From assembly GCF_024347135.1 (NCBI RefSeq), contig NZ_AP024908.1:124001-188000 (forward strand): a stretch of DNA of 64,000 bases, read 5' to 3'. The stretch is from Vibrio spartinae (GTDB lineage Bacteria > Pseudomonadota > Gammaproteobacteria > Enterobacterales > Vibrionaceae). A program made the position numbers and the translations under genes. Under the pieces are notes generated by a model, which did no database searches, had not been told where the DNA came from, and was given only the letters and a program-made list of their open reading frames with translations. The stretch's first letter is position 1; every line of letters begins with the position of its first letter. Positions 1-64,000 of the stretch are shown here, one piece after another.

Positions 1-2
1 AG

Positions 3-170
3 GCTGGACGGGTCATGAGTAAAGAGCAACTTCAGCAGTCGTTACACGGTTGGGATGAAGGCAGCAGTGATAATGCGATTGAAGTGCACATCCATAATTT
101 GCGCAAAAAAGTCCCGGGCAATGTGATAAAAAACATTCGTGGTGTAGGATATATCATTGAAAAGTATTAA
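3..170 (+). CDS. Response regulator, OmpR/PhoB family (C-terminal fragment)
   Basis: Only the last 55 codons are inside the window and the gene continues beyond the left edge. The reading frame ends in VHIHNLRKK and IRGVGYIIEKY, the recognition-helix and wing hairpin signature of the OmpR-type winged-helix DNA-binding domain. It would be the DNA-binding output partner of the histidine kinase that follows. The kinase's likely TTG start at 157 lies inside this gene, a 14-nt overlap typical of co-translated two-component pairs. The regulon cannot be told from the fragment; a QseB/PmrA-type regulator is the closest impression. Confidence 0.85.
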   Translation, partial: AGRVMSKEQLQQSLHGWDEGSSDNAIEVHIHNLRKKVPGNVIKNIRGVGYIIEKY

Positions 171-1581
171 AAAAATATATTCTATAAAAAAGCGTATTAC
201 GTTGTCGATGATTGCGCTCTCTTCGGTGTTTATTCTTGTTTCTCTGTTTTTCAGCTATAGCTCATCACACCATGAGATTCTGGAAGTCTATGATGCGCGG
301 TTGGGACAGACGGCCAAGCTCTTTTTATTAAGTCTGCCGGATTCCGGTACGCTAAAAGTGAACTCTGAAAATGTCAGACAGCTAGACAGCTGGATGCAAA
401 ATATCCGGGATGCGCATAGTGATGATAAAGCAACCGCTTATGGGCATCCCTATGAACAAAAATTACTGATTCAGTTGTATCGGGATGGCAAAGTCGTCTG
501 GGGATCGCACCTGCGTAATCATGTGATCGTGCATGATCCGACTTATTCCGGGTTTGGCTATGTTGATGTCGCCGGCAAGCAGTGGCGGTATTTTCAACTT
601 CCCTTGAAGCGATATAATTCGCAGCATTCCGAGTACATTATTGTTGCGGAGCAGCAAGCGGTCCGGAATGAGATGATTACCGAACTTGCATTTTCCACGG
701 TGGTCCCACAGTTGGTGCTGATCCCATGCTTAGCGCTGGTATTGTACTTTTTGATTGATCGCCATTTTGCTCCGATTACCGAATTACAACAGGCCATTTC
801 CCGACGGAGTGTGAGCAAGCTCGATTCCGTGACGGTCGGGCTTGATACGACCGAGTTGTCATCGTTAGTGACAACTTTAAATCGATTACTTGCTGAACTG
901 GATAGTGCGTGGAAACGAGAAAAACGTTTTACCGGGATGGCGGCTCACGAGTTAAAAACACCATTAGCTGTATTGCGACTGAATGCTGAAAACGCCTTAA
1001 ACAGTGAGCGTGAAGAGGATTTGCATACCGACTTACACAATATTTTGCGAGGCATTGAACGTTCAGATCGTCTGATTCAACAGTTGCTCACTTTAGCCCG
1101 GGTTGAAAACATCCACAGTATGGAACGGGCTGAGATCGATTTGAAACGCTTAGTTCAATATGTCATGGGAGAACTGGCACCGTTGGCGTTGCGAAATAAA
1201 CAGGAGATATCACTGAGCGGTGATGACTGCCTGATCCCCGGAGATGAATCGTTATTGGGAATTCTACTGAGTAATCTGATTGATAATGCCATTCGCTATG
1301 CTGGTGAGGGGCAACAGATTACGGTGACGCTGAAAGATTTGCCGGATAGGGTGCAGGTTTATGTCACCGACACCGGCGAAGATCTTACTGCTGAAGCGCG
1401 TGAAAAATTGTTTGAAAGTTTTTATCGCTCAAATCGGGAAAGAGGTGATGGCGCAGGATTGGGGCTTGCGATTACAAGAGATATCGTCAAGCTGCATTAT
1501 GGAACGGTTGAACTGCTGCCCCGAGAGAATCAGGCAAATACATTTTTGGTGTCATTCATGAAAAATCAGCATGAGCTTTAG
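157..1581 (+). CDS. Sensor histidine kinase (QseC/PmrB-like)
   Basis: A 474-residue membrane sensor kinase. It has an N-terminal membrane segment (about residues 15-35), a periplasmic region of about 140 residues, a second membrane segment (about 180-200), a HAMP-like linker, and an H-box with the phospho-accepting His264 in AAHELKTPLA. The ATPase domain shows NLIDNAIRYAG (N box) and GAGLGLAI (G box). The start is a TTG preceded by GTAGGA and overlaps the response-regulator gene, which supports co-translation. The organisation matches the QseC/PmrB group that pairs with OmpR-type regulators. The periplasmic domain gives no clue to the ligand. The SDR gene 54 nt downstream may be co-transcribed. 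Confidence 0.88.
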   Translation: MKSIKKIYSIKKRITLSMIALSSVFILVSLFFSYSSSHHEILEVYDARLGQTAKLFLLSLPDSGTLKVNSENVRQLDSWMQNIRDAHSDDKATAYGHPYEQKLLIQLYRDGKVVWGSHLRNHVIVHDPTYSGFGYVDVAGKQWRYFQLPLKRYNSQHSEYIIVAEQQAVRNEMITELAFSTVVPQLVLIPCLALVLYFLIDRHFAPITELQQAISRRSVSKLDSVTVGLDTTELSSLVTTLNRLLAELDSAWKREKRFTGMAAHELKTPLAVLRLNAENALNSEREEDLHTDLHNILRGIERSDRLIQQLLTLARVENIHSMERAEIDLKRLVQYVMGELAPLALRNKQEISLSGDDCLIPGDESLLGILLSNLIDNAIRYAGEGQQITVTLKDLPDRVQVYVTDTGEDLTAEAREKLFESFYRSNRERGDGAGLGLAITRDIVKLHYGTVELLPRENQANTFLVSFMKNQHEL

Positions 1582-1635
1582 CCTTCTTGGTCAAAAGCAG
1601 TCACAAGAGACAGAATCATAAAAGGAACATGGGGT

Positions 1636-2448
1636 ATGGATTTGAAGCGTAAACGTATTTTGTTAACCGGAGCTTCAGGCGGTATTGGTCAGGCGATGGC
1701 GACGGAGCTGGCATCTGCGGGTGCGCATCTGTTTTTAGTCGGACGACATCACGAGAAGTTAGAAGCAGTCAGAGCCACTCTGGCTGAGCCGGAAAAACAT
1801 GTGGTGTTTTCTGCCGATCTCACCTGCGAAGCGGATCTGGAACGACTCAATCATACCGGCAATCAGTTCAATCAGTCTGGTGAGGGAATCGACATCGTGA
1901 TTAATAACGCGGGGGTGAATGAATTTAACTTTCTTGCCAGTCGCACCATTGCGTCTGTACAGCAGGAACTGAATGTGAATCTGTTAGCACCGATGTTAGT
2001 CAGCAAAATGGCGCTGAATTGGTTGAACCGCCCGGGCATTATTTTGAATATCGGTTCGGCATTCGGGAGCATCGGTTATCCGGGCTATACCGTTTACTGT
2101 GGCGCCAAAGCGGGAATGTACCGGTTTAGTGAAGCGCTGGATCGCGAATTGGATGGCTCTGGGATTCGGGTACTGTATGTCGCGCCCCGGGCAACGGATA
2201 CTGATTTAAATTCATCGCTGGTAAAACAGATGAATCAGGAACTCGGAAACCGCAGTGACTCGCCACAGGTCGTTGCAAAACAGGTCATCGAGTCCTTAAA
2301 ACATGAAACAACATCTCGTTGGATTGGTTGGCCGGAGAAACTGTTTGTCCGGGTGAACCAGATTTTCCCCGCCATTGTCGCTCAGTCAATTCGCCGCCAG
2401 CAAGCGAAAATCCATCATTTCATTGGTCTTATTCATCCTGAAAAATGA
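1636..2448 (+). CDS. Short-chain dehydrogenase/reductase (SDR family)
   Basis: A 270-residue classical SDR with all the expected motifs: the Rossmann nucleotide-binding loop TGASGGIG at residues 11-18, NNAG near 90, catalytic Ser141, and the YxxxK pair Tyr154/Lys158. The end of the protein is Arg/His-rich. It should be a cytoplasmic NAD(P)-dependent oxidoreductase; the substrate is not predictable. It follows the two-component system on the same strand with only 54 nt between, so it may share its transcript. The start has an upstream AAAGGA about 8 nt away. The last ~70 nt of this gene recur in degenerate form about 1 kb downstream (see the repeat entries). Confidence 0.85.
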   Translation: MDLKRKRILLTGASGGIGQAMATELASAGAHLFLVGRHHEKLEAVRATLAEPEKHVVFSADLTCEADLERLNHTGNQFNQSGEGIDIVINNAGVNEFNFLASRTIASVQQELNVNLLAPMLVSKMALNWLNRPGIILNIGSAFGSIGYPGYTVYCGAKAGMYRFSEALDRELDGSGIRVLYVAPRATDTDLNSSLVKQMNQELGNRSDSPQVVAKQVIESLKHETTSRWIGWPEKLFVRVNQIFPAIVAQSIRRQQAKIHHFIGLIHPEK

Positions 2449-2465
2449 TGGCAAAAATACAAATA
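2373..2465 (+). repeat. Direct repeat copy 1 (3' end of SDR gene)
   Basis: This segment, the 3' end of the SDR gene plus a few bases after its stop, recurs at 3385-3477 at roughly 80-85% identity by eye. The shared core includes AATCCATCATTTCATTGGTC. The two copies flank the membrane-protein gene at 2700-3305. Confidence 0.85.
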
Positions 2466-2699
2466 CAAACAGACAGACATTGAAGACGAGTTTTGAATGT
2501 TGGGGCTGACCATCGGTAAAATTTTGTTCCATATCGCGGTCACGTTCATCGCACTCTGTGGTATTTTTTTGCGAAATAATTGCTCACCAAGGGTGATAAA
2601 CGTTCCATTTTTACAGTAACTCATTATTATGTATACCTAGTTTGTGGGAATACCTCAGGCGCAGCCCCCTTTTATTGATAAACAAGGAGTCCAACGCGG

Positions 2700-3305
2700 A
2701 TGGGCGAATTGATACAACAAGGCGTGTCTGGCTCTTTGATTGGCGTGGCCATTTTTTACCTGCTCAGCTCATTGCTCGTCAAACAGTGGGTTCGTATTGA
2801 TATTTACCAACTGCTCCTATTCATGGCCGTTGCGTTTCTTGTGGCTATTGTTTGTGAGGTTGGTCTTGGTAAGCTGTATTATCTCGTCATGGGCAAACCA
2901 CTCTGGCAGTATCATGTCTGGCCCATTCACGATGGTTACACCTCAGCACTGAATTTCATCATTTGGCCAGTATATGGCTTTTACCAATACTGCTTTCATC
3001 ATGTGCTGACCCGCAAAAACCTGCACTTACGCCCCTATTGGCTCATGGGTCTGGTATCCGGTCTCGATGGGCCGATACTGGAGATTCTTGCCAATGGCTT
3101 TTTCTTACTGTTTTATCAGACCTTCTACTTCTATTATTTACCTGAGGACATGAGACACTTCACTTCGATCCAAGTTGTGCCCTTGTACATGATTATGGGC
3201 GTGATTCTTACGGTGGTACTCAAGCAACTACGAGAGCGTCCCCCGAGTTGGCTATACCCGATTGTATTTTACTCTGCGGGTGCTGCTTTTATTTTCATCG
3301 GCTAA
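2700..3305 (+). CDS. Multi-pass membrane protein of unknown function
   Basis: A 201-residue, very hydrophobic protein with about five or six membrane segments and many aromatic residues; the loops carry short charged patches such as RKNLHLRPYW. I do not recognise the family. The ATG has a good Shine-Dalgarno (AAGGAG about 11 nt upstream), so it is probably a real gene. It stands alone between the two copies of a repeat derived from the end of the SDR gene, which suggests it arrived by insertion or was trapped between duplicated segments. Confidence 0.6.
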   Translation: MGELIQQGVSGSLIGVAIFYLLSSLLVKQWVRIDIYQLLLFMAVAFLVAIVCEVGLGKLYYLVMGKPLWQYHVWPIHDGYTSALNFIIWPVYGFYQYCFHHVLTRKNLHLRPYWLMGLVSGLDGPILEILANGFFLLFYQTFYFYYLPEDMRHFTSIQVVPLYMIMGVILTVVLKQLRERPPSWLYPIVFYSAGAAFIFIG

Positions 3306-3384
3306 TCAGTAAAAATTAAAATCATCTTGGATAACCGGAAGTGGAACTTTGCGTTGTTTGAGTATGTTGATCTGACGTTTTGAC

Positions 3385-3477
3385 CATTGGCGCTCAGTCG
3401 ATTCGTCGCCAGCCAGCCAGAATCCATCATTTCATTGGTCTTATTTATTCAGGAAAATGATGAAAAAATACAATAAA
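3385..3477 (+). pseudogene. Remnant of a second SDR gene 3' end (repeat copy 2)
   Basis: The copy still translates, in the matching frame, to AQSIRRQPARIHHFIGLIYS followed by GK and a stop, against AQSIRRQQAKIHHFIGLIHP then EK and a stop in the intact gene. Upstream the similarity fades and the frame is closed by a TGA at 3368. It looks like the last ~25 codons of a duplicated SDR gene. The rest of 3306-3697 contains no open frame or motif I can support. Confidence 0.75.
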
Positions 3478-3697
3478 TTCTTAAATTAATGAATTGGTGT
3501 GAATTGCACACAATGTCACAACTGTTTTTTGTTTGGTGGGATTTTTTTGACGCAAGTCACATATTTTTTGTAAGAAGTCACGTTTAATAGCTCAACTGCT
3601 TGAGAAAGATTAAAGCTGATAACGTCAGTTGCAAGTATCAGTAACAAGCGCGGTGACTAACAACGCTGGCTGAAACGAAAAAAAATATAATAAAGTA

Positions 3698-3732
3698 TGA
3701 ATAAGGGCCTGTCTGAGACAGGCCCTTATTCA
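3698..3732. terminator. Strong palindromic terminator
   Basis: A perfect 16-bp stem with a 3-nt loop (TGAATAAGGGCCTGTC, loop TGA, and its complement). It lies just beyond the stop of the minus-strand gene ending at 3758. On the minus strand it is followed by an A/T-rich tract containing a run of eight T, so it most likely terminates that gene. Confidence 0.8.
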
Positions 3733-3757
3733 TTCTAGCGCAAAGGAATATAGTGGA

Positions 3758-5317
3758 TTATTTGCTGTGTTCTGGTTGTGACCACATGCCCTCCTTCTGA
3801 TGCCAGTAGGCTCGATAATAATCCTCACCTGAATCATGCCAAAAACCGAGCGGTTGATTAGGAAAACTGTTCGTGCATCTTAGATTTTGTTCCTCAATCA
3901 GGACATGACATCCTAATGCGGGTGTCGTGCTGTACTGCCTGTCCACATAAGCTCCTGTGTCCACATAATCCCTGTCCACATCAGCCATTGGGTGGCCGAT
4001 CAAGAAAGAACCGGCAATATCTTCTTCTTGAGATGCAGGAATCACACATATGTCGGGTTGAATATAGGAATAGATGTATTCGAATGGGGGCGGATAGTTG
4101 ATAGCACCGCTGACGATTAGTGCCTGTAAAGACTCCATGGCATAGACGTGCCCCGGAGAAAACACTTGTTCCCGTAGATGATCCAGATAGGCAGAAGACA
4201 TATGGATGATGTTACTTTGTGATTCTTCTGCCAGCGACCATAGTGCATGCATATTGGGGAAGAAGGGGGCACCGTCGTAAAATACGAGGGTTGCTCCACT
4301 GGCCAGTGCTGACGTATGCCAGATCAAGGCCGTGCTACTGCATGAGCAATGGCTGAGCAGGCGAGTGCCTGGCTGAATATTACAATGGAGTTGGTGCTCT
4401 TTTAAATGATTGAGAATGATGCCCCCGACACGATGGACGACTCGCTCGTTCTTGCCTGAAGGTTGCTGATGGTGATGAATGAAGAGCGGATCATTAAAGC
4501 CGACCCGTTCATAGTTGATTCCTCTGGATAGATAACTGGCCAGAATTGCCTGCCAGTCTGAAAATGTATCGACATAGTTAGATGAAAACTGCGGGGTTTG
4601 CAGGTATTCGATCTGACATGTATTGAGCAAACTTGTCAGATGATCAACCAGCTTTCGATTATTCTCTTCTGTGTTGATGGTCGCACCGGCTCGGTTATAC
4701 CCATTGCTACAGAATAATACTTTGGGGTGCAGTGGTTGAAAACACGCCATAGTGGTTTGGATATCAGTATCTTCCGGAGAGAGAGAAGACCAGATTGCGC
4801 CCAGACTGGTGACTGCCAGCAGAGCCACAATGGTTTCAGGGATATGGGGGAGATAGCCAACCACGACATCCCCTCGCTCGACACCGTTTTGAGTCAGCCA
4901 TTGCTGGACGAGTGAAACTTGATCGCACAGTTGTTGCCAAGTCTGCGTTTTTGTCTGACCGTTTTCATTTTTAAACCAGAGTGCAATGGCATCAGGCTCC
5001 TGAAATGCATAGGAGAGTAAATTTTCAGCATAATTGAGCTGTGCCTGAGGAAACCAGATCGTATCTCGGGCCGCGATGAACTTCTCCCATTTGGTAACGG
5101 ATTCGCCGAAGACGCAATCTCCCCGGAATCCGATGACATCACAGTATTGCCATACTTCCAGCCAGAATTGTTTACTGTGAGTCACCGACCACTGATGCAG
5201 TTGCTCAAAACCTTCAAGCGCTTCACCTTGCATGTTGATGTGCTCAATAAATTGGTAAAGGTTTGATGAACGAATCGATTCAGGACTCGGTGTCCATAAT
5301 TGAGCATCATTTGCCAT
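3758..5317 (-). CDS. Acetoacetyl-CoA synthetase-like pseudoenzyme (truncated)
   Basis: A 519-residue member of the acyl-adenylate family, closest to acetoacetyl-CoA synthetases, which are usually about 650 residues. The N-terminal two thirds are recognisable (GYLPHIPETIVALLAVTSLG, LNHLKEHQLHC, LASGATLVFYDG). The catalytic signatures are not. The phosphate-binding loop, normally YSSGTTGLPK, reads HHHQQPSGKN. The SGGTDI-type motif reads ASQEEDI. The protein stops at GMWSQ, where family members continue with the ATP-ribose Asp and the ~130-residue C-terminal lid. Adenylation therefore looks impossible, yet the frame is open over 1.5 kb and ends before a strong terminator. A short repeated VD-rich segment (VDRDYVDTGAYVDRQ) interrupts the region near residue 440. 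Confidence 0.8.
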   Translation of the reverse strand: MANDAQLWTPSPESIRSSNLYQFIEHINMQGEALEGFEQLHQWSVTHSKQFWLEVWQYCDVIGFRGDCVFGESVTKWEKFIAARDTIWFPQAQLNYAENLLSYAFQEPDAIALWFKNENGQTKTQTWQQLCDQVSLVQQWLTQNGVERGDVVVGYLPHIPETIVALLAVTSLGAIWSSLSPEDTDIQTTMACFQPLHPKVLFCSNGYNRAGATINTEENNRKLVDHLTSLLNTCQIEYLQTPQFSSNYVDTFSDWQAILASYLSRGINYERVGFNDPLFIHHHQQPSGKNERVVHRVGGIILNHLKEHQLHCNIQPGTRLLSHCSCSSTALIWHTSALASGATLVFYDGAPFFPNMHALWSLAEESQSNIIHMSSAYLDHLREQVFSPGHVYAMESLQALIVSGAINYPPPFEYIYSYIQPDICVIPASQEEDIAGSFLIGHPMADVDRDYVDTGAYVDRQYSTTPALGCHVLIEEQNLRCTNSFPNQPLGFWHDSGEDYYRAYWHQKEGMWSQPEHSK

Positions 5318-6024
5318 AGTTATATCTCGTTGTCGTATACAGAACAGATAAGTTAATTGGCGGTACTTACCATACTTATTGCTAGATCAACGGAATCATT
5401 CTGATGAGTACATTCATACCCAGAGACATCATCTGAAGATACATATCTAAAGTCTTGTAAGATTTGGTGAAAACGTCAAATAAGAAAGTGTTATTGGCGG
5501 CGCTGAATCACGAATAAAGTGAGGTGTCTGACAAAATCCAGATAAAAAAATAGCCAGCCACAATATTGTGTGACTGGCCGTAATTTATTGTGAACAAGTA
5601 TTCATTCACTAACAACGTCAGTTGGCTAGGTGACCCTCGGCTTAAGAAGGGTCGCTTAGAATAAAGCATGAAGCGTGCCAACTACAAAATACCGTTATTT
5701 TGTGCGTTTTGTAGGCAAATTAAGTCATATGAGCTCTGTTTTTTGCATATCGCAAGTGCAAAATGCAAATGGCGAACAAAATGCTAGTGATACCGTTATC
5801 ATATTAATGTTAGAAAAATGTCATATGAATTAAAAAATATTTTGTTATACATCTAAATATTTGACGTCTTAAGTTATATGGTGGGCTTTATATTTTTATT
5901 GATTTAAATCAGATAATTAGATTTTTTATGGCTGTTTTTGTCTAAAATTACGCTTGAAATAAGCACAAATCATATGTTAGTGTTTTGGAAAATTAATTAG
6001 AGTTCAAAATAATTAGGCATTATC
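5318..6024. other. Intergenic region upstream of the ectoine operon
   Basis: A 707-bp gap between divergent genes with no credible coding frame. Two inverted repeats are visible: GCCAG-CACAAT/ATTGTG-CTGGC at 5553-5577, and GACCCT/AGGGTC at 5632-5652. From about 5750 to 6024 the DNA is strongly A/T-rich and must carry the ectA promoter and any osmotic control sites. I cannot single out a -35/-10 pair with confidence. Confidence 0.5.
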
Positions 6025-6576
6025 ATGATCACCAACATACCATGGTCAGAAATGGCTAGAGCGACACTAGAGCGAAATCGTTCGCAGTGGATTTTTAGAA
6101 CCCCGATTCGTTCAGATGGTCAGCGGATTCACGAATTAGTCAGTTTGTGTCCACCATTGGATGAAAATTCTGCATATTGTAATTTTTTACAGTCAATTCA
6201 TTTCCAAAAAACGTGCATTCTTGCTGAACAGCAAGATGATATTTTGGGATTTATTTCTGCTTATCGTAAACCGGACAAGCCTTCAGAGCTGTTTATCTGG
6301 CAGGTTGCTGTACATCCGTCTGCCCGAGGGAAAGGTTTAGCTTTTGATATGTTAAAGCAGCTGATTTCTCAGGAGAACTTACAGGATATCGAAGCGATAG
6401 AGACCACGATTACCAGAGATAATCAGGGCTCTTGGAACCTATTTAAGAAATTCGACCGTGCTAACGGTCTGCAAGGGCAGGTTTCAACGTTTCTTGATGA
6501 GACGCGACATTTCGATGGACAACATGAAACGGAATATCTGTACCGCATTCCGTTTGAGTCAATCCCACAGACGTAG
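6025..6576 (+). CDS. ectA: L-2,4-diaminobutyrate N-gamma-acetyltransferase EctA
   Basis: A 183-residue GNAT-fold enzyme that acetylates 2,4-diaminobutyrate with acetyl-CoA, the second step of ectoine synthesis. The N-terminal block (FRTPIRSDGQRIHELV), the acetyl-CoA loop in VAVHPSARGKGLAFDML (about residues 93-109) and the TTITRDNQGSWNLF block are those of EctA. It is the first gene of ectA-ectB-ectC-ask, with 121 nt before ectB. Cytoplasmic. Expression is normally induced by high osmolarity; the operator sequence is not recognisable here. Confidence 0.97.
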   Translation: MITNIPWSEMARATLERNRSQWIFRTPIRSDGQRIHELVSLCPPLDENSAYCNFLQSIHFQKTCILAEQQDDILGFISAYRKPDKPSELFIWQVAVHPSARGKGLAFDMLKQLISQENLQDIEAIETTITRDNQGSWNLFKKFDRANGLQGQVSTFLDETRHFDGQHETEYLYRIPFESIPQT

Positions 6577-6697
6577 TGACGACTAAACGTAAGTATTTAC
6601 TGAAGTGACAAGTACACTCCAGCGATTGCTGTTGTCTGCTTGCCCAATTTACCCAATTCATACATAGCAAATTCAAACAAAGGAAATGTATTCAATT

Positions 6698-7963
6698 ATG
6701 AATATTTTCAACGAGAAAGAGTCAAACGTACAATCGTATGCTAATCACTTCCCTGTCGTGTTCGCGACCGCAAAAGGGAGCTGTCTGTATTCCGAACGTG
6801 GTGACCGCTATCTTGATTTCTTAGCCGGTGCCGGTGCATTAAATTACGGTCATAACAATGCCATTTTGAAACAGGCATTGCTGGATTATATCGACCGGGA
6901 TGGTGTCACGCATGGTCTGGATATGTACTCTCAGGCTAAGGCCGAATTTTTACAAGCATTTGAGCACCACATTCTTCGACCACGTATGCTGGATTATAAA
7001 GTTCAGTTTACCGGACCAACAGGCACCAATGCGGTTGAAGCTGCATTAAAACTGGCTCGTAAAGTCACCGGTCGCAGTAATGTTGTCGCCTTTACCAATG
7101 GTTTTCATGGTTGTTCGTATGGTGCGCTTGCCGCGACCGGCAATCAGCATCACCGCGGTGCAGCAGGACTACATTTACATGGCATTCAACGTCTGCCTTA
7201 TGACGGATATGCGGGACAAGACGGCTTGAAATTGTTTGAAACTATGTTAACCGATGGTTCTTCAGGAATGGATAAACCCGCTGCCGTACTGGTTGAGACC
7301 GTACAGGGAGAAGGGGGGCTCAACGTGGCTTCCGAGAGCTGGTTACAACGTTTGAATACGCTTTGTAAACGCCACAAAATTTTGTTGATTGTCGATGACA
7401 TCCAAGCCGGATGTGGCCGTACAGGCACCTTCTTTAGCTTTGAATCTGCCGGTATTACCCCCGATATTGTGACGTTATCGAAATCAATCAGTGGTTACGG
7501 TCTGCCGATGTCACTGGTACTGATGAAACCAGAGCTGGATATTTGGGAATCCGGTGAGCATAACGGGACATTCCGTGGTAACAACCATGCGTTTGTGACC
7601 GCAACCAAAGCCATTGAAACCTATTGGACCAACCATGATCTTGAGCATCACATTGGTGAGTGTGCTCAAGTGGTCACTAACATGATCGAGAAAATGATCC
7701 GTCGATATCCAGAGTTGCTTTCACACCGTAAAGGGCGTGGATTGATGCAGGGGGTGGCGTGTACTTCCGGTGAAGTGGCCGAAAAAATCGCCCGGGAATG
7801 TTTCAATCAGAGCATGATCATCGAAACTGCTGGTCCTGACGGTGAAGTTCTGAAGTTCTTCTGTCCATTGACAATCAGCTCCGACGAGCTGCAAGAAGGA
7901 CTGGATATTTTTCAGCGTGCGACAGAGACCGTGGCACCGCAATACATCAAAAAAGCATCTTAA
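6698..7963 (+). CDS. ectB: Diaminobutyrate-2-oxoglutarate aminotransferase EctB
   Basis: A PLP-dependent class III aminotransferase of 421 residues that makes 2,4-diaminobutyrate from aspartate semialdehyde and glutamate. Visible features are the GPTGTNAVEAALK pyrophosphate loop, IVDDIQAGCGRTG around the PLP-ring Asp, and the Schiff-base Lys in TLSKSISGYGLPM. An in-frame ATG lies 12 nt further upstream at 6686, but it sits only 1 nt after the AAAGGA ribosome site. The MNIF start at 6698 matches the usual EctB N-terminus, so it is preferred. Confidence 0.96.
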   Translation: MNIFNEKESNVQSYANHFPVVFATAKGSCLYSERGDRYLDFLAGAGALNYGHNNAILKQALLDYIDRDGVTHGLDMYSQAKAEFLQAFEHHILRPRMLDYKVQFTGPTGTNAVEAALKLARKVTGRSNVVAFTNGFHGCSYGALAATGNQHHRGAAGLHLHGIQRLPYDGYAGQDGLKLFETMLTDGSSGMDKPAAVLVETVQGEGGLNVASESWLQRLNTLCKRHKILLIVDDIQAGCGRTGTFFSFESAGITPDIVTLSKSISGYGLPMSLVLMKPELDIWESGEHNGTFRGNNHAFVTATKAIETYWTNHDLEHHIGECAQVVTNMIEKMIRRYPELLSHRKGRGLMQGVACTSGEVAEKIARECFNQSMIIETAGPDGEVLKFFCPLTISSDELQEGLDIFQRATETVAPQYIKKAS

Positions 7964-7972
7964 GGGATTGTT

Positions 7973-8356
7973 ATGATTGTCAGAACATTAAAGGAATGTA
8001 TTCAGAGTGAGCGACGTGTCGTCGCGGAAAACTGGGAAAGCGTCCGCATGTTATTGAAAGATGACAATATGGGATTCTCATTTCATATCACGACGATTTA
8101 TCAGGATACCGAGACACATATTCATTATAAGAATCATCTTGAATCTGTGTACTGCGTCTCCGGCAGCGGGGAAATTGAAGTTGTCGGTGGAGAGACCTTC
8201 CCGATTGAACCGGGAACGCTGTACATCTTGGATCAGCATGATGAACATTATCTACGGGCATATCCCGGACAGAACATGGTGATGGCTTGTGTCTTTAACC
8301 CACCGTTGAATGGACAAGAAGTTCATGATGCGTCCGGTGTCTATCCGCTGAGTTAA
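7973..8356 (+). CDS. ectC: L-ectoine synthase EctC
   Basis: A 127-residue cupin-fold lyase that cyclises N-gamma-acetyl-diaminobutyrate to ectoine. The sequence MIVRTLKEC, the [20 protein letters not shown] metal-binding cupin strand and [10 protein letters not shown] are diagnostic of EctC. It starts 9 nt after ectB, so the two are co-transcribed. No ectD hydroxylase follows, so this locus should yield ectoine rather than hydroxyectoine. Confidence 0.97.
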
Positions 8357-8399
8357 GTCGTCGTCAAAGTTGATTGTGATGTTGGAGGAATGTATCTAT

Positions 8400-8423
8400 C
8401 CGGACAGTCAGGAGACTGTCCGG
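8400..8423 (+). promoter_or_regulatory. Intercistronic hairpin between ectC and ask
   Basis: Ten-bp perfect stem (CCGGACAGTC / GACTGTCCGG) with an AGGA loop, placed 8 nt before the AAGGAG ribosome site of the aspartokinase gene. No T tract follows, so it is more likely an RNA stability or processing element or a partial attenuator than a full terminator. Confidence 0.65.
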
Positions 8424-8441
8424 TCATAACAAGGAGAAAAC

Positions 8442-9869
8442 ATGTCATTTACCGTAGAGAAAATCGGCGGTACATCCATGACTGCATTTGATGCCGTCAT
8501 GGAAAATATCCTGCTACGGCCGGAAAATCCTTATCAACGTATTTTTGTGGTTTCTGCTTATTCAGGCATTACCGATGCGTTATTGGAATGTAAAAAAACC
8601 GGTCAGCCCGGTATTTATCAGTTAATCGCCCAAAGAAGTGAGAAGTGGCAGGAGAAAATGGAAGAGTTAGAGCAGCGGATGATGCTCATCAACCAGAATA
8701 TTTTTGCTGACCCGATGTCTCGTCTTCGCGCCGATAAGTTTATCCGCTCCCGTTTGTCTGAAGCGAAGAATTGTATCCGCAATATTATGGATACTTGCCA
8801 GCATGGACAATTTTCGCTGAATCGTTATCTGCCGCAGATTCGAGAGTTTCTGTCTTCTCTAGGAGAAGCACACAGTGCTTATAATACGGTCTTGAAGCTG
8901 AAACATTTTGGTATTAATTCTCGTTTTATTGATTTATCGGGATGGAATGAAGATCACCACGGTAGTCTGGATGATGTCATTCGTCATGCATTTGAAAGCG
9001 TTGATGTGACATGTGAACTACCGATTGTAACGGGTTATGCGTATTGTGATGAAGGTTTGATGAAAACGTATGATCGAGGCTACAGCGAGATGACATTTAG
9101 CCGTATTGCTGCCCTAACGGGCGCCGGGCAGGCGATCATTCATAAAGAATACCATCTCAGTACAGCGGATCCGGGCATTGTCGGTGCGGATGTTGTGCGC
9201 CCGATGGGAGAGACGAACTTTGATGTCGCCGATCAACTGGCGAACCTCGGCATGGAAGCGATTCACCCCAACGCTGCAACTGGACTACGCCAGCAGAATA
9301 TTCCTTTGATCGTCAAAAACACCTTTGAACCGGAACACACCGGGACACGTATTTCAGGCGGACACGATCCTGAGAATCATCGTGTGGAAATTATTGCTGG
9401 CCGCGATAAAGTGTTTGCACTGCATTTGTTTGATCAATCGATGGTTGGATTGGTTGATACCGTCAGCTATGAGATGGCAGAGATGATCGCTGAAGCGAAA
9501 GTGGATCTGATCGGAAAAGAGATGAATGCCAACTCGATGACTTATTATTTACATGGGCAGAGTGATAGTTTGAACCGTCTGCTCACGAGTGTAGAACAGC
9601 GTTATCCTGCGGCATCTGTTTCTGGAAAAATGGTTGCGTTGATCTCGGCGATCGGGGCTTCGATGGACACATGTGAAGTGTTGGCAAATGGTATGGTTGC
9701 ATTGGGGCAGGGTAATATTCAGCCGATGGCCGTGCTCTCGTCACTCAGAAATGTCAATGTGCAGTTTTGTGTCGAAGATAAGCATTATCATCAGGCGATT
9801 TGTTTACTCCATGAAATGTTGATTGAAGATCATTGTCCGAAAAGAAATGTAAGAAGTTATGCCGCCTGA
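8442..9869 (+). CDS. ask: Ectoine-dedicated aspartokinase Ask_Ect
   Basis: A 475-residue aspartate kinase that phosphorylates L-aspartate, feeding aspartate semialdehyde to EctB. The kinase domain begins KIGGTSM and carries VVSAYSGITDALLE. It also has the insert with PQIREFLSSLGE and the TYDRGYSEMTF substrate block typical of the Ask_Ect subgroup found in ectoine operons. A C-terminal regulatory ACT region is present (MVALISAIGASMDTCEVL). A pathway-specific isozyme avoids lysine/threonine feedback control, which is the known rationale for its linkage. Good AAGGAG site 7 nt before the ATG. Last gene of the operon. Confidence 0.96.
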   Translation: MSFTVEKIGGTSMTAFDAVMENILLRPENPYQRIFVVSAYSGITDALLECKKTGQPGIYQLIAQRSEKWQEKMEELEQRMMLINQNIFADPMSRLRADKFIRSRLSEAKNCIRNIMDTCQHGQFSLNRYLPQIREFLSSLGEAHSAYNTVLKLKHFGINSRFIDLSGWNEDHHGSLDDVIRHAFESVDVTCELPIVTGYAYCDEGLMKTYDRGYSEMTFSRIAALTGAGQAIIHKEYHLSTADPGIVGADVVRPMGETNFDVADQLANLGMEAIHPNAATGLRQQNIPLIVKNTFEPEHTGTRISGGHDPENHRVEIIAGRDKVFALHLFDQSMVGLVDTVSYEMAEMIAEAKVDLIGKEMNANSMTYYLHGQSDSLNRLLTSVEQRYPAASVSGKMVALISAIGASMDTCEVLANGMVALGQGNIQPMAVLSSLRNVNVQFCVEDKHYHQAICLLHEMLIEDHCPKRNVRSYAA

Positions 9870-9897
9870 TTTAGGTTAAATGTGCATCACAATACCG

Positions 9898-9933
9898 AAA
9901 ACGGATGACAGAGACTGTCATCCGTTTTTTTAT
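9898..9933 (+). terminator. Rho-independent terminator of the ectoine operon
   Basis: A stem ACGGATGACAG / CTGTCATCCGT with an AGA loop followed by a run of T, 28 nt after the ask stop. Confidence 0.92.
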
Positions 9934-9934
9934 A

Positions 9935-10554
9935 ATGCGTTGTTCGGAGACTTTGTAGAGAAACAATAAAATAAATGTGAATCAAATATTGACGATTATT
10001 TTATAGGATGTAAATGCAGGGTCAAAATATATATTTTCCTCATGTTTTATATCAATTGATTGGGTGACTCGACGTCCGATTACCTGATAAATTTTATTAC
10101 AATTATTTAAATTGAGTTTATGAAATAATTATGATAAGTGAAGTTTATTTTTGACAGTCGCGATAGTATTCATCCTATATGTCATGGTTTTCATCAAATA
10201 ACATTAATCAAACCTTTGAAACAGGATTAGAAAATTTTTAACAAAAAAGGTTTTTTATAAAATAAAATTTAAAATTGATAGGTCAATCTATAAATTTAAT
10301 AAAAATATTTTAATTTTGATGTTTGTCAGGTTTTTTTGGGAGAAAATATTGCACAATTTAAGTGCAATTGGTCTTGGGACATCATGATAGAGTCCGATGT
10401 ATTGATTATATCGGCTGATGCATATGTTTGGCATATATTTACGGACAATGATGAAAATAAGGACATTACCTTTATCTATATTCTACATACTTTTCGTTTA
10501 AGTACGAAACTAATTGCGATAAAGATTATAGAAATTAATTAAAAGGTAAATGAA
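9935..10554. other. AT-rich intergenic region upstream of ansB
   Basis: About 620 bp with very low GC and no gene I accept. A plausible sigma-70 promoter lies at 10151-10180: TTGACA, an 18-bp spacer, then CTATAT. This would leave a long ~370-nt leader before the asparaginase gene. The open frame at 10336-10542 has no ribosome site and a composition like the surrounding non-coding DNA. Confidence 0.45.
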
Positions 10555-11595
10555 ATGAATAAAAAATATTTATCCAAAACGATGGCTGCGTTGATGCTCT
10601 GTACCTCTTTTGCTTCTTTTGCAAACGCGGATAAACCGACTGTCAAAATTTACGCAACTGGAGGAACCATTGCGGGAAGTTCTGAATCAAATATGGATAC
10701 AACAGATTATAAAGCCGGCAAAATCGGTGTTGATCTGTTGATTTCTGCTGTACCTGAGTTAAAAGATTTTGCCCATGTGATTGGTGAACAGATTGCAAAC
10801 ACAGACAGTAATAATATTAATCAGAATATTTTGTTAAAGCTCAGCAAATCGATCAGTCTGCAACTGGCTGATGCCGATACCAGTGGTGTTGTGGTCACTC
10901 ATGGGACTGACACACTTGAGGAAACAGCATTTTTCCTTGATTTGACGGTAAAAAGCAACAAACCTGTTGTCATTGTTGGTGCCATGCGTCCGGCAACTGC
11001 GATTAGTGCGGATGGTGGCATGAACTTGCTGGAAGCTGTCAGACTGGCGTCAGACGATGATGCGCAAGATCGTGGCGCAATGGTTGTACTGAATGACCGG
11101 ATCGGTTCTGCATTCTATACCACCAAAACCAATTCAACGATGCTGGATACATTTAAAGCAACGGAACAGGGATTTCTGGGCGCATTCTTAAGTGGTGCAC
11201 CGCACTTCTATTATGAGCCGACAAAACCAGTTGATAAGCCTTATTTCGATATCAGCCATGTCAAACAATTACCAAAAGTGAAAATCTTGTATAGCTATCA
11301 GGATCAAGATCCTGCGTTGCTCCATGCCGCAATTAAAGAAGGTGCAAAAGGTATTGTCATTGCAGGCACCGGTAACGGCTCTTTATCAGATGTTATGCTT
11401 GAAGCCGTACAAGAAACAATGGATAAAGGTATTCCGGTTGTGCGCTCAACCCGTACCGGTAACGGATTCGTGACGCCAAAACAAGAAGGTATCGGCTCCG
11501 GTGTTTATAATCCTCAGAAAGCGAAAGTGCTGCTGTCTCTGGCACTGGCTCACGGTGATAACCTTAAGACAATCAGAAATTACTTCGAAAACTAA
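10555..11595 (+). CDS. ansB: Periplasmic type II L-asparaginase
   Basis: A 346-residue asparaginase that hydrolyses asparagine to aspartate and ammonia. The N-terminus is a Sec signal peptide (MNKKYLSKTMAALMLC..., cleavage likely after FANA), giving a ~322-residue mature enzyme. The two catalytic threonine motifs are present: YATGGTIAG and THGTDTLEET. The length and periplasmic location fit the high-affinity AnsB type. In related bacteria this class is controlled by anaerobiosis and CRP; no clear operator is visible here. The aspartate released could feed the neighbouring ectoine pathway, but that link is only inference. Confidence 0.95.
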   Translation: MNKKYLSKTMAALMLCTSFASFANADKPTVKIYATGGTIAGSSESNMDTTDYKAGKIGVDLLISAVPELKDFAHVIGEQIANTDSNNINQNILLKLSKSISLQLADADTSGVVVTHGTDTLEETAFFLDLTVKSNKPVVIVGAMRPATAISADGGMNLLEAVRLASDDDAQDRGAMVVLNDRIGSAFYTTKTNSTMLDTFKATEQGFLGAFLSGAPHFYYEPTKPVDKPYFDISHVKQLPKVKILYSYQDQDPALLHAAIKEGAKGIVIAGTGNGSLSDVMLEAVQETMDKGIPVVRSTRTGNGFVTPKQEGIGSGVYNPQKAKVLLSLALAHGDNLKTIRNYFEN

Positions 11596-11617
11596 GCGGC
11601 ACTGATACATATCTGCT

Positions 11618-11642
11618 AAAGGGTCTGCGATGCGGACCCTTT
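11618..11642 (+). terminator. Terminator after ansB
   Basis: Stem AAAGGGTCTGC / GCGGACCCTTT (one G-T pair) with a GAT loop, followed by TTCTATTTT. Confidence 0.85.
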
Positions 11643-11689
11643 TCTATTTTGTGCCCACTTGAGATTCAACGTTCAACCTCACCGTAATG

Positions 11690-11960
11690 GCGATGAATCG
11701 GCGTCTCCCATTTCTTTACGAAACAGCTTCATAAGACAGCTTAATAAAACAGCTTCACGGGAAAGCTCAACGGAACAGTCACTTTTAGTGCCGGCTAATA
11801 CTTTAGCGAAATACTTTAGCGGGACAGACACTTTAGCCAGCCATCTCATCATATCTATCTTGACAGGACAGCCATCTTAACCATTCAGTAATGGATCTCA
11901 CTAATTGATTTTTTTCTGCAGGTAATTTGTCTGATTTCCTTATCGTTAGCTATATTGACC
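11690..11960. repeat. Low-complexity patch of imperfect short repeats
   Basis: Between ansB and the next gene the sequence repeats two short units imperfectly: ACAGCTT...A (about 11723-11765, three or four times) and TACTTTAGCG/ACACTTTAGC (about 11798-11836, three times). The open frame through it (11659-11880) has no ribosome site and encodes only the repeats, so I treat the region as non-coding. Confidence 0.55.
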
Positions 11961-11996
11961 ATTATCTAAGCAACAATTGTGATAAGGACTCCGATT

Positions 11997-12575
11997 ATGA
12001 TTCGTCATCTGTCATCGATGATTTTTACCGTACTGCTATCATTTACTTCACTATTACCACTAACGTCTGTCCACGCCGAAGATGCACCTGACAGTCTGAA
12101 CGAGTTGATCCCTAAATTGGACAGCTGGGGAAGAGATCCTGTTCTGATTGAGGCCGTGAAAGCACAAAATAAGCAGGAAGTCTCTCTAGATGAGATAAAA
12201 AAAATGGATGAGACATGGAGAAACACATCGGATGTCGATGATTTCATGTCCTCTCTGATGGGTAATAAAGCCGCGAAAAGGTTGTTGGAACTTGAAAATA
12301 GTATGCCGTTTCTTATCGAGCTTTTTCTCATGGACAATCAAGGCGCTAATGTGGCGATGACCAACAAGACCTCTGACTATTGGCAGGGAGATGAGGCTAA
12401 GTTCATTCAGTCTTTCAATGGTGGTCAAGGTCAGGTTTATATTGGTGAAGTGGAATACGATGACAGTGTTCTCAGCTATCTTGTGCAGATTTCTGTCCCA
12501 GTGATTGATTCTCAGGGAAAAACGATCGGTGCGCTGACCATCGGGATTAATCTTGATGAGTATGAAGACCAATAA
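11997..12575 (+). CDS. Secreted solo PDC/Cache-like sensor-domain protein
   Basis: A 192-residue protein with a signal peptide (MIRHLSSMIFTVLLSF..., probable cleavage after VHA) and no further membrane segment. The mature part ends in a PDC/Cache-like half (FLMDNQGANVAMTNKTSDYW, FIQSFNGG, YLVQISVPVIDSQGKTIGAL), which normally forms the membrane-proximal lobe of chemoreceptor and kinase sensor domains. Here there is no signalling domain attached. The ATG at 11997 has AAGGA 8 nt upstream. An upstream in-frame GTG lies before that ribosome site and is less likely. It precedes a chemoreceptor gene by 146 nt, so it may be a periplasmic partner of that receptor. Confidence 0.75.
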   Translation: MIRHLSSMIFTVLLSFTSLLPLTSVHAEDAPDSLNELIPKLDSWGRDPVLIEAVKAQNKQEVSLDEIKKMDETWRNTSDVDDFMSSLMGNKAAKRLLELENSMPFLIELFLMDNQGANVAMTNKTSDYWQGDEAKFIQSFNGGQGQVYIGEVEYDDSVLSYLVQISVPVIDSQGKTIGALTIGINLDEYEDQ

Positions 12576-12665
12576 AGTGTTGCGGGATTGATTATCTTAT
12601 CATGAATTAAACCACCGATTTTAACCAAGAATTCTCATCATCATCAGACAAGAAATCGTCGGCGG

Positions 12666-12701
12666 CACCTCTCCTGTTTATCATCTATAACCGGAGAGGT
12701 G
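12666..12701 (+). promoter_or_regulatory. Leader hairpin before chemoreceptor gene
   Basis: Nine-bp inverted repeat (CACCTCTCC / GGAGAGGTG) with an 18-nt loop, ending 9 nt before the GGAGGGG ribosome site. There is no T tract. It could terminate the PDC gene weakly or affect translation of the receptor. Confidence 0.5.
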
Positions 12702-12721
12702 GACTGTTTGGGAGGGGATTG

Positions 12722-14368
12722 ATGAATTATTTTAAACATTTGGGGATTCGCTGGAAGTTATGTATTCCATTGATTTTTGTCATGTTATTGGTATTAACAT
12801 TATCGGGCAAGAGTTTGTATTCAGAAGGATTACAGGCTGAAGCGATTACCGTTGTGACCCGCCAAGAAATCCCGGCACTGAGTATGGTGCAGTTAGCCAA
12901 TCGGGATCTGTATCAGGCTTGGGTCGCGGAACGGAGTATGTTGACGTTACCCGTCAAAAGTGAGCAGTATCAACTCATGCAGAAAATGCATGATGAAAGT
13001 ATTACAAACGCCAGTCACAGTATGGAAAAGCTCAAGTCATTTCAGTTGAATGCAGAGATGAAGCAACTGATAGAACAATTCTGGAAGACTTATCCTGAGT
13101 GGGTGAAAGTCACGAAGAGAATTGAACAAGAACGGAGCTCAAACTCCCGGGCCGGGCGCAGTACAGCGATAGGTTTATCGTTCAATGAGGGGTTTGAGTT
13201 ATTTCAAAAGACGCAACATCACCTTGAATTAATTACCGATGTTGTCGCCTTCAACGCTGATGAACGCACGGATAAGTTAGAAGAGATGCATCAAAATTAT
13301 CGTTCAGGTCAGCTGTGGTTAGTTGGTTTCTCTTTGTTTACTTGTTTGGGGATTATCTGGTTTTTCCCATTACTGATTACCGGTGATTTGAAAAACATTA
13401 CACAGCAAATTCAGGCATTGGCGAAAGGGGGCGGTGATTTAACCAAACGGTTGAAATTAGATCGCCGTGATGAATTAGGAGAGCTTGCCACTTATCTGGA
13501 CGAGTTCATGAGTGAACTTCATCATCTCGTGACACAGATTATCAGTAATGCGCAAGAGAACAATGTTCATGTTTCCTCGTTAGGAGAGATGTCACGCAAG
13601 GCCTGTCAGACCGCCGAGAAACAGGTGATTTCTATGCGAGAGGTCTCGGCTTCTAGTCAGGAAATGAATGTTGCTATTCAGGATGTTTCTCTCAGTACAT
13701 CCGAAGTGTCAGATTCTACAGCAAAAGCAGGTCAGTCTGCCAGTGAGGGGGGACAGCAGGTCAGTGCAACCCAGCAGAGTATTGGTTTACTGAATGAAAG
13801 TGTGGAGCAGGCCGTAGCTGCCATTTCTCGCATTGATGATTTCACCAACAAGATTAATTCAGTCTTAACCATTATTAGTGGCATTGCCGAACAGACAAAT
13901 TTGTTGGCCCTGAATGCTGCGATTGAAGCTGCAAGAGCTGGGGATTCCGGGCGTGGCTTCGCTGTGGTTGCCGATGAAGTTCGAGGATTGGCGAATAAAA
14001 CCCAAAGTTGTACTGAAGATGTGAATGAAATGATTACCAATCTAGAGAAGAGTGTGCGAGATGCTGTCCAGATTATGAATCAGGCGACTGAAAGAGCCTC
14101 AGTGACGAAACAAGCGAGTGAGAAAACCCAGCGAGCCATTGATGACATGATGATGTCGATGGATCATGTGACCGAAAGAACCGCGCAAATTGCTGCTGTG
14201 ATTGTCGAGCAGAGTAAGATGGCTAAACATATTCAGGAAGAGATTCATGTGATTGAGGCTCAGTCTCAGGAAAGTGTTGAAGAGTCTTCTGAGGTTGATC
14301 AGGCCTGCCGTAAGCTGGATGAGCTCCATCGACACTTATCTCAGGTACTTGGAAAATTTACCGTATAA
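12722..14368 (+). CDS. Methyl-accepting chemotaxis protein
   Basis: A 548-residue transmembrane chemoreceptor. TM1 is at about residues 12-30, followed by a helical periplasmic sensor of ~155 residues (four-helix-bundle-like, rich in Gln/Glu/Lys). TM2 is near 195-218. A HAMP domain contains [20 protein letters not shown]. The signalling domain has its hairpin tip at [35 protein letters not shown]. The start is the ATG at 12722 with a GGAGGGG site, rather than the TTG just before it. It lies downstream of the solo PDC protein. Ligand unknown. Confidence 0.93.
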
Positions 14369-14498
14369 ACATATTGACTGCGTGGTATTGGATCAACTTC
14401 AAATTTTTTGATGAAGAGGCTCGAATGCACCTTCTCATCATTCACGGTTGAGTTTTTTAGAATTTGCTTGTCATTTGAATCATAACCGGAGAGTACCT

Positions 14499-15350
14499 AT
14501 GTCAAACGTACGGCAAATTCACCAAATTATCCCGGCTCAGCCGACTTCTGATGGAGATGGTGTCAAAATTCGTCGGGTCGCCGGTTTCAACCACCAACAG
14601 TTTTCACCGTTTTTGATGCTCGATGAACTTAAATCTGATGAACGGGCTGATTATGTCGGTGGCTTCCCACCCCATCCGCATCGTGGTATTGAAACACTGA
14701 CTTACATGATGCAAGGCCATTTTCAACATCGGGATCATATGGGGAATGTCGGAGAACTTCGTTCTGGTGGAGCACAATGGATGGCCGCGGGCCGTGGTGT
14801 CATTCATAGTGAAATGCCAATGATGGAAGATGGTTCCCTACACGGATTTCAGATTTGGATTAACCAGCCCGCGAAAAATAAGATGCAACCGGCTCAATAC
14901 CATGATTTCCAGCCGGAAGTTATCACCGAATATACGCATGATGAGACGGGGCTGTTGAGAGTGCTTGCCGGTCAAGCTGAAGTTGCTGGCCAGATGTTAA
15001 GTGGTCCTTTACTGCAAACGGGTGTCCCCTTGCTTGTTGCAGACTGGCGGGCGAACTTAGGCAAGACGCTTCATCTCAAAATACCGCAACAGCATCAGGC
15101 CATGATCTATGTTTATCGGGGTGAAGTTCAACTGGATTCCCGTGTCATCAAAGCCGGAGAGCTTGCTTTACTGACTCAGGGCGATAGCTTAATGGCGCAG
15201 TCCAATACGCCTGACAATGGTATGTTGATTCTTGCCGGTGAACCCATTCACGAACCTGTGGTACACTATGGTCCGTTTGTGATGAACTCGTATGCTGAAA
15301 TTGAACAAGCGATTAACGATTACAACAGTGGTCAATTTGAGACTTATTAA
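14499..15350 (+). CDS. Pirin family protein
   Basis: A 283-residue bicupin of the pirin/YhhW type. The N-terminal cupin holds the metal ligands in FPPHPHRGIETLTYMMQG and HSEMPM; the C-terminal cupin is more degenerate, as usual. Bacterial pirins are iron-binding proteins, some with quercetin dioxygenase activity; the physiological role is uncertain. The ATG at 14499 has a GGAGAG site 5 nt upstream. The frame stays open 17 codons further back without homology, so that extension is rejected. Confidence 0.9.
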   Translation: MSNVRQIHQIIPAQPTSDGDGVKIRRVAGFNHQQFSPFLMLDELKSDERADYVGGFPPHPHRGIETLTYMMQGHFQHRDHMGNVGELRSGGAQWMAAGRGVIHSEMPMMEDGSLHGFQIWINQPAKNKMQPAQYHDFQPEVITEYTHDETGLLRVLAGQAEVAGQMLSGPLLQTGVPLLVADWRANLGKTLHLKIPQQHQAMIYVYRGEVQLDSRVIKAGELALLTQGDSLMAQSNTPDNGMLILAGEPIHEPVVHYGPFVMNSYAEIEQAINDYNSGQFETY

Positions 15351-15589
15351 TTGTTCATAGAAGTTTAACTGCAGTCGTGTGCAGCTTGATGTTAAATTAA
15401 GCAATGCCATCCGCGACTATATTATTGATATGCAGACTGCGCTATTGGTTTGGTAGAGGTCTATTTTTAGAGGATATCTCATCGTTCTCGATTGTGTCCA
15501 TGCTTAGAATTTGTTCCAATGGATATGAGCCTGACGATGATTATCTTTGATGATCAATCGTCCCTGAAGTGAAGAAAAGGAGCACACCA

Positions 15590-16018
15590 TTGAAATCATT
15601 ATTGGCAGTGCTGGGACTATTGCTTATCGGCTGTAGCGCAGTATTGATTTATATGAGTTATCAAGATTATACCAGCCCCAAGAAAGTTTACGGTGCTTGG
15701 TTGGAAACGCAAGTCATGCATGATCGGCGAGAAGTGATTACATTTAATAAGCGTGGGGTTTATCGAAATAGTCACCTGATTACCACAAAATTTGATTTTG
15801 ATGGGAAACTGGTTCAGTTTAAAAGTGGTGGCCAGGAACATATCTATCAGATTAGTGGTACTGCTGCATCTCCTCAGTTAAAACGTATTGAGCCGAGTCA
15901 ACCGGTTCAGGTATTGATTAAAAAAGGTTACGAACACACACTGGAAAAGCCCGATAACGCTTGGCGTCGGGTCAATACCAGAAGCTCTTTCGCCGAAGGG
16001 TTCACCAGCGGCGATTAG
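15590..16018 (+). CDS. DUF2850 membrane-anchored protein
   Basis: A 142-residue protein with one N-terminal membrane segment (LLAVLGLLLIGCSAVLIYMS) and a soluble domain with the pattern VYGAWLE...RGVYRNSHLITTKFDFDG that I associate with DUF2850, a small Vibrio family of unknown function. The likely start is the TTG at 15590, placed 7 nt after AAGGAG. The GTG at 15569 lies before that site. The Cys in LIGCS is not in a good lipobox position. It stands alone between pirin and the MscS channel. Confidence 0.75.
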   Translation: MKSLLAVLGLLLIGCSAVLIYMSYQDYTSPKKVYGAWLETQVMHDRREVITFNKRGVYRNSHLITTKFDFDGKLVQFKSGGQEHIYQISGTAASPQLKRIEPSQPVQVLIKKGYEHTLEKPDNAWRRVNTRSSFAEGFTSGD

Positions 16019-16143
16019 TCTATTTTTTTAACGATGTGATCATACTTGGTCAGAATCGTGTCGATGGTGTGGATTGGCGCTGGTGATATACGATATTTTT
16101 TGTTAGCGTTCGACTCACTGATATCGATAATTGACCTCGACTT

Positions 16144-17244
16144 ATGAATTCATGGATTAACGACATTCTTTCATCTCCTATATGGCAAAGAGAAGACACA
16201 AATGTGCTCTTGATTACGCTTGCCAGTTTTGTCGCCTGGATGGTATGGCGCTTTATCTATCGTCATTTGAATCAAATCACTGAAAAAACCAAAGTTCATT
16301 GGGATGATCTTCTACTTCACGCATTGCGCTCACCGATCAGTGTATTGATCTGGCTTTGGCCGGCGACGATTTCCCTCGGTTTGTTACTCGAAGATTTGAT
16401 TACCAGCCGATTAGACTGGCTGGAAACCCTTAAATTGGTGCTGTTGGTCTGTTGCTTTGTCTGGACGTTGGTACGGTTAGTCAACAATATAGAAGATTAC
16501 GTATTGCAGACGAAAGACAAGGATAAAACAACCGTTCAAGCCATTTCCAAAGTCGTCAAGTTATTGGTGTTTGCGATTGGTCTGTTGTCGATCATGCAAA
16601 CATTTGGCCTCAGTCTGTCCGGATTACTGACGTTTGGCGGGGTCGGTGGTTTAGTGGTCGGTTTTGCTGCAAAAGATCTGCTGTCGAATTTTTTTGGTGG
16701 CATGATGATCTACTTTGATCGCCCTTTTAAAGTCGGGGACTGGATTCGCTCACCGGATCGTGTCATTGAAGGGACTGTTGAACGGATTGGCTGGCGGATG
16801 ACGGTGATTCGCACATTTGATAAACGTCCGCTTTATGTACCGAACTCGGTATTCAGTAGCATCGTGGTTGAAAACCCGTCGCGAATGCTCAATCGCCGTA
16901 TCTATGAGGTCATAGGTTTACGATATGGGGATTCTGAGAAGATTGCTACAATTGTCACTGATGTAAAGCAGATGCTGGAGGAGCACCCTGATATTGATGT
17001 GAACCAGACACTGATTGTTAATTTTGATTCTTTTGGCGCATCATCATTAGACTTCTTCATTTACACCTTCACGAAAACGGTCAACTGGATGCGTTATCAT
17101 GATGTAAAACAGGATGTGCTGTTAAAAGTCATGGAAATTATCCACCATCACGGTGCTGATATCGCTTATCCAACCCAAACCCTCAGATTAGAGCCTGAAA
17201 GTGCGGGCACTGAATCACTCGCAGCGCACCTAAGCCAAAGTTAA
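16144..17244 (+). CDS. MscS-family mechanosensitive ion channel
   Basis: A 366-residue inner-membrane channel with about five membrane segments. The pore-lining helix and following beta domain carry the MscS signature: LLTFGGVGGLVVGFAAKDLL, NFFGGMMIYFDRPFKVGDWI, then the YVPNSVFSSIVVENPSRM block. The layout matches YnaI/YbdG-like channels rather than the short MscS. It protects the cell during osmotic downshock, which complements the ectoine genes upstream, although they are not linked in an operon. Confidence 0.92.
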   Translation: MNSWINDILSSPIWQREDTNVLLITLASFVAWMVWRFIYRHLNQITEKTKVHWDDLLLHALRSPISVLIWLWPATISLGLLLEDLITSRLDWLETLKLVLLVCCFVWTLVRLVNNIEDYVLQTKDKDKTTVQAISKVVKLLVFAIGLLSIMQTFGLSLSGLLTFGGVGGLVVGFAAKDLLSNFFGGMMIYFDRPFKVGDWIRSPDRVIEGTVERIGWRMTVIRTFDKRPLYVPNSVFSSIVVENPSRMLNRRIYEVIGLRYGDSEKIATIVTDVKQMLEEHPDIDVNQTLIVNFDSFGASSLDFFIYTFTKTVNWMRYHDVKQDVLLKVMEIIHHHGADIAYPTQTLRLEPESAGTESLAAHLSQS

Positions 17245-17279
17245 TCTCTGATATTTTTGGTTTTCCCTCCATTCAATGA

Positions 17280-17305
17280 CCCGAGCAGCGCTTCGTCTGC
17301 TCGGG
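17280..17305 (+). terminator. Terminator after the MscS gene
   Basis: Nine-bp stem CCCGAGCAG / CTGCTCGGG with an 8-nt loop, followed by a weak TATATTACTT tract. Confidence 0.75.
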
Positions 17306-17522
17306 TATATTACTTGGTTTGTTGATATGAAGTGCTCATTCTTGTATCTCTGTGGCAATTTTGGTCATGGAGAGAGTAGATGATCTATTTGAATTTGATG
17401 AAATGAAATTGATTGCATAATATTAAATTTTGTCAGTGATGAAAACTTCCTGACAATATGATGTGATTCGAACAAATTAATCAATTCAGTTCATATTACA
17501 AAACATGAATCAAGGAGGAAAG

Positions 17523-17783
17523 ATGCGTGTTGATATCGTTGGTCGGCTTTTGGGGGATTTTTTTCTTGAAGCAAAAGTGGCAATCGCTGATATCGGTTTG
17601 TATTACGGACTGGATGTCAGTGATTATCCAGAAAATATGACATTAGAAATGTTGGTTTATCAGCAGGTGGGCGACAAGCCTGAACAAGGAGATTCCTTTT
17701 GCTGGCAGGGACTAACCTGGGTGGTTGCCCGTGCTCGCGACTGGCAGGTTCAACTCGTCGGATTAAAGCTACCGAGGAATTGA
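17523..17783 (+). CDS. Small stand-alone transporter-associated-domain-like protein
   Basis: An 86-residue soluble protein whose middle part (ENMTLEMLVYQQVGDKPEQG, SFCWQGLTWVVARARDWQVQ) resembles the small CorC_HlyC/transporter-associated domain found at the C-terminus of CorC and of the NhaP2/CvrA antiporters. Here it has no membrane or CBS part. The start at 17523 follows a strong AAGGAGG site by 4 nt. It could be a free regulatory domain or a remnant of an antiporter gene. The assignment rests on a resemblance in pattern only. Confidence 0.5.
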   Translation: MRVDIVGRLLGDFFLEAKVAIADIGLYYGLDVSDYPENMTLEMLVYQQVGDKPEQGDSFCWQGLTWVVARARDWQVQLVGLKLPRN

Positions 17784-18083
17784 ATGGTTACGGTTGATGT
17801 CCGTGGGCATGCTCCGCTCAATTTGAGTCAAAGTTTCGGGATGAAATTGGGATTACTGAAAAGACCGCAAACTATAAAAAATATGCCAACTAAAGAGGTT
17901 AACCGCATTGAAAGGTAGATGCGCTGAGTGGCATCGGTTTATCAAGGTTGTACCGTCGTGAAGACGATGTCGCTGCACTGACACCGATAGTGGCGCTGAT
18001 ACCTGCGTATCGTCCATTTTTTGTAACGCTTATCTGCTAAATGTGGTTGATGGAACCGAGCGACCTGAACCATATGCTGTCAT
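17784..18083. other. Intergenic, nothing recognised
   Basis: 300 bp between the small domain protein and the end of pncB. No ribosome-site-supported frame, strong hairpin or repeat was seen. Confidence 0.5.
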
Positions 18084-19391
18084 TCAGGCGGCTGCAATAT
18101 ATTTACGTTGGTTATGTTTCATGGCTTTGAGGGTAGCAATCAACTGATCAATATCGAAATCGATATTGAATTGTTGCTTTAAATTGGCAAGAAAGACAGC
18201 ATCTTCACACATCGCTTTTTCGGGCTCGTCGCTGATCTTCGCCACAGGACGGCTATGACATTCAGCGAGTTTGATCACAATGGATAGCGGCTTATAGGGT
18301 TGCGCATCTTTGTTTTCCCAGCCACCCAGATCATTGGTTAGGAACGTCCCAATCCCGAAAGAAATCTGAGCGCGTCCCGCGAAATACTCACACAGTTCCA
18401 GTGCCTGACTAAAATCGAGGCTATCGGAGAAAATAAAGCGTTTTGTCTGCGGGTCGATCCCCAGTTTTTGGTAGTGTGCAATCATCTTTTCGCCCCAAGT
18501 GAAGGGGCAGCCTGAATCATGACGAACACCATCGTAAGCTTTCGCTAAATGCATATTAAAATCATCGAGGAAAGCATCGATATTGAGTGTATCGGTAGGC
18601 GCGATAGACAGTTGACCGTCAAATGCTGCCAGCCATTGCTCCAGTGCGACGCGTTGTGAGTCTCCCGGATTGACCAGTGCCTGATGCCCCATAAACCACT
18701 CATGTGCGATTGTACCAATCGGTTTGAGGTCAAACTTCCGGGCGAAATGATAGTTGCTCGTACCGAGTAATAGCTCAGGGATCTCTTGCTTCAACTCGGC
18801 CATGACTTGTTCTTGTATGTGTGCTGAGAAGCGGCGACGCGTTCCCATTTCGGTGAGTCTAAAGTTATCAATACCGCGTTCGGCCAACTCATGCTTCAGC
18901 GCGATAAGTTTATTGTGCAATACCTGACGAGGTAAGTCAGCAGGAACATCTTGCCAGTCATGTCGGCTTCTGACTTCTGAAATGATCGCCATAATCATCG
19001 TTTCATACAAAATCGTGTCGCGCCATGTTCCCCGAATCCCAATGCGCAGTTGACGTTTTGAACCTTGCTGGATGATGCCGAATTCAACCTGTTGTGTGGG
19101 TTGGAATTGAAAATAACGTAATGCATGCAGGAAAGCTGGTTTTAGATGAGGTGAACTCTTTTTCAGATAGTCAATGTCTGCCCAAGAAAAGCGTAACTTC
19201 GCCAGTTGTTCCACTTCACTGCGAATCTCCGGGAGTAAGCCCGTGATATCTTCTTCGGAGCGGACGGTCAGTTCGTAACGGACCTCAATGTTAGGGTAGA
19301 ACGTATGGATGGCCTGCATCATATTGATTTTATATGCATCCAAATCCAACAGACTTTGAATGATATGTTTAGAAAAAAGATGATTGTTCAT
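18084..19391 (-). CDS. pncB: Nicotinate phosphoribosyltransferase
   Basis: A 435-residue enzyme that joins nicotinate to PRPP, the entry step of the Preiss-Handler salvage route to NAD. Recognisable blocks are LLDLDAYKINMMQAIHTFYP, TEMGTRRRFSAHIQEQVM, LGTSNYHFARKFDLKPIGTI followed by AHEWFMGHQA, and ISFGIGTFLTNDLG. The phosphoribosyl-site residues of the family are present. It is divergent from the NAD regulator nrtR 271 bp away, which strongly suggests NrtR control. Confidence 0.96.
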   Translation of the reverse strand: MNNHLFSKHIIQSLLDLDAYKINMMQAIHTFYPNIEVRYELTVRSEEDITGLLPEIRSEVEQLAKLRFSWADIDYLKKSSPHLKPAFLHALRYFQFQPTQQVEFGIIQQGSKRQLRIGIRGTWRDTILYETMIMAIISEVRSRHDWQDVPADLPRQVLHNKLIALKHELAERGIDNFRLTEMGTRRRFSAHIQEQVMAELKQEIPELLLGTSNYHFARKFDLKPIGTIAHEWFMGHQALVNPGDSQRVALEQWLAAFDGQLSIAPTDTLNIDAFLDDFNMHLAKAYDGVRHDSGCPFTWGEKMIAHYQKLGIDPQTKRFIFSDSLDFSQALELCEYFAGRAQISFGIGTFLTNDLGGWENKDAQPYKPLSIVIKLAECHSRPVAKISDEPEKAMCEDAVFLANLKQQFNIDFDIDQLIATLKAMKHNQRKYIAAA

Positions 19392-19479
19392 GGGGCCATC
19401 CTCACTATCTATGTTAGTAACATTGTGTGCCTAACCTAAGGCGGACATTAAATGAGACGCGGGCATTTGTCAATCATTA

Positions 19480-19497
19480 GTCTATGGTATCATGGAC
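19480..19497. promoter_or_regulatory. Candidate NrtR operator (imperfect palindrome)
   Basis: An 18-bp imperfect palindrome (GTCTATGGTATCATGGAC, 14 of 18 positions symmetric) near the middle of the pncB-nrtR divergent intergenic region. Position and symmetry fit a repressor dimer site. I have no consensus to compare it with, so the assignment is by context. Confidence 0.4.
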
Positions 19498-19662
19498 AGG
19501 AATATCTTATGAATGGTACCTCTTGGGTATAAAACTTTATTTATTCTCAGATTGTTTTGTCATTAAATCATCGATTGGGTTCGTAACATTCTGTGATTAA
19601 ATTTGACCTATGATGATGTCATTTCATAGAATGAGCGGAGAGTTGTATGGGAAAGCTGCTTT

Positions 19663-20385
19663 ATGATTGTAACTATCGATATGGTCTGCCTTCGTTTATC
19701 TGATGACGGCATTCAAGTTTTGCTGGTAAAACGGAATAATCCTGAGCGTCCGGATTTTGGGATGTGGGCGATCCCCGGAGGCTGGGTATACGACGAAGAT
19801 TTTACCGCGCGTGGTGGGGAGCCTGCCGATGAAGATTTTGAAGCAGCACGTCGCCGAATTTGCCGACAAAAAGTGCATACATATCCTAATTTTATCAGTG
19901 ACCCTTTGGTTGACGGTAATCCAAAGCGTAATCCAAATGGCTGGAGTGTCAGTATTTCCCATTATGCTTTGCTGAATCGCTCGAATATCAGACAAATTGA
20001 AGCTGCCGGAATGGATCGTAATCGTCTTGACTGGTTTGATTTGAGCCTTGTTTTACAGGGACAGATGACGCTGGCTTTTGACCATTCAGCTCAGATTCAA
20101 CATGCATGGACCAAATTACGGGCAGCCGTCGAATATACTTCAGTCGTGCTCTTTTTTCTGGAAAAAGAGTTCCTGGTCGCAGAAATCATCGATGCTTATG
20201 CGAAGTTCGGGGTTGAAGTGAATCGGATGACGATTAAACGGCGGTTGATTAACTCAGAAGTGATTGTGAGTACAAATAAAATTGCGGCCCCGAATAAAGG
20301 TCGTGGACGGGGTGGAAAGCCCGCAACAGTCTATCGGCTGGCAAACAATGAAGTCAGCTACTTTCAGACTTGTCTGAGGGGCTAG
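19663..20385 (+). CDS. nrtR: NrtR-type Nudix-domain transcriptional regulator
   Basis: A 240-residue regulator made of an N-terminal Nudix-fold sensor (TIDMVCLRLSDDGIQVLLVK) and a C-terminal winged helix (MTIKRRLINSEVIVSTNKIA, GRGRGGKPATVYRL). The Nudix box is degenerate: where hydrolases have REUxEExGU this protein has RRRICRQKV, so it should bind an ADP-ribose-type ligand without hydrolysing it, as known for NrtR repressors. It is divergent from pncB, its expected target. An 18-codon frame with a GGAGAG site (19647-19703) overlaps the start in another phase. Confidence 0.88.
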   Translation: MIVTIDMVCLRLSDDGIQVLLVKRNNPERPDFGMWAIPGGWVYDEDFTARGGEPADEDFEAARRRICRQKVHTYPNFISDPLVDGNPKRNPNGWSVSISHYALLNRSNIRQIEAAGMDRNRLDWFDLSLVLQGQMTLAFDHSAQIQHAWTKLRAAVEYTSVVLFFLEKEFLVAEIIDAYAKFGVEVNRMTIKRRLINSEVIVSTNKIAAPNKGRGRGGKPATVYRLANNEVSYFQTCLRG

Positions 20386-20403
20386 AGCTAGCTCAGTCAG
20401 GCA

Positions 20404-21558
20404 TTAGCCGTCATCCGTTTTTTGGTTTTGATCTTGCGCAGCTTGTTTGGGCTCGAGCCCATATGGGAGATCTCTGAATATTGCCGGATTTTGGTCATAT
20501 TTCGGTGCTGCGTGGGGTCGTTGCCATCCCAGTAGCATAATTGCGAGTAGATTACGATGTTCACCCAGTGCCAGATTGAAGTCATCTTTTCCCGAAGGGA
20601 TCATCTGCTTTAATGGCGGAATCGCTGCTTGAATCGCCTGTCTGGTCTGCGTGACGACCGGATCCTTGTCCAGCCCGGCAAGCAAAAAGCTCAGTCCGAC
20701 TTCTGCAATCACATCCGGTTTTGTCCGTGCAATAATGGTTTCTATATTGGTACGAAAATAGTGGTAAATCCATTGATAATCTGCTGCTGAGACGGGATGC
20801 TGATAATAACCTGAAGCTGCAATGATGATGTGCGTCATGCCGTAAATCTTATTTTCATACTGCTGCTTGGACAGTGCTTTGTCCTGATCATCCGGATACG
20901 TTTTCCGAAATGCTTGAATAAACGCTTCTACGACATCCTGTTCACCCAATTGTCTGAGCCAGAACACTTGGTTGGCTAATTGGGCTGCCCACGCCCTGAT
21001 CATCTGCGGATCGGTCGCGTACAGACTGAAATCATATTTACGCAAAACCTGACGCAGCCGCTTGTCATGTTTGTGCTTCAGACCATATTCATCTGCCCGA
21101 GCCATCGCACTGAGTAAATCAACGCCTAAGTAAATATATTCCGGATGATGTTTTGTTACCGAGAACCGTAACCGGGACCGCTCACCTTGACGCCCTTTAT
21201 AAGAGGACAGGCGTTGTTGAGAGTACAGATAAATCGCTTCAGGTGTGGTGACATCGTTAGCGAAGTGATTCAGTGTACTGGCAACTCTGGCCATATCCTG
21301 CCAAATCCCCGCAGCATACTTGTTATCTAAGGTTTGTCGGTACATCCGTAGTGCGTAATGCCCTGCTTTGAAGGCCGGTAGTGTATAGAGGCGCTGCTCA
21401 TAATATTCAGCGATTTGATCTGCGGAATCCTGATAACTGGGGGGAAATGTAGTCGCTTCATTTGCAGTGGGCGTTCCAATCTGCGTATTCGGTGCCGCAA
21501 TACTCTGACAGATAAATATGATGAATAAAATTGAAGCTATGCCACATTTATTTAACAT
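20404..21558 (-). CDS. Exported DUF3541-like protein
   Basis: A 384-residue protein with a Sec signal peptide (MLNKCGIASILFIIFICQSIA, cleavage near IAA). The rest is helical and soluble, with no catalytic motif I can name, and the tail is Gln/Lys-rich. Length and character fit the DUF3541 family of vibrios, but I identify it from memory of the family only. It converges on nrtR with 18 bp between the stops. Likely periplasmic; function unknown. Confidence 0.6.
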   Translation of the reverse strand: MLNKCGIASILFIIFICQSIAAPNTQIGTPTANEATTFPPSYQDSADQIAEYYEQRLYTLPAFKAGHYALRMYRQTLDNKYAAGIWQDMARVASTLNHFANDVTTPEAIYLYSQQRLSSYKGRQGERSRLRFSVTKHHPEYIYLGVDLLSAMARADEYGLKHKHDKRLRQVLRKYDFSLYATDPQMIRAWAAQLANQVFWLRQLGEQDVVEAFIQAFRKTYPDDQDKALSKQQYENKIYGMTHIIIAASGYYQHPVSAADYQWIYHYFRTNIETIIARTKPDVIAEVGLSFLLAGLDKDPVVTQTRQAIQAAIPPLKQMIPSGKDDFNLALGEHRNLLAIMLLGWQRPHAAPKYDQNPAIFRDLPYGLEPKQAAQDQNQKTDDG

Positions 21559-21930
21559 ACGCAGACCCAGTTCACAGAGGATGATTTATAAACATATGCA
21601 CTCGTTGCCGCAGTTATGTTAGCGCAGTGCAATAAGTCTGTGAAATTATCGCATTCGCTGACAGTTGCGGTACTTCTGCATCGTGATTCTTGATATTTTA
21701 AATGAAAAAATAAATCAGGTTTGGTCTTGTTTTATATTGTAGTTATTAATAACTAAGTCACTAGTGGGGCGTTCTTATTGGTTGAAAGTGGCTATTTTGA
21801 TATGAACTGTTTGATTGTAATAAATTGTTAATGTCAGAGTGCTCTTTTGTCTATTGATCAGGTCAATGACCATTTCATGGCTGGAGGAATACGACATATT
21901 CACACCAGTCCCTCACGAGAGAGGAGCATT
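21559..21930. other. Intergenic promoter region of two divergent genes
   Basis: 372 bp between the exported protein and the diguanylate cyclase, A/T-rich in the centre. The frame can be extended upstream of 21931 into this region, but it lacks a ribosome site there. No clear operator or hairpin was found. Confidence 0.4.
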
Positions 21931-23298
21931 ATGCGCGACGTTCTGTTCAAAAAATGGACAGTAATTGGTTTTCTTGTTTTACTTGCCTGTATTTTGATTG
22001 TGTTGGTTGAGTTTATTTTCCAGCGTCATCAAGAGGTGATGCGTCAAGAAATTCAAAGCCGGACAACAGAGGAACTTTCCATTATTCGATTTAAGCTGGA
22101 AGCGACAATTCTGGCCGATATTTATGTGGCGAAAAGTTTGTCAACGTTGACGACTGTGAATGCCAGCACCGTTGCTGAGAGTTGGGAAAAAGTCTCGCAA
22201 CGCATTATGGAGCAAGGGAAATATATTCGATCACTGAGTCTTGCTCCCAATGATATTATTGAGTACGTCTATCCGTTGAAAGAAAACAACAAAAACAAAG
22301 TCGTCGGGTTGGATTTTCGGACGATGCCTGAGCAGTGGAAAACGGTTAAACAAGCGCATGAATTGAAAGAAATTTTTATTGCCGGTCCGGTTGCGCGGGG
22401 GGAAGACGATCAGGTGATTATTGCGCGCTGTCCGGTTTTTCTTGACCCGCCATATAATCAATTTTATTGGGGGGTGATCAGTGTCGATATTGATATCGAT
22501 AGTTTGCTTGAGTCGCTTAAGGTTGACGAGGTTCTGCCCGGTTATGATATTGCAATCCGTGGGAAAGACAGTTCGGGAGAACAGGGCGCAGTGTTCTGGG
22601 GAGAACCTGATGTCTTTCAACATGCGTTTGCTCAGGAGATGATCTATTTTCCGCATGGCTCTTGGAGTATTGCCATTGCAGAACAAGACAACGTCAATAT
22701 TCTTGATCAAGTCCCTTGGTTTCAGACTAATATTGTGCGCGTGATTGGTTATCTGTTACTGGTGTTTCTCATCGCTTCTTTTCTGGTGATTTATCGTCTT
22801 TACGATAAATCAAATCGCCTTTCTCTGTATGATGAACTGACTCATCTTCCGAATCGCCGTTATTTTATGAATGAACTGAATCGGTATTTCGAGCGAGAAA
22901 AGCGAGCCAAGCAACCGATGGGATTTGCCTTATTGTGTATTGATGTGAATAAATTCAAAACGATCAATGATACCCATGGACATAATGTCGGGGATCAGGT
23001 GCTGGTGGAGTGTGCCCGACGGATTGAAAATGCGATTCGGGACAACGATTGTGCAGCGCGTATTGGTGGTGACGAATTTTTAGTCTTGTTGAAAGGCGGT
23101 GAAAAAGGGGAAGATTTACGGAAAATTATGGATCGAGTGCGTCATGCGGTTGGCGTGACCCCCGTGATCTGTGGTGAGCTCGCAATCCCGGTTGGCATCA
23201 GTGTCGGTTATACACGCTACCAACCAGAAATGCAGAGTGTTAACGAAATGATTCATCATGCTGATAATGAAATGTACGATGAAAAATACGCGTCCTGA
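21931..23298 (+). CDS. Membrane diguanylate cyclase with CHASE-like sensor
   Basis: A 455-residue protein that would make cyclic di-GMP from GTP. TM1 lies at about residues 8-30. A periplasmic CHASE-like domain follows (IEYVYPLKENNKNKVVGLDF, EIFIAGPVARG, WGVISVDIDID). TM2 lies near 270-290. The GGDEF domain has an intact RIGGDEFLVLL active site, substrate-binding CIDVNKFKTINDTHGHNVGD, and an RDND inhibitory I-site five residues before GGDEF, so product inhibition is expected. The start at 21931 has a GAGGAG site 4 nt upstream. No adjacent phosphodiesterase. Confidence 0.9.
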   Translation: MRDVLFKKWTVIGFLVLLACILIVLVEFIFQRHQEVMRQEIQSRTTEELSIIRFKLEATILADIYVAKSLSTLTTVNASTVAESWEKVSQRIMEQGKYIRSLSLAPNDIIEYVYPLKENNKNKVVGLDFRTMPEQWKTVKQAHELKEIFIAGPVARGEDDQVIIARCPVFLDPPYNQFYWGVISVDIDIDSLLESLKVDEVLPGYDIAIRGKDSSGEQGAVFWGEPDVFQHAFAQEMIYFPHGSWSIAIAEQDNVNILDQVPWFQTNIVRVIGYLLLVFLIASFLVIYRLYDKSNRLSLYDELTHLPNRRYFMNELNRYFEREKRAKQPMGFALLCIDVNKFKTINDTHGHNVGDQVLVECARRIENAIRDNDCAARIGGDEFLVLLKGGEKGEDLRKIMDRVRHAVGVTPVICGELAIPVGISVGYTRYQPEMQSVNEMIHHADNEMYDEKYAS

Positions 23299-23340
23299 GT
23301 TCCGGTGAGTACCCGAATCATCGACAGGCACCTGACAGTG

Positions 23341-24876
23341 TTATTGGTCAGTCACAATTATATTGTCGGGTGCAGTGTAGCAGCTTGGCTTCCGGGGACA
23401 GACACTTCCTCTGGGGCAGATTAACCGGGCATCGTTGACGATACCGCGTTCTATCCACTTGATATTGAGTATTTTCGCCAGTGTCGTCAGTTCATTCTGA
23501 ATCGCTGACGGTATGGCTGACATCCCGCCGTTTCTGACACAAGATTCTTTCAGTTCCATCGCCATTTGCCGGGCATCTCCTCCCTGAGCATTGATCGCTG
23601 GGTTCAGATCAATGCCGGCACATAGCACCCGGTTATTCCCCGCGGGATCAACGAGATTCAGCGATTCACAACAGTAGATTCTGGGCTCATCCCCGACATT
23701 AAGCAGTGATATTTGCGCAGAGCTGGATGACTGTGGATGTTTCAGTTGCCGAAAGACTGCCCAGTGTTGGCAGGGATCGTTGACTGTCCTCATATTGCCC
23801 CAAGGGAGTGGAATCCCGTTGCCACGGTAGACAGCTTTGAGCTTCCCTTCTCCATAGGCATCAAAGTAATGCCAGTAAGGATAAGGAGAGACCACCGTCA
23901 TTCTGCGCATGGCGACGGATGGTGACACACCGACTTTCTGATGGACGCTGATCTCATAGCCATTGCGATCCAGCAATTGCCGGAATGGGACTTTCGGGCA
24001 GAGCAGTGCACCGGCAAAAAAGCTGGATTCGAAATCTCGCCAAGCCTGTAGGATATCTTTTGAGTTGAGCTCATAACTGGTTTGTGGATTTGCCATATCT
24101 TCCCAGCTACTGGTATGACCGATAGAGAGAACGGTTTTACAGCCCTCCTTGCTGTGAAGAATGTTGTGACCGATGTATACCGCGAGATCATACTTGAGAC
24201 GAGTCGGATGATGTTTCATGACCTCATTGAGGTAAATCCCGTTCGGTGATTCGAAATAAGATGTGACTAACTGTTTGGCACTGAGCCCCAACTCATCTTG
24301 CACATCTTGAGGCGCTTGTGAAAACCAGTGGATCGCGAGCCCCAAATGTCTGGCAATATCCGTCAGATCCTCAACAGTCAGATTCAGTTTCTTGAGTCCG
24401 ATGTTCTCTGCTGCACGCTCCAGATCCGGGAAATGATTCTGCAGGCTTTCTTGATGTGCCCGGATGAGTAGTTGGGCGAACTGACGACCGGTAATGCCTG
24501 TCTGAGACAACATCTCCGGGATTGCAATCTGGAGAATGTCTTGTGAAAACAGAAAGCTGGGCTCTAATGCCATCCCGTTGATGCCCCCCCGACTTCCTCT
24601 ATCCGGGGTGATATCGATCTGTTCCGGTTGGTCGTCGAGAAACCACTGTGGACTTTTTTGGAAGACTTCCGCGATCACCGTGAGCATGTCGATACTCGGC
24701 ACCCGTTTCCCCCGTTCAATCATCGAGAGATAAGACACCGAGGGGGCATATTCAGGATTCAGACGAATGCAACGAGATGATAAATCTTCCATTGTCAGAT
24801 GATTTCGTTTCCTCAAATTTCTGACTTTGGTGCCCAGAAAGTGAGACTGTCGAATTAAGCTTTTAGATGCGGTCAT
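23341..24876 (-). CDS. Large XRE-family regulator (DUF3612-like)
   Basis: A 511-residue cytoplasmic regulator. The N-terminal ~80 residues are a Cro/CI-type helix-turn-helix (LGTKVRNLRKRNHLTMEDLS, SYLSMIERGKRVPSIDMLTV). The long C-terminal part is a sensory domain with a closing cysteine cluster CPRGSVCPRKPSC (CX5CX4C), which could bind metal or an Fe-S cluster. The architecture recalls the RamB/PrpR group that controls acetate, propionate and glyoxylate genes; I associate the C-terminal part with DUF3612. It is divergent from a malate-synthase-G-related domain protein, which fits a carbon-metabolism role. Confidence 0.75.
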   Translation of the reverse strand: MTASKSLIRQSHFLGTKVRNLRKRNHLTMEDLSSRCIRLNPEYAPSVSYLSMIERGKRVPSIDMLTVIAEVFQKSPQWFLDDQPEQIDITPDRGSRGGINGMALEPSFLFSQDILQIAIPEMLSQTGITGRQFAQLLIRAHQESLQNHFPDLERAAENIGLKKLNLTVEDLTDIARHLGLAIHWFSQAPQDVQDELGLSAKQLVTSYFESPNGIYLNEVMKHHPTRLKYDLAVYIGHNILHSKEGCKTVLSIGHTSSWEDMANPQTSYELNSKDILQAWRDFESSFFAGALLCPKVPFRQLLDRNGYEISVHQKVGVSPSVAMRRMTVVSPYPYWHYFDAYGEGKLKAVYRGNGIPLPWGNMRTVNDPCQHWAVFRQLKHPQSSSSAQISLLNVGDEPRIYCCESLNLVDPAGNNRVLCAGIDLNPAINAQGGDARQMAMELKESCVRNGGMSAIPSAIQNELTTLAKILNIKWIERGIVNDARLICPRGSVCPRKPSCYTAPDNIIVTDQ

Positions 24877-25044
24877 TTGTAAAATTCACACTGTAAAATT
24901 TTTGTTGTGAAATTGTGTATAAAAATAGATTAGTCTAAAAAGTAAGCGAAATCACGATACAGCCAAAAAAGAGTATTGGATGGTGTGATTTTGTGAAGCG
25001 GGGAGTGTGAAACAAAGATAGTTTGCAACAAAGAGGATGTATGA

Positions 25045-25674
25045 ATGAATATGCCAATGTTACAGAGTTCGTTAGAGACGGATCGGCCGTTAAAATCAAA
25101 TGACTCATCATATGAGCAACAGTCAGGTCAGTTTATTACCGAGATGGTCATGTCCGTGGAGTCGTTGGGGGCAGGACAGACACAAGAAAAACAACTTCAG
25201 GCGAAGCAGTTACTTGACCAGCTTTTCCCGTTGCATGAAGGATCGCATCGTGATGTGACTGGTTATGTGATCGATTATCATCACTTGATGGCTTATTTTG
25301 AGGACGGACGTCATACCGGACTTCGTTATCCGCAACATTTCGTTGCCTACCTCGGGGATCGCAATGGTCCGGAAGCGATTTTGTTTCGTAATGGCGATGG
25401 ATGTCACGTTGAAGTCACGCTGGGGAATGGCAAAGGAACGGGAATGCCGGAACTGGTTTTGGTTGATGACATTCAATTGGAAACTTATACCCACTTGAAC
25501 TCCGTTGCTTCAGAAAGTCATGCAACGTTAGGTCTTCGTCATTGGGTCAGTTTGGTGAGAGCTGATGGACAAGGGCATCCTCAGGTGTGCAGCGAAAATA
25601 AAGAATATCAGTCTAAAGATGAAGCGGATTATCAGTTGGGTATCAGTTTCCATCTTAACTCATTCAGTGCTTGA
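25045..25674 (+). CDS. Stand-alone malate synthase G insertion-domain-like protein
   Basis: A 209-residue protein whose residues ~50-195 align by eye with the beta-rich domain inserted in malate synthase G: LLDQLFPLHEGSHRDVTGYV, TGLRYPQHFVAYLGD, AILFRNGDGCHVEVTL, LVLVDDIQLET, then LRHWVSLVRADG. In the true enzyme this stretch also contains DFEDSVAAVDAADK; here the equivalent is HLNSVASESHATLG, and the catalytic TIM barrel is missing altogether. It is therefore not a malate synthase. A ligand-sensing or regulatory use of the domain is possible, especially next to a RamB-like regulator. Weak ribosome site (AGAGGA) before the ATG. Confidence 0.65.
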   Translation: MNMPMLQSSLETDRPLKSNDSSYEQQSGQFITEMVMSVESLGAGQTQEKQLQAKQLLDQLFPLHEGSHRDVTGYVIDYHHLMAYFEDGRHTGLRYPQHFVAYLGDRNGPEAILFRNGDGCHVEVTLGNGKGTGMPELVLVDDIQLETYTHLNSVASESHATLGLRHWVSLVRADGQGHPQVCSENKEYQSKDEADYQLGISFHLNSFSA

Positions 25675-25732
25675 TGCGGTTTCGCGCTGCTATCGCATGT
25701 TCGTTCATTCACATTACTCAGTACACATCAAT

Positions 25733-25769
25733 AACCGCGTATCGGTTGCCAAGCAATCCATACGCGGTT
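25733..25769. terminator. Bidirectional hairpin between convergent genes
   Basis: Ten-bp perfect outer stem AACCGCGTAT / ATACGCGGTT with further pairing inside (GGTTGC/GCAATCC with a bulge). It sits between the end of the malate-synthase-like gene and the end of cheV, so it can terminate both. Confidence 0.8.
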
Positions 25770-25798
25770 GGTGTGTTGACCGACAGTTCTTATAATCG

Positions 25799-26716
25799 TT
25801 AGCTGCTAAAAGCCCGCTCCTGCAATTTCGTTGCCCCACGGAGCATCGCTTCGACTAACTCGGTCGCGTGAAATTTTTCCAGTGCTTGATGGGCGCCAAC
25901 CTGACGGGCGCGATCAACACAGATCTCACTGGAAAGTGAGGTATGGAGGATAATGTAGGCATGGTTCAGGGTATCATCATTCTGGATTTCGAACGCTAAC
26001 TCATAGCCGTCAAGGCCCGGCATTTCGATATCGCTGACCAGAATGTCGATCGGGGAGCCTTGTTCTGCCCGATTGCGCATTAATTGCAGACCCTCTGCCC
26101 CGTTCTTGCAAATTTCATAGGGGATATTGATGCCGTCCAAGGCATCGGCTAACTGTTTTCGGGCCAGACTCGAGTCATCAACGAGTAAAATATTAAAGGA
26201 CTTGAGTTTTTCTCGCTCTATATCCGTCAGAATCGGAATTTTGGTTGCTTCATATTGTGGATATATCTTCGACAGGAGTAGTTCGACATCCAGCATTTGG
26301 ACGATATTATCCTGATAACGCGTGATGCCGGTAACAAAAATGTTATGTCCGGCCGTTGATGGTGCTGACTCTATCGAGCGCCAGTCACATTCAATGATTT
26401 TTTCAATCGACCGGACCATAAATGCAACGACAGTCCGCAGACAGTCGGTGACAATCAAATAACAATTTTGATATTCCTCCGGTGGAATTGACCGGAAACC
26501 AATGGCAGCGGCCATATCAATCACTGGAATGGTCATATTACGAATGGTAACTGTACCAACAACATTGTGATGAGAATACGGGATTTGTGTCATCGGTTGA
26601 TAAGACACAATTTCTCGAATCTTTAAGGTGCCAATAGCAAACAGCTGACGTTTCAGATTGAGTGTAAACATCAACATCCCTTGCGATTGATTGGCTTTAC
26701 TAACGGTTTTCGCCAT
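25799..26716 (-). CDS. cheV: Chemotaxis coupling protein CheV
   Basis: A 305-residue hybrid of a CheW-like coupling domain (residues ~10-160, FAIGTLKIREIVSYQPMTQI) and a response-regulator receiver domain (~175-300). The receiver has the acidic pair in LLVDDSS, phospho-acceptor Asp in DILVSDIEMPG, and conserved Thr/Lys in LHTSLSS and LEKFHA. CheV links chemoreceptors to CheA and adapts signalling by phosphorylation. It is encoded head-to-head with a PAS-type chemoreceptor. Confidence 0.95.
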   Translation of the reverse strand: MAKTVSKANQSQGMLMFTLNLKRQLFAIGTLKIREIVSYQPMTQIPYSHHNVVGTVTIRNMTIPVIDMAAAIGFRSIPPEEYQNCYLIVTDCLRTVVAFMVRSIEKIIECDWRSIESAPSTAGHNIFVTGITRYQDNIVQMLDVELLLSKIYPQYEATKIPILTDIEREKLKSFNILLVDDSSLARKQLADALDGINIPYEICKNGAEGLQLMRNRAEQGSPIDILVSDIEMPGLDGYELAFEIQNDDTLNHAYIILHTSLSSEICVDRARQVGAHQALEKFHATELVEAMLRGATKLQERAFSS

Positions 26717-27089
26717 GACGATTTACCTTAAAAAATACTTACGCCAATAATATACTTAAATTGCGCTAAGATGCGAGTTCCAATCGACTGGTACGTTGAG
26801 TCGTCTTTAGTTTGTCATTTCTGGAATATACATCACATCCAAGTGTAATTACGAAGATGATGCGCTTACTCATAAGCATACTGCAAAATGCCAGTTTATC
26901 GATTGTTCTGGCTATTTTATGCCCGATTTTTTGGTGAGAGAGATACGTGTAACCCGTATTCAACTTCGTTCTTGACGACTTTTGCTGCGTTAACTCTCTG
27001 TAACATCTCTATGACTTGTGTCGATATGAAAAATGTCTACTATGATAGAAAGAGTTCTGCCCATTGGTATTGAGAAAGAGGTGTCTTTC
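26717..27089. other. Intergenic region between cheV and the PAS chemoreceptor
   Basis: 373 bp containing the promoters of two divergent genes. Several short frames exist without ribosome sites. No clear operator or terminator was recognised. Confidence 0.4.
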
Positions 27090-28403
27090 ATGCTTTTTAA
27101 CCGTTCCCTTGTCAAAGAAAATGAAGCCTTAAAAAAAGAGCTTCACATGATCAAACAGATGCAAGACAGCCTTGGCAAAGAAATGTTAACGATGACGCTG
27201 GACTCGAATGGTTTGGTGAGTTCGGTGAATTCGCTTTTTTGTAAAGAAATGAAATACGAGTCACAAAATGTCGAGGGATGTAAACTCACCGACATGGTGC
27301 CACCGAAAGAGCGTTCGACCGGACATTACCAACGCTTAAGTCATGCATTGAAAGACGGTAAGCATTGGAATGGTGCGTTGCAACTGCTGAAAGGGAACAG
27401 TGAAGAATCATGGTTACGGGCGATTTTGCAGCCAATCTACAATATTGATAAGCAGCTGGAATATTTTTTACTTTATGCTTCTGAACTCACCCAAACCATT
27501 CGCGCTTCAAGAGAGCATGAAGATATGATCGCAGCATTGCTGCGTTCGACGGCTGTGATTGAGTTTGATCTTGACGGGCATGTTCTGACAGCAAATGATA
27601 ACTTTCTTCGCGCAACGAGTTATAAAAAAGAAGAAATTGTCGGTAAACATCACCGTATGTTCTGCGAACCTGGACTCTATAATTCTCCTGAATATGAGAG
27701 TTTTTGGCGTGAGCTGAGGAAAGGTAATTTTATCTCGGATCGATTTAAGCGAATCGATAAATATGGGAATACTGTGTGGTTGGAAGCGTCTTATAACCCG
27801 ATTCACAACAACCATGGTGAACTCTATAAAGTTGTTAAATTTGCTTCTGTGATCACAGAACAGATGAATCGGGAAAAGGCCATCTCTGAAGCTGCAAACA
27901 TTGCCTACGAAACATCCCAGTTAACTGATACACAGGCAGCAAAAGCACAGATTGTCATTCAGGATACGATTCAGACCATGGAAGAACTTGAACAGCAGAT
28001 GATTCACGCCTGCCAAGGGATTAAGGATCTGGACGAGCTTTCTAAGAAGGTCAGTGATCTGGTGGGCAACATCAGCGGGATTGCCGATCAAACCAACTTA
28101 CTTGCTTTGAATGCTGCCATTGAGGCAGCCAGAGCCGGTGATCAGGGGCGTGGCTTTGCTGTCGTCGCTGATGAAGTCAGGGAGCTTGCCTTACGCACCA
28201 GCAAAACCACTTCTGAAATTGTGGACGTGGTGTCCAAGAACCAAAAACTGACAGAAAATGCGGTTGGGCTGATTGAAAATGGCCAGCAGAGAGCGAAAGA
28301 CGGGTTGCAGCTTTCGAATGATGCCGGGGTTGTGATGGCAGATATTCAGGATGGGGCGAAAAAAGTCGTGAATGCGATAGAGCAGTTCCATCAGAAACTG
28401 TAA
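27090..28403 (+). CDS. Soluble PAS-domain chemoreceptor
   Basis: A 437-residue cytoplasmic methyl-accepting protein without membrane segments. An N-terminal coiled coil ([17 protein letters not shown]) is followed by two PAS domains, about residues 30-145 and 150-265. The second shows [20 protein letters not shown] and [10 protein letters not shown] short signalling domain follows with the tip [20 protein letters not shown] and [15 protein letters not shown]. The layout recalls BdlA/Aer-like redox or oxygen sensors. The ATG at 27090 has an AGAGG site; an in-frame ATG at 27033 has none and is less likely. Confidence 0.9.
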
Positions 28404-28489
28404 GACAACAAGCTTGGTGATTGGGTGGATAGTGACTTCATTGATGAAGTTCGCTACACTTCGCGTCCTTTAAGCGGGGAGGCGATCCA

Positions 28490-28768
28490 ATGGCAAAAAC
28501 AGCAGCAGCGTTGCATATTCTGGTAAAACATCAGAATCAGGCTGAAGATATTCTACAGCAGCTTAAGAAAGGTGCTAAATTTCAAACGCTTGCCCGAAAA
28601 TATTCTTTGTGTCCTTCCGGCAAGAAAGGAGGAGATCTGGGGGAGTTTCGTCAGGGACAAATGGTGCCCGCATTTGACAAAGCTTGCTTTCGTGGGGAAG
28701 TTCTCAAACCTCAGATTGTCAAAACCAAATTTGGCTGGCACGTGATTAAGGTGCTGTATCGGACGTGA
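28490..28768 (+). CDS. ppiC: Parvulin-type peptidyl-prolyl isomerase
   Basis: A 92-residue single-domain rotamase that isomerises Xaa-Pro bonds. The whole parvulin fold is visible: [51 protein letters not shown]. No signal peptide, so it should be cytoplasmic as in E. coli PpiC. Length equals the family's (about 93). Confidence 0.95.
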
Positions 28769-28952
28769 GTGGACGTTTTCGTTCTGCTATCGGGTTCGGT
28801 CTTCAATCTCATCAAATGCTTCCACAGAACGGTGCATGTTATCCGTTGCCGAACGCCATATATTTTGAAATTCATCTATTTTTTCGCTTGGCACTCGCCA
28901 CTTATATACGACTCTAAACATATAGCGTTCTACTGAATCTGTTGATGATGGG

Positions 28953-29495
28953 TTATTCTGACAAATCTGAGAGTGCTTTGGTCTTGCTCAGATAGTCATG
29001 TTGTAAAATATACATCCGTTTGACATCCTGATAGCGCCCATTAATAAAGAACTCTCCAATCAAATGCCCCTCTTCAATAAAACCAGCTTTCCGATACAAA
29101 TAAATCGCCACTTCATTGTCGATAGCAACGTGCAGATAAATCTTGTGCAGATTGAGAATGGTAAATGAGTAATCCAATGCTTTGTTGATGAGATCTATCG
29201 CATAGCCTCTTCCCTGATATTCAGGGGTAATAATGATCTGAAACTCAGCGCTTCTGTGAATGTAGTTGATCTCAATTAATTCAACCAGACCGATCAGCTG
29301 CTTATTTTCATTTTCTACGACAAAACGTCTTTCTGCATTGTCGTGAATATGTTTGTTATACAACTCTTCAAGTTCATCAAAGGATTCATACGGTTCTTCA
29401 AACCAATATGACATGATATTTCTATTATTATTAAGATTGTGAATAAAACGGAGATCCTGACGTTCTAATGCCCGTAGGTAAAGTTCACTTTTCAT
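28953..29495 (-). CDS. speG: Spermidine N1-acetyltransferase
   Basis: A 180-residue GNAT enzyme acetylating spermidine and spermine. The sequence LRALERQDLRFIHNLNNNRN, NIMSYWFEEPYESFDELEEL and EINYIHRSAEFQIIITPEYQ is almost the same as I recall for Vibrio cholerae SpeG, which forms an allosteric dodecamer. The chosen start is MKSELYLRAL at 29495. The frame extends 16 codons further up without homology. It prevents polyamine toxicity. Confidence 0.95.
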   Translation of the reverse strand: MKSELYLRALERQDLRFIHNLNNNRNIMSYWFEEPYESFDELEELYNKHIHDNAERRFVVENENKQLIGLVELIEINYIHRSAEFQIIITPEYQGRGYAIDLINKALDYSFTILNLHKIYLHVAIDNEVAIYLYRKAGFIEEGHLIGEFFINGRYQDVKRMYILQHDYLSKTKALSDLSE

Positions 29496-29582
29496 GGAAT
29501 GATCCGAAGTTAATCTTGCATTAAGTATTTTCATGAGACACATCTATCTGCCGATGTGCATCAGAGACTCGTATAACATAGC

Positions 29583-29648
29583 ATGTTGAAAGGACAGGCA
29601 CCAGAAAGCTTGCAACGTGTCGGGATGCTGAGAGGACAGGCACCTGAA
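29583..29648. repeat. Two 24-bp direct repeats
   Basis: Units at 29583-29606 and 29625-29648 match at 21 of 24 positions around the core AGGACAGGCACC, spaced 42 bp start to start. They lie in the non-coding gap between speG and the thioesterase gene. The GACAGGCAC core also occurs at 23325 and in the terminator at 39043. Confidence 0.6.
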
Positions 29649-29722
29649 CGGCACATTGGTGAGGGGGCATGAGCATCGAGGGGACGTGATATTTTTGCTC
29701 TGAAAGGAAGTCAAGCAAGGGC

Positions 29723-29753
29723 ATCACAGACCAGAATACCTTCGGTCTGTGAT
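29723..29753 (-). terminator. Hairpin after the thioesterase gene
   Basis: Perfect 10-bp stem ATCACAGACC / GGTCTGTGAT with an 11-nt loop, 10 nt beyond the stop of the minus-strand thioesterase. No clear T tract follows on that strand. Confidence 0.6.
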
Positions 29754-29762
29754 GGTTGAGTA

Positions 29763-30248
29763 TTATTTCAGGTATTGAACATGGGCTTCCATTTCTTCGC
29801 CGATTTCTTGGCGCATATTCATTAAACGAATTGCTGACTCTCTGAGTGCAATGTCTTCCGGTGTGACTGGTAACCACTCTGGTACAGTGCTTGGTTTTCC
29901 ATCTTCATCGACAGCAACCATAATCACAATACAGTGTGTGGTCAGTCGATTTTCTTGCAATTTAGGGTCACTTGCCTGAACGTCGATCGCGACATGCATG
30001 GATGTTCGCCCGGTATAGACGATTTTGGCGGTTACTTCGACGAGGTTACCAACCAAAATCGGGGCAACAAACCGGATACCTCCCGCATAGGCTGTAATGC
30101 AGTATTTTCCACTCCAAGCCGCAGAGCAGGCATAAGCGGCTAAGTCGATCCACTTCATCACGGCCCCCCCGTGAACTTTACCGCCGAAGTTTACATCGCT
30201 GGGCTCAGCCAGAAAACGCAGTGTGAGCTCTCTTTTATTATTTGTCAT
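29763..30248 (-). CDS. Acyl-CoA thioesterase (hotdog fold, YciA/BFIT-like)
   Basis: A 161-residue hotdog-fold thioesterase. The characteristic block is LAEPSDVNFGGKVHGGAVMK, then WIDLAAYACSAAWSGKYCIT and FVAPILVGNLVEVTAKI; the Asn/Gly/His positions of the active helix are present. It hydrolyses acyl-CoA to free acid and CoA; chain preference cannot be read. The ATG at 30248 has a GAGGA site 8 nt upstream, so the 11-codon extension to 30281 is rejected. Monocistronic. Confidence 0.88.
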   Translation of the reverse strand: MTNNKRELTLRFLAEPSDVNFGGKVHGGAVMKWIDLAAYACSAAWSGKYCITAYAGGIRFVAPILVGNLVEVTAKIVYTGRTSMHVAIDVQASDPKLQENRLTTHCIVIMVAVDEDGKPSTVPEWLPVTPEDIALRESAIRLMNMRQEIGEEMEAHVQYLK

Positions 30249-30560
30249 ATCGACGTCCTCATCAATTGTGAATACAACCATACCTTGAAACAGTTCGAAA
30301 ACGCACCCTGCTGTTGCTCATTAAGTACAACAAATATTTAACATGGGCAATATTAAAGAAACTTATTCTCAAAAATCTGAAAGTCAAGCAGATCGAGCGA
30401 ACCCGGGATAAATCATGGAAACAGTTCCCGAATTCGATGCGGTGAGAGATTTGCCGGTTATACGATGCTGATGATTGACTGGCGAGGGGGAGACCACGGG
30501 TGAGACATGATGGATGATGAAATCAGTTGAATGATATTGTTCGTTTATTCATAAAAAATA
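30249..30560. other. Intergenic, nothing recognised
   Basis: 312 bp between the thioesterase promoter and the end of the LysR gene. It contains the thioesterase promoter region but no hairpin, repeat or supported frame. Confidence 0.4.
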
Positions 30561-31481
30561 TTAATCATTATCAGTGCCATAGCAATCAATATATTTTTTA
30601 ATCCAATTTAAAAAGGCCTGTAATTTAGGCCGTGTTTCATGACCTTTAGGACAAATTAAATCATAGCCATACCCTGATGGGACTCGTTCAAATAGTGAAA
30701 CCAAGGCACCACTTTCAAGGTACGATTGAATCGTATGGTAGCGGCCTAAGGCGATGCCCATTGAATTTCGAGCGGCAACCATCGTTAGTTCTTCATGATT
30801 AAATACATACTTATGTTTTAAAATACCGGCGCTTCTACCCGTCGCACTGAACCAATGCTGCCATTCACTTAAGGGCGATAAAAATTCTAACGACTCGGTG
30901 CAATGCAGAAAAGTGGCTTCTTTCAGGCGTGATTCACTTTCATATAAATTCAGACGTTGTGCATATTCAGGAGTACATACAGGAACCAAGTTTTCATCAA
31001 ACAGCCGGATGTGATAAAAATTTGGATGCGTTTCATTACCATAGTAAATCGCGATATCAACCGGTTGATTATGGAAGTCCAGTTTACTTGCCTTGACCCG
31101 CATCTTTACATCCAGATAAGGATATAAACGTTGAAATTCAGCCATTTTAGGGACTAACCATAAGTGGGCAAATGTTGGCGCGATCCCAATATACAATTCT
31201 CCTCTTAATTCATTGAAGCGAATATCGTCAACTTCAGTGAAGATATTTGACAGAGAGGAGGTCAGTGTCCTGAGCATTCGGTGACCATCTTCAGTCAGCT
31301 CGAGCTTTCTTGTGAGACGAACAAAAAGTGTGAAACCAAGATCGGCTTCAAGCTTTTTAATTCTTTGGCTGACCGCTCCCTGAGTCAGGCACAATTCTTC
31401 TGCTGCTAATGTAAAACTTAAAAACTTGGCTACAACACTGAAAGTATAAAGGTTTGCTAAGATATTTTGCTTATCTGCCAT
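30561..31481 (-). CDS. LysR-family transcriptional regulator
   Basis: A 306-residue LysR regulator. The N-terminal winged helix is clear (FSVVAKFLSFTLAAEELCLT, QGAVSQRIKKLEADLGFTLF), followed by the periplasmic-binding-like effector domain (LYIGIAPTFAHLWLVPKMAE, VDIAIYYG). It resembles the GcvA-like branch. It is divergent from the GH4 glycosidase with 120 bp between, the usual arrangement for a LysR regulator and its target. Confidence 0.9.
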   Translation of the reverse strand: MADKQNILANLYTFSVVAKFLSFTLAAEELCLTQGAVSQRIKKLEADLGFTLFVRLTRKLELTEDGHRMLRTLTSSLSNIFTEVDDIRFNELRGELYIGIAPTFAHLWLVPKMAEFQRLYPYLDVKMRVKASKLDFHNQPVDIAIYYGNETHPNFYHIRLFDENLVPVCTPEYAQRLNLYESESRLKEATFLHCTESLEFLSPLSEWQHWFSATGRSAGILKHKYVFNHEELTMVAARNSMGIALGRYHTIQSYLESGALVSLFERVPSGYGYDLICPKGHETRPKLQAFLNWIKKYIDCYGTDND

Positions 31482-31601
31482 GTCGGTGAATCGTCCTATG
31501 CATTAGATATATTAATTCATAAATATCACGAATTCGTTTGTCGCTGTTGGGGTTGTCAGGTGCAATGAACACAAGAAGGACACACGAGAGAGTATTGCAA
31601 A

Positions 31602-32945
31602 ATGAATAACAAATTAAAAGTTGTTGTGATTGGTGGTGGCTCAAGTTATACACCAGAATTAATTGAAGGTCTGATTCACCGCTATCATGAACTGCCAGTT
31701 GCTGAACTATGGTTAGTTGACATCGAAGACGGCAAAGAAAAAGTTAAAATCATTGCTGAATTAGCGCAACGCATGATTAAAAATAAAGGGCTCAATATCG
31801 ACGTTAAAGTCACACTTGATCGTCGTCTTGCGTTGGAAAATGCAGATTTTGTTTGTTCACAATTTAGAGCGGGTTGTCTTGATGGTCGAATCCGTGATGA
31901 ACGAATTTCTTTAAAGTACGGCATGATCGGGCAAGAAACCAATGGCCTCGGTGGTTTTGCAAATGCATGTCGGACAATTCCAGTTACGTTAGCAATCTGT
32001 AAAGAGATGGAAGAACTTTGCCCCGATGCATGGTTACTGAATTTCACTAATCCATCAGGCATGGTCACCGAAGCTGTATTGAAATATACCAATATTAAAG
32101 CCGTCGGTTTATGTAATGTCCCTGTCATTATGGAGAAAGGCATTGCACAAATGTTGGGTGCCAGTGAAGGTGAGTTCATTATGCAAGTCGCTGGTCTCAA
32201 CCATATGATTTGGGTACGCAAAATATTGCATCAAGGAACGGACAAATTAAATATGGTGATGGATGAAATTTTAAACGGGAATGATCCATTAGTTCCGTCA
32301 AATATCCCGCCATTTGATTGGCCTAAAGATCTATTGAAAGAAATGGGCATGATCCCTTGTGCTTATTTGCGTTATTACTACACCAGTGACGACATCATGA
32401 AGCAAGAGCAACAAGAAGCAGATGGTGAGGGGACACGCGGTGAAGTGGTCAAAGCCATGGAAAAACGCTTGTTTGATATTTATAAAAATCCGGATGTGGT
32501 AGAGAAGCCCAAAGAATTGGAAAAGCGGGGCGGTCAATATTATTCAGAAGCGGCATGTGAGCTGATGGCTTCCATTTACAACGACAAACGGACCGTCATG
32601 CATGTCAATACACGTAATCAGGGTGCGATTAGTGGTTTACCGGATGATTGCGCTGTAGAAGTCAGTTCGGTCATCACTAAAAGTGGCCCGCTCCCCTTGA
32701 ATGTTGAACCATTCCCAGAGGATACATTACGTCTGATCCAACTGATGAAAACGTTTGAAACACTCACGGTTGAAGCTGCGGTGAAAGGTGACTTGGTGGC
32801 TGCGAAACGAGGACTCATCCTCAATCCTATCGTGAATACCGGTACGATCTTAGATGAAGCCCTGCAAGAAACAGTCAAAGAAAACTTAGATTATATGCCT
32901 CAGTTTCGTTGGATGTTGACATCGGATCCGGTGAGCAATCACTGA
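31602..32945 (+). CDS. GH4 family 6-phospho-beta-glucosidase
   Basis: A 447-residue NAD- and metal-dependent glycosidase of family GH4 that cleaves phosphorylated disaccharides by a redox-elimination mechanism. The dinucleotide loop VIGGGSSYTPEL is at residues 9-20; TNGLGGFANACRTIPV, LNFTNPSGMVTEAV, the metal-binding Cys in GLCNVP and His in GLNHMIW are present. Closest in feel to CelF/ChbF-type 6-phospho-beta-glucosidases; alpha-specific members cannot be fully excluded. No PTS transporter lies nearby, so its phospho-sugar must come from a system elsewhere. Confidence 0.9.
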   Translation: MNNKLKVVVIGGGSSYTPELIEGLIHRYHELPVAELWLVDIEDGKEKVKIIAELAQRMIKNKGLNIDVKVTLDRRLALENADFVCSQFRAGCLDGRIRDERISLKYGMIGQETNGLGGFANACRTIPVTLAICKEMEELCPDAWLLNFTNPSGMVTEAVLKYTNIKAVGLCNVPVIMEKGIAQMLGASEGEFIMQVAGLNHMIWVRKILHQGTDKLNMVMDEILNGNDPLVPSNIPPFDWPKDLLKEMGMIPCAYLRYYYTSDDIMKQEQQEADGEGTRGEVVKAMEKRLFDIYKNPDVVEKPKELEKRGGQYYSEAACELMASIYNDKRTVMHVNTRNQGAISGLPDDCAVEVSSVITKSGPLPLNVEPFPEDTLRLIQLMKTFETLTVEAAVKGDLVAAKRGLILNPIVNTGTILDEALQETVKENLDYMPQFRWMLTSDPVSNH

Positions 32946-33020
32946 TGTAAATAATGAGGAGAAAAGAAGATGTGGAATCGATTAGAATACCCATTACTCC
33001 AATAGACAAAGACATCCGCT

Positions 33021-33242
33021 ATGCTACAAAAAGAGAGTTTGCTGAAACTGGCAACGATGAAAATGCCGTTTGGCCGTTATGCCGGACGCGTATTAATTGA
33101 TTTACCGGAAGAGTACTTATTGTGGTTCCAAAATAAAGGGGAATTTCCTCAGGGAGAACTTGGGGAATTGATGCAACTCTGCCTGACGTTGAAAGTTGAG
33201 GGATTGGATCGTCTCGTGAAACCATTAAAGCGGCAATCTTGA
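33021..33242 (+). CDS. DUF3820 family small protein
   Basis: A 73-residue protein matching the DUF3820 pattern (KMPFGRYAGRVLIDLPEEYL, WFQNKGEFPQGELGELM). The family is annotated as putative quorum-sensing-regulated virulence factor, without proven biochemical function. It sits 75 nt after the GH4 gene on the same strand. Confidence 0.85.
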   Translation: MLQKESLLKLATMKMPFGRYAGRVLIDLPEEYLLWFQNKGEFPQGELGELMQLCLTLKVEGLDRLVKPLKRQS

Positions 33243-33315
33243 AAACTTGTTGTATGGCGGCAAACAGGGATGAAGATGATGGTGAAGCCATGGTATTCAG
33301 CGTTTGGTCATAATA

Positions 33316-33348
33316 AACCGAAAGCACCGGCTCGTGGTGCTTTCGGTT
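33316..33348. terminator. Terminator shared by convergent genes
   Basis: Thirteen-bp perfect stem AACCGAAAGCACC / GGTGCTTTCGGTT with a 7-nt loop, between the DUF3820 gene and the end of the minus-strand metalloprotease. Read on the minus strand it is followed by TTTATTATG. Confidence 0.8.
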
Positions 33349-33363
33349 GGTACAAGAGACCCA

Positions 33364-34440
33364 TTATAAACGAGGGCTATTCTCCGCAAAGTATTCATGA
33401 GAATCTGCGTTGTTGACGGCCTGATTCGGTGATGATTGTGCCAGACGACGTGCATTGTACTGCCCGTAAGCAATATCATCTGTCCCGCCATTGACCGTGA
33501 AATGACTCATTTCGTGAATCAGTGTGCCGGCTTTTGAGTCCGTGCCTGCCGTCGGTGCAGACCAGAAGGCGTTGCATAAGTGGATACGGTAGGGTTGATT
33601 CGGATAAACGTAAGCATATGCATTGGAAAGGCTGCCCTCACAGTAACAATCAGCGGTGACAGTTTTGTTTTGCAGCGCGTCGGTGATCTTCTGGAAATGT
33701 CCTTTGACGGTATTGTAACGACCACTTGAATATGAACCAAACCAAGTGGTATAGCGAGAAGTTACTGAACCTGCCCGTAAGTAACTGTAAGCTGAACCGG
33801 ACATGCTTCGTGCCACGCTAACCGCAGAACTGATTTGACTTTTCTGACTATTTGAGCAGTTGCCGCGATAGCTGATTCCGCCTCTCAGTTCAGCGATATC
33901 GAGTTCTGACCCATTAATGGTTGCGATCTTTGGGTGAACCCCCTCGACCCAGAAACTGACATCATTTGAGCTGAGTGTCTGAACTTGATCTTCGGCCTGC
34001 AGTTTCGATTGTGCTTCAGACTTAATTAAATCCAGTGCGGTGACATTAAACTGAACGCTGTATGTCCCTTCACGAGTCATATCATAGAAAGAAGACAGAT
34101 CGACCGTTTGGGTGACTGTCTGGCCGGCAGACAATGTCATGTAATCTTTAGCCGTTGGTGCGGGCCGTTTAATGATTGGGCCTGTATAGGCGACGGTTTC
34201 TCCATCGACGGTGACGGTGAAAGCATTTTTCTGAAGTTTGCTGTGATTGATGAGATACCAATCAAGGACATCGATATCATCCTGCCCATTATTCGTAATG
34301 CTTAGTTCAACTTTGACATCACTGCCTTCACCATAAGATTGATTTAAAGGGGTAACGGTGACATCCAGAGAGTGAGCATAAGCCAGAGATGACATACTTC
34401 CTACAATTGCACTCAACAATAAATTTGTTGCCTTATTCAT
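33364..34440 (-). CDS. Secreted M35 (deuterolysin/aspzincin) metalloprotease
   Basis: A 358-residue secreted protease. The signal peptide (MNKATNLLLSAIVGSMSSLA, cleavage after AYA) is followed by a beta-rich propeptide (~residues 23-165). The catalytic domain carries the zinc motif HEMSH and the downstream aspzincin GTDDIAYG that supplies the third ligand, Asp. Cysteines in GNCSN, CYCEG and HLCNAF probably pair. The start at 34440 has a GGAG site 8 nt upstream; the 8-codon extension lacks one. Relatives include AMP-resistance and toxin proteases of Aeromonas and Vibrio, so nutrition or virulence is possible. Confidence 0.9.
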   Translation of the reverse strand: MNKATNLLLSAIVGSMSSLAYAHSLDVTVTPLNQSYGEGSDVKVELSITNNGQDDIDVLDWYLINHSKLQKNAFTVTVDGETVAYTGPIIKRPAPTAKDYMTLSAGQTVTQTVDLSSFYDMTREGTYSVQFNVTALDLIKSEAQSKLQAEDQVQTLSSNDVSFWVEGVHPKIATINGSELDIAELRGGISYRGNCSNSQKSQISSAVSVARSMSGSAYSYLRAGSVTSRYTTWFGSYSSGRYNTVKGHFQKITDALQNKTVTADCYCEGSLSNAYAYVYPNQPYRIHLCNAFWSAPTAGTDSKAGTLIHEMSHFTVNGGTDDIAYGQYNARRLAQSSPNQAVNNADSHEYFAENSPRL

Positions 34441-35471
34441 TGGGTAAACTCCATTTTGTTTCATGGTTCATGAATCATCGATATGGTTACGACTCAGCGG
34501 ATATCAATCATTCGTCACAGAATGTTTAAAGCAAGTCTTTTTTACTTTAAACATTATTTAAAGTTGTACTTGTTATTAATTTTTTAATTATGTTTTATTT
34601 ATGTAAACGTGTAAAGTCTGAAATAAATAGAGGATGGTTAACTTTGTTTTTAATGATAAATATATAAATTAGTATTTATTTAACTATTAGTAATGACTGA
34701 CATGTTACTTTTGATTTTAATTTTTTATGTTATTGATTTTTAATATTTTTTGTTTATTTTTTTGACGGCTGTATTATTTTTATTGTGCTATTTTTTAAAT
34801 TGGATTTTATGAATGAATAGTGATGGGTTTTTCTATTTATAAATTTACTAATAAGAAGTGATGACAAGTTTAAATTAATGAGCTGGTTATTTGATTGGAA
34901 TTAAATATTAAATGATTGAAAATAATGAAATTGCGTTCTTTAACATGATTACATATACAATGAATAAGCCCTATCTTGACCATAAAAAATTTTGACTGCT
35001 GTCGGGTTATTTTATTGTGTCTGTCCTCCACATAAACGCCCCTTTATATAAGCTCTTATTTATAGCGTTCTTATCCATATAAATACTCCGCCATATGAAC
35101 AATGATGTTGAATGAGGATGATGTTTCATGAACAAGATGATGTCTCATGAACAAGTAGTGAGCGGAGAACGTTTCATCGGTTAAGGTTGTCTTCGCCATA
35201 TGATTTTGTTTGTTCTGTAATATCATTGCGAAAAAGTTACAGCCTGCGTGTCTGTAGCTTCCCCTCATTGATATCGCTCGCGGTACTGTCACTCAGCAAC
35301 AGGAATGGTTTATTTATTTGAAATACATCAAGTTTTTTATGAATCTGTATTGATAATTACAAATTAATAGTAATTAAATTACCAATAATGTTGACTTGAG
35401 TCACAAAAATGGTGATAATTTGAACTAAACAACGCTTGGTTGTGAAATAAAATAACGGTAGGAGCCGAGTC
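34441..35471. other. Long AT-rich gene-poor region
   Basis: About 1 kb of very A/T-rich DNA (especially 34520-34960) with no frame I can support. It carries the M35 promoter, a tandem duplication at 35117-35154, and the leader of the small gene at 35472. The composition differs sharply from the neighbouring genes and suggests foreign or decayed DNA. Confidence 0.5.
35117..35154. repeat. 19-bp tandem duplication
   Basis: Two adjacent 19-bp units, GATGATGTTTCATGAACAA and GATGATGTCTCATGAACAA, differing at one base. Non-coding. Confidence 0.85.
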
Positions 35472-35630
35472 ATGAGTTCAATGCTTTCTTCACAAATTAC
35501 TATCAATGTTCCTAAAACAAAAATGAGTACGTCTGTCGTCGATACGGTTAAAGAACTTGCAGGTATTTTCGCAATGTTTGGTGTGACAGCCGTCATTACC
35601 TTTATGCTTGCTTTAACTTGGGTGAATTGA
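35472..35630 (+). CDS. 52-residue single-pass membrane protein
   Basis: A short gene: ATG at 35472 with a GGTAGGAG ribosome site 7 nt upstream, 52 codons, TGA at 35628. The N-terminal half is polar (MSSMLSSQITINVPKTKMST), followed by a predicted membrane helix with GIFAMFGVTAVITFMLALTW. It stands alone in the gene-poor region. I do not recognise it. The good ribosome site, balanced composition and clean membrane helix make it a credible small protein. Confidence 0.55.
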   Translation: MSSMLSSQITINVPKTKMSTSVVDTVKELAGIFAMFGVTAVITFMLALTWVN

Positions 35631-35682
35631 TTATTACGATCAAGTCCATTCTGATTGCGACGCTTATTATTTTAAATGACCC

Positions 35683-36000
35683 TTACTTGTTTTGAATTCG
35701 GTGGCTTTGTTCCGATGATATCGGATGTTCCACCGAATGAATGTTCCCCGCCATCCAATTGCTTTCATTTCTGTTGACCATGGTATTGGTATCTGCGCCA
35801 TTATTAATATCATTGGCGTTTAAATCAACGTCATACCAAGTATATTCAGCGTTGACTAAAAAGTTATCTGTGATTTTAAATCCAACATAGGCACCTGCAA
35901 ATACAGCTTTGTCATCTCACCACTCATACCCATTGAATCGCGCTATCTGTAACCATTGAGTTGGGCATATTTGATTCCCGTTGGCACTAATCGTCGTGCA
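35683..36000 (-). pseudogene. Decayed outer-membrane beta-barrel protein
   Basis: On the minus strand a 75-codon block ending at 35683 reads AVFAGAYVGFKITDNFLVNA then EYTWYDVDLNANDINNGADT, the alternating pattern of outer-membrane strands (KdgM/porin-like). The frame is broken just upstream by a stop (NGYEW then TGA), and further fragments (GIKYAQLNGY near 35960) lie in another frame before a TAG. No start or signal peptide remains. The 3' end, HSVEHP and onward, looks like drift. Confidence 0.55.
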
Positions 36001-36118
36001 CGGGGAATTTTCATGCATTCCGTTGGTCTTAACTAACTGTTCCTCAATTTATACCGTGTTTCACGATGTTGTACATCGGCACGATAACTGTCAGTAAAAT
36101 GAATAAGAGATTGATATA

Positions 36119-37393
36119 GTGTTTGATTCTTTCTTTCCGAGACCTAAATTATTTTTCCTCAGCTTTGTTATTTGGGCACTGTTTTGTGTGATTTGCTGGT
36201 ATACCGGAGGCCGTGAACTCGGTGCTGATCTTAGCCTCGGCTATCTGATCGGGATGGGGTTCCCTCCGCCGCTTCTGGTGGATGCCGCGCCAGCAGCGCA
36301 GAGCGCTTTTCAACAAGCGCAGGATAGTGCGGCCAATGTTTGGTTATATCAGTATATGTTTGTCTGCTATGCCTTGTTCATCGGTGTCTGGTTAAAATTC
36401 GGCGGACAAAAATGGGCTCGCTGGTCTGTCGCCGGTTCTGGTTTGATCGTATTCATTACTTGGTTTCAGGTCGAAGTCAGTGTCATGCTGAATGAATGGT
36501 ATGGCAATTTTTACAACCTGATTCAGCAGGCATTGACGAAACCCAACAGCATTACCCTCGGTGAGTTTTATGGTGAACTGACAACGGTTGCGGTGATTCT
36601 GCTCATTGCCATTATGGTCGCAGTGTGTAACCACTTCTTCATCAGTCATTATGTGTTTCGGTGGCGTACCGCAATGACTGATTATTATACTGCCCGTTGG
36701 CAACAGGTCCGCCATATTGAGGGGGCATCACAGCGGATTCAGGAAGACACGATGCGTTTCGCTTCGATCATGGAAAGTTTAGGGGTCAGTCTATTGAATG
36801 CGGTGATGACCTTGATTGCTTTTTTGCCAATCTTATGGGGGCTCTCCGGTTATGTAAAAACATTACCATTGATCGGTGATGTGTCTCAGGGACTGGTCTT
36901 TGTGGCCATTATTTGGTCGATTATCGGCACTCTGTTACTGGCTGCTGCCGGGGTTAAATTACCGGGATTAGAGTTTAAGAATCAACGTGTTGAAGCGGCT
37001 TACAGAAAAGAATTGGTCTATGGTGAGGACCATGAGCACCGTGCTGAACCGCAAACCTTAAAAGAATTATTCAGTGATGTTCGGCATAATTACTTCCGTC
37101 TTTATAAGCATTATGTTTACTTTAATATTGTCCGTTACGGTTACTTACAGGTTGGCTCATTTATTCCGATCATTGCGCTGGGGCCGTCGATTGTCACAGG
37201 TGCTTTCACGCTGGGTATCATGCAACGAATTATCAATGCATTCGGACAGGTTGAGAGCTCTTTTCAATATTTGGTCAACTCTTGGACGACCATTGTTGAG
37301 CTATTGTCTATCTATAAGCGTCTTAAAGCATTTGAAGATGAGGCGGATGGTTTACAAAATATCCCGCTCATCGAAAATCCAGCCGAAAATTAA
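36119..37393 (+). CDS. sbmA: SbmA/BacA-like peptide antibiotic importer
   Basis: A 424-residue inner-membrane protein of the SbmA_BacA family, proton-driven importers of proline-rich peptides, microcins and bleomycin. Conserved blocks: MFDSFFPRPKLFFLSFVIWA, FYNLIQQAL, HYVFRWRTAMTDYYTARW, IEGASQRIQEDTMRFA, YLQVGSFIPIIALGP, VNSWTTIVELLSIYKRL. It lacks the nucleotide-binding domain of the related ABC proteins, as expected. The start is a GTG at 36119. No partner gene adjoins. Confidence 0.93.
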   Translation: MFDSFFPRPKLFFLSFVIWALFCVICWYTGGRELGADLSLGYLIGMGFPPPLLVDAAPAAQSAFQQAQDSAANVWLYQYMFVCYALFIGVWLKFGGQKWARWSVAGSGLIVFITWFQVEVSVMLNEWYGNFYNLIQQALTKPNSITLGEFYGELTTVAVILLIAIMVAVCNHFFISHYVFRWRTAMTDYYTARWQQVRHIEGASQRIQEDTMRFASIMESLGVSLLNAVMTLIAFLPILWGLSGYVKTLPLIGDVSQGLVFVAIIWSIIGTLLLAAAGVKLPGLEFKNQRVEAAYRKELVYGEDHEHRAEPQTLKELFSDVRHNYFRLYKHYVYFNIVRYGYLQVGSFIPIIALGPSIVTGAFTLGIMQRIINAFGQVESSFQYLVNSWTTIVELLSIYKRLKAFEDEADGLQNIPLIENPAEN

Positions 37394-37402
37394 TATCATT
37401 AC

Positions 37403-37425
37403 GGGCTTCCGCTGACAGGAAGCCC
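37403..37425 (+). terminator. Terminator after sbmA
   Basis: Stem GGGCTTCC / GGAAGCCC with a 7-nt loop followed by TTACTTTAT, 10 nt after the stop. Confidence 0.8.
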
Positions 37426-37708
37426 TTACTTTATCCGTTATCTCTTTGATTTGGCATTGCGGGTGTGAGCGCTGAAATCAGCGGATTATGTTATTGTTAT
37501 ATCCAATTATGAGATATTCCTTCCGCAGTTGATGATGATTTTGACATTTGCATTACACAAACGACATTATGTTATTACATCATATTTCTTCCTGTCACGA
37601 TGTGCTTTGGTCACAGAAGGTGCCTGCGTTACTGACAGGGGAAGGGAAGACGAGTGTGAGGCCGTGCTATGCTTCTGTGTAAGTTGTCCAATCGATAGGA
37701 GAGTATCA

Positions 37709-37879
37709 ATGAAATATGGGCTGATTGCGATATTGGTTGTGTTTTTGAGTGCTTGTTCTTCAACTTGGAACGGTGTGCAAGAAGACTCTTCTGAAATATG
37801 GGACACAACCAAACAGAAATCGAGTGACGTTTATCACTCAACCAAAGAAGCAATCCATGAGGCAACCGCTGAAGAGTAA
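37709..37879 (+). CDS. Small lipoprotein
   Basis: A 56-residue protein with a lipoprotein signal (MKYGLIAILVVFLSACSSTW, lipobox LSAC, lipidated Cys16). The short polar mature part (about 40 residues) is helical and rich in Lys/Glu/Ser/Thr. A TAGGAG site lies 8 nt before the ATG. It resembles small entericidin- or YgdI-like envelope lipoproteins in size only. The frame is open upstream to 37529, but the lipobox fixes this start. Confidence 0.75.
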   Translation: MKYGLIAILVVFLSACSSTWNGVQEDSSEIWDTTKQKSSDVYHSTKEAIHEATAEE

Positions 37880-38024
37880 TTGACTCTCGCGAGCCCTGGA
37901 TTTTGATGAACCGATGCGTGTTTCACGGTTTGTCGCCCACTGAACATACAACCTCAGTCGTGAAACCGGTCGTCATGCCACCAACGTCTGATACAAATAG
38001 ACCTGAGAAAAAGAAGTAGAAAGA

Positions 38025-38471
38025 ATGTCCGATAATAACGCTCTATTGCTGGATAACCAGCTATGTTTTGCTCTTTATTCAACCTCTTTGGCGATGACGC
38101 AGATGTATAAACCGTTACTTGAGCCTCTGGGGCTTACGTATCCGCAATACCTCGTGTTACTGATTCTCTGGGAGCAAGATGGCATCGGTCTTAAAGATAT
38201 TGGTGAGCGATTAGGACAGAAATCCGGTGCGTTAACACCCGTGATTAAACGGATGGAACAAGAGGGATTGGTGAATCGCACACGACAACTACATGACGAA
38301 CGTTCATTGAATGTTCTTCTGACTCCGAAGGGGCAGCAGCTTAAAGCTGAAGCGCTGAAGATTAATCAGTGCCTGCTTGAGGCCTGTGGGATACCCAGTC
38401 GGGAACTGATTGATATGAAAGAAAAAATCATCACATTGAGAGAGAGCTTACTCAAGAATCAGTCGCAGTAA
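38025..38471 (+). CDS. ohrR: Organic hydroperoxide sensor/repressor OhrR
   Basis: A 148-residue MarR-family repressor. The peroxide-sensing N-terminal Cys lies in LDNQLCFALYSTS (Cys14). The winged helix is in LKDIGERLGQKSGALTPVIK and RMEQEGLVNRTR. A second Cys pair lies in the C-terminal helix (CLLEACG), typical of two-Cys OhrR proteins. Oxidation releases DNA and derepresses ohr, which follows on the same strand. Confidence 0.94.
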   Translation: MSDNNALLLDNQLCFALYSTSLAMTQMYKPLLEPLGLTYPQYLVLLILWEQDGIGLKDIGERLGQKSGALTPVIKRMEQEGLVNRTRQLHDERSLNVLLTPKGQQLKAEALKINQCLLEACGIPSRELIDMKEKIITLRESLLKNQSQ

Positions 38472-38492
38472 GCTGAATGTATCAAAAAAATA

Positions 38493-38580
38493 TATTGCGC
38501 GATAACTATTATTGCAATAACATATATCCATCAGAGAGAAGAGCTTGGTCTTTTTTGAATTTAATAGTTATCGCGATAAT
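38493..38580. promoter_or_regulatory. Paired OhrR operator candidates upstream of ohr
   Basis: Two related sites face each other between ohrR and ohr. A perfect 12-bp palindrome TTATCGCGATAA lies at 38568-38579; a near copy TTGCGCGATAA lies at 38495-38505. Together they form a 12-bp inverted repeat (GCGATAACTATT at 38499-38510, complement at 38563-38574). Position and symmetry fit OhrR binding over the ohr promoter. Confidence 0.6.
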
Positions 38581-38596
38581 TAATTGGAGATGATTT

Positions 38597-39019
38597 ATGG
38601 AACTTTTATATACAGCACAAGTAACAACTACGGGTGGACGTGACGGAAAATCCGTTTCTGATGATCATAAATTACAAGTGAATTTGAGTACCCCCAAAGA
38701 ATTGGGCGGGGCCGGTGGTGAAGGAACAAACCCAGAACAGCTTTTCGCTGCGGGTTATTCAGCATGTTTTATCGGCGCGCTGAAGTTTGTCGCAATGCAG
38801 GATAAGATCAAATTATCTCAAGATCTGGATGTGACGGCAAAAGTCAGTATTGGTCAAAACAAGGCAGGTGTTGGTTTTGCGATTGATGTCGAGCTGCATA
38901 TTTCTCTGCCGGAACTTGATCGCAGTGTTGCGCAGACGTTGATCGAAAAAGCTCACCAAGTGTGCCCATACTCAAATGCTACACGCGGTAATATTCGAGT
39001 CGAATTAGTACTGGTATAA
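38597..39019 (+). CDS. ohr: Organic hydroperoxide resistance peroxidase Ohr
   Basis: A 140-residue thiol peroxidase that reduces organic hydroperoxides using lipoyl partners. The two catalytic cysteines are in GYSACFIGALKF (peroxidatic) and HQVCPYSNATRGN (resolving), with the conserved GGEGTNPEQLFAAGYSACF block. GGAGATG ribosome site before the ATG. Controlled by the adjacent OhrR. Confidence 0.96.
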   Translation: MELLYTAQVTTTGGRDGKSVSDDHKLQVNLSTPKELGGAGGEGTNPEQLFAAGYSACFIGALKFVAMQDKIKLSQDLDVTAKVSIGQNKAGVGFAIDVELHISLPELDRSVAQTLIEKAHQVCPYSNATRGNIRVELVLV

Positions 39020-39042
39020 CATCTTGAATGATATGAAACGAG

Positions 39043-39067
39043 GACAGGCACGCTAAGCGTGCCTGTC
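39043..39067. terminator. Terminator after ohr
   Basis: Stem GACAGGCACGC / GCGTGCCTGTC with a tiny loop, followed by TTATTTTG, between the convergent ohr and trxC genes. Confidence 0.85.
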
Positions 39068-39095
39068 TTATTTTGTCCGCAGAAAACCGACCTTG

Positions 39096-39533
39096 CTACA
39101 CACCTTTCAGCGACTCATCCAGCCATGTATTAAATTGCGAATACGGCAGTGCACCATTAATCAGATTGAGCCGTTGCCCTCGATGAAAAAACATCACTGT
39201 TGGAATACTGCGGATCTGGAATTGCGCGGCCAAGGTCTGTTGAGCCTCTGTATCGACCTTGATAAATCGAACCGTCTGTACGCGCTCTTGTGCCGTTTGC
39301 TCAAACACTGGGGCGAATCCGACACACGGGTTACACCATGGTGCCCAGAAATCAACAACCACAGGGATGTCGCTATTCACAATCGACTGAAAATTATCGA
39401 CTGTCCCTTCAACAGGTAAGCCGTCAAGGAGGAAATGTCTACACTTGCCGCATACAGAGGACTCAGAAATACGCTCGATGGGAACACGATTCATCGCGTG
39501 GCATGACGGGCAGCGGGTTTTAATACTGGTCAT
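39096..39533 (-). CDS. trxC: Thioredoxin 2 (TrxC-like) with WCNPC active site
   Basis: A 145-residue thioredoxin with an N-terminal zinc ribbon (CPSC ... CGKC), the mark of TrxC, and a thioredoxin fold ending LDESLKGV. The active site is FWAPWCNPCVGFAP, with Asn in place of the usual Gly of WCGPC; this should shift the redox potential. The cis-Pro loop RSIPTVMFF is intact. The start MTSIKTRCPSC at 39533 matches family length; the frame also opens at 39551. Confidence 0.9.
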   Translation of the reverse strand: MTSIKTRCPSCHAMNRVPIERISESSVCGKCRHFLLDGLPVEGTVDNFQSIVNSDIPVVVDFWAPWCNPCVGFAPVFEQTAQERVQTVRFIKVDTEAQQTLAAQFQIRSIPTVMFFHRGQRLNLINGALPYSQFNTWLDESLKGV

Positions 39534-39780
39534 AGGGACTGATTTCATCACCGGTGAATGGGAAACTCTAAATTACCACCAAATCAAAGCAGATAACAAC
39601 CATGAATCGAATACGGGAAAGCGCGCTCATTTTCAGTCGTGTCTTAACCGAATGGTCCGTTTATGCTGAATTTGTGGGATGGATCCAAGAGGCTTTTTAC
39701 GGGATGGCATATGCTTAAATGGTAATATGATTGGATAGTGACTCTGTAATGATATCTCAAGATATTTGATGGAGGTTAGG

Positions 39781-40161
39781 ATGACATATAAAAAGCATGG
39801 CCTCACGATTGGTCTGGAACGGGTCGATCACGAATTTTTTGTATCGATTAAAGCTGTCGGTACGTTAACTCATCACGACTACGAGATGATCACGCCACTT
39901 CTGGATGCCGCACTGGTGAAGGTTAACACACCGAAAGTCGATGTATTCTTTGATGTCTCTGAGTTGGAAGGGTGGGAGCTTCGGGCTGCATGGGATGACT
40001 TTAAACTGGGTCTGCAACATGGTGCGGATTTTAATAAAGTGGCGCTCTATGGTCATCAGGAATGGCAAGCCCTCGCTGCAAAAGTCGGGAGTTGGTTTAT
40101 CTCGGGAGAGATCCGTTATTTCGATGATTATGATGAAGCGATTCGATGGTTACAGGATTAG
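39781..40161 (+). CDS. SpoIIAA/STAS-like protein
   Basis: A 126-residue single-domain protein of the SpoIIAA-like (DUF3478) group: MTYKKHGLTIGLERVDHEFF, GTLTHHDYEMITPLLDAAL, VDVFFDVSELEGWELRAAWD, FKLGLQHGADFNKVALYG. Such proteins are thought to bind lipids or take part in stress control. The ATG at 39781 has a GGAGG site 5 nt upstream, so the earlier TTG/ATG codons are rejected. A 17-bp tandem duplication covers its stop codon. Confidence 0.85.
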   Translation: MTYKKHGLTIGLERVDHEFFVSIKAVGTLTHHDYEMITPLLDAALVKVNTPKVDVFFDVSELEGWELRAAWDDFKLGLQHGADFNKVALYGHQEWQALAAKVGSWFISGEIRYFDDYDEAIRWLQD

Positions 40162-40184
40162 CTGAGCTACAGGATTAACTGAAA
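40151..40184. repeat. 17-bp tandem duplication at a stop codon
   Basis: Units TACAGGATTAGCTGAGC and TACAGGATTAACTGAAA are adjacent, with 14 of 17 positions alike. The first contains the stop codon of the STAS-like gene. Confidence 0.75.
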
Positions 40185-40219
40185 AATGGTTATCGTGACA
40201 TGAGTCAGAGTTATGCTTT

Positions 40220-40241
40220 GATGTAACAATTACGTTACATC
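40220..40241. promoter_or_regulatory. Palindromic regulator site
   Basis: Perfect 8-bp arms GATGTAAC and GTTACATC with a 6-bp spacer, 233-254 bp upstream of a chemoreceptor start. The geometry (TGTAA-N8-TTACA) recalls TyrR boxes (TGTAAA-N6-TTTACA) without matching exactly. The rest of 40162-40473 is A/T-rich and has no gene. Confidence 0.5.
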
Positions 40242-40473
40242 ATCTTTATTGATTTGTGTAACATATTTATCACATCAAGGTCTTTTTGATTACATTACAG
40301 TACATCATGCTCTCTCATTGGGTATTCTGTTGTTAGACTTTAGGTACATCCACCATCAAATGAAAATATTAAACGTCGTGTTGGTCATATTTGTTTTATT
40401 GCATTAGGTCTGTTTTATCATTCAAATAATAATAAGTTTCGCAGAAGCTAATGCATATTAATTTTAGGATGCC

Positions 40474-42105
40474 ATGATGTTTAGTAATTTTACCATCCGT
40501 ATGCAGCTCGGCCTGTCTTTGGCCTTTTTAACTGCAATCATTGTTTTCTCCGGATTACAAAACCGGGATTCACTGAACCTGCTGGAACGTAATATTCAAC
40601 TATTTGCTGAGCCGCTGAGGAAGGCTCAACGGGATGTGCTCAATGCTGATCGAGATTTGTATCAGGCACTCAAAGGGCAACAAGATGCGCTTCTGACCAC
40701 TGATGAGAAAGTATTGAAGGGCGCACAAGATGATTATCAGGAAAATGCCCAACAGGCTTATGATCGCATGCAAAGCTATTTGGAATATATGGCTGATCAT
40801 CGACACATTATCACACAGTTCGATAATTTTGACCGTGTTTTTCAAGATTGGAAGGCGCAAGCTGATCGGGTATTTTCGCTGATAGAACAAGGTGATAAGA
40901 CACAAGCCCACACACAATTTATCGAGTCTGAGCAATATTTTGGGACACTGCGTCACGAGTATGATAAGGCCGGAGAACTGGTCGATAAGCTAGGCAATGA
41001 ACTCTATGGACAGTCGAGTCACCTTATCGGGCAGCGAATTTTATGGAATATGATGATCTCCCTTATCTCAGTGGTGATTGGGCTGATACTGGTGTTTTTC
41101 ATTCCGAAAGCGATTACGTCTGCGATTTATTCCGTAAAAGATAAGATCGATGATTTGACTCAGGGAGATGGTGATCTGGTGAGTCGTTTGACGGTGAAGA
41201 AAAAAACCGAGTTAGGTTATTTGTCAGGCAGCGTCAATAACTTGCTGGAACAGCTCCAACAACTGGTAAAAAGTGTCATTGATGGGGTTGAGAAACTGGG
41301 TGCGGATACGAGTCACCTTCAGGATGTTGCGAATAAAACTGAAGCGATTGGTCATAATCAGCAACAGCGGCTGGAACTACTGTTTCAAGCATTTGAACAA
41401 ATTAATATTGCAATTCAAGAAATTACGACCAACGCGCAGCATACGTCTTCCAAAAGTGATGAAGCGAGTCGTTCGGCAAGCAATGGGGTGACGTTGGTCG
41501 ATAGAAACGTGACATTGAACGATAAACTGTCAGTGAGTTTTCAAGAAGCCAGCCAGAAGATGTCATCACTTGCTGCAGATTCCGACAATATTACTTCAGT
41601 TCTGGATGTGATCCGTGGTATCGCAGACCAAACCAATTTACTGGCATTGAACGCTGCAATTGAGGCCGCACGAGCCGGCGAGCAAGGGCGCGGTTTTGCG
41701 GTTGTCGCTGATGAAGTGAGAACGCTGGCACAACGGACACAGTCTTCAACCGAAGATATTCAGGAGATGATTTCCAGCCTTGTTAAAGGTGTGAATGAAA
41801 CTCAGGCGGCGATTCAAGGCGGAGAAGAAGCTGTGGCTGAATCGGTGGGAATGGCGGATGAAATGAGATGTGCTTTTCAGGATATCCGTGACTTGATTTC
41901 CACCGTTCAAGATATGAATATTCAGATTGCTGCGGCGACAGAAGAGCAGAGTTCGGTGATTGTTGATGTGAATCAAGGCATCCTTGAGCTGAAAGAACTG
42001 TCTGATAAAGCCACCAATGTCCATCAGCGTGTGGCTGATACCGGTAATGTGGTTGCCGATATTTCGTTGCGACTTTCCGACTTGGTGAGTCAGTTTAAAG
42101 TGTAG
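40474..42105 (+). CDS. Methyl-accepting chemotaxis protein
   Basis: A 543-residue chemoreceptor. TM1 is at residues ~10-26. The periplasmic domain is a ~165-residue helical sensor. TM2 lies near 192-212, then HAMP with [20 protein letters not shown]. The signalling hairpin has [20 protein letters not shown] and [20 protein letters not shown]. An ATGATG start follows an AGGA site. It precedes another receptor in the same direction, but terminators separate them, so they are independent units. Confidence 0.93.
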
Positions 42106-42146
42106 TTTTCATCGGGAGTCACGGGCCGGAGTATGGGTACTTTGTT

Positions 42147-42173
42147 GAGGGGAGGGTCTTGGACTCTCCCCTC
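42147..42173 (+). terminator. Terminator after chemoreceptor gene
   Basis: Twelve-bp stem GAGGGGAGGGTC / GACTCTCCCCTC (one G-T pair) with a TTG loop, followed by ATTTATTG. Confidence 0.85.
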
Positions 42174-42599
42174 ATTTATTGCGATCTGATTGCATATCAA
42201 CGCTTTTATTACAACAACAGTGAATTGAAAAGAATGAGAGAGATCCCAAATACAGGGCCTTTAAAGTGATTTATATTCACTTTTAGCTATAAATTGCCAA
42301 AAATGTAATCAAAATTTTTAAAATGGTGTTTTGGGCTCAAAACTAGCAAATGATAGTTAGTTTTTCTAACGATATGGTTTTTTAGTTTTTGCAAAGAGCA
42401 CGATTCAATTACAAAATATGTACAGAATATGTTCCAACTGTCGATATACGTAACATAGTGTCTAAAAATGTCGGAGATGACATTTTTTTGATATATCTAT
42501 CTGTTATGATTTAAATGGAACGCTTTTTATTTGTATACCACATTATGGAATGTAGCACTCATCGCTGGCTACAAATTGAGAAAGGGTCATGGATATAGT
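42174..42599. other. Intergenic region between two chemoreceptor genes
   Basis: About 425 bp, A/T-rich, holding the promoter of the next receptor. The open frame reaching back to 42531 has no ribosome site. No operator was identified. Confidence 0.4.
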
Positions 42600-44345
42600 A
42601 TGAAAAAGGTATCATTTAAGACGAAATTGCTTGCCATCGTTGTTGCCATTATCTGTGTAACGATATTCACTGCCTACGTTAGTGCTAATTTTTATATCAG
42701 TCGCTATATATATCACAGTGATAGCCAAGTGATCCGGACACAGATTGATTCGATCCGTTCTGTGGTGGAAGGGAAGCTGAAAGACAATATTGTTCTGGCC
42801 CAGTCAACGAAATTCAGTTTTTACGAAGTCAAACAGGCGATAGAAAAAACCGGTTTCAAAGATGCAATTAAAGTCGCCTTCGGGATGACCATCAATCGAG
42901 ATGGGGCGATTAAAGATCCGAAAGAAGCTCAGCCATATATGGATATTTTTAAACAGGCGAATGGTGAGCTTACCATCAGTGATGTCTTTATCGATGATGG
43001 AAAACCAACGATTACGATTACCGTGCCTGAGGATAAAGATTCCGGAAATATATTCTACATCGACCTCTCTTCGGTCGGTGACATGCTGAGCGCAATGTCT
43101 ATTGATGGCAGTTATCTTGAATTGACGGATGATAAGCAAACTCAGATTTTTTCCAATAAAGTCGAGGGGCATGACCTGACGCCATTGACCGCGACGATCA
43201 ATGTTGCCGGAAAAGAGTGGAAACTTAACGGATACATTGATAACGACTATATTCAGAATGATACAGATACATTAAATGGCAGCATTACAATTGCGTTGGT
43301 GATTGCGGCCATTATCTTGATCCCCATTGCTATATTGCTGATCAACTGGGTCTTCAAACCCATTATCTTGTTAAGAAACTTGATTGGTGATTTGGCGAAT
43401 GGCAACGGTGATCTGACCCATCGTTTGAAGGTGGATTCAAAAGATGAACTGGGCATGATTGCGGATGGCATCAATCAGTTTATCGAGAATTTACAGAACA
43501 TGATGCGTCAAGTGAGAGAATCGACGGAGACGATTAGTCAGGAGATTGCTCAGCTTGAGCAGCAAACCGATTCGAATAGTCAATTGCTCCAGTCACATAG
43601 TCAGGAAATTGAATTGACGGTAACAGCCGTGAATGAAATGAGTTCGACGGCGTCTGTCGTGGCTGAGAATGCGGCCAACACCGCAAGCCAGACAGAAGCG
43701 ACAAATAGTGAAGCTGAGCATTCTAAAGAAGTGGTACAACGGGCCGTTGCACAAGTCGGTGCATTGGCAGAAGAAGTGGAAGAGACCGCTCAATTCATTG
43801 CTGATATGAACACGCATACAGAAGAAATCGGTAAGTTACTGGGTGAGATCGGCGGTATTGCAGAACAAACTAACCTACTGGCTTTGAATGCTGCGATTGA
43901 GGCTGCGAGAGCCGGAGACCAAGGACGTGGTTTCGCGGTCGTCGCGGACGAAGTGCGGGCATTAGCATCACGGACCCATCGGAGTACCGAAGATATCGTC
44001 CAGATGTTAGATCGCTTGAGAGCTGGCACCGCCACTGTGGTTTCCAGTATGGAATCGACGCGTAACAGCTGTCGGACAACAGAAGAATCAACAGCCGTGG
44101 TGGTATCTTCATTGGATAAAGTGACGACGTCAGTCAATGAAATTAACGACTTGTCGATTCAGATTGCAACGTCAGCCGAAGAACAAAGTAGTGTGACCGA
44201 AGATATTAACCGCAGTATGGTTGCCATTCGTGAAGTGATGCATACCATCAACGACAATGGTGACAATACCGCAGAAACAACCCGCCGCTTGATTACCATC
44301 AATCAGCAGTTATTAGTGATTGTAAATAAGTTTAAAATTGAATAA
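42600..44345 (+). CDS. Methyl-accepting chemotaxis protein with dCache-like sensor
   Basis: A 581-residue chemoreceptor. TM1 (about 8-30) is followed by a ~220-residue periplasmic domain with the double-Cache look ([40 protein letters not shown]). TM2 lies near 240-262. HAMP contains [20 protein letters not shown]. The signalling tip is [20 protein letters not shown]. Double-Cache receptors commonly bind amino acids or organic acids. Start at 42600 chosen because the preceding 23 codons are non-homologous. Confidence 0.92.
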
Positions 44346-44364
44346 CTTGTTTCACTCATACCAT

Positions 44365-44393
44365 CCAGCCTGAGTGCCCATCACTCAGGCTGG
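44365..44393 (+). terminator. Terminator after chemoreceptor gene
   Basis: Perfect 12-bp stem CCAGCCTGAGTG / CACTCAGGCTGG with a 5-nt loop, followed by TGATTTT. Confidence 0.88.
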
Positions 44394-44446
44394 TGATTTT
44401 CTCACCTATGTTGAATTCCTCGCCTCGCTAATCTTGGAGTCCCTCA

Positions 44447-45100
44447 ATGAAGCTATACATTGGTAATAAAAACTATTCGACCTGGTCACTCAGACCATGG
44501 ATTTTGTTAGCAAAATCAAATATTTCATTCGATGAAGTTCAACTGTCGCTTGATACGCCACAGTTTTATACGGCTTTGGCATCGGTGACCCCGACGCAGA
44601 AAGTGCCTTGCCTGATCGATGGAGATATCACCGTATGGGATTCGCTCGCGATCTGTGAATATATCAATGATACATATCTTTCAGGAAAAGCATGGCCAGC
44701 GGATCCGCAAGATAAAGCTAACGCGCGTTCGCTGGCGGCAGAAATGCATTCAGGTTTTCCGGCACTGCGTAGTGAAGCACCAATGAATATCCGTGCAACG
44801 CGTTCACTGACCTTGTCTGAAGCTGCGCAGCAGGATCTAAAGCGGATTGAAGCTATTTTTGCGGAGCAGATGACGCGTTTTGCTGATCAGGGGGGATGGC
44901 TTTTCGGTCAGTATTCAATTGCCGACGCGATGTTTGCACCTGTTGTGATGCGTTTAAAAACGTACCAGCTGAGTTTCGGGGAAATGGCGCAACAATATGT
45001 GAATCATGTATTATCGTGCCCGGCGTTGCAGCAGTGGATTGATGCTGCGCTTGAAGAAACTGAGATTGTTGCAGCCGATGAAGCAGGAGAACCTTGTTAA
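44447..45100 (+). CDS. Glutathione S-transferase family protein
   Basis: A 217-residue GST. The N-terminal thioredoxin-like domain has KLYIGNKNYSTWSLRPWILL with the catalytic Ser/Tyr region, and the glutathione-site TQKVPCLIDGDITVWDSLAI. The C-terminal helical domain contains WLFGQYSIADAMFAPVVMRL. It resembles the YfcF/zeta-like branch. Cytoplasmic detoxification or isomerase role; substrate unknown. Confidence 0.9.
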   Translation: MKLYIGNKNYSTWSLRPWILLAKSNISFDEVQLSLDTPQFYTALASVTPTQKVPCLIDGDITVWDSLAICEYINDTYLSGKAWPADPQDKANARSLAAEMHSGFPALRSEAPMNIRATRSLTLSEAAQQDLKRIEAIFAEQMTRFADQGGWLFGQYSIADAMFAPVVMRLKTYQLSFGEMAQQYVNHVLSCPALQQWIDAALEETEIVAADEAGEPC

Positions 45101-45174
45101 TCAGTGATTCATGGGTGCATCATGATTGAGCCAATGTCAGGCGCTCAACATATTCAACTGCCAATCGATGAGAT

Positions 45175-45237
45175 ATGCCGCATATCCGTTTGTATTCATC
45201 TTATTCTGCATGAATGAAACGGGTGCGGCATTTTTTA
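45175..45237 (+). terminator. Long imperfect terminator after GST gene
   Basis: Paired blocks ATGCCGCA/TGCGGCAT, CCGTTT/AACGG and ATTCAT/ATGAAT make an extended stem that ends in TTTTTTATTTTTATG. From here to 45533 the DNA is A/T-rich leader and promoter of the transporter operon, with no supported gene. Confidence 0.75.
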
Positions 45238-45533
45238 TTTTTATGCTATTTTTGTTGTTTAATTGTACATTAATGGTGAATAAAATGTTGTTTTGCATGC
45301 ATTTAGTGCAATAAATGTCTCTCCATTGTGCATATATAAAATATCGATAAAATTGAAAATTTCAGAAGCACTTTATATTTATATGCAGTAGAATCCCCAT
45401 TTTGAGGCATCTATTTAAGTATTCATGCATTTTAGGTGTTTAAATATATTCTCTTCCGTTGAGACTGGAAAGAATCGTCGTCTATGGCATGAATTGTGCT
45501 GTTTTCAATGTTTATCAGATATGAGATATCACT

Positions 45534-46313
45534 ATGAAAAGAATAACGAATTTGAGTCTGCTTCTACTGACTCTCGCTGCTCCTTTTGTTCAGGCTGCGG
45601 ATCAGCCGTTGGTTCGGCTGGGTGTTGAGCCTGGATACGCACCTTTTGAAATGAAAAAGCCTGACGGCACTCTGACCGGATTTGATATCGATTTAGGGAA
45701 AGAAATCTGTAAGCGAATGGAGGCACGCTGTGTCTGGGTCGAAAGTGATTTCGATGGCTTGATTCCTTCTCTGAAAGCGAAAAAAATTGATGCAATTCTC
45801 TCTTCTATGTCGATCACACCACAGCGTCAGCAGGAAATTGATTTTACAGATAAGCTGTATGGCACGCCTGCTCGTTTAATTACGCCGAAAGGTGTTGATC
45901 TGCAACCGACAGCGGCCTCATTGGGCGGCAAACGTGTTGGTGTCTTTCAGGGAACCACGGCTGAAACTTATGCCAAAGAGCAATGGGCACCGAAAGGTGT
46001 CGATGTCGTGACTTATCAGAATCAGGATCTGGTTTATGCCGACTTAGTGAACGGGCGTCTTGATGCTGCATTTCAGGATGCTGTTGCTGCGAGCGATGGC
46101 TTTTTGAACCGTCCGGTGGGTAAAGGATTCGCATTCAGCGGCCCGGAAGTCAATGATGAAAAATACTTTGGTGTCGGTGCGGGGATCGGGGTACGCAAAA
46201 CTGATCAGGCACTCAAAAATCAAATCAATGCAGCTTTGAGCGATATGCTGAAAGATGGCACCTATGATGCGATTGCTAAACAATACTTTGATTTTGATAT
46301 TTACGGTAAATAA
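45534..46313 (+). CDS. aotJ: Arginine/ornithine-type ABC transporter substrate-binding protein
   Basis: A 259-residue periplasmic binding protein with signal peptide MKRITNLSLLLLTLAAPFVQ (cleavage after QAA). The fold and sequence (LGVEPGYAPFEMKKPDGTLT, DAILSSMSITPQRQQEIDFT, NGRLDAAFQDAVAASDGF) follow AotJ/ArgT/HisJ, which bind arginine, ornithine or lysine. First gene of a four-gene importer followed by an AraC regulator, in the order known from the Pseudomonas aotJQMP-argR locus. Histidine or opine specificity cannot be excluded. Confidence 0.9.
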   Translation: MKRITNLSLLLLTLAAPFVQAADQPLVRLGVEPGYAPFEMKKPDGTLTGFDIDLGKEICKRMEARCVWVESDFDGLIPSLKAKKIDAILSSMSITPQRQQEIDFTDKLYGTPARLITPKGVDLQPTAASLGGKRVGVFQGTTAETYAKEQWAPKGVDVVTYQNQDLVYADLVNGRLDAAFQDAVAASDGFLNRPVGKGFAFSGPEVNDEKYFGVGAGIGVRKTDQALKNQINAALSDMLKDGTYDAIAKQYFDFDIYGK

Positions 46314-46371
46314 GCCGTCACTCCTGTCCGCTTCTTCATCCGAGGAAGCGGTGTTTATTTAGGAAGGCATT

Positions 46372-47058
46372 ATGCTTTATGGATATGGTGGCATCATTTT
46401 TGATGGTGCAATCATGACGATTGAACTGGCAGTTCTTTCGGTAATTTTCTCAATTATTCTGGGATTGATCGGGGCTTGTGCCAAGCTGTTTGGCAGCCGT
46501 CCGGTCATCGCGCTCGCCCATGTTTATACCACGTTGATTCGTGGTATTCCTGACTTGGTGCTGATGATGCTGATTTTTTACGGCTTGCAGCTGGGGCTCA
46601 ATCAGTTCACCGAATCTTTGGGATGGCAACAAATTAACATTGACCCATTCACAGCCGGTGTTTTGACGATTGGTTTCATCTATGGTGCCTATTTGACGGA
46701 AACTTTTCGCGGCGCTTTTCTGGCGGTCCCCAAAGGGCAGATTGAAGCCGGAACCGCTTATGGCTTTACACCATGGCAAGTGTTTCGGGTGATTCTTTTC
46801 CCGCAGATGATGCGTCATGCGTTACCGGGCTTGTCCAACAACTGGCTGGTGATCCTTAAATCAACCGCATTGGTTTCAATTATCGGCCTTGCCGATGTTG
46901 TCAAGACAACGCAGATGGCCGGAAAAGGAACCTATCAGTTTTTCTACTTTACGATTATTGCTGCTGCGGTTTATCTGATTTTTACCACATTATCAAATCT
47001 GGCATTTTATTGGCTGGAGCGTCGCTACGCATACAGTCATAGAGGTCGTTTGTCATGA
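46372..47058 (+). CDS. aotQ: ABC transporter permease (HisQ/AotQ type)
   Basis: A 228-residue polar-amino-acid permease with five or so membrane helices and the coupling EAA loop in IEAGTAYGFTPWQVFRVILF followed by PQMMRHALPG. The segment LIRGIPDLVLMMLIFYGLQL is typical of HisQ/ArtQ. Its stop overlaps the start of the next permease by 4 nt (ATGA), so the two are translationally coupled and form the membrane heterodimer. Confidence 0.93.
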   Translation: MLYGYGGIIFDGAIMTIELAVLSVIFSIILGLIGACAKLFGSRPVIALAHVYTTLIRGIPDLVLMMLIFYGLQLGLNQFTESLGWQQINIDPFTAGVLTIGFIYGAYLTETFRGAFLAVPKGQIEAGTAYGFTPWQVFRVILFPQMMRHALPGLSNNWLVILKSTALVSIIGLADVVKTTQMAGKGTYQFFYFTIIAAAVYLIFTTLSNLAFYWLERRYAYSHRGRLS

Positions 47059-47774
47059 TTGAAATACTTGAACGCTACGGCAAAGCATTTTTGTGGTCGG
47101 ATGGTTACCACTTTACCGGTGTGGCTGTGACGCTATGGTTATTGGTCATTTCCGTGTCGCTGGGATTCATTGTCTCCATCCCATTGTCACTGGCTCGGGT
47201 GTCTAAAAACCGTTGGCTGTCGTTACCCGTATGGCTATTTTCATATCTGTTCCGTGGCACACCGCTGTATGTTCAGTTGCTGATTTTCTATACAGGGGTA
47301 TACACGTTGGGATTTGTCCGATCGACGGAGTTTCTCAACTGGTTTTTCCGGAGCGGCTATAACTGCACAATTTTTGCACTGTTTCTCAACACCTGTGCCT
47401 ATACACTTGAGATTTTTGCCGGTGCAATCCGCGAAACCAACCAGGGAGAGATTGAAGCGGCGAAAGCATACGGCTTCTCTCGCTGGAAGCGTTACCGGTG
47501 TATTGTGATTCCTTCAGCACTGCGTCGCGCGATTCCCGCATATAGTAATGAAGTGATTATCATGCTTCATTCAACATCGTTAGCATTTACGGCAACGGTG
47601 CCTGATATTCTTAAAATCGCTCGGGATGTGAATGCGGCGACTTATAAATCATTTTATGCCTTTGGGATTGCTGCCATACTTTATTTAGTGATTTCATTTT
47701 TGTTGGTGGCGTTATTCCGACGTGCTGAAAAGAAATGGTTGCGTCACTTACATCCGATACCAGTCAAACATTAG
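47055..47774 (+). CDS. aotM: ABC transporter permease (HisM/AotM type)
   Basis: A 239-residue permease partner: LFRGTPLYVQLLIFYTGVYT and the EAA loop IEAAKAYGFSRWKRYRCIVI with PSALRRAIPAYSNEVI. It has a charged C-terminus and overlaps the upstream permease gene by 4 nt. A 115-nt gap with a tandem repeat separates it from the ATPase gene. Confidence 0.93.
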   Translation: MIEILERYGKAFLWSDGYHFTGVAVTLWLLVISVSLGFIVSIPLSLARVSKNRWLSLPVWLFSYLFRGTPLYVQLLIFYTGVYTLGFVRSTEFLNWFFRSGYNCTIFALFLNTCAYTLEIFAGAIRETNQGEIEAAKAYGFSRWKRYRCIVIPSALRRAIPAYSNEVIIMLHSTSLAFTATVPDILKIARDVNAATYKSFYAFGIAAILYLVISFLLVALFRRAEKKWLRHLHPIPVKH

Positions 47775-47838
47775 AACATCGATTTTTAGGTTTCCGGTGG
47801 CGGCTCTCATTTGACGGGCTTGAGGATTCAGGAACTGA

Positions 47839-47870
47839 TTTTTCAGGAAACCGGTTTTTCAGGAAACCGA
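47839..47870 (+). repeat. 16-bp tandem repeat inside the transporter operon
   Basis: Two adjacent copies of TTTTTCAGGAAACCG plus one base, 10-20 nt before the ribosome site of the ATPase gene. GGTTTCC at 47789-47795 can pair with GGAAACC in either copy, giving alternative hairpins in the mRNA. Confidence 0.8.
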
Positions 47871-47889
47871 TTGTTAAGGAACAAGCATT

Positions 47890-48663
47890 ATGCAAAACAC
47901 AAAACTGGCCGTCAGTGATCTTTATAAAAAGTACGGTCAGCATGAGGTCATTAAAGGCGTATCTTTACAGGCCAATGCCGGTGATGTGATCAGTATTATC
48001 GGGTCATCCGGATCAGGGAAAAGTACCCTGTTGCGCTGTTTGAACTTTCTGGAGAAACCTTCGGCAGGTGCCATTTATATTCATGGCCAAGAGATTCAGA
48101 TGAAGCGCGATACTGATGGGCAACTCAAGGTCAGTGACCATAAACAGTTGCAGCTACTTCGCACCAAATTGACGATGGTATTCCAGCATTTTAACTTGTG
48201 GAGCCATATGACCGTGTTGGAAAATGTGATGATTGCCCCGATTCAGGTGCTGGGCATCAGCAAGCAAGAAGCACGTGAAAGAGCGATTGCTTATCTCAGT
48301 AAAGTTGGCATCGATGAACGGGCGCAACAAAGCTATCCGACCCATTTGTCCGGTGGACAGCAGCAGCGAGTGTCGATTGCCCGTGCTTTGGCAATGGAGC
48401 CGGAAGTGTTGCTGTTTGATGAGCCGACTTCTGCGCTGGATCCTGAGCTGGTCGGTGAAGTGCTGAAGATCATGCAGCAACTCGCTGAAGAGGGCAAAAC
48501 CATGATCGTGGTGACTCACGAGATGGGCTTTGCCCGGCATGTCTCAAACCATGTGATTTTTCTGCATCAGGGAAAAATTGAAGAAGAAGGGCATCCGGAA
48601 GTCGTTTTCGGTCAGCCGAAAAGTGAACGTTTGCAGCAGTTTCTTTCCGGTGCTTTAAAATAA
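47890..48663 (+). CDS. aotP: ABC transporter ATPase (HisP/AotP type)
   Basis: A 257-residue nucleotide-binding subunit with Walker [20 protein letters not shown]-loop [17 protein letters not shown], signature [16 protein letters not shown], Walker [15 protein letters not shown] and H-loop VVTHEMGF. It has the ~15-residue insertion after Walker A seen in HisP-type proteins for basic amino acids ([20 protein letters not shown]). AAGGA site 8 nt before the ATG. Energises the importer. Confidence 0.95.
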
Positions 48664-48666
48664 CGC

Positions 48667-48696
48667 GAAAATGCAGCATCATGATGCTGCATTTTC
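48667..48696. terminator. Perfect palindrome after the transporter genes
   Basis: Arms GAAAATGCAGCATCA / TGATGCTGCATTTTC with no unpaired spacer, directly after the ATPase stop. It lacks a T tract of its own beyond ATTTTC, so partial termination before the regulator gene is likely. Confidence 0.7.
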
Positions 48697-48726
48697 ATAT
48701 CTGTATTTACATCACAAGTGCTCTGA

Positions 48727-49695
48727 ATGATAAATACTGACTCATCGATTTACCAAGTCGCGATCTATCTGCCTGATCGTTACTCTTGGTATACCATTGG
48801 ATCGTTAGAAGCGCCTTTTCGCGTCGCTAATGACATTCTCGGAGCAGAGAAGTTTCGATGTGTTTATATTACTCCTGTCGGAGAGCAGGCGTTTTCCGAG
48901 TCATCTCATTTACCCAATTCTATGCTCTTATCGGATACTTTTGAGTGTGACTTGCTGGCCGTTGTGAGTGATTCCGTACCGGATGAAGCGGTCTCAGCGC
49001 TGGAGAAGAAAAAACTGCAACATTTTTATCAACAGGGGAAAACGATTCTCGCCAGTTATGCCGGTGTTTTCTGGCTTGCTGAGAGTGGGTTACTGCATCA
49101 GCAGCGTGCCGCCGTGCATTGGGCTTTAATGGACCGTTTTAGTGAGCGTTATGACTCGATTGAGCTGTCCGACCATCTGTATGAGCGTGATAAACGCCTG
49201 ATTACGACTGCGGGATTAGCAGCAACGCTCGACTGTTTGGTGGACTTTCTTGAAGAGACCGAAGGCCAAGAACTGGCTTATGCTGTTTCTGATCAGCTTT
49301 GTATGGATCGCATTCGCCCGGCACAAGAGCGGCAGCGATTGCCATTCAAGCAGTTTGGCGGGGATATTCAACCTCGTTTGACGATGGCGGTTGAACTGAT
49401 GGAAAATAATCTGGAAGAACCATTGTCAACGGATGAAATTGCCGAATTAGTTCATATCTCTCGTCGCCAGCTCGAACGGCTGTTCAAGCGTTATCTCGAT
49501 ACCATGCCTGCTCGTTACTACCTGCAGCTGCGCTTGAAACGGGCGCGTCAGCTATTGCTGACGACCCATACCTCGATTGTCCAAATTGGGTTATTGTGTG
49601 GTTTTTCCAGTGGACCGCATTTTTCCAGTGCTTATAAAGCTTATTACCACATGACACCGCGCGAAGAACGTTCAAAAATGTTACAGGCGAAATAG
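48727..49695 (+). CDS. AraC-family regulator with GATase1/DJ-1-like domain (ArgR-like)
   Basis: A 322-residue GlxA-type regulator. The N-terminal ~200 residues are a DJ-1/PfpI-like sensor (YSWYTIGSLEAPFRVANDIL, ILASYAGVFWLAESGLL). The C-terminal double helix-turn-helix is of the AraC type (IAELVHISRRQLERLFKRYL, then IVQIGLLCGFSSGPHFSSAY). Pseudomonas ArgR has the same architecture and is encoded at the end of the aot operon, so this gene most likely controls the importer in response to arginine. It might also act on the convergent operon, though nothing shows that. Confidence 0.88.
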   Translation: MINTDSSIYQVAIYLPDRYSWYTIGSLEAPFRVANDILGAEKFRCVYITPVGEQAFSESSHLPNSMLLSDTFECDLLAVVSDSVPDEAVSALEKKKLQHFYQQGKTILASYAGVFWLAESGLLHQQRAAVHWALMDRFSERYDSIELSDHLYERDKRLITTAGLAATLDCLVDFLEETEGQELAYAVSDQLCMDRIRPAQERQRLPFKQFGGDIQPRLTMAVELMENNLEEPLSTDEIAELVHISRRQLERLFKRYLDTMPARYYLQLRLKRARQLLLTTHTSIVQIGLLCGFSSGPHFSSAYKAYYHMTPREERSKMLQAK

Positions 49696-49774
49696 ATGTG
49701 ACGATGATGACGTCCTTTCTGGTCGTCATTATGACTGACGTTATCTCGTGTGGCATCTCTGATCACCCAACATC

Positions 49775-50401
49775 TCACAATGTTTTGGCAATCATACTCC
49801 CCGCAGCGGCAAGCATCATGATGCCAGCGCAACGGAAAAGCAGCATCTGAGCATTTTGGCTGGCAAGAAATCGTCGGACTTTCAGGGCCCCCAAAATAAA
49901 GATCGAACCGACTGCGATTAATACAGCAATGGTCAGCGGTACCAGTAACAGTCCCCATGTTTGTACCGAGACCGTATCTAAGGTAATGACCAGCGGTAAG
50001 ATCGCTAAATAGAATGCGATCGTTTTGGGATTACCTAAAGTAATGGTGAAACCGGAAAACCACGCTGAAGTCAGCTCCCGTCTGGAGGTCTTTTGATCAA
50101 TTTGAATACTGTCCGGTTTACAGGTAATGAATTGCCAAGCCAGCCAAGCCAGATAGAGAGAAGACGCCCAACTGATCAGGGTGAATAAGGTACTGAAGTG
50201 ATGCGCGATCACCGCGAGACCGAATACCGCAAATGAAAGGTAGACTAAGTCCCCCAGAATCAACCCAGCCAGCATCGTAAACCCAGTGATTGCGCCGCCA
50301 CTTACGCTCCGAGCCACCAATGCGGTCATTCCGGGACCCGGAATAGCAGCCGCGACGCCTAAGGCTGCAATATAGGCAAATATTTGTGTTGATTCTAGCA
50401 T
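49775..50401 (-). CDS. LysE/RhtB-family amino-acid exporter
   Basis: A 208-residue inner-membrane exporter with about six helices and the family motif AAAIPGPGMTALVARSVSGG near the N-terminus, plus GFTITLGNPKTIAFYLAILP. LysE/RhtB proteins export amino acids and derivatives. It is the last gene of the minus-strand group, 87 nt after the OCD-family gene, and is well placed to export the group's product. Confidence 0.9.
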   Translation of the reverse strand: MLESTQIFAYIAALGVAAAIPGPGMTALVARSVSGGAITGFTMLAGLILGDLVYLSFAVFGLAVIAHHFSTLFTLISWASSLYLAWLAWQFITCKPDSIQIDQKTSRRELTSAWFSGFTITLGNPKTIAFYLAILPLVITLDTVSVQTWGLLLVPLTIAVLIAVGSIFILGALKVRRFLASQNAQMLLFRCAGIMMLAAAGSMIAKTL

Positions 50402-50488
50402 GGTTATTGATCCTACTTATATTGGACAGATTTGATCTGAGTCGTGCTGAAAATGACCATGGTGCAATCGACTCCTTTCGGTTGGATT

Positions 50489-51427
50489 TTATTGATTCTT
50501 ATTCATGACTTCTCTGGCAAAAACAAGGTCTTGAACCGCCAGGCCGACAGATTTGAACAGTGTACGTTCAGGGCGGTTTTCCAGAAGATGTCCGCCTAAT
50601 TCGCCAATTTCTGGACTGACATGATCGGCAGGTAAGTATCCTTTCTCTTGGGCTTGCTGAAGACACTGAGAGGCATTCCAGCATGACTCTCGTGAATCGA
50701 CATAGTGTTCAACCGCCCCATAGATCGCCGGATCTAGCTCTTGGAATCCAATCGCTGATGCGCCAATCGCATTGATATGGCAGCTTTGCGGTAAATCACC
50801 AAGTTGCAGTAATGGGGCCCGGGCTGCGGTGACCGTACAGATAATATCAGCGTCGGAGACCGCTTCGGCTGGGGTTGCTGCAACCGTGATGTTGAGTGCT
50901 GGATGCTTGGCACACCATGTTGCAAACTGATCCACGTTGGTCTGGTCTCTGCCCCAGATTGTAACCTGTTGAATCGGACGGACAGCGAGCATGGCGAGCA
51001 AGTGTTTCCGTGCTTGCAGGCCCGTGCCCAGAATCGCAAGGTGTGTGGCATGTTGTGGTGCAAGTAAATGTGTTGCCCAAGCGGAGGCCGCCGCCGTTCT
51101 TAGCTCGGTGACTGAGCCTGCGTCAACCGCCACCATATGTCCGTTTGTCTGTTCATCAAATAATAGGATGCATCCTTCATGAGAGGCTGAACCTTGGTGT
51201 GGATTAAAATTGACTAAGACAGATTTCAGGCCGAAGCCTGAATATTTGCCCTCGGAGATATAAGCCGGCATCGTTCCCATCAGTCGTCCATCTGGTGCTG
51301 GGATAATACTTCGGACTGACTGCACCACTTTCCCCTGACTTTGCAAAGCAAATGCCGTTTGACTTAACTCAATGGCAAGAGGGATGGATAGGGTTTGTTC
51401 AACATCTGCTCGATTAAAGTAATGCAT
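50489..51427 (-). CDS. Ornithine cyclodeaminase/mu-crystallin family oxidoreductase
   Basis: A 312-residue NAD(P)-dependent enzyme of the OCD/mu-crystallin family, which includes ornithine cyclodeaminase, ketimine reductases, alanine dehydrogenase and the siderophore enzyme SbnB. The substrate Arg/Lys region (FGLKSVLVNF, GSVTELRTAAASA) and dinucleotide loop LAILGTGLQARKHLLAM are intact, as are INAIGASAIGFQELD and the C-terminal GLAVQDLVFA. In this setting it could reduce an imine or oxo-acid intermediate rather than cyclise ornithine. It starts 9 nt after the AhpD-like gene. Confidence 0.88.
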   Translation of the reverse strand: MHYFNRADVEQTLSIPLAIELSQTAFALQSQGKVVQSVRSIIPAPDGRLMGTMPAYISEGKYSGFGLKSVLVNFNPHQGSASHEGCILLFDEQTNGHMVAVDAGSVTELRTAAASAWATHLLAPQHATHLAILGTGLQARKHLLAMLAVRPIQQVTIWGRDQTNVDQFATWCAKHPALNITVAATPAEAVSDADIICTVTAARAPLLQLGDLPQSCHINAIGASAIGFQELDPAIYGAVEHYVDSRESCWNASQCLQQAQEKGYLPADHVSPEIGELGGHLLENRPERTLFKSVGLAVQDLVFAREVMNKNQ

Positions 51428-51436
51428 ACAATCACC

Positions 51437-51982
51437 TCATGCCTCAACCGTATCCATGAATTGCGGTTCAACCGGTGTGTCTGCCAAGCTATTGAGTAAA
51501 GTTGACATGGTTTTCTGGGAGATACCTAAAATAACATCAAGCATATTTTGTTGTGTGAAGCCAACTGCTAAAAAATGGTGTGCTTTATCTTTAGGAATTG
51601 AGCCCTGAGAGAGAATCACTGCTTGCGTAAATTGGTGAAGTGCGGCTAATCGTGTCGGGAGTTGTTCAGGATGATGAATCATTTTATCGACAATATCACT
51701 TGCGACACCATTGTGAATGGCAATCCAGTAATGTGCTTTAATCGTATAAGGGCATTGGTTAATCACACCGGTTGTGAGCCAGACCACTGCTTTCTCTGTT
51801 TCGTTCAGGGAGCATTGTGAAAATCGGTCATGCGCAAACTGATAAGAAGCCAGCAGATCGGGGGATTCAGCCATGTACGCACTTTGGTTGGGGATCCATC
51901 CGAAATTATCAATCGAACTTTGCAAAAGCTTACGGCTGCCATCCGGTGCACTGTCAATCGTGTGTAATTTCATCTCTATCAT
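51437..51982 (-). CDS. AhpD/carboxymuconolactone-decarboxylase-like protein, CxxC incomplete
   Basis: A 181-residue all-helical protein of the AhpD-like superfamily. The core helix normally carries a CxxCxxxH redox motif; here it is INQCPYTIKAH, so Cys77 and His84 remain but the second Cys is Thr80. Classic disulfide peroxidase chemistry is therefore unlikely. A catalytic or binding role using Cys77 and His84 is possible. The start has only a weak ribosome site (AAGAGAAAA). Placed between the prephenate decarboxylase and the OCD-family gene. Confidence 0.8.
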   Translation of the reverse strand: MIEMKLHTIDSAPDGSRKLLQSSIDNFGWIPNQSAYMAESPDLLASYQFAHDRFSQCSLNETEKAVVWLTTGVINQCPYTIKAHYWIAIHNGVASDIVDKMIHHPEQLPTRLAALHQFTQAVILSQGSIPKDKAHHFLAVGFTQQNMLDVILGISQKTMSTLLNSLADTPVEPQFMDTVEA

Positions 51983-52057
51983 TTTTCTCTTTTCCTTTCT
52001 TTTCTTTGTTCTTCTTTACGAATCTATTGATGGCGAAACATGTGAATGGGCCGCATT

Positions 52058-52642
52058 TTATGCCGAAGTCTTGCACCCAAATACAGACCACAACATATGG
52101 ATGGGGCGGACATTGGATATAAACGATAAATTGTGCAGACCTGCTGCAATTTCTGTCGTTAAGGCAATATCGGCTTCATGTTGAGTGACAGCATTGGCGG
52201 CTTCACTGGTTGAATTCTTTTCAATAATGGTTTCTATCTGCAAACCTTGAGGAAGTAATTCATTAATTAATGGTATCGGTGCAGGATGAGATGCAATCTT
52301 CAGTGGCCGACGTGGTAATGAACGATTGGTTGCAATTCCGTATAAAGGCGTATCAAAAACAAATGTTGCTAACAGATTCAAATGAGAGTCCATGTAGAAA
52401 TCATTAATTTTTTGATAGGCATTGGCAACAATCAATAACCCATTGTCTTGTTTGGTATGATCACGCGCCAGCTCATAGGTTTCATTCAGATTGATGATAT
52501 TCAAACTGTCAGAATAGAATTCTCTCATCCGCTTACAAAAATATTTTGAAGCGAATTCACTGCTTGTCCCCGGTGGGCCTAATGTATAAACAGGGTGACA
52601 TGTCGCATGCACAAGTCCCATGTCCATAAAATTCATGTTCAT
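52058..52642 (-). CDS. bacA: BacA-type prephenate decarboxylase
   Basis: A 194-residue cytoplasmic protein. It aligns along its whole length with bacilysin BacA (~204 aa): YTLGPPGTSSEFASKYF (residues 19-35), DFYM (81-84), FDTPLYGIA (96-104), ASHPAPIPLI (117-126), IALTTEIA (159-166), MLWSVFG (183-189). BacA removes CO2 and rearranges prephenate without aromatising it, giving dihydro-4-hydroxyphenylpyruvate. The catalytic Thr-Arg-Phe motif of true prephenate dehydratases is absent and no regulatory ACT domain follows, so it is not PheA. GGAGA site 9 nt upstream. This is the key enzyme of the locus. Confidence 0.9.
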   Translation of the reverse strand: MNMNFMDMGLVHATCHPVYTLGPPGTSSEFASKYFCKRMREFYSDSLNIINLNETYELARDHTKQDNGLLIVANAYQKINDFYMDSHLNLLATFVFDTPLYGIATNRSLPRRPLKIASHPAPIPLINELLPQGLQIETIIEKNSTSEAANAVTQHEADIALTTEIAAGLHNLSFISNVRPIHMLWSVFGCKTSA

Positions 52643-52666
52643 TTGTCTATCTCTCCATGATAAGCA

Positions 52667-53641
52667 TCAATTCACACTCGTTAACCACTGTTGAAACTGA
52701 TTCAGTTGTCCTCGAACCGACTTGATATACAAACGTTGAATTTCTGAGGTGATACTGTGGGGTTCAGCACTATTGAAATAACAGTGATCAATCTGCGTTA
52801 CGGGGGAAACTTCCATCCCGGTCCCGGTCAGGAAGCACTCATTCGCAGCAAAGAGCTCGGATGGTGAAATATCTCTCTCTTCAACTTCAAGCCCTAACTC
52901 TTCTGTCGCCAAGGTCATGACTGTGCTTCTTGTAATCCCTTCGAGAATGTGAGAATTAATCGCTGGTGTGATGAGTTTATTTTTCTTGACTAAGAAAACA
53001 TTCGATGTCGTTGCTTCTGCAATATTGCCGTGAACGTTGAGCATGATGGCATCGTCATATCCAGCGCGATACGCTGACTCCATGGCGAGTGCTGAGTTGA
53101 TATAGCTCCCCGTTATCTTTGCGCGTGCCGGAATCGAGTTATCGGCAACCCTTCTCCAGTTTGAAATCGTACAGCGAAGACTTTTCTGAGCTGATACCGA
53201 AGGCATGTTTAAACTATTAATCGCAAGTCCTGAGCTGACACCGGAGAGTTTGACGCCAAATCCCTGCCCGGGGAGGAGACTCTTTTTAAAAGCAATCGGC
53301 CGGATATAACAATCCGTACTTGCCTGATTTTTTCTTAGCAGCTCAAGAATAATTTCTTTCATTTCCTGATGAGACGGCAAGTGATCAAGCAACAGCAGTT
53401 TGGCAGAATTGATGAACCGTTCGATATGCGCATCTAATTGGAAAACATTCAAGGTGTGCTTATCTTCAGTGAGATAAGCGCGAATCCCTTCAAAGACGCC
53501 GGTCCCATAATTAAATGCCTGCGTTGTAATTGGAATCGACGCTTCCGCTGCCGGTCGATATTCATTGTCGAGATAGATAAAAGGGTGATGGACACCTGAG
53601 TGATGTTGCTGAGGATTCATTTCAGTCGTGGTATCGGTCAT
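52667..53641 (-). CDS. Class IV (branched-chain-type) aminotransferase
   Basis: A 324-residue PLP enzyme of fold type IV, like IlvE. Key blocks: FNYGTGVFEGIRAY, the Schiff-base Lys in RAKITGSYINSALA, the Glu that binds the PLP nitrogen in NIAEATTSNVFLV, and FLTGTGMEVSPVTQI. The start overlaps the stop of the ligase gene (TAATG), so the two are translationally coupled. Being next to a prephenate decarboxylase it probably aminates the dihydro-aryl oxo acid rather than branched-chain oxo acids. Bacilysin uses a different aminotransferase fold (BacF, type I). Confidence 0.92.
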   Translation of the reverse strand: MTDTTTEMNPQQHHSGVHHPFIYLDNEYRPAAEASIPITTQAFNYGTGVFEGIRAYLTEDKHTLNVFQLDAHIERFINSAKLLLLDHLPSHQEMKEIILELLRKNQASTDCYIRPIAFKKSLLPGQGFGVKLSGVSSGLAINSLNMPSVSAQKSLRCTISNWRRVADNSIPARAKITGSYINSALAMESAYRAGYDDAIMLNVHGNIAEATTSNVFLVKKNKLITPAINSHILEGITRSTVMTLATEELGLEVEERDISPSELFAANECFLTGTGMEVSPVTQIDHCYFNSAEPHSITSEIQRLYIKSVRGQLNQFQQWLTSVN

Positions 53642-55050
53642 TATTGAAACCCCTGTCCTAACAGCGCAATGGCTGCATCGCGATCAGCGTTATCACCTTG
53701 TGCTCTTAAATCATGTAGTCTGGCTGCTTTCCAACTGACCATGGCAGATGTACTGGTAATATTGGTGGTTTCACCGGCCTGAATATTGATCTCAACATGT
53801 TTGATTCGGTCTGCCATATAAGCTTTGGTTTGCGCGAGCATGACGGCTTGTTGCGGGACGTCTTCGATTAACTCAACAATAATATTTAAGTGATCGATAC
53901 CATTTTTTTCATCAATCTGAATGGCATAGTCTAAACAGCCTGTCAGTTTTTCTAACAGAGCAGCCTCAATATCCCACGCGCAGTAGTTGCAGCCACCTAA
54001 AGTTAGTGTGTCCCGGACGCGACCAATCGGAACAATCTTCAGCCGACCGTCAGGCATCAGTGTTGCTCTGACCATATCACCAGTGCGGTAGCGAATCAGC
54101 GGTTTCTGTCCCTGATATAAATGAGTAATTACCAATTCACCGCTGGTTTCCGTTGCGGAAGCAGGAATAACGTCACCACTGATCGGATCGACTAACTCAT
54201 AGTAGTTATTCATTGGGACAGTATAGAGTGATTGGTCACTGTCACAGACAGCCAAAATAGACGATTCCTGAGAGGCGTACATACAATTGTATACTTGGGC
54301 TCCCCATGTTTCACCGATATTACGCAGCAAAGCGGGTGTGGTGAGTTCGCCTAATGTCAGAATGACCCGCACACTACTTTTTGCCGGGGACACATGATTT
54401 TTCTTCAGGTATCGGGCGAGATTGATCGCCACTGCGGGTGTACACACGAGCGCTGTAATTTGTAACTCATTGATGAGTGCCATCGCACGGTTCATGCCGA
54501 CAACGGGAGAGCGAGGCCACATTTTGACCACACTGTGGCCTAAACTGCGGAATACATCTTCAAATGTATCGCCTGTCGAGTGCAACTCGGTCGGACCCAT
54601 CACGCCAACAATATGTTTGTCACCATGCTGTTGAAAAATTTGCCCGTAGCGGAGAATCAGTGGCGTATTATTATAAATTGAGTCAAGTTCATTCCGGGGG
54701 CATGGCGTAGGGGCACCGGTCGTGCCTGTCGTTTCGTAGTATACCCAACTTTTATCGAGTGATGCCGAGGCTAGGCGGTTTCTATTTTCACGGAGATCAT
54801 TCTTGGTGGTAAATGGTAATGTGTTCAACGTAGAAAGAGAAAACTTATCAATATCTGACGCCGTGATTCCTGATAAATGTTTTTTATAAAAACCAGAACC
54901 ATTGATAACATATTTTAGAACGTCTTTAAGCTTATTTTCTTGATGATGAATGAGTTGTTGGTGAGAATATTCGCCATTTTCAAATTTTTTATGTTGTTGG
55001 AAAATATATTTTGCTTGCTTGACTAATTCATCTTTAAAAATCGCATACAT
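53641..55050 (-). CDS. PaaK-like adenylate-forming enzyme (aryl/acyl-CoA ligase family)
   Basis: A 469-residue adenylating enzyme of the phenylacetate-CoA ligase branch. All core motifs are present: phosphate loop YETTGTTGAPT (about residues 106-116), the adenine-site YASQES, the ribose-binding YRTGDMV, hinge GRVRDTLTLGGCNY, and a C-terminal Lys in VSWKAARL. It could adenylate an acid and pass it to CoA or an amine. No carrier protein or condensation domain is nearby, which argues for a CoA ester or amide product. The ATG at 55050 follows AAGGAA by 7 nt; the TTG at 55068 precedes that site. Confidence 0.88.
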   Translation of the reverse strand: MYAIFKDELVKQAKYIFQQHKKFENGEYSHQQLIHHQENKLKDVLKYVINGSGFYKKHLSGITASDIDKFSLSTLNTLPFTTKNDLRENRNRLASASLDKSWVYYETTGTTGAPTPCPRNELDSIYNNTPLILRYGQIFQQHGDKHIVGVMGPTELHSTGDTFEDVFRSLGHSVVKMWPRSPVVGMNRAMALINELQITALVCTPAVAINLARYLKKNHVSPAKSSVRVILTLGELTTPALLRNIGETWGAQVYNCMYASQESSILAVCDSDQSLYTVPMNNYYELVDPISGDVIPASATETSGELVITHLYQGQKPLIRYRTGDMVRATLMPDGRLKIVPIGRVRDTLTLGGCNYCAWDIEAALLEKLTGCLDYAIQIDEKNGIDHLNIIVELIEDVPQQAVMLAQTKAYMADRIKHVEINIQAGETTNITSTSAMVSWKAARLHDLRAQGDNADRDAAIALLGQGFQ

Positions 55051-55113
55051 GAGATTTTCCTTAATCAATTCTCTATGTGTGTAATTGTTGGAGGTTATTG
55101 AATCTCTGGTTGT

Positions 55114-55536
55114 TTATTTAAATAACGGCAGATTTCCCGTGAGTTTATTGATGATTTTTTTCGGACCAATCATACCAATGGCGACTAATTCAATATGTTG
55201 ACTGGTTACCGATGATATTCTTTCTCCATATTCATCATACGTTTTACATGACTGGGCCAGTGCACTAAAAGGCATGGTATAAATCTGATCATTTTGTTCA
55301 GCGGTGGCAAGCAGGCTTTGTATATGTTCTCCTGTCGAGAGTAACACGGGAAGTGGCGAGTATATGACACCCGGGTAATTCACATTATCCATGCTTTGCA
55401 TGTCAGGGCCGACGAGATTATTGACTGTTTTACCAAAGCTGATTCCAATCACACTTGCTGCATTAATTGCTAAACCCGGATGTAAATCTTGATCGACAAT
55501 AATGGTACATTTGTGCTTGCTTGCATCAAACTCCAT
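55114..55536 (-). CDS. DUF2000 family protein
   Basis: A 140-residue protein with the DUF2000 pattern: KCTIIVDQDLHPGLAINAAS, VIGISFGKTVNNLVGPDMQS, PGVIYSPLPVL, and the C-terminal IGMIGPKKIINKLTGNLPLF. The family has a peptidyl-tRNA-hydrolase-2-like fold with no established activity. The start at 55536 has a GAGG site 6 nt upstream and leads directly into the conserved region; the frame extends another 33 codons without one. It lies 63 nt before the ligase gene. Confidence 0.85.
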   Translation of the reverse strand: MEFDASKHKCTIIVDQDLHPGLAINAASVIGISFGKTVNNLVGPDMQSMDNVNYPGVIYSPLPVLLSTGEHIQSLLATAEQNDQIYTMPFSALAQSCKTYDEYGERISSVTSQHIELVAIGMIGPKKIINKLTGNLPLFK

Positions 55537-55564
55537 GAATTCCTCACTTATTTTTAAATTGTAT

Positions 55565-55909
55565 TTACAAGGTGGATAATAAATCCAGATATCCGGTGGC
55601 CAGAGAAAAATCGGTAGATAAATCGATATCAACAATATTCCATTCGGCTATCGCTTTCCATTTTTCAACACCTTCTCTATGATTTGGGTGGTCGATATAT
55701 TTTTCCAATTCGTCGGTGTTATTGAATATTCCAATAACAATAAAGTCAGCAGCAATTTCTCGGCGGGATATATTGCGGCCACATATCCATCCTTTTATTT
55801 CCTCAATATGACGAGGGTGATTACGTGTTGCTTGTTCTGCCTCGATTGCATTGGTGGAAGACCAACTCCAGTTCTTTTTAAAAGTAAATAGCACGACATG
55901 TAGAATCAT
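55565..55909 (-). CDS. Dabb-domain (stress-responsive alpha/beta barrel) protein
   Basis: A 114-residue dimeric alpha/beta-barrel type protein: MILHVVLFTFKKNW at the start, RNISRREIAADFIVIGIFNN and YIDHPNHREGVEKWK are the family's typical strands and helix. Dabb and related ferredoxin-like barrels include polyketide cyclases such as olivetolic acid cyclase. The ATG at 55909 follows AAGGA by 9 nt. First gene of the eight-gene minus-strand group, divergent from the Lrp regulator. Confidence 0.82.
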   Translation of the reverse strand: MILHVVLFTFKKNWSWSSTNAIEAEQATRNHPRHIEEIKGWICGRNISRREIAADFIVIGIFNNTDELEKYIDHPNHREGVEKWKAIAEWNIVDIDLSTDFSLATGYLDLLSTL

Positions 55910-56046
55910 TGAATTCCATCCTTGGTGAATCATTGTTCTTGGTGAATGTGATGAACTGTAATTATGTTTTGACGTTGTTGTTGCTGTCCATTATGCATCA
56001 GAATGATAGAAATTTGTTACCTATATCACGTTAGGGGCAATGGTTG

Positions 56047-56064
56047 TAGGGCAAAATTACCCTA
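56047..56064. promoter_or_regulatory. Candidate Lrp-type operator
   Basis: An 18-bp near palindrome: TAGGG, 8-bp A/T-rich centre, CCCTA. It lies between the divergent Dabb gene and the Lrp-family gene, 33 bp before the latter's start. A related GGGGCAA occurs 15 bp upstream. This is a natural place for the regulator to control itself and the operon. Confidence 0.5.
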
Positions 56065-56097
56065 TAAATGGCAAAAAAATGAAAGGATTTGACCTCA

Positions 56098-56574
56098 GTG
56101 GCACTAACAAAGACAGATATTCAAATTTTGACCTTGTTACAACAAGATGCACGGATGACCAATCAGGAGCTGGCCGATCAAATCGGCATGTCATCGTCAC
56201 CCTGCTGGCGCAAAGTTCGTAAGTTGGAAGAAGATGAAATCATCCAAGGATACCGTGCGGTTCTGGATCGGAAAAAAATAGGCATGGGTGTGATGGTTTT
56301 CGTACGGGTGAGTATTGATAGCCACAGTGAAGCCGAAGCGCGCAAATTTGAGCAAGAAGTGACAGCACTTGAGAATGTTGTTGCCTGTTACAGTATTGGC
56401 GGGGATGCTGACTTCTTGATTCAGGTTGTCTCCCATGATCTCGATTCCTATGCGGAATTTGCAATGTCAGTGATTCGGCGTTTGCCGGGCATTAAAGAGA
56501 TGCAGAGTATGTTTGTTTTAAAGGAGATCAAACCCTTTGCTTCTCTGCCCGTCGAAACCGTATCCGGCGCGTAA
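56098..56574 (+). CDS. Lrp/AsnC-family regulator
   Basis: A 158-residue Lrp-type regulator. The helix-turn-helix is DARMTNQELADQIGMSSSPC followed by WRKVRKLEEDEIIQGYRAVL. The RAM ligand-binding domain has VVACYSIGGDADFLIQVVSH and the C-terminal FVLKEIKPF. Such proteins sense amino acids. The GTG at 56098 is preferred because AAGGA lies 10 nt before it, whereas the TTG at 56089 is only 1 nt from that site. Divergent from the BacA operon and probably its regulator. Confidence 0.9.
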   Translation: MALTKTDIQILTLLQQDARMTNQELADQIGMSSSPCWRKVRKLEEDEIIQGYRAVLDRKKIGMGVMVFVRVSIDSHSEAEARKFEQEVTALENVVACYSIGGDADFLIQVVSHDLDSYAEFAMSVIRRLPGIKEMQSMFVLKEIKPFASLPVETVSGA

Positions 56575-56802
56575 GCAACAAATACAATCTCTGATTGTTG
56601 ATGATATCGTTTACATATAGGGGCGATTCCCCATCGTTTGACGTCAATTATCGCCTATATCGTCATGATCCGTGGGGAGATAAGTCAGCCCTTGCTGTTT
56701 TATCTCGCCATACTGACGCAATTATATGATATATCTGGATTAAGATGTATTCTTCGGTCTGTCGTGGCGACTGTTTTATCCACTTTTCTTGGGGATTTCA
56801 GA

Positions 56803-56820
56803 GAGATAATGTGATCTCTT
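56803..56820. promoter_or_regulatory. Inverted repeat upstream of the sugar symporter
   Basis: Perfect 6-bp arms AGAGAT and ATCTCT around AATGTG. Unknown binding protein; it overlaps a TGTGA half-site reminiscent of CRP. Confidence 0.35.
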
Positions 56821-56835
56821 TCCGATTGTTTCATA

Positions 56836-56857
56836 TTAGTGGAAACGTTCTCACTAA
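56836..56857. promoter_or_regulatory. LacI/GalR-type operator
   Basis: A 22-bp palindrome: TTAGTG, two bases, AACGTT, two bases, CACTAA. The central CG within AACGTT and the length are those of LacI/GalR operators. It lies 83 bp upstream of the symporter-lacZ pair. The rest of 56575-56939 has no supported gene. Confidence 0.65.
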
Positions 56858-56939
56858 ACGGCGTGATGATCACAGTTTTCTTACAATTCGCTCAATATAG
56901 TACGCGGCATGTTCAACAAAATAATGATAAAGCGTCCCT

Positions 56940-58325
56940 ATGAATCAAAAACAGAACGAGACTCATATTGAGCTGAAAACCAAATTATCCTACGGTCTGG
57001 GCGCATTAGGTAAAGATTTTGCCTGTGCGCCTATCTATATATTTCTGATGTTCTATTTTACTGATGTTGTTGAGCTCTCTGCCGCGTATGTCGGGATGGT
57101 TTTTCTGGCTGCCCGGATGATTGATGCGATCACCGATCCGATGATGGGGATTGTGGTCGACAACACACGCACCCGTTACGGTAAATTTCGGCCCTGGATT
57201 CTGATTGGTTCAGCGATCAATGCGTTTGTGCTGGTTGCATTATTTTGTTCGCATATGTTTGAAGGCACCGCTGCTTATGTCTATGCCGCAGTGATTTATG
57301 TTTTATGGGGCTTGACCTATACCGTGATGGACATTCCGTTCTGGTCGATGATCCCTGCGATTTCCAGCTCCCGTCGGGAACGGGAAAAGTTGGTTGTCTG
57401 GCCGCGGTTGTTTGCCAGTTTTGCTTGGTTCGTTGTCGGTAGTTATGGGCTGTGGATAGTGGCAAAGCTAGGCGGTGACGATCAGGGGCAAGGATTTTTT
57501 GAACTTTCGATCATGATTGCTGTTTTGTTCATCGTTAGCGCGCTGATTACGTTTAAGAATGTCAAAGAAAAAGTGGTTGCGACCGGACAGACGGTCGAGA
57601 AGTTCGGTTTTAAAGATGCAATCGGCATCATTGGTGGTAACGACCAGCTGAAAGTATTAATCGCAACGGTATTGGCGTTCCAGATTGGCAATATGCTGGT
57701 TGGTGGTTTCGCGATTTACTACTTTACCTATGCTGTGGGTGATAAAGAACTGTTTCCGGTTTATATGATGGTTGCCGGTGCTGCTGAAGTCGCCGGTATT
57801 TTCCTCTTTCCGCGGCTGGCGGCCTTATTGCCGCGTAAACATCTGTGGGTTATCGCCTGTATGTTCCCGATCTTGTCATGCTTATTGTTGGTGGTGATGG
57901 GCGTGGTTGCTCCGGGGAATGTGTATTTAATTGGCCTGTCCGGTGCGGCAATCAAGTTTGGTGTCGGGATCACCAATGGTCTGCAAACCGTAATGCTGGC
58001 TGATGTCGTTGATTATGGTGAGCATATCACCGGCCGACGCAGTGAAAGTGTGATTTTCTCTGTCCAAACCATGCTGGTTAAATTTGCCAGTGCTGCTGGC
58101 GCCTTTATTGTCGGGGTTGGGCTTTCGGCCGTCGGATATGTGCCGAATGTTCAACAATCTGAAGGGACAATTCTCGGATTACAGACATTAATGATTGGTA
58201 TTCCTGTTGTACTGATGATCGTGAGTGCGTTGGTTTATCGACGTTACTACCGACTACATGAAGGCTTCCGGCCGGAAGATTTCGAAACCTATTCTTTAAA
58301 TATGGCCAAAGAAACAACGGCATAA
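56940..58325 (+). CDS. GPH-family (MelB-like) sugar:cation symporter
   Basis: A 461-residue twelve-helix transporter of the glycoside-pentoside-hexuronide family. Signature blocks: KLSYGLGALGKDFACAPIYI, DAITDPMMGIVVDNTRTRYG followed by KFRPWI, and DVVDYGEHITGRRSESVIFS. It imports a galactoside or related sugar with Na+ or H+. Followed by lacZ on the same strand, so it most likely brings in the lacZ substrate. It lacks the C-terminal IIA-like domain of LacS. Confidence 0.93.
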   Translation: MNQKQNETHIELKTKLSYGLGALGKDFACAPIYIFLMFYFTDVVELSAAYVGMVFLAARMIDAITDPMMGIVVDNTRTRYGKFRPWILIGSAINAFVLVALFCSHMFEGTAAYVYAAVIYVLWGLTYTVMDIPFWSMIPAISSSRREREKLVVWPRLFASFAWFVVGSYGLWIVAKLGGDDQGQGFFELSIMIAVLFIVSALITFKNVKEKVVATGQTVEKFGFKDAIGIIGGNDQLKVLIATVLAFQIGNMLVGGFAIYYFTYAVGDKELFPVYMMVAGAAEVAGIFLFPRLAALLPRKHLWVIACMFPILSCLLLVVMGVVAPGNVYLIGLSGAAIKFGVGITNGLQTVMLADVVDYGEHITGRRSESVIFSVQTMLVKFASAAGAFIVGVGLSAVGYVPNVQQSEGTILGLQTLMIGIPVVLMIVSALVYRRYYRLHEGFRPEDFETYSLNMAKETTA

Positions 58326-58363
58326 CCAGCGTTGCTGGATTAAAAAAACAACTGCATTGATGA

Positions 58364-61528
<3,165 letters not shown>

Positions 61529-61539
61529 TGATTGGCTTG

Positions 61540-61596
61540 TATCGGTTTCCTGATTGATGCGAGCGCGTTCAGGAAGCCGATATACGACATTTTTTT
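61540..61596 (+). terminator. Terminator after lacZ
   Basis: Stem TATCGGTTTCCTGA / TCAGGAAGCCGATA (one mismatch or G-T pair) with a 15-nt loop, then ACGACA and seven T. Confidence 0.82.
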
Positions 61597-61609
61597 ATGA
61601 CGCCCCCAT

Positions 61610-62101
61610 TTACCACGCAATATGAATAGGGGTGCCTACCGGTACCAACCGAATAAACTCATCCATTTCTTCATTGGTTAAGGCAATACAACCATTGGTC
61701 CAGTCAAAACTTTGAATAAACTCTGGATGACGTCGATAGCCGTTCTTCAAACCATGAATATGAATATCGCCACCGGGGTTCAAATCGTATTGTTTTGCAT
61801 AGGCAATGTCTTTGGCAGACGGATAGCTGATGTGAAATGCTTTATAGAAATTGGAATTGAGATTGATGGCATCAAGCACATAGTCACCTTCCGGTGTCCG
61901 GTGATCCCCTTCCTGATGTTTCGGGCCTTGCGGAAATTTCCCAAGGGCAATGCGATACGTTCTGATCGTCTGTCCCTGCTCAAGCAGATAAATACGCCGT
62001 TTGGACTTATCGACGGTGACACGATCAACTTGCGCAGCAACGGAAAAACTCAGAGATGCGATGAACATGATCAGTACAAAAATAGGGCATTTCGTCCGCA
62101 T
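61610..62101 (-). CDS. Periplasmic L,D-transpeptidase family protein
   Basis: A 163-residue YkuD-domain protein with a signal peptide (MRTKCPIFVLIMFIASLSFS, cleavage near VAA). The catalytic region shows IHIHGLKNG and, downstream, DWTNGCIALTNEEMDEFIRL, the Cys nucleophile being in NGCIAL. These enzymes cross-link peptidoglycan or attach proteins to it. The start at MRTKC is chosen because the signal peptide begins there; 18 more codons are open upstream without homology. Confidence 0.88.
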   Translation of the reverse strand: MRTKCPIFVLIMFIASLSFSVAAQVDRVTVDKSKRRIYLLEQGQTIRTYRIALGKFPQGPKHQEGDHRTPEGDYVLDAINLNSNFYKAFHISYPSAKDIAYAKQYDLNPGGDIHIHGLKNGYRRHPEFIQSFDWTNGCIALTNEEMDEFIRLVPVGTPIHIAW

Positions 62102-62391
62102 GGATGCTCTGGGTTCCTTATTGACCGTGAGGTGGCAAGTCATTGACGGGATCAAATGAGACTAGACCCAATGAGGCAGGCAAATGACATCAGCCAGCTA
62201 TACATTGATCCGTTATATACCGACCAGTTATACACCGGAAAGCAATCTGGCGGAAGCCACACCCGATGATTGATCGTTGCTGGTCACAGGTTGATTACGA
62301 ATCGGCGTCAGGGGCGCGTTAACGAGGGCATCTCCGCGATGCCCGTGCTATGTCGGAGCGGAGATGCCTCTGAATCATCGAACCGGTGGAT

Positions 62392-64000
62392 TTACAGTTC
62401 CGGTAAGGTTTTTTTCTGCTTTTTACTGGTTTTCTTGTGCTGTTTTTCTGCCTCGGCTAACAAACGCAGCAACGGTTTGGGATCGTAGGCTTCTTGGCGA
62501 GACGAGTAGATCGAAGCCTGAAGTTTGCTCACTTCATTTTCGATGGATTCTCTTTCTTCCGCAGACAATCCCAGCTCAGCGATTTGTGCTTGCACCAGAT
62601 GCTGAATTCGAATGCCATCTTGTTGCTTTAACGCCTCTTTCAGAGACAGCGGCTCGGTTTCGGTTGGCAAATCCGGTGCTTCAACGGGCTTTGAGCGTTT
62701 GGTATGCCAAATCCGATAGAGCCAGCAACCCGAGGTTACCATCCACAGGACAGCAAAAAGGGCCGTGAGATATGGCCAGATACCGGGATCTTTGACCTGA
62801 ATCTCCCGAGGGGGAACCGAGGCTTTTGCTGATGATTGTGGCAGCGAAACCACGGTATCGACTGGCGCACCTTTGGCGACATTGAGAGTCAAACCCGTGA
62901 GTATCGCCCGCCGTTGTCGTTGTTTCTGCGTGTTCCACCAGTTGAGAGAAACCCCCGGTAACTTGATTTGGCCGGATTGATTGGGGATCAGCACTTGCTT
63001 CAGCGTCATCACCGTCTCATCGTTATCCAACGTTTTATATTGCGGTTTTTCCTGATAGACGCGCACGCTGTCCGGATAGTTGATTTGCAGGTCGGGGATT
63101 TTATCCTGACTCACACCTTTGAGTTTCAGTTCAAGTGTCCGGGTGATTGAATCACCGACTTTGAGGGCGGCACTGCGACCGGTGATCGGCTTGCCTTGGC
63201 TGTCGGTCCAGTGCTGCGTGAGCGATAAACTGGCGGTCGGGAGCCATGCCCCTTGATAATTTTTCGGTTTTGCCATGACCTGAATCGGGAATTGCTTGGC
63301 AGTCGTACTGAGTGTCAGCACCTTGGTTTCGCCATTCATACCACTATAGAGCAAGGTACTCCGAAACTGAGGTTCAGTGACGGTGAAACGGCCGGGCTTT
63401 TGGGCCGTCACTCTGAATGTCTGTTGCACCACGGTGACTGACAAACCACTGATAATCTCGCGGTGTTGTTCTGAGTCACTGGCGGCTTCTAAATTCATAC
63501 CATCCGCTGACGGAGGTGTGATTTTAGTATCCTGAAGGCGACGAGGGTTAACCTTCACCATCATTTTGACGTGCAATAAGGTGCTTTCATCCGGGTAGAG
63601 TGTTTTTTTATCGAGGGTTGAATGAATTTCTATCAGATCATCATCATTCGGTAACGTCGAATCTTGGACAACCTGAATGGCAATCGGCTGGGTCTTTTCA
63701 CCATTGACTTCAAAACTGGGAATGGTCACAACCCCGGTACGTGTTGCTGCAATCGAGACATCCCATTCACTCCGGACGCTGCGCTGACCGTTGATGATAT
63801 TGGTGGATGTGCCAAAACTGGGACGATTGACGAAAAACTCGGGGGTGAGTTTTTCAAAGTTCACATCGTCGCCGGACGCTTTTTGATCGGTGATGATCTG
63901 AAGTTGAAATAATTCATTCAGGGTCACTTTATTCTTGCTGACAGTCGCATAGGTCGCTGCCTGAGTGCTCAGGCTGACTATCAGGCCGATGAACAGGATC
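62392..64000 (-). CDS. batD: BatD-like protein (5' end possibly outside the window)
   Basis: The frame runs to the right edge: the last bases translate to ILFIGLIVSLSTQAATYATV, the hydrophobic core and cleavage site of a signal peptide, so only the first few codons are missing. At least 530 residues are visible. It has an extracytoplasmic beta-rich BatD domain (ELFQLQIITDQKASGDDVNF, GTSTNIINGQRSVRSEWDVS), a membrane helix near the C-terminal third (YLTALFAVLWMVTSGCWLYR), then a cytoplasmic helical tail ending in Lys-rich sequence. BatD belongs to the Bat aerotolerance / MoxR-vWA gene group, expected beyond the right edge. Confidence 0.88.
   Translation of the reverse strand, partial: ILFIGLIVSLSTQAATYATVSKNKVTLNELFQLQIITDQKASGDDVNFEKLTPEFFVNRPSFGTSTNIINGQRSVRSEWDVSIAATRTGVVTIPSFEVNGEKTQPIAIQVVQDSTLPNDDDLIEIHSTLDKKTLYPDESTLLHVKMMVKVNPRRLQDTKITPPSADGMNLEAASDSEQHREIISGLSVTVVQQTFRVTAQKPGRFTVTEPQFRSTLLYSGMNGETKVLTLSTTAKQFPIQVMAKPKNYQGAWLPTASLSLTQHWTDSQGKPITGRSAALKVGDSITRTLELKLKGVSQDKIPDLQINYPDSVRVYQEKPQYKTLDNDETVMTLKQVLIPNQSGQIKLPGVSLNWWNTQKQRQRRAILTGLTLNVAKGAPVDTVVSLPQSSAKASVPPREIQVKDPGIWPYLTALFAVLWMVTSGCWLYRIWHTKRSKPVEAPDLPTETEPLSLKEALKQQDGIRIQHLVQAQIAELGLSAEERESIENEVSKLQASIYSSRQEAYDPKPLLRLLAEAEKQHKKTSKKQKKTLPEL

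Follow-up and report, generated by a model that had tools for sequence, protein, structure and literature searches.

The dihydrophenylalanine genes of Photorhabdus are reportedly plu3042-3044, with the locus tags and knock-outs ascribed to Crawford et al. 2011. To our knowledge, none of the later steps of dihydrophenylalanine biosynthesis has been assigned to genes. A passage in PMC5897657 reports that a prephenate decarboxylase and a transaminase lead to dihydrophenylalanine in this genus. The existence of a paper on dihydrophenylalanine synthesis in Erwinia amylovora and E. pyrifoliae is indicated by its title in a reference list. Apart from a review passage, no paper on the operon studied here was found among the literature matches listed, most subscription papers being outside the reach of the search. 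The stravidin paper (PMC13336041) contains amiclenomycin and does not mention prephenate.

The operon is located in the window, that is, the whole stretch of 64,000 nucleotides of Vibrio spartinae DNA that was analysed. It consists of eight minus-strand genes (49775-55909) with an Lrp gene divergent from them (Table 1). Since nine Photorhabdus genomes carry the same eight genes in unchanged order, and the dihydrophenylalanine route is reported for this genus, the operon is most likely, as judged from sequence, the Vibrio version of the Photorhabdus operon. Its probable function is the synthesis and export of an amino acid of the dihydro-aromatic class, with 2,5-dihydrophenylalanine or the near precursor 2,5-dihydrotyrosine as the best candidates. 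A product of this class had been predicted by the earlier note, and the gene order common to Photorhabdus agrees with it.

Table 1. Features of the operon and its upstream region (window coordinates).
Feature	Position	Strand	Evidence
Lrp/AsnC-family regulator	56089..56574	+	Pfam AsnC_trans_reg 70 bits
Intergenic element ATATAGGTAACAAATTTC, conserved; candidate site for a regulator	56009..56026	-	
First gene: Dabb protein (114 aa), BacA partner	55565..55909	-	Pfam PF07876 60 bits
DUF2000 protein with PTH2-like fold (140 aa), proposed to serve self-protection	55114..55536	-	Pfam DUF2000 112 bits
PaaK-like adenylate-forming ligase	53641..55068	-	Pfam AMP-binding 40 bits
Class IV (IlvE-type) aminotransferase (AT4)	52667..53641	-	Pfam Aminotran_4 179 bits
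BacA-type prephenate decarboxylase, 194 aa	52058..52642	-	sequence, tree, motif
AhpD/CMD-like protein	51437..51982	-	Pfam PF02627 (CMD/AhpD) 27 bits
OCD/mu-crystallin-family reductase, ketimine-reductase-like	50489..51427	-	Pfam OCD_Mu_crystall 186 bits
LysE-family amino-acid exporter, last gene	49775..50401	-	Pfam LysE 81 bits

All nine ORFs were found at the coordinates given earlier, and the reading frames of all eight operon genes were open. The starts of Dabb and DUF2000 were set at internal ATGs (55909 and 55536), the ORF list giving longer frames; for PaaK the list gives TTG, and an ATG at 55050 was judged likelier. The spacing was 28 nt between Dabb and DUF2000, 45 nt between DUF2000 and PaaK (63 nt with the ATG at 55050), 24 nt between AT4 and BacA, 75 nt between BacA and AhpD, 9 nt between AhpD and OCD, and 87 nt between OCD and LysE; PaaK and AT4 overlapped by 1 nt. 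Eight linked genes with such gaps had been described in the earlier note, and ORF positions, Pfam matches and spacing bore this out. Compared with each of three close relatives, the eight genes were under purifying selection (dN/dS 0.013-0.143). This range and the recurrence of gene set and order in 22 of 85 loci showed that the operon is more than a chance arrangement. Scans of the operon for promoters and terminators gave no signal above the level of shuffled sequence.

The distribution of the genes was investigated among BacA loci, with 80 of 119 relatives kept in the homologue set. Gene content was counted in 85 of 94 loci; those omitted (L001-L003, L084-L086 and L088-L090) were stretches of the window's own genome and two related genomes, L003 being the divergent G021 gene. 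Tallies by locus type exclude BacC, Lrp and CM2. The eight genes in identical order (type A) were present at 22 of the 85 loci, nine of them in Photorhabdus. The neighbours are therefore linked to BacA in relatives, the operon is not specific to Vibrio, and the description "undescribed" used in the earlier note was too strong. Dabb was found at 63 of the 85 loci and a match to a chorismate-mutase-like gene at eight. The five-gene core of Dabb, PaaK, transaminase, BacA and OCD recurred in Actinomycetota. On one Streptomyces plasmid it adjoined NRPS/PKS genes, which fits the role of an amino-acid building block. When E. coli genomes were searched with 3.9 kb of the Pantoea operon, no match was found.

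All 13 type A loci outside Photorhabdus had a divergent Lrp gene, and none of the nine in Photorhabdus did; the Lrp-type protein may regulate the operon. The element ATATAGGTAACAAATTTC was identical or nearly identical in the intergenic regions of Vibrio, Photobacterium, Acerihabitans and Pantoea, and was absent from the Pseudomonas and Vreelandella regions compared. It had a single exact copy genome-wide, and its matches with up to three mismatches (7) were about equal to the control (5). Scoring of the intergenic region with the Lrp consensus found nothing, and a palindrome pattern search gave 3 matches against 6.8 expected.

As the earlier note proposed, the 194-aa protein is identified by its sequence and its place in the tree as a BacA-type prephenate decarboxylase, and not as a prephenate dehydratase. 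It was a single-domain protein whose best Pfam match, PDT (residues 19-176), scored 24.1 bits, just below the cut-off of 25.2; PBP_like and Sigma54_activ_2 matches were weaker and far below their cut-offs, and no ACT match was found. In a tree of 77 rows, the BacA rows were split with 100/100 support and very long branches from two prephenate dehydratases, both of the same genome, and the window protein fell in the gammaproteobacterial eight-gene clade (98/90). Erwinia amylovora, represented here by BacA alone, was in the same clade; Photorhabdus BacA, about 50% identical to the window protein, formed its own. The dehydratase motif PIEN was replaced by VANAY in the window protein. Its Glu was Ala in 71 of 75 BacA rows including the window and Pro in the other four. 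The threonine position of the TRF motif was Val in the window and Thr in 44 of 75 rows, in a C-terminal region of uncertain alignment. A sequence search against solved structures gave a best E of 0.72, at chance level. The protein could instead be an ACT-less dehydratase forming phenylpyruvate, so that the operon would merely supply phenylalanine, and prephenate dehydratase was indeed its top Pfam and sole NCBIfam match. This is very unlikely given the score below cut-off, the loss of the motif Glu, a PheA encoded elsewhere in the genome, and a clade separate from the two dehydratases, the tree sampling these two and no known ACT-less enzyme. Dehydratase identity was rejected on score, tree and motif. 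Of the two outcomes that the earlier note had named as refuting, a grouping with dehydratases and unlinked neighbours, neither was observed within this sampling.

In the proposed pathway, BacA would decarboxylate prephenate without aromatisation, as its family and tree position suggest, and the class IV transaminase would then give 2,5-dihydrotyrosine, a transaminase step being reported for Photorhabdus. The ring hydroxyl may then be lost reductively; the candidates for this are PaaK, OCD, Dabb and, as a gene of this variant, AhpD, some of which would take part. LysE would export the product. The export predicted earlier is consistent with the confirmed LysE family. No step after transamination was assigned, in agreement with the earlier expectation of new later steps, and the five-gene core is a candidate set for ring-hydroxyl removal.

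The operon might also end in something other than dihydrophenylalanine. After the same early steps, PaaK might activate an amino or keto acid for coupling, or OCD might reduce an imine, and a new compound would be exported. Some PaaK-like ligases couple substrates instead of making CoA esters, and PaaK had an NCBIfam match to BagE/FevW, at 54 bits far below the cut-off of 800. The OCD protein looks like a ketimine reductase by sequence: its best solved relatives were 4bv8 (thiomorpholine-carboxylate dehydrogenase) and 2i99 (mu-crystallin), and R39, K68 and R110 were conserved in 97% or more of the 53 rows. The full five-gene set was kept at 54 of 60 PaaK-bearing loci, with PaaK, OCD and Dabb having no assigned role. 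Such a different product is nevertheless rather unlikely, since LysE exporters usually move simple amino acids and dihydrophenylalanine production is reported, in the passage cited above, for Photorhabdus, which shares the gene order.

The remaining proteins were also investigated. In PaaK, with numbering from the TTG start, the P-loop (T113-G118) and the lysine at 447 were conserved in 97% or more of the 57 rows. The class IV aminotransferase scored above the cut-offs set by NCBIfam for PRK06606 and TIGR01122, and the genome had four genes of this class including the operon copy. The AhpD-like protein has CPYT in place of the CxxC redox pair of AhpD; C77, T80 and H84 were kept in 20 of 20 rows, and the nearest solved chains were 6e8l and 3lvy. 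At L013, AhpD and BacA were fused in a single ORF. All 22 AhpD-bearing loci had LysE, and AhpD was absent from the actinobacterial loci among the 85.

DUF2000 had been given no role in the earlier interpretation. The protein has the PTH2 (peptidyl-tRNA hydrolase 2) fold, a likeness not visible in sequence: the PTH2 profile PF01981 matched none of 30 DUF2000 members at E up to 1. PTH2 genes were found in none of 249 Pseudomonadota genomes, and neither DUF2000 nor Dabb matched PHROGs. An amino-acid exporter was present at 45 of 52 DUF2000-positive BacA loci and at none of 33 negative ones, with exporter queries taken from positive loci, which favours the association. On the tree, the link gave four independent pairs on supported branches (3.7 in the same direction, 0 in the opposite, p 0.125). 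The DUF2000-negative loci may have other exporters. By a crude count of membrane segments, 18 of the 33 had no ORF of at least five segments and 15 had at least one (seven Bacillus loci, L093 and seven with PaaK); only two of these have a name: the L094 ORF is an ABC permease, that of L093 an MFS transporter. No LysE was found beside DUF2000 among 29 cases in a phylum sample, and nine of 16 DUF2000 genes in relatives had no neighbour of a supporting kind, L103-L106 being screened with the queries of this analysis alone, without Pfam. Around DUF2000 at L101 and L102, direct repeats of at least 30 bases (integron-type) were not found.

From its fold and its context, namely its association with exporters, its persistence where pathway genes have decayed and its place near some other genes for unusual amino acids, it is proposed that DUF2000, together with LysE, protects the producer, perhaps through hydrolysis of tRNA mischarged with the product. 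A second synthetase for self-resistance was rejected, as pheS matched the genome just once. The first idea for DUF2000, a BacA-specific isomerase, was set back to a rival after decayed loci and other contexts were found. As such a pathway enzyme, DUF2000 would take the place of BacB, a cupin, or of a protein of the PhzF type, and among the 85 loci it (52) never occurred with BacB (8) or PhzF (15). These exclusions may reflect lineage, however, and an isomerase is doubtful in view of the tRNA-hydrolase fold, of decayed loci (L082, L173) where DUF2000 is intact and pathway genes are lost, and of contexts without BacA (two AraC-LysE-DUF2000 units, and DUF2000 adjoining two PF10014 dioxygenase genes). 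With regard to protection, a wider reading is offered tentatively: DUF2000 could be a PTH2-fold trans-editing family, often paired with exporters, that deacylates tRNA mischarged with the cell's own or its neighbours' non-protein amino acids, and Dabb-PaaK-OCD could be a new, non-aromatising removal of the dihydrotyrosine hydroxyl. If DUF2000 does clear tRNA, a widespread family of unknown function would gain a role, and its genes could be used as markers for further unusual-amino-acid operons.

The kind of operon is already known, and what is new here is a further member and the interest of the genes without an assigned role. The resulting short list, of five genes shared by organisms as far apart as Vibrio and Streptomyces, AhpD as an extra of the gammaproteobacterial form and an immunity-like DUF2000, makes the pathway testable gene by gene.

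In the nine Photorhabdus genomes, where the eight genes follow the Vibrio order, the decarboxylase and transaminase genes are adjacent. The proteins are about 45-61% identical to those of Vibrio; the Photorhabdus loci lack Lrp, and the Vibrio product is predicted from the genes. The Bacillus bac loci are more distant. BacA at seven such loci (among the 80 of 119 relatives) was homologous and 38-41% identical to the window protein, but none of the remaining seven operon genes was present there; at L067, unlike in Vibrio, BacA stood with a cupin, an SDR, an ATP-grasp ligase and a class I/II aminotransferase. A bacilysin- or anticapsin-type pathway with substituted enzymes would share the homologous first enzyme. 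It is extremely improbable, since Bacillus BacA lay in a different tree region and BacB and BacD, already noted as missing, matched at none of the 22 type A loci; a bacilysin variant was rejected on gene content. SalX of salinosporamide, in the part of PMC2866466 that describes it, is homologous to prephenate dehydratase and leads to an analogue of phenylalanine that is partly reduced; it is likened here by description only. For self-protection, FthC is the exporter in the fluorothreonine system of Streptomyces cattleya that also includes FthB. According to a passage of PMC11295145, FthB is a deacylase that frees tRNA from the amino acid made by the producer itself. Both resemble the proposed DUF2000 and LysE protection in idea only: FthB is related to ProXp-ST1 and belongs neither to DUF2000 nor to PTH2, and the tRNA role of DUF2000 is predicted.

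Eight minus-strand genes divergent from an Lrp-type gene were found at the position, in the order and with the gaps described in the earlier note. The gene names were consistent with Pfam and NCBIfam matches. Compared with the copies carried by Vibrio ruber (L004), Vibrio sp. MEBiC08052 (L005) and a further relative (L087), each of the eight genes had a dN/dS between 0.013 and 0.143; the operon flanks were colinear in all three. Among relatives the operon is rare: the BacA-like protein was matched in 3 of 148, of which one was the genome that holds the window and another gave only a weak match, to a divergent gene. When the Erwinia protein was the query, 1 of 369 genomes in the class was matched, the window's own. 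A dispersed repeat was also seen in the window, its stretches of about 105-140 bases being 74-80% alike to a single stretch in the relatives' loci.

Positions of the features in the window and in other sequences
Feature	Position	Strand	Remark
LysE exporter gene	49775-50401	-	last of eight operon genes
BacA-type gene	52058-52642	-	194 aa
Dabb gene	55565-55909	-	first of eight operon genes
Intergenic element ATATAGGTAACAAATTTC	56009-56026	-	candidate regulator site
Lrp-type gene	56089-56574		divergent from operon
Dispersed repeat	13878-13983, 28060-28199, 41602-41718
Second dehydratase	G000:C2:304844-305398		window's genome
Second cassette	L098:5356-8999		same-genus relative
DUF2000 gene set	L110:1909-6677

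The 194-aa protein scored 24.1 bits against the Pfam prephenate dehydratase profile, below the cut-off of 25.2. In a 77-row tree, BacA-type proteins were split with 100/100 support from both dehydratases encoded by the window's genome, which had very long branches. The window's protein was placed in a gammaproteobacterial clade (98/90) without Bacillus BacA and Photorhabdus. The glutamate of the dehydratase PIEN motif was replaced by alanine in 71 of 75 BacA-type rows, including the window's, and by proline in the other four. The TRF threonine gave a mixed picture, with valine in the window and threonine in 44 of 75 rows. PheA was retained on contig 1 of the window's genome, and the second dehydratase, a stand-alone prephenate dehydratase, was on contig 2. 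Identification of the protein as a BacA-type prephenate decarboxylase is thus well supported at the sequence level.

The relatives scan took one genome per species; 119 relatives were found and 80 of these kept. Among the 85 BacA loci examined, the identical eight genes in identical order (type A) occurred in 22. Type B (15 loci; Actinomycetota and Chitiniphilus) had Dabb, DUF2000, PaaK, AT4, BacA and OCD; type C (12 loci) lacked DUF2000 and had Dabb, PaaK, AT4, BacA and OCD with PhzF and DUF1330. Type D (10 loci) combined BacA, DUF2000, an FGE-like protein and a molybdopterin oxidoreductase, and type E comprised seven Bacillus loci with BacB and BacD. The remaining 18 had smaller or mixed gene sets. 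Dabb, PaaK, AT4, BacA and OCD, the core common to types A, B and C, were all present in 54 of 60 PaaK-bearing loci. On a Streptomyces sp. NBC_01022 plasmid (L094, type C), this core with PhzF and DUF1330 had NRPS genes and PKS genes on either side, as would suit the supply of a building block.

The type D loci, a second BacA cassette, were L038, L051, L053, L061, L063, L066, L075, L079, L080 and L083. An eleventh, type-D-like locus (L078) was on a short contig with no oxidoreductase visible on it. An exporter was detected in 9 of these 11, an amino-acid exporter in most. In the same-genus relative L098, an Lrp gene and a dehydratase-like gene (231 aa; 27.8 bits for PDT) were divergent, with FGE-like, molybdopterin-oxidoreductase-like, DUF2000 and LysE genes; here the second cassette is joined to the first one's regulator and exporter. 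In one genome, two more DUF2000 genes (L099, L100) each had a divergently oriented PF10014 dioxygenase gene and an adjoining PLP enzyme; these are possible operons for hydroxylated amino acids. Locus L110 carried DUF2000, a Haem_oxygenas_2 protein, an L-amino-acid-ligase-like ATP-grasp protein, a PALP enzyme and an Lrp match, and resembles a further small operon for an amino acid or dipeptide.

What gives the operon its value is the genes to which no role has been assigned; the locus comparison supplies testable roles for them. To turn dihydrotyrosine into dihydrophenylalanine, the ring hydroxyl has to be lost in a net reduction, for which PaaK, OCD and Dabb are the candidates. A possible, purely hypothetical route would be ligase-driven acylation of the hydroxyl, then NAD(P)H-dependent displacement. 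The PaaK P-loop and C-terminal lysine were kept in at least 97% of 57 rows. Among solved relatives, OCD was closest to ketimine reductases, and its R39, K68 and R110 were kept in at least 97% of 53 rows. Dabb may act on a common early intermediate, because a bacilysin-like BacA-cupin-SDR cluster (L093, Streptomyces sp. ADI95-16 plasmid) has a Dabb gene at its end. The AhpD-like protein was without the second cysteine of CxxC; in one Thiopseudomonas genome (L013) it was fused with BacA in one ORF.

The 22 type A loci were from Vibrio, Photobacterium, Acerihabitans, Pantoea, Pseudomonas, Vreelandella, Thiopseudomonas and, in nine cases, Photorhabdus. Two were plasmid-borne; plasmid pNY8709-IMP of a Pseudomonas aeruginosa blood isolate (L092) carried the full operon with the divergent Lrp gene. 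This gene was present at each of the 13 type A loci outside Photorhabdus and absent from all nine within that genus. The candidate regulator site ATATAGGTAACAAATTTC, in the intergenic region, had one exact copy in the window's genome and was conserved among Vibrio, Photobacterium, Acerihabitans and Pantoea.

Crawford et al. are said to have found in 2011 that the Photorhabdus dihydrophenylalanine genes plu3042-3044 are required, Plu3043 being the decarboxylase and Plu3042 reportedly the transaminase yielding 2,5-dihydrotyrosine. If so, the remaining gene would be the AhpD-like one in either tag direction. L-2,5-dihydrophenylalanine was reportedly isolated from Erwinia amylovora. A BacA of this species had 60% identity and fell in the window's clade in the 77-row tree. 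A cited paper deals, by its title, with how E. amylovora and E. pyrifoliae synthesise dihydrophenylalanine. In Photorhabdus luminescens, according to a review (PMC5897657), dihydrophenylalanine is formed from prephenate by a non-aromatising decarboxylase and then a transaminase. The earlier note's reading, a BacA-type route to a dihydro-aromatic amino acid, was right in outline. The operon, which it had called undescribed, is not new as a kind: with the same genes and order in 22 loci, nine of them Photorhabdus, it belongs to a described one.
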